Source of the DNA: Desulfobacteraceae bacterium
GTDB lineage: Bacteria; Desulfobacterota; Desulfobacteria; Desulfobacterales; Desulfobacteraceae
Direction of reading: 5' to 3'
Length of the DNA: 6,954 nucleotides
Assembly (NCBI GenBank): GCA_015486915.1
Contig: WFQS01000464.1
Location: forward strand, 1 to 6,954
The notes under the pieces: generated by a model
The model's database searches: none
Told to the model about the DNA's origin: nothing
The model's input: only the letters and a program-made list of their open reading frames with translations
Made by a program: the position numbers and the translations under genes
Shown: positions 1 to 6,954 of the stretch, piece by piece
Layout of the letters: each line of letters begins with the position of its first letter
Position numbering within the stretch: position 1 is the first letter of the stretch

Positions 1-642
1 TTTACAGATCTTCTCGTGGATATCCATGGGATTGATGTGAAAAAAGCCGGTCTTGATTTTATTGGAAAACCCGCAGGATATGTACGCCGCCAGGTTGAGG
101 GATGGACAAAGAGGTATCGCAGGGCAAAAACTGAAGATGCACCGGATTTTGAACCGGTAATGGACTGGCTCGCAGATAAAATGCCTGGTGATACAAAATA
201 TCCCGCAATTGTGCACAATGATTACAAGCTTGACAATGTTGTTCTTCACCCTGAAATGCCTGAAAAAATAATTGGAGTGCTTGACTGGGAAATGGCAACC
301 TTTGGTGATCCTTTAATGGATCTTGGTAACTGCCTTGCCTACTGGGTAGAAAAAAATGATCCCGATGAAATGCAGGTGATCAGGACCATGCCCACTAATC
401 TTGAAGGGGCCATGACCCGGCAGGAGATAGTTGATTTCTACGGGAAAAAAACAGGCAGAAACACGGAACAATTTGATTTTTACTATTGCTTTGGCTTGTT
501 CAGACTTGCCGTGATTGCCCAGCAGATCTATTATCGTTATTTTAACGGAATCACCGATAATAAGAGATTTGCCATGCTGATTTACGTTGTAAGAAGTCTT
601 GAAAAGACAGCTATTAAGGTGATTGAAGCATCTAAATTATAA
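1..642 (+). CDS. APH-like phosphotransferase family protein (ACAD10/ACAD11 kinase-domain type), 5' partial
   Basis: The frame is open from base 1, so the gene begins outside the window; 213 C-terminal residues are visible, where full-length relatives have roughly 340-360. The kinase-like core is clear. HNDYKLDN (bases 214-237) is the Brenner-type catalytic loop HxDxxxxN, with the catalytic Asp at 220-222 and metal-binding Asn at 235-237. GVLDWEMATFGDP follows, with the second metal-binding Asp at 283-285, then the helical C-lobe. The LDWEMATFGDPLMDLG wording is typical of the phosphotransferases found next to or fused to acyl-CoA dehydrogenases (ACAD10/11, LvaA). Members of that group phosphorylate hydroxyacyl-CoA substrates; drug phosphorylation is unlikely here. 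A 79-bp gap separates it from the acyl-CoA synthetase, consistent with one operon. The family call is firm; the substrate is inferred. A GTG at 16 is merely an internal codon. Confidence 0.88.
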   Translation, partial: FTDLLVDIHGIDVKKAGLDFIGKPAGYVRRQVEGWTKRYRRAKTEDAPDFEPVMDWLADKMPGDTKYPAIVHNDYKLDNVVLHPEMPEKIIGVLDWEMATFGDPLMDLGNCLAYWVEKNDPDEMQVIRTMPTNLEGAMTRQEIVDFYGKKTGRNTEQFDFYYCFGLFRLAVIAQQIYYRYFNGITDNKRFAMLIYVVRSLEKTAIKVIEASKL

Positions 643-652
643 ATTTGTGAAG

Positions 653-671
653 ATGGAATATACACTTCCAT
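653..671 (+). repeat. Short inverted repeat between phosphotransferase and acyl-CoA synthetase genes
   Basis: ATGGAA (653-658) and TTCCAT (666-671) are perfect complements around a 7-nt loop. No T-run follows, so it does not look like a terminator. It could be a weak mRNA hairpin or an operator half-site pair in the 79-bp gap; it could also be chance in AT-rich DNA. Confidence 0.3.
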
Positions 672-710
672 ATCATTGAAAATACGGAAATCATAAACCG
701 GTAAACATAA

Positions 711-714
711 AGGA
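711..714 (+). promoter_or_regulatory. Ribosome binding site that fixes the acyl-CoA synthetase start
   Basis: AGGA lies 1 base before the ATG at 716 but 7 bases before the in-frame ATG at 722. Only the second spacing suits ribosome binding, so translation is taken to start at 722, two codons later than the longest frame. Confidence 0.6.
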
Positions 715-721
715 AATGATC

Positions 722-2335
722 ATGAATGAAAAATCAAAAAGAATAAGTATGCCTGTACATAAGCTTGCTGATGTTCCTGCCCTTAAAGGTAAACGCCTTG
801 AATTTGACAGCATGGCTGAAATGTTCACTGTAAGAGCCGGTGAAATTCCGGAAAAAAATCATGTACTTTACTATGGTCAGAAAATAACATACAGACAGAC
901 AAATCAACGTGCAAACAGGGTAGCCAATTATCTAAAGGAAAAAGGGGTGAAAAAGGGTGATGTTGTTTCCATCATGATCCCAAATTCTCCTGAAATTTAC
1001 TATACAATGTTTGGCGCCCAGAAGCTTGGTGCCATAGCCGGAATAATAAATTTTGCTTTAAAGGGACCGGAAATTGCCCATGTTCTTGATGATTCAAAGC
1101 CCAAAATTGTGTTTGTGGCAAGTGAATTCATGGAATTTTTCTCCCGTGCCTTTGAGATTGCCAGCCACAGACCTGTTCTTGTGGAAGTTAAAACCGAAAA
1201 AGAACACAATTTTGATATTGCAGAGCAGAATCTTTCGGATATCTTAGAAAAGTATCCTGCCGATGAAACACTGGTACCCCAAGCCCCTTCCGATCCTTTT
1301 CTGCTTTTGTATTCATCCGGGACAACCGGACTTCCCAAGGGGATTTTATTGTCAAACCAGGGCCAGTTAAATACATGCTGCGGCATGTCAACAATAGGGC
1401 TTGTACCAACGGAAAATGAAACCATGCTGATCCTGCTTCCAATGTACCATATTAATCCAATTGGAGTGTGGACATATCCACTTACATTCATGGGTCAGAC
1501 AATCTGTATCAGAAAAGCTTTCTCACCTGCTGATTTCTGGCCTTCAATCATTGAAAATCAGGTTACCGTCCTCATGGGAGTGCCTGCCATGTATAATTAT
1601 GTTTATTATTCAATAGATGCTTCCACCATAGATATGCCAAATCTTAAATTAAAATTTGCCTTCAGCGGAGCAGCACCTTTATCCGTTGATCTGATCAGGG
1701 GATTTAAAGAAAAATTTAATGTTGAAATAATCGAGGGATACGGACTTACAGAAGCCATAGGAGTTTCAAGCGTTAATCCTCCCATGGGAAAAAGAAAACC
1801 CGGATCATGCGGACTTGCATTACCCGGCCAGGAAATTGAGATCATGGATTACGACAATAAAATTGTTCCTGCAGGAGAAAAAGGCGAGGTGTGTGTCAGG
1901 GGAAACAATACAATGATAGAGTATCTGAACAATCCTGAAGCTACGGAAGACACCCTGATTGACGGCTGGCTGCACACCGGAGATATAGGATATCTCGATG
2001 AAGAAGGCTTTTTATATGTCATTGACAGAAAAAAAGATATGATTAACCGCGGGGGTGAGAATATTTACCCAAGGGAAATTGAAATTGTGCTTGAGTCACA
2101 TCCGGATATCAATGCCGTGGCAGTTGTCGGAGTTTTCGATGAGGCACTTGGTGAAAGGGTGAAAGCCTTTATTGAACCATTGGAATCCGGCAGATTGACA
2201 GGCGAAATGGTTAAAGAATATCTAAAAGACAAGGTGGCAAAGTACAAGGTTCCTGAGTTCATAGAAATCGTTGAGACGCTTCCGAGAAATCCCACTGGTA
2301 AAATTCTTAAATATGAGTTGAGAAAAAAAGATTAA
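722..2335 (+). CDS. AMP-forming acyl-CoA synthetase (fatty acid/carboxylate-CoA ligase)
   Basis: A 537-residue ANL-superfamily adenylating enzyme that would activate a carboxylic acid with ATP and CoA through an acyl-AMP intermediate in the cytoplasm. Visible motifs in order are: the P-loop YSSGTTGLPKG at about residues 197-207; the A5 motif GYGLTE at 339-344; the HTGD motif at 418-421, with Asp421 for ribose binding; the hinge and A8 region DRKKDMINRGGENIYPREIE starting at 435; and NPTGKIL with the adenylation Lys at about 527. Every catalytic motif is present and the length is normal for medium/long-chain acyl-CoA ligases. There is no signal peptide or membrane segment. The chain-length range cannot be read from sequence; CoA ligases of this type are often named FadD-like. 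It lies between the phosphotransferase and an SDR 31 bp downstream, all on the same strand, so its substrate is probably the acid feeding that pathway. Confidence 0.93.
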   Translation: MNEKSKRISMPVHKLADVPALKGKRLEFDSMAEMFTVRAGEIPEKNHVLYYGQKITYRQTNQRANRVANYLKEKGVKKGDVVSIMIPNSPEIYYTMFGAQKLGAIAGIINFALKGPEIAHVLDDSKPKIVFVASEFMEFFSRAFEIASHRPVLVEVKTEKEHNFDIAEQNLSDILEKYPADETLVPQAPSDPFLLLYSSGTTGLPKGILLSNQGQLNTCCGMSTIGLVPTENETMLILLPMYHINPIGVWTYPLTFMGQTICIRKAFSPADFWPSIIENQVTVLMGVPAMYNYVYYSIDASTIDMPNLKLKFAFSGAAPLSVDLIRGFKEKFNVEIIEGYGLTEAIGVSSVNPPMGKRKPGSCGLALPGQEIEIMDYDNKIVPAGEKGEVCVRGNNTMIEYLNNPEATEDTLIDGWLHTGDIGYLDEEGFLYVIDRKKDMINRGGENIYPREIEIVLESHPDINAVAVVGVFDEALGERVKAFIEPLESGRLTGEMVKEYLKDKVAKYKVPEFIEIVETLPRNPTGKILKYELRKKD

Positions 2336-2366
2336 TGATAAAAGATAGAAATAGAGGGAAACTGAA

Positions 2367-3119
2367 ATGAAAGATTTTGATCTTAGTGGAAGAACAGCAG
2401 TTATAACAGGTGCCAGCAGGGGAATAGGCCTTGCAATTGCGGAAAAACTTGCCCGGTACGGGGCAAAGTGCATATTGGTGAGCCGCAGAGCTGAGACCCT
2501 TGAAGCTGCTGCAGCAAAAATTGTGGAAAAAGGCGGACAGGCAGATGTAATGGTCTGCAATACAGGTTATCCTGATCAGATCAAAGCGATGTATGATGAT
2601 ATTTTAAAGTCATACGATTCCATTGATATTCTGGTGAACAATGCTGCGGCCAACCCGTATTTCGGGGAGATGATCGGGGCTGATCAGTCCATATGGGACA
2701 AAACGCTTGAGGTGAATCTTAAAGGTCCTTTTTTCATGATAAAATATGCTGTTCCCCTGATGAAAGACCGGGGGGCAATAGTAAATGTTTCTTCGGTTAA
2801 TGCCGTAAAACCAGCACTTTACCAGGGGGTTTATTCTGCCACAAAGGCTGCTCTTTTAAGTATGACAAAGACCCTTGCCATGGAACTTGCACCAAAGGGA
2901 ATCAGGGTAAATGCTCTGCTGCCGGGTTTAACCGATACAAAATTTGCAAGTGCAATCATCTCTTCCGATGAAATATGCAGTAAGGCTTTAACCCAGATTC
3001 CCATGGCAAGATATGCAGAACCTGAAGAAATGGCAGGAGCCGTGCTGTACCTTGTTTCGGATGCAGCCTCGTTCACAACTGGTACGGCTCTTGTGTGCGA
3101 CGGCGGTATGGTGTTATAA
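2367..3119 (+). CDS. Short-chain dehydrogenase/reductase (DHRS4-like SDR)
   Basis: A 250-residue classical SDR that would oxidise or reduce a hydroxyl/carbonyl group with NAD(P)(H). The cofactor motif TGASRGIG is at residues 14-21 and NNAA at 91-94. The catalytic tetrad is Asn117, Ser143, Tyr156 and Lys160 (YSATK), with normal Ser-13-Tyr and Tyr-4-Lys spacing. After strand beta-2 comes SRR (39-41), basic residues that usually favour NADP(H). The NPYFG stretch (96-100) and VNALLPGLTDTKFAS resemble the DHRS4-type carbonyl reductases often found beside acyl-CoA dehydrogenase and phosphotransferase genes. GAGGG (2354-2358) is a good ribosome binding site 8 bases before the ATG. It is the last gene of the left cluster and is followed by a terminator. 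It could instead be named a 3-oxoacyl reductase (FabG-like), but the neighbours argue for a catabolic role on acyl-CoA. Confidence 0.9.
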   Translation: MKDFDLSGRTAVITGASRGIGLAIAEKLARYGAKCILVSRRAETLEAAAAKIVEKGGQADVMVCNTGYPDQIKAMYDDILKSYDSIDILVNNAAANPYFGEMIGADQSIWDKTLEVNLKGPFFMIKYAVPLMKDRGAIVNVSSVNAVKPALYQGVYSATKAALLSMTKTLAMELAPKGIRVNALLPGLTDTKFASAIISSDEICSKALTQIPMARYAEPEEMAGAVLYLVSDAASFTTGTALVCDGGMVL

Positions 3120-3136
3120 GGTGCTGTAACGCAGTT

Positions 3137-3159
3137 CAGCTCGGCCTCATGGCAGTTAT
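3137..3159. repeat. Dispersed intergenic repeat, copy 1 (partial)
   Basis: This 23-bp segment, with core CGGCCTCATGGC, matches 6873-6895 in the same orientation at 21 of 23 positions; the differences are at 3141 and 3154. It lies 17 bp past the SDR stop and directly abuts the terminator. The match stops abruptly on the left, so this copy looks degenerate or shortened relative to the one at the right edge. Read on the - strand it contains CHEAEL, paralleling GHEAGL in the other copy. Confidence 0.6.
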
Positions 3160-3160
3160 A

Positions 3161-3197
3161 AAAAAATAGAATGCAAATTGACAGCATTTTATTTTTT
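3161..3197. terminator. AT-rich hairpin terminator after the acyl-CoA cluster
   Basis: AAAAAATAGAATGC (3161-3174) pairs with GCATTTTATTTTTT (3184-3197) over 14 positions, 13 Watson-Crick and one G-U, around a 9-nt loop. The A-rich 5' arm and T-rich 3' arm give the usual A-tail/T-tail shape, so it could work in both directions. It closes the phosphotransferase-synthetase-SDR transcript and implies that the downstream transporter has its own promoter. Confidence 0.65.
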
Positions 3198-3240
3198 GTG
3201 CGAAAAAATTTCAGCTTCCATGCTAATAATTTGGATTATC

Positions 3241-3879
3241 ATGATTCAATTCAAAAATGTAGATTTGTCCTTTAATGGTAAAAAAATAATTAACAATCTT
3301 TCCTTTGAAATAAATCAGGGAGAAAAGGTTGTGTTTTCGGGGAAATCCGGCTCCGGAAAAAGTTCTGTATTTAATCTGCTCTTAGGATTTACAGACCCTG
3401 ACAGCGGTGAAATCTTCTTTAAAGAAGAGCTTGTTGATGAAAAGAGCGTATGGGATGTTCGTAAAGATGTTGCCTATATTGATCAGGATGTAAGCCTTGG
3501 TGACGGAAAAGTTGCAGAATTGTTCAACTTTGTTTCAGGTCTTAAGGCAAATGCTTTATTGGATTTCAATGAAAGAAAAATCGATGAGCTCTTAACTTAT
3601 TTCGAACTTGAAGGAGATATTCCTGATAAGAATACAGGGGATCTATCCGGCGGTGAAAGACAGCGCCTGTCCATTGTTATTGCAATTCTTCTTAAAAGGG
3701 ATATTTTCTTCCTTGATGAGGTTACCTCCTCCCTTGACGGGCATCTTAAGCAGAAAGTTGTGGATTATTTTGTGGAGGAAAAAGAGTGGACATGCCTTGT
3801 AAATTCCCATGATTCCATATGGCTTGACAGTCCCGGTGTAAAGATATTTAACCTTGAGGAGGGTAAATGGAAACCATAG
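3241..3879 (+). CDS. fetA: FetA (YbbL)-like ABC transporter ATP-binding protein
   Basis: A 212-residue ABC ATPase powering the membrane partner encoded next. The nucleotide-binding motifs are complete: Walker A GKSGSGKSS (34-42), Q-loop Gln82, signature LSGGERQR (135-142), Walker B DIFFLDE (154-160), D-loop SSLD (163-166) and switch His190. Length and partner fit the FetA/YbbL group; E. coli FetAB is associated with iron export and peroxide resistance, and plant relatives (STAR1/ALS3) with aluminium tolerance. The frame opens upstream at a TTG (3178), but that codon is inside the terminator loop. The ATG at 3241 gives the canonical start MIQFKNVDLSF, although its ribosome binding site is weak (GGA at 3233-3235). 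The stop codon lies 13 bp inside fetB, indicating translational coupling. Substrate assignment to iron is by homology only. Confidence 0.88.
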   Translation: MIQFKNVDLSFNGKKIINNLSFEINQGEKVVFSGKSGSGKSSVFNLLLGFTDPDSGEIFFKEELVDEKSVWDVRKDVAYIDQDVSLGDGKVAELFNFVSGLKANALLDFNERKIDELLTYFELEGDIPDKNTGDLSGGERQRLSIVIAILLKRDIFFLDEVTSSLDGHLKQKVVDYFVEEKEWTCLVNSHDSIWLDSPGVKIFNLEEGKWKP

Positions 3880-4667
3880 ATCTTTCTGTATTTTCACTGG
3901 GTTTGACATTTCTTCTGCTTGCCGTACCCGTTATTCTGAGTCTGGTTTACGGTCTTGGTTTAATTAAATCTCTTTTTTACTCCGCAGCGAGGATGACAAT
4001 TCAGCTTGTTTTGATCGGGATTTTTTTAAAATATCTTTTTTTGTGGAATAACACATTAATCAATTTTTCCTGGTTAATTGTCATGATTCTTGTGGCTGTT
4101 TTATCTGCCGTAAAAAGTTCTGCCGTCAAAATCAGTAAAATTGTAATCCCATGCTTTCTGTCATTTTCCATTGCCACTTTTGCTGTTATTATGTATCTGA
4201 ACATTGTGGTTATTCCAATTGATAATATTTTTGATGCAAGATATCTCATTGTCCTTGGCGGCATGCTGCTTGGTAATTCTCTCAGGGGCAATATAGTGGG
4301 TATCAGTACATTTTATAAAAATATCAGGAATGATACAAAAAAGTATTTGTATGTGTTATCCCTTGGTGCTTCCCGGTATGAGGCACTTCTGCCATATATC
4401 AGGGAGAGCATTAACCTTGCCTTAAAACCGACTCTTGCTGCCATGGCGACCATGGGTATTGTTGCTCTGCCCGGCATGATGACAGGAGTTATTCTTGGGG
4501 GTGCAGACCCCGAGGTTGCGATTAAATACCAGATTATGATCATGGTCGCAATTGTAACAAGTACAATAATCAGCGTGGTGCTTACCATATTGATGACTCT
4601 GCCTGCGTGTTTTAACAGGTATGGTGTATTACGCCAGGATATATTTATCAATAAGAATGGTTATTAA
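3867..4667 (+). CDS. fetB: FetB (YbbM)-like ABC transporter permease, UPF0014 family
   Basis: A 266-residue inner-membrane permease. Hydrophobic segments are seen at about residues 8-30, 42-60, 67-83, 92-117, 124-140, 188-210 and 221-246, matching the roughly seven-helix UPF0014 fold. The family hallmark LPGMMTG (201-207), followed by GGADPEVAIKYQ, is intact. The preceding GASRYEALLPYIRES stretch (168-181) is the cytosolic loop expected to contact the ATPase. A very strong ribosome binding site, GAGGAGGG (3856-3863), sits inside the end of fetA just before the ATG, and the two genes overlap by 13 bp, so subunits are likely made together. FetAB homologues export iron or another metal; direction and metal are inferred from the family. 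No substrate-binding protein is encoded nearby, consistent with an exporter. Confidence 0.9.
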   Translation: METIDLSVFSLGLTFLLLAVPVILSLVYGLGLIKSLFYSAARMTIQLVLIGIFLKYLFLWNNTLINFSWLIVMILVAVLSAVKSSAVKISKIVIPCFLSFSIATFAVIMYLNIVVIPIDNIFDARYLIVLGGMLLGNSLRGNIVGISTFYKNIRNDTKKYLYVLSLGASRYEALLPYIRESINLALKPTLAAMATMGIVALPGMMTGVILGGADPEVAIKYQIMIMVAIVTSTIISVVLTILMTLPACFNRYGVLRQDIFINKNGY

Positions 4668-4814
4668 AATAAAAGAAGGAAAGCAAAGCTGTGAATATCC
4701 GGTGATACCATTAAAAAGTTGATTTTTTATTTTCCTTTTTTTGAAATTATGTTCAATTATTATGGATTTATCGGCAGGAATGTATTAATTTATTGTGGAA
4801 TTAACGGAAAAGAT

Positions 4815-4842
4815 TGTCGTTGAGTATCTCACTTAACCGACA
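4815..4842. repeat. Imperfect hairpin in the fetB - CGGC intergenic region
   Basis: TGTCGTT (4815-4821) pairs with AACCGACA (4835-4842) over 7 bp with one bulged C; the loop contains a GAG/CTC mini-stem. AGATTGTCG (4811-4819) also recurs as GGATTGCCG (4843-4851), 7 of 9 bases. There is no T-run. The rest of 4668-4902 is AT-rich with no ORF or clear fetB terminator. Confidence 0.35.
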
Positions 4843-4902
4843 GGATTGCCGGATATTAACATTATAACTTAATTTTTCAGGTTGGTTGTTTTTTGCATGT
4901 CG

Positions 4903-4932
4903 TTGACCAGGCCTGAGTTTGAAAGGTAAGAT
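4903..4932 (+). promoter_or_regulatory. Possible sigma-70-type promoter for the CGGC-like gene
   Basis: TTGACC (4903-4908, 5 of 6 to the -35 consensus) and TAAGAT (4927-4932, 4 of 6 to the -10) are 18 bp apart. This would place the start near 4939, shortly before the ribosome binding site. A perfect TATAAT at 4933-4938 overlaps, but it has no -35 at a normal distance. The gene is isolated from fetB by about 290 bp, so its own promoter is expected. Confidence 0.4.
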
Positions 4933-4956
4933 TATAATATATTTAAGGAGAAAATA

Positions 4957-5301
4957 ATGGAAAAAGTAGTTGTAATAGGATGCGGATCATACATGGATGC
5001 CGGATATGGATGTCCCGGGGAATGGAGATGCCTTAAAGCTGCTGCCTTGGGAGAGGGAAAATTTGATGAAGAGTCCCAGGTCGTTGGATTTGTTAAATGT
5101 GAGTGCCCCGGCCGCACAATGGTTCCAAATACAGGTATGACCATAAAAGTTTCTGAGCTTAAACCCGATAAAATTTATCTGTCATCCTGTATGGTTGGTG
5201 CAAAACCGGAGTGTCCGTACTCAACCCCGGAGGAAAAGGCTGAAATGCTTCAAAATGCTTTTGGGATAGATGTTGTCCTTGGAACACATGATTATCATTA
5301 A
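4957..5301 (+). CDS. Small cysteine-rich protein, CGGC-domain-like, putative metal binding
   Basis: A 114-residue soluble protein with seven cysteines (9, 19, 25, 48, 50, 78, 86) and a C-terminal HDYH (His111, His114). The layout follows the CGGC family: an N-terminal hydrophobic strand ending in Cys9, CPGEWRC (19-25), VGFVKCECPG at about 43-52 where family members have CGGCPG, then LSSCMVG (75-81) and CPY (86-88). CGGC proteins are thought to bind metal, but no reaction is established. The departure here is CxC (Cys48-Glu49-Cys50) in place of CGGC. An excellent ribosome binding site, AAGGAG (4945-4950), lies 6 bases before the ATG. The gene is convergent with the flavoprotein selenoprotein and shares its terminator. 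Function is unknown; a redox or metal (Fe-S, Zn, Ni) role is inference from the cysteines. Confidence 0.72.
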   Translation: MEKVVVIGCGSYMDAGYGCPGEWRCLKAAALGEGKFDEESQVVGFVKCECPGRTMVPNTGMTIKVSELKPDKIYLSSCMVGAKPECPYSTPEEKAEMLQNAFGIDVVLGTHDYH

Positions 5302-5321
5302 AAATATTTACGAAAGGTATT

Positions 5322-5358
5322 AAATGCGGGGCAGTGCATATGGCACTGCCCCGTATTT
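5322..5358. terminator. Bidirectional rho-independent terminator between convergent genes
   Basis: CGGGGCAGTGC (5327-5337) and GCACTGCCCCG (5343-5353) form a perfect 11-bp GC-rich stem with a 5-nt loop. AAAT (5322-5325) and ATTT (5355-5358) extend it around a G-T pair. A T-rich tail follows on +, and A/T-rich bases mirror it on -. It ends the CGGC-like gene and overlaps the stop codon of the - strand flavoprotein, serving both. Confidence 0.9.
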
Positions 5359-6710
5359 TATTTCAATTTCTGTAAAGCCTGTTCAGCTGCAATTGCAATT
5401 GGTTCCATACTTGGTTCCGAAGAAATGTCGGGGTTGCTGGCCGATGTAAACATGGTCAGTTCAGGAACGGTTTTTCCACCCATGATGAATCCTGTAATTG
5501 CATCAATTTCCCTTGCCGGCGGAACAGCATGACTGACAATCTGACCGCCTATAATTTTCTGGGTTTTTCTGTCAAAAATAAGCTTGATTCTCCACGGTTT
5601 CATCCCTGGAATCATTCCGTGTTTGCTCCTTGAATCAACCGTGGCACAGACTGTTTCAAATCCTTCTTTTTCAGCCATTTCTTCACTGAAACCAGTTGCA
5701 CTGATTACAAGATCGAACATCTGGCATCCACCTGCATTAAGTACTCCGGGGAATTTGATATCGTAACCTGCAAGACGTTTGGCTGCAAGACGTCCCTGTA
5801 CCACTGCAGGACCTCTTAACCTTCCACCCTCAGGCTTTTTTGTGATGTAATTTGTTTTTTCAACACAGTCACCCGTGGCAAGAATATCCGGGTTGGATGT
5901 TTCCTGAAATTCGTTTACCTTTATGCCAAGCCTTGTTATCTCAAGTCCTATATCCTCGGCAAGCTTAACATTGGGTCTTACACCGACATTGACAAACACC
6001 ATGTCAGCTTCAAGTTTTTCTCCCGATGCAAGTTCAACACCGGTAACCCTGCCGTCTGCTCCCAGGATTTTATCAACTTTCTTGCCCGTGAGGATTTTAA
6101 GGCCTTTTTCTTCAAGATACTCCTGAACCAGATCAGCCATATCTTTATCAAGCATAAGGGGAAGAGGACGATTGAGAAATTCAATAACGGTTATATCAAA
6201 AGCACCTGGATTCTGTGCAGAAAGAAGGGAAGCAATCTCCATTGTAATAAAACCTGCACCAATGAAAACTATTTTTTTAGGAGAGTTGTCTTTAATAAAG
6301 GCTTTTATTTCTTCTGCATCATCAAGACCACGTAATGACATAACTCCTTTTAGATCCCTGCCTTCAAATGGAGGTATAAAAGAGCTTGATCCGGTTGCAA
6401 GAATCAGTTTGTCATAATTTAATTTTTTACCGCCTGCTGTTGTTATATTTTTATTTTTAGAATCAATTTTTGTTACTTCATCCATTAAGACATTAATACC
6501 TGCACCTTCAAGTTTTTTGTCAGGGACAACAATGGACATTGGAGCGGCCAGACCGGCCACAACATGGGGAAGCGCTCACCGTACAATAAAAAATTTTTCT
6601 TTTCGAATGACTGTTACATCAACTTCAGGCATCAGTTTCTTAGCCATCATTGCAGCAGGTCCACCAGCACCACTGCATCCAACAACAATAAGTTTTTCGC
6701 CTTTTTTCAT
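5358..6710 (-). CDS. Selenocysteine-containing FAD/NAD(P)H disulfide oxidoreductase (NADH oxidase/CoA-disulfide reductase-like)
   Basis: One 450-residue frame read through an in-frame TGA at 6578-6576 (residue 45). N-terminal FAD Rossmann motif: IVVGCSGAGGPAA (8-20). The active-site segment FFIVR-U-ALPHVVAG places Sec45 where CoA-disulfide reductases and NADH oxidases have the catalytic Cys (NCGLPYYIGG-like). Next come LILATGS (102-108), the NAD(P)-binding motif GAGFITME (151-158) with Glu176 ending the second strand (suggesting NADH), and the second FAD motif ATGDC (277-281). A C-terminal dimerisation domain with GGCQMFD (about 326-332) completes the family. It would transfer electrons from NAD(P)H via FAD to a disulfide, polysulfide, peroxide or oxygen; the substrate is unknown. 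Start choice: GAGGAG (6724-6719) lies 8 nt upstream of the ATG at 6710. Read as standard code it would split into a 44-residue peptide and a 400-residue protein lacking the FAD-binding N-terminus. A Cys-to-stop mutation or sequencing error is the alternative, but homology continues unbroken and a SECIS-like hairpin is present. Confidence 0.87.
6540..6578 (-). promoter_or_regulatory. Bacterial SECIS-like element with its Sec UGA codon
   Basis: In the mRNA (- strand), UGA at 6578-6576 is followed 21 nt later by an apical loop GGUCU (6554-6550). The loop is closed by GUGGCC (6560-6555) pairing with GGCCGC (6549-6544): six pairs, one G-U. Two more pairs (G6563-C6541, U6564-A6540) can form below a small internal loop. 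GGUCU is the apical loop I know from E. coli fdhF, where loop G and U residues contact SelB, and there it lies 18 nt after UGA. An alternative outer stem, GAGCG (6577-6573) with CGCUC (6546-6542), would compete with the three outermost pairs of the inner stem. Function is inferred from structure and codon position. Confidence 0.75.
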
Positions 6711-6718
6711 AATTTGAT

Positions 6719-6724
6719 CTCCTC
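6719..6724 (-). promoter_or_regulatory. Ribosome binding site of the selenoprotein gene
   Basis: GAGGAG on the - strand sits 8 nt before the ATG at 6710-6708. It selects this start over upstream in-frame codons as far as 6794, whose translation would be Lys-rich and unlike the family N-terminus. Confidence 0.8.
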
Positions 6725-6802
6725 GTGTTAATGGATTAATTGTATTTATGCGCCATTCTTTTTTTTTATGTAATTTTTTTGTGCGGTAACTCATTTTGTT
6801 AT

Positions 6803-6843
6803 ATGAAACTTCTTCAAAGCACCTTTATTTATTAGAGTTTCAT
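6803..6843. repeat. 8-bp perfect inverted repeat upstream of the selenoprotein gene
   Basis: ATGAAACT (6803-6810) and AGTTTCAT (6836-6843) are exact reverse complements separated by 25 bp. In RNA this would be an AT-rich stem in the leader; in DNA the spacing puts the arms on roughly the same helix face (33 bp centre to centre, about three turns). No known family of site is recognised. Confidence 0.45.
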
Positions 6844-6852
6844 TTTTTGTTG

Positions 6853-6895
6853 TGAGGCCATTTAAGAGCCACCAGCCCGGCCTCATGGCCGTTAT
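6853..6895. repeat. Dispersed intergenic repeat, copy 2, with internal hairpin
   Basis: Bases 6873-6895 match copy 1 (3137-3159) at 21 of 23 positions. This copy also carries TGAGGCC (6853-6859), a perfect 7-bp complement of GGCCTCA (6879-6885), giving a stem-loop, and the GGCC-TCAT-GGCC palindrome at 6879-6890. On the - strand one frame reads GHEAGLVALKWPHNKK then stop, and another gives a 31-codon frame from 6886 to 6791; neither has a ribosome binding site. I read it as a non-coding mobile-type or structural repeat. Confidence 0.6.
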
Positions 6896-6932
6896 TTAAA
6901 GCACTTTCCTCCTTTCAAAATTATTTGTTTCT

Positions 6933-6950
6933 GTCCAAATGGACGCATTT
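6933..6950. repeat. Operator-like overlapping palindromes at the window edge
   Basis: GTCCA-AA-TGGAC (6933-6944) is a perfect 5-bp-arm palindrome, and AAATG-GACG-CATTT (6937-6950) is a second one overlapping it. Such compact symmetry suits a dimeric repressor site, or a hairpin. It lies about 225 bp upstream of the selenoprotein start, so it may belong to a gene beyond the edge. Confidence 0.3.
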
Positions 6951-6954
6951 AATA

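Follow-up and report, generated by a model that had tools for sequence, protein, structure and literature searches.

A predicted selenocysteine-containing subfamily of single-thiol flavin reductases, mostly from Desulfobacterota, with a histidine that seems coupled to selenocysteine

Introduction

NADH peroxidase, CoA-disulfide reductase and NAD-dependent persulfide reductase are single-thiol flavin reductases. In NADH peroxidase, one redox residue cycles through a sulfenic acid (also named in the title of structure entry 1nhs), and in CoA-disulfide reductase a tyrosine pair, Y361/Y419, reaches the thiol site. Selenocysteine (Sec) forms of such enzymes have been catalogued before. In published surveys, a Sec "NADH oxidase" is listed for Geobacter metallireducens (PMC1794560), a Sec FAD-dependent oxidoreductase of COG0446 (accession WP_011365774.1) appears in a 2022 review (PMC9312934), and one Sec "NADH oxidase" entry is found in the GOS ocean survey set (PMC2398784); the first two sources agree with the sequence-only reading that preceded this analysis, which had mentioned Sec forms of NADH-oxidase-like proteins in deltaproteobacterial selenoproteomes. 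By its description, the Geobacter protein resembles the one reported here in being a deltaproteobacterial COG0446-type flavin reductase with Sec. Since none of the 60 loci of our contig scan, which picks up close relatives only, is titled Geobacter, the published protein may belong to another clade. In the portions of the open-licence literature covered by our search, we found no description of the Sec clade analysed below or of its Sec/His tie. The Sec flavin reductase as a kind is thus already known, and what is new here is a separate subfamily, the presence of Sec in two clades, and His49.

Results and Discussion

An In-Frame TGA at the Catalytic Position

The window, that is, the whole 6,954-nucleotide stretch of Desulfobacteraceae DNA that was analysed, carries on its minus strand a frame of 450 codons that runs to a terminal TAA with a single interruption, a TGA at codon 45, flanked by the residues FFIVR[U]ALPHVVAG (Table 1). 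Reading of the minus strand bears out the sequence-only reading in its placing of this lone TGA and in the flanking residues. It had also expected gene callers to report a 400-residue protein from GTG 6560 without the FAD-binding N terminus, and the mechanical table-11 ORF is exactly this one, lacking the first 50 residues, including the FAD-binding glycine loop. When TGA is read through, there are nine frames of at least 150 aa in the window; the other TGA-containing ones lie antisense to ordinary genes or are an upstream extension of one.

Table 1. Features of the selenoprotein locus (window positions)
Feature	Position	Strand	Basis
Selenoprotein gene (predicted), 450-residue FAD/NAD(P)H-dependent enzyme of disulfide-reductase fold	5358..6710	-	ATG 6710, TAA 5360-5358
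TGA codon 45, read as Sec (predicted), catalytic Cys position	6576..6578	-	Orthologue comparison, alignment
Ribosome-binding site GAGGAG ahead of ATG 6710	6719..6724	-	Sequence; GGAG/AGGA in 43/43 orthologues
Predicted bSECIS stem-loop, 6 bp stem, loop GGUCU at 6554-6550	6544..6560	-	Comparison across orthologues
His49 codon, residue tied to Sec45	6564..6566	-	His 43/43 Sec clade
Cys12 codon in FAD-binding glycine loop, candidate second thiol	6675..6677	-	Cys 42/43 of clade
CGGC-domain (PF08821) Cys-rich small protein, convergent neighbour	4957..5301	+	1e-21

All 47 distinct orthologues in which codon 45 can be read have TGA there. These comprise the window, 43 loci of the contig scan (those of its 60 that are close orthologues covering codon 45) and L069, L071 and L092 from a survey of phylum genomes; L040 does not cover the codon, and duplicate entries for genes already counted (L065-L068, L070, L072-L074 and, in some counts, L093) were left out. 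The 43-row alignment used for the counts below omits four short or frame-broken matches, all with TGA (L041, L043, L056 and L071). At first and second positions, the codons ahead of the TGA are more conserved than those behind it, with mean differences at positions 1/2/3 of 0.202/0.065/0.557 for codons 2-44 in these 43 orthologues and of 0.307/0.245 at positions 1/2 for codons 46-100. GGAG or AGGA lies upstream of codon 1 in all 43, and the start codons are ATG (39), GTG (3) and TTG (1). Because the TGA is invariant and codons 2-44 show the substitution pattern of a coding sequence, its position is not a matter of chance, and the frame is almost certainly, on this comparative evidence, a selenoprotein gene and not a broken one. 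Two loci have irregularities of their own: L039 carries an additional in-frame TAG at codon 37, ahead of the Sec codon (one assembly; an error or decay), and the orthologue of Desulfothermus okinawensis (L041) is split over two frames in a draft assembly.

In a wider alignment of 81 rows (E 1e-25, at least 370 residues), all 44 rows of the clade (43 distinct) have TGA at codon 45, as do all 8 of a second clade; the other 29 rows have Cys. The column confined to Sec and Cys that the sequence-only reading had foreseen is thus found in all 81 rows; two far more distant local matches with 25-27% identity, L059 and an additional match in L024, align Pro there and fall outside this alignment. In Bathyarchaeota and Thermoplasmata, distant relatives carry TGT or TGC at this codon. 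Among 395 phylum genomes, surveyed with at most four candidates scored per genome, seven have an orthologue of at least 55% identity, six with TGA and one with TGT (G307, L070/L088). The orthologues with TGA include those of two isolates, Desulfosarcina widdelii and D. alkanivorans (L023, L025).

A collection of 5.8 billion proteins was searched as well. Of the best 120 listed, 119 have an alignment that sets in only at residue 47-75, and P0002, which is among these, is the window's own short ORF except for two residues. A conserved enzyme, mostly of sulfate-reducer lineages, is in this way cut short, with its FAD-binding end lost, in 119 of the 120 best listed entries. The sole full-length protein among them, P0008, is 73% identical to the window protein and has Cys at position 45, where it reads FFIVRCALPYVVAG. 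A search of limited sensitivity for further Cys forms of the clade returned, among 96 candidates, only P0008 itself.

A Stem-Loop Maintained Downstream of the UGA

The sequence GUGGCC-GGUCU-GGCCGC, which starts 15 nt past the UGA and has GTG 6560 as its first base, is a predicted bSECIS stem-loop maintained by compensatory changes. All six stem pairs are kept in 39 of 43 orthologues and five in the other four. Stem cells are paired at 98.4%, compared with 95.2% in shuffles (43 sequences, 42 distinct), nine cells are changed on both sides, and the covariation score is 0.274 versus 0.211 in shuffles; none of these values was reached by any of 500 shuffles. The numbers of stem pairs with a double change and of further pair types are weaker, each being reached by 22 of 500. 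Slid partners pair at only 17-51%, and RNAalifold independently drew five of the six pairs, the fold alignment (A2) consisting of 40 chosen rows. The window's stem, folded singly, is no more stable than its shuffles (z -0.39). Codon choice is also skewed here: Gly53 ranks first in codon bias among 202 conserved columns, with GGT in 40 of 43 orthologues (GGT makes up 21.5% of the other Gly codons of these genes), and columns 51, 52, 53 and 54 rank 4, 8, 1 and 6 in synonymous bias. We take the GGUCU loop to resemble that of the Escherichia coli fdhF element.

The Cys relative L088 (TGT) still forms five of the six pairs, with the loop GGCCU, and 27 other Cys rows that were checked form one to four. 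Absence of the stem from L088 is thereby ruled out. Its pairing suggests either that the stem is a relic there, L088 then possibly being a reversion to Cys, or that the pairs follow in part from the shared peptide sequence. An Rfam scan of the window gave only a sub-threshold L20_leader match, which was dropped.

Decoding of Codon 45

Of the Sec machinery that the sequence-only reading had named for a check, selB and tRNA-Sec were looked for in relatives. Among 13 related genomes with orthologues, selB is over the cut-off in 10 and tRNA-Sec in 12. The misses (selB in the genomes of L002, L003 and L005, tRNA-Sec in that of L002) are all in metagenome assemblies, and two of the three genomes missing selB contain selB fragments at contig ends. 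In 14 control genomes, some of which may themselves use Sec, the tRNA-Sec cut-off is passed in five and that of selB in two. TGA serves as an ordinary stop in the same surroundings: closed neighbour ORFs that reach 250 aa (mechanical calls, one duplicated locus included) end in it in 74 of 182 cases, and the orthologue genes themselves in 11 of 40.

An ordinary stop at codon 45 would leave a 44-residue peptide or a pseudogene, followed by a separate 400-residue protein from GTG 6560, the short form that gene callers report as the table-11 ORF and in 119 of 120 listed database proteins. We regard this as very improbable, given that the codon is never TAA or TAG in the 47 distinct orthologues, that codons 2-44 are the more conserved at positions 1 and 2 with third positions free, that all 43 aligned orthologues have a ribosome site ahead of codon 1, and that the short form would begin on the first base of the stem and lack the FAD-binding loop. 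Cys at codon 45 in more distant relatives could be taken to mean that a sequencing or assembly error has replaced TGC or TGT, but the identical TGA in 46 other distinct loci, the two isolates included, and the conserved stem-loop that accompanies it leave such an error hardly any probability. A genome-wide reassignment of TGA, as in a Trp or Gly code, would be in keeping with the fact that no complete gene in the window ends in TGA; it is, however, at odds with the TGA-terminated neighbour ORFs and orthologues, with the Cys of relatives at codon 45 and with the Sec gene being the only one in the window that needs TGA read, and can be considered negligible. Decoding of codon 45 as Sec, taken jointly with the enzyme class assigned below, is to our judgement highly probable.

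A Separate Clade within the Single-Thiol Flavin Reductases

The encoded protein is homologous to the single-thiol flavin reductases. Pfam finds Pyr_redox_2 (2.4e-57, residues 6-286) and the dimerisation domain Pyr_redox_dim (1.2e-10) in the 450-aa protein, and no rhodanese domain. The best solved fold matches of its AF2 model (pLDDT 92.6, pTM 0.88) are the persulfide reductase 6pfz, CoA-disulfide reductases and NADH peroxidase. The Archaeoglobus fulgidus NAD-dependent persulfide reductase 6pfz shares the fold (Foldseek E 6.8e-50, TM 0.90) and, by alignment, the single catalytic thiol position, but it has Cys instead of Sec, belongs to a separate clade and is longer, with 535-541 residues resolved and 551 in the chain versus 450. 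NADH peroxidase (1npx) likewise shares the fold (Foldseek E 1.5e-44) and has Cys instead of Sec. Its His10 presumably falls on Gly14 of the window protein, in a loop aligned by eye.

The best curated model is CoA-disulfide reductase, yet all models of this family score far below cut-off (TIGR03385, 260.4/578.8; NF007123, 239.8/458; NF010037, 147.2/394 bits), as does that of the H2O-forming NADH oxidase (NF046103, 180.3/600). The tyrosine pair of CoA-disulfide reductase, mapped by eye from the positions Y361/Y419 named in PDB titles, is absent: columns 366/367 are Met/Ile in 43 of 43, and column 425 has Ser, Cys, Gly or a gap and no Tyr. By curated score and tyrosine columns, the protein is therefore predicted not to be a CoA-disulfide reductase. 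Of the sequence-only reading, then, the flavin disulfide reductase with Sec in place of the catalytic Cys stands, through the fold and the TGA/Cys column, and the CoA-disulfide reductase identity does not.

In a tree with references (31 rows, 6 from the clade), a 100/100 branch parts the clade and its Cys relatives from 6pfz, 6ruz and 3iwa, which group with the second Sec clade, and a larger tree without references (54 rows, 18 from the clade) has the same 100/100 split. Phylogenetically, the window protein and its orthologues thus form a separate subfamily, mostly from Desulfobacterota.

His49 Seems to Be Tied to Sec45

Residue 49, which shares helix 44-51 of the AF2 model with Sec45, is His in all 43 Sec members of the window's clade. 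The 35 other rows, among them those of the second Sec clade, all have Tyr or Phe. The Cys form P0008, which is counted apart from these 35, has Tyr. In the 54-row tree, P0008 lies inside the Sec clade on starred branches, and this nesting marks it as a probable return to Cys. It departs from the 154 clade-conserved columns at four only (26, 45, 49 and 187). Furthermore, 24 columns part the clade from the Cys relative L088, which stands just outside the Sec clade in the 54-row tree and is not separated from it in the 31-row tree, and P0008 has the L088 state at exactly two of these, 45 and 49, which suggests that Sec45 and His49 were lost together. The two residues thus seem to be coupled, a sharp lead that comes from one reversion event and from one protein sequence whose DNA was not seen. 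Since the second Sec clade keeps Tyr, Sec does not in general require His49 in this fold. A second hallmark of the window's clade is Cys12, which is found in 42 of its 43 members and in 2 of the 35 other rows, and is present in P0008.

A second Sec clade (S2; L080-L087, with further members L094-L101) has the motif [SA]U[ELP]xPYYIGD. At least eight matches with one TGA in the phylum survey, 32-36% identical to the window protein in that survey and 31-34% by tblastn, belong to it, and the class of G152 has an S2 member in 8 of 23 genomes, with one TGA in 8 of 8. S2 resembles the window's clade in its Sec at the same catalytic position (8 of 8 by alignment) and in coming from the same phylum sample. 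It differs in having Tyr instead of His four residues past Sec and in its stem-loop, TACATC-GGN-GATGTA, found downstream of the TGA in 8 of 8. It groups with the CoA-disulfide/persulfide reductases, and its CoA-disulfide-reductase scores are higher, though still under cut-off. The best 120 database hits listed for S2 are about 370-405 aa long, or 81-88% of the query, and so are probably truncated too.

Because Cys relatives occur to either side of the deep branch, the trees are most simply read as showing that each clade gained Sec separately; a single gain followed by many losses is a possible alternative. The composite view that a U-x-x-P-H subfamily gained Sec apart from the CoA-disulfide-reductase-like clade, and that Sec and His were swapped as a pair on the return to Cys, is one on which we are evenly divided. 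If it is true, it would provide a built-in two-residue rule for what enables this Cys enzyme to work with Sec (U-x-x-P-H versus C-x-x-P-Y), and the His49 tie makes the question of what else changes when Cys becomes Sec testable by one or two point changes. Two Sec clades, each with Cys relatives, together with one Cys reversion amount to a natural experiment on the reasons for retaining Sec.

A Possible Catalytic Cycle and Its Substrate

In the mechanism that we propose, the ribosome would start at ATG 6710, and SelB with tRNA-Sec would decode the UGA at codon 45 as Sec, guided by the downstream stem-loop, so placing Sec45 in the position of the single catalytic Cys beside the flavin. NADH would reduce FAD, FAD would reduce Sec45 to the selenolate, and the selenolate would attack the substrate, forming a selenenic acid or a selenenyl-sulfide that is re-reduced by NADH via FAD. 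His49, one helix turn past Sec45, could act in proton transfer or in holding the selenolate, and Cys12 is a possible second or resolving thiol partner.

Our best guess for the substrate, a tentative one, is a peroxide, turned over in a cycle like that of NADH peroxidase; we lean this way because the protein has neither the CoA-disulfide tyrosines nor a rhodanese domain and because a few genes of oxidative stress lie nearby. A low-molecular persulfide or disulfide is only slightly less probable, and the rest of the probability falls to some other substrate. With a persulfide or disulfide as substrate, the same selenoprotein would act as a reductase of the persulfide/CoA-disulfide type instead of as a peroxidase, a role for which the best fold match, a persulfide reductase, and the best curated model, CoA-disulfide reductase, both speak, but which we hold to be doubtful in view of the scores far under cut-off, the Met/Ile and Ser/Cys/Gly in the eye-mapped tyrosine columns, the missing rhodanese domain and the 100/100 branch away from 6pfz, 6ruz and 3iwa.

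Gene Neighbourhood

No common operon surrounds the orthologues in the 44 loci examined. Stress-related neighbours comprise Hsp33 (3 loci), di-haem peroxidase (3), thioredoxin-like proteins (3) and prismane (1), with each family identified on one representative and given as a raw count, and this context is weak and too sparse to fix the function. A CGGC-domain gene lies within 250 nt of the orthologue in five loci (the window, L035, L037, L038 and L039), in both orientations relative to the Sec gene, and 3.6-4.7 kb upstream of it in L018 and L022; there are 0-3 copies per genome in 14 genomes. Judging by this proximity, the CGGC-domain protein is a likely partner of the Sec enzyme.

In nine distinct loci, the Sec gene has a Cys-type paralogue of the same fold, belonging to one of two different subfamilies, no more than about 4 kb away, downstream in L007, L008, L010, L012 and L069 and upstream in L001, L005, L014 and L021. 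Elsewhere in the window, positions 3241-4667 hold ATP-binding and membrane genes resembling FetA/FetB (UPF0014), with a FetB score of 119.6/410 bits, below cut-off, and positions 1-3119 hold in a row genes for an APH-family protein, an acyl-CoA ligase and an SDR, resembling an acyl-CoA degradation cluster.
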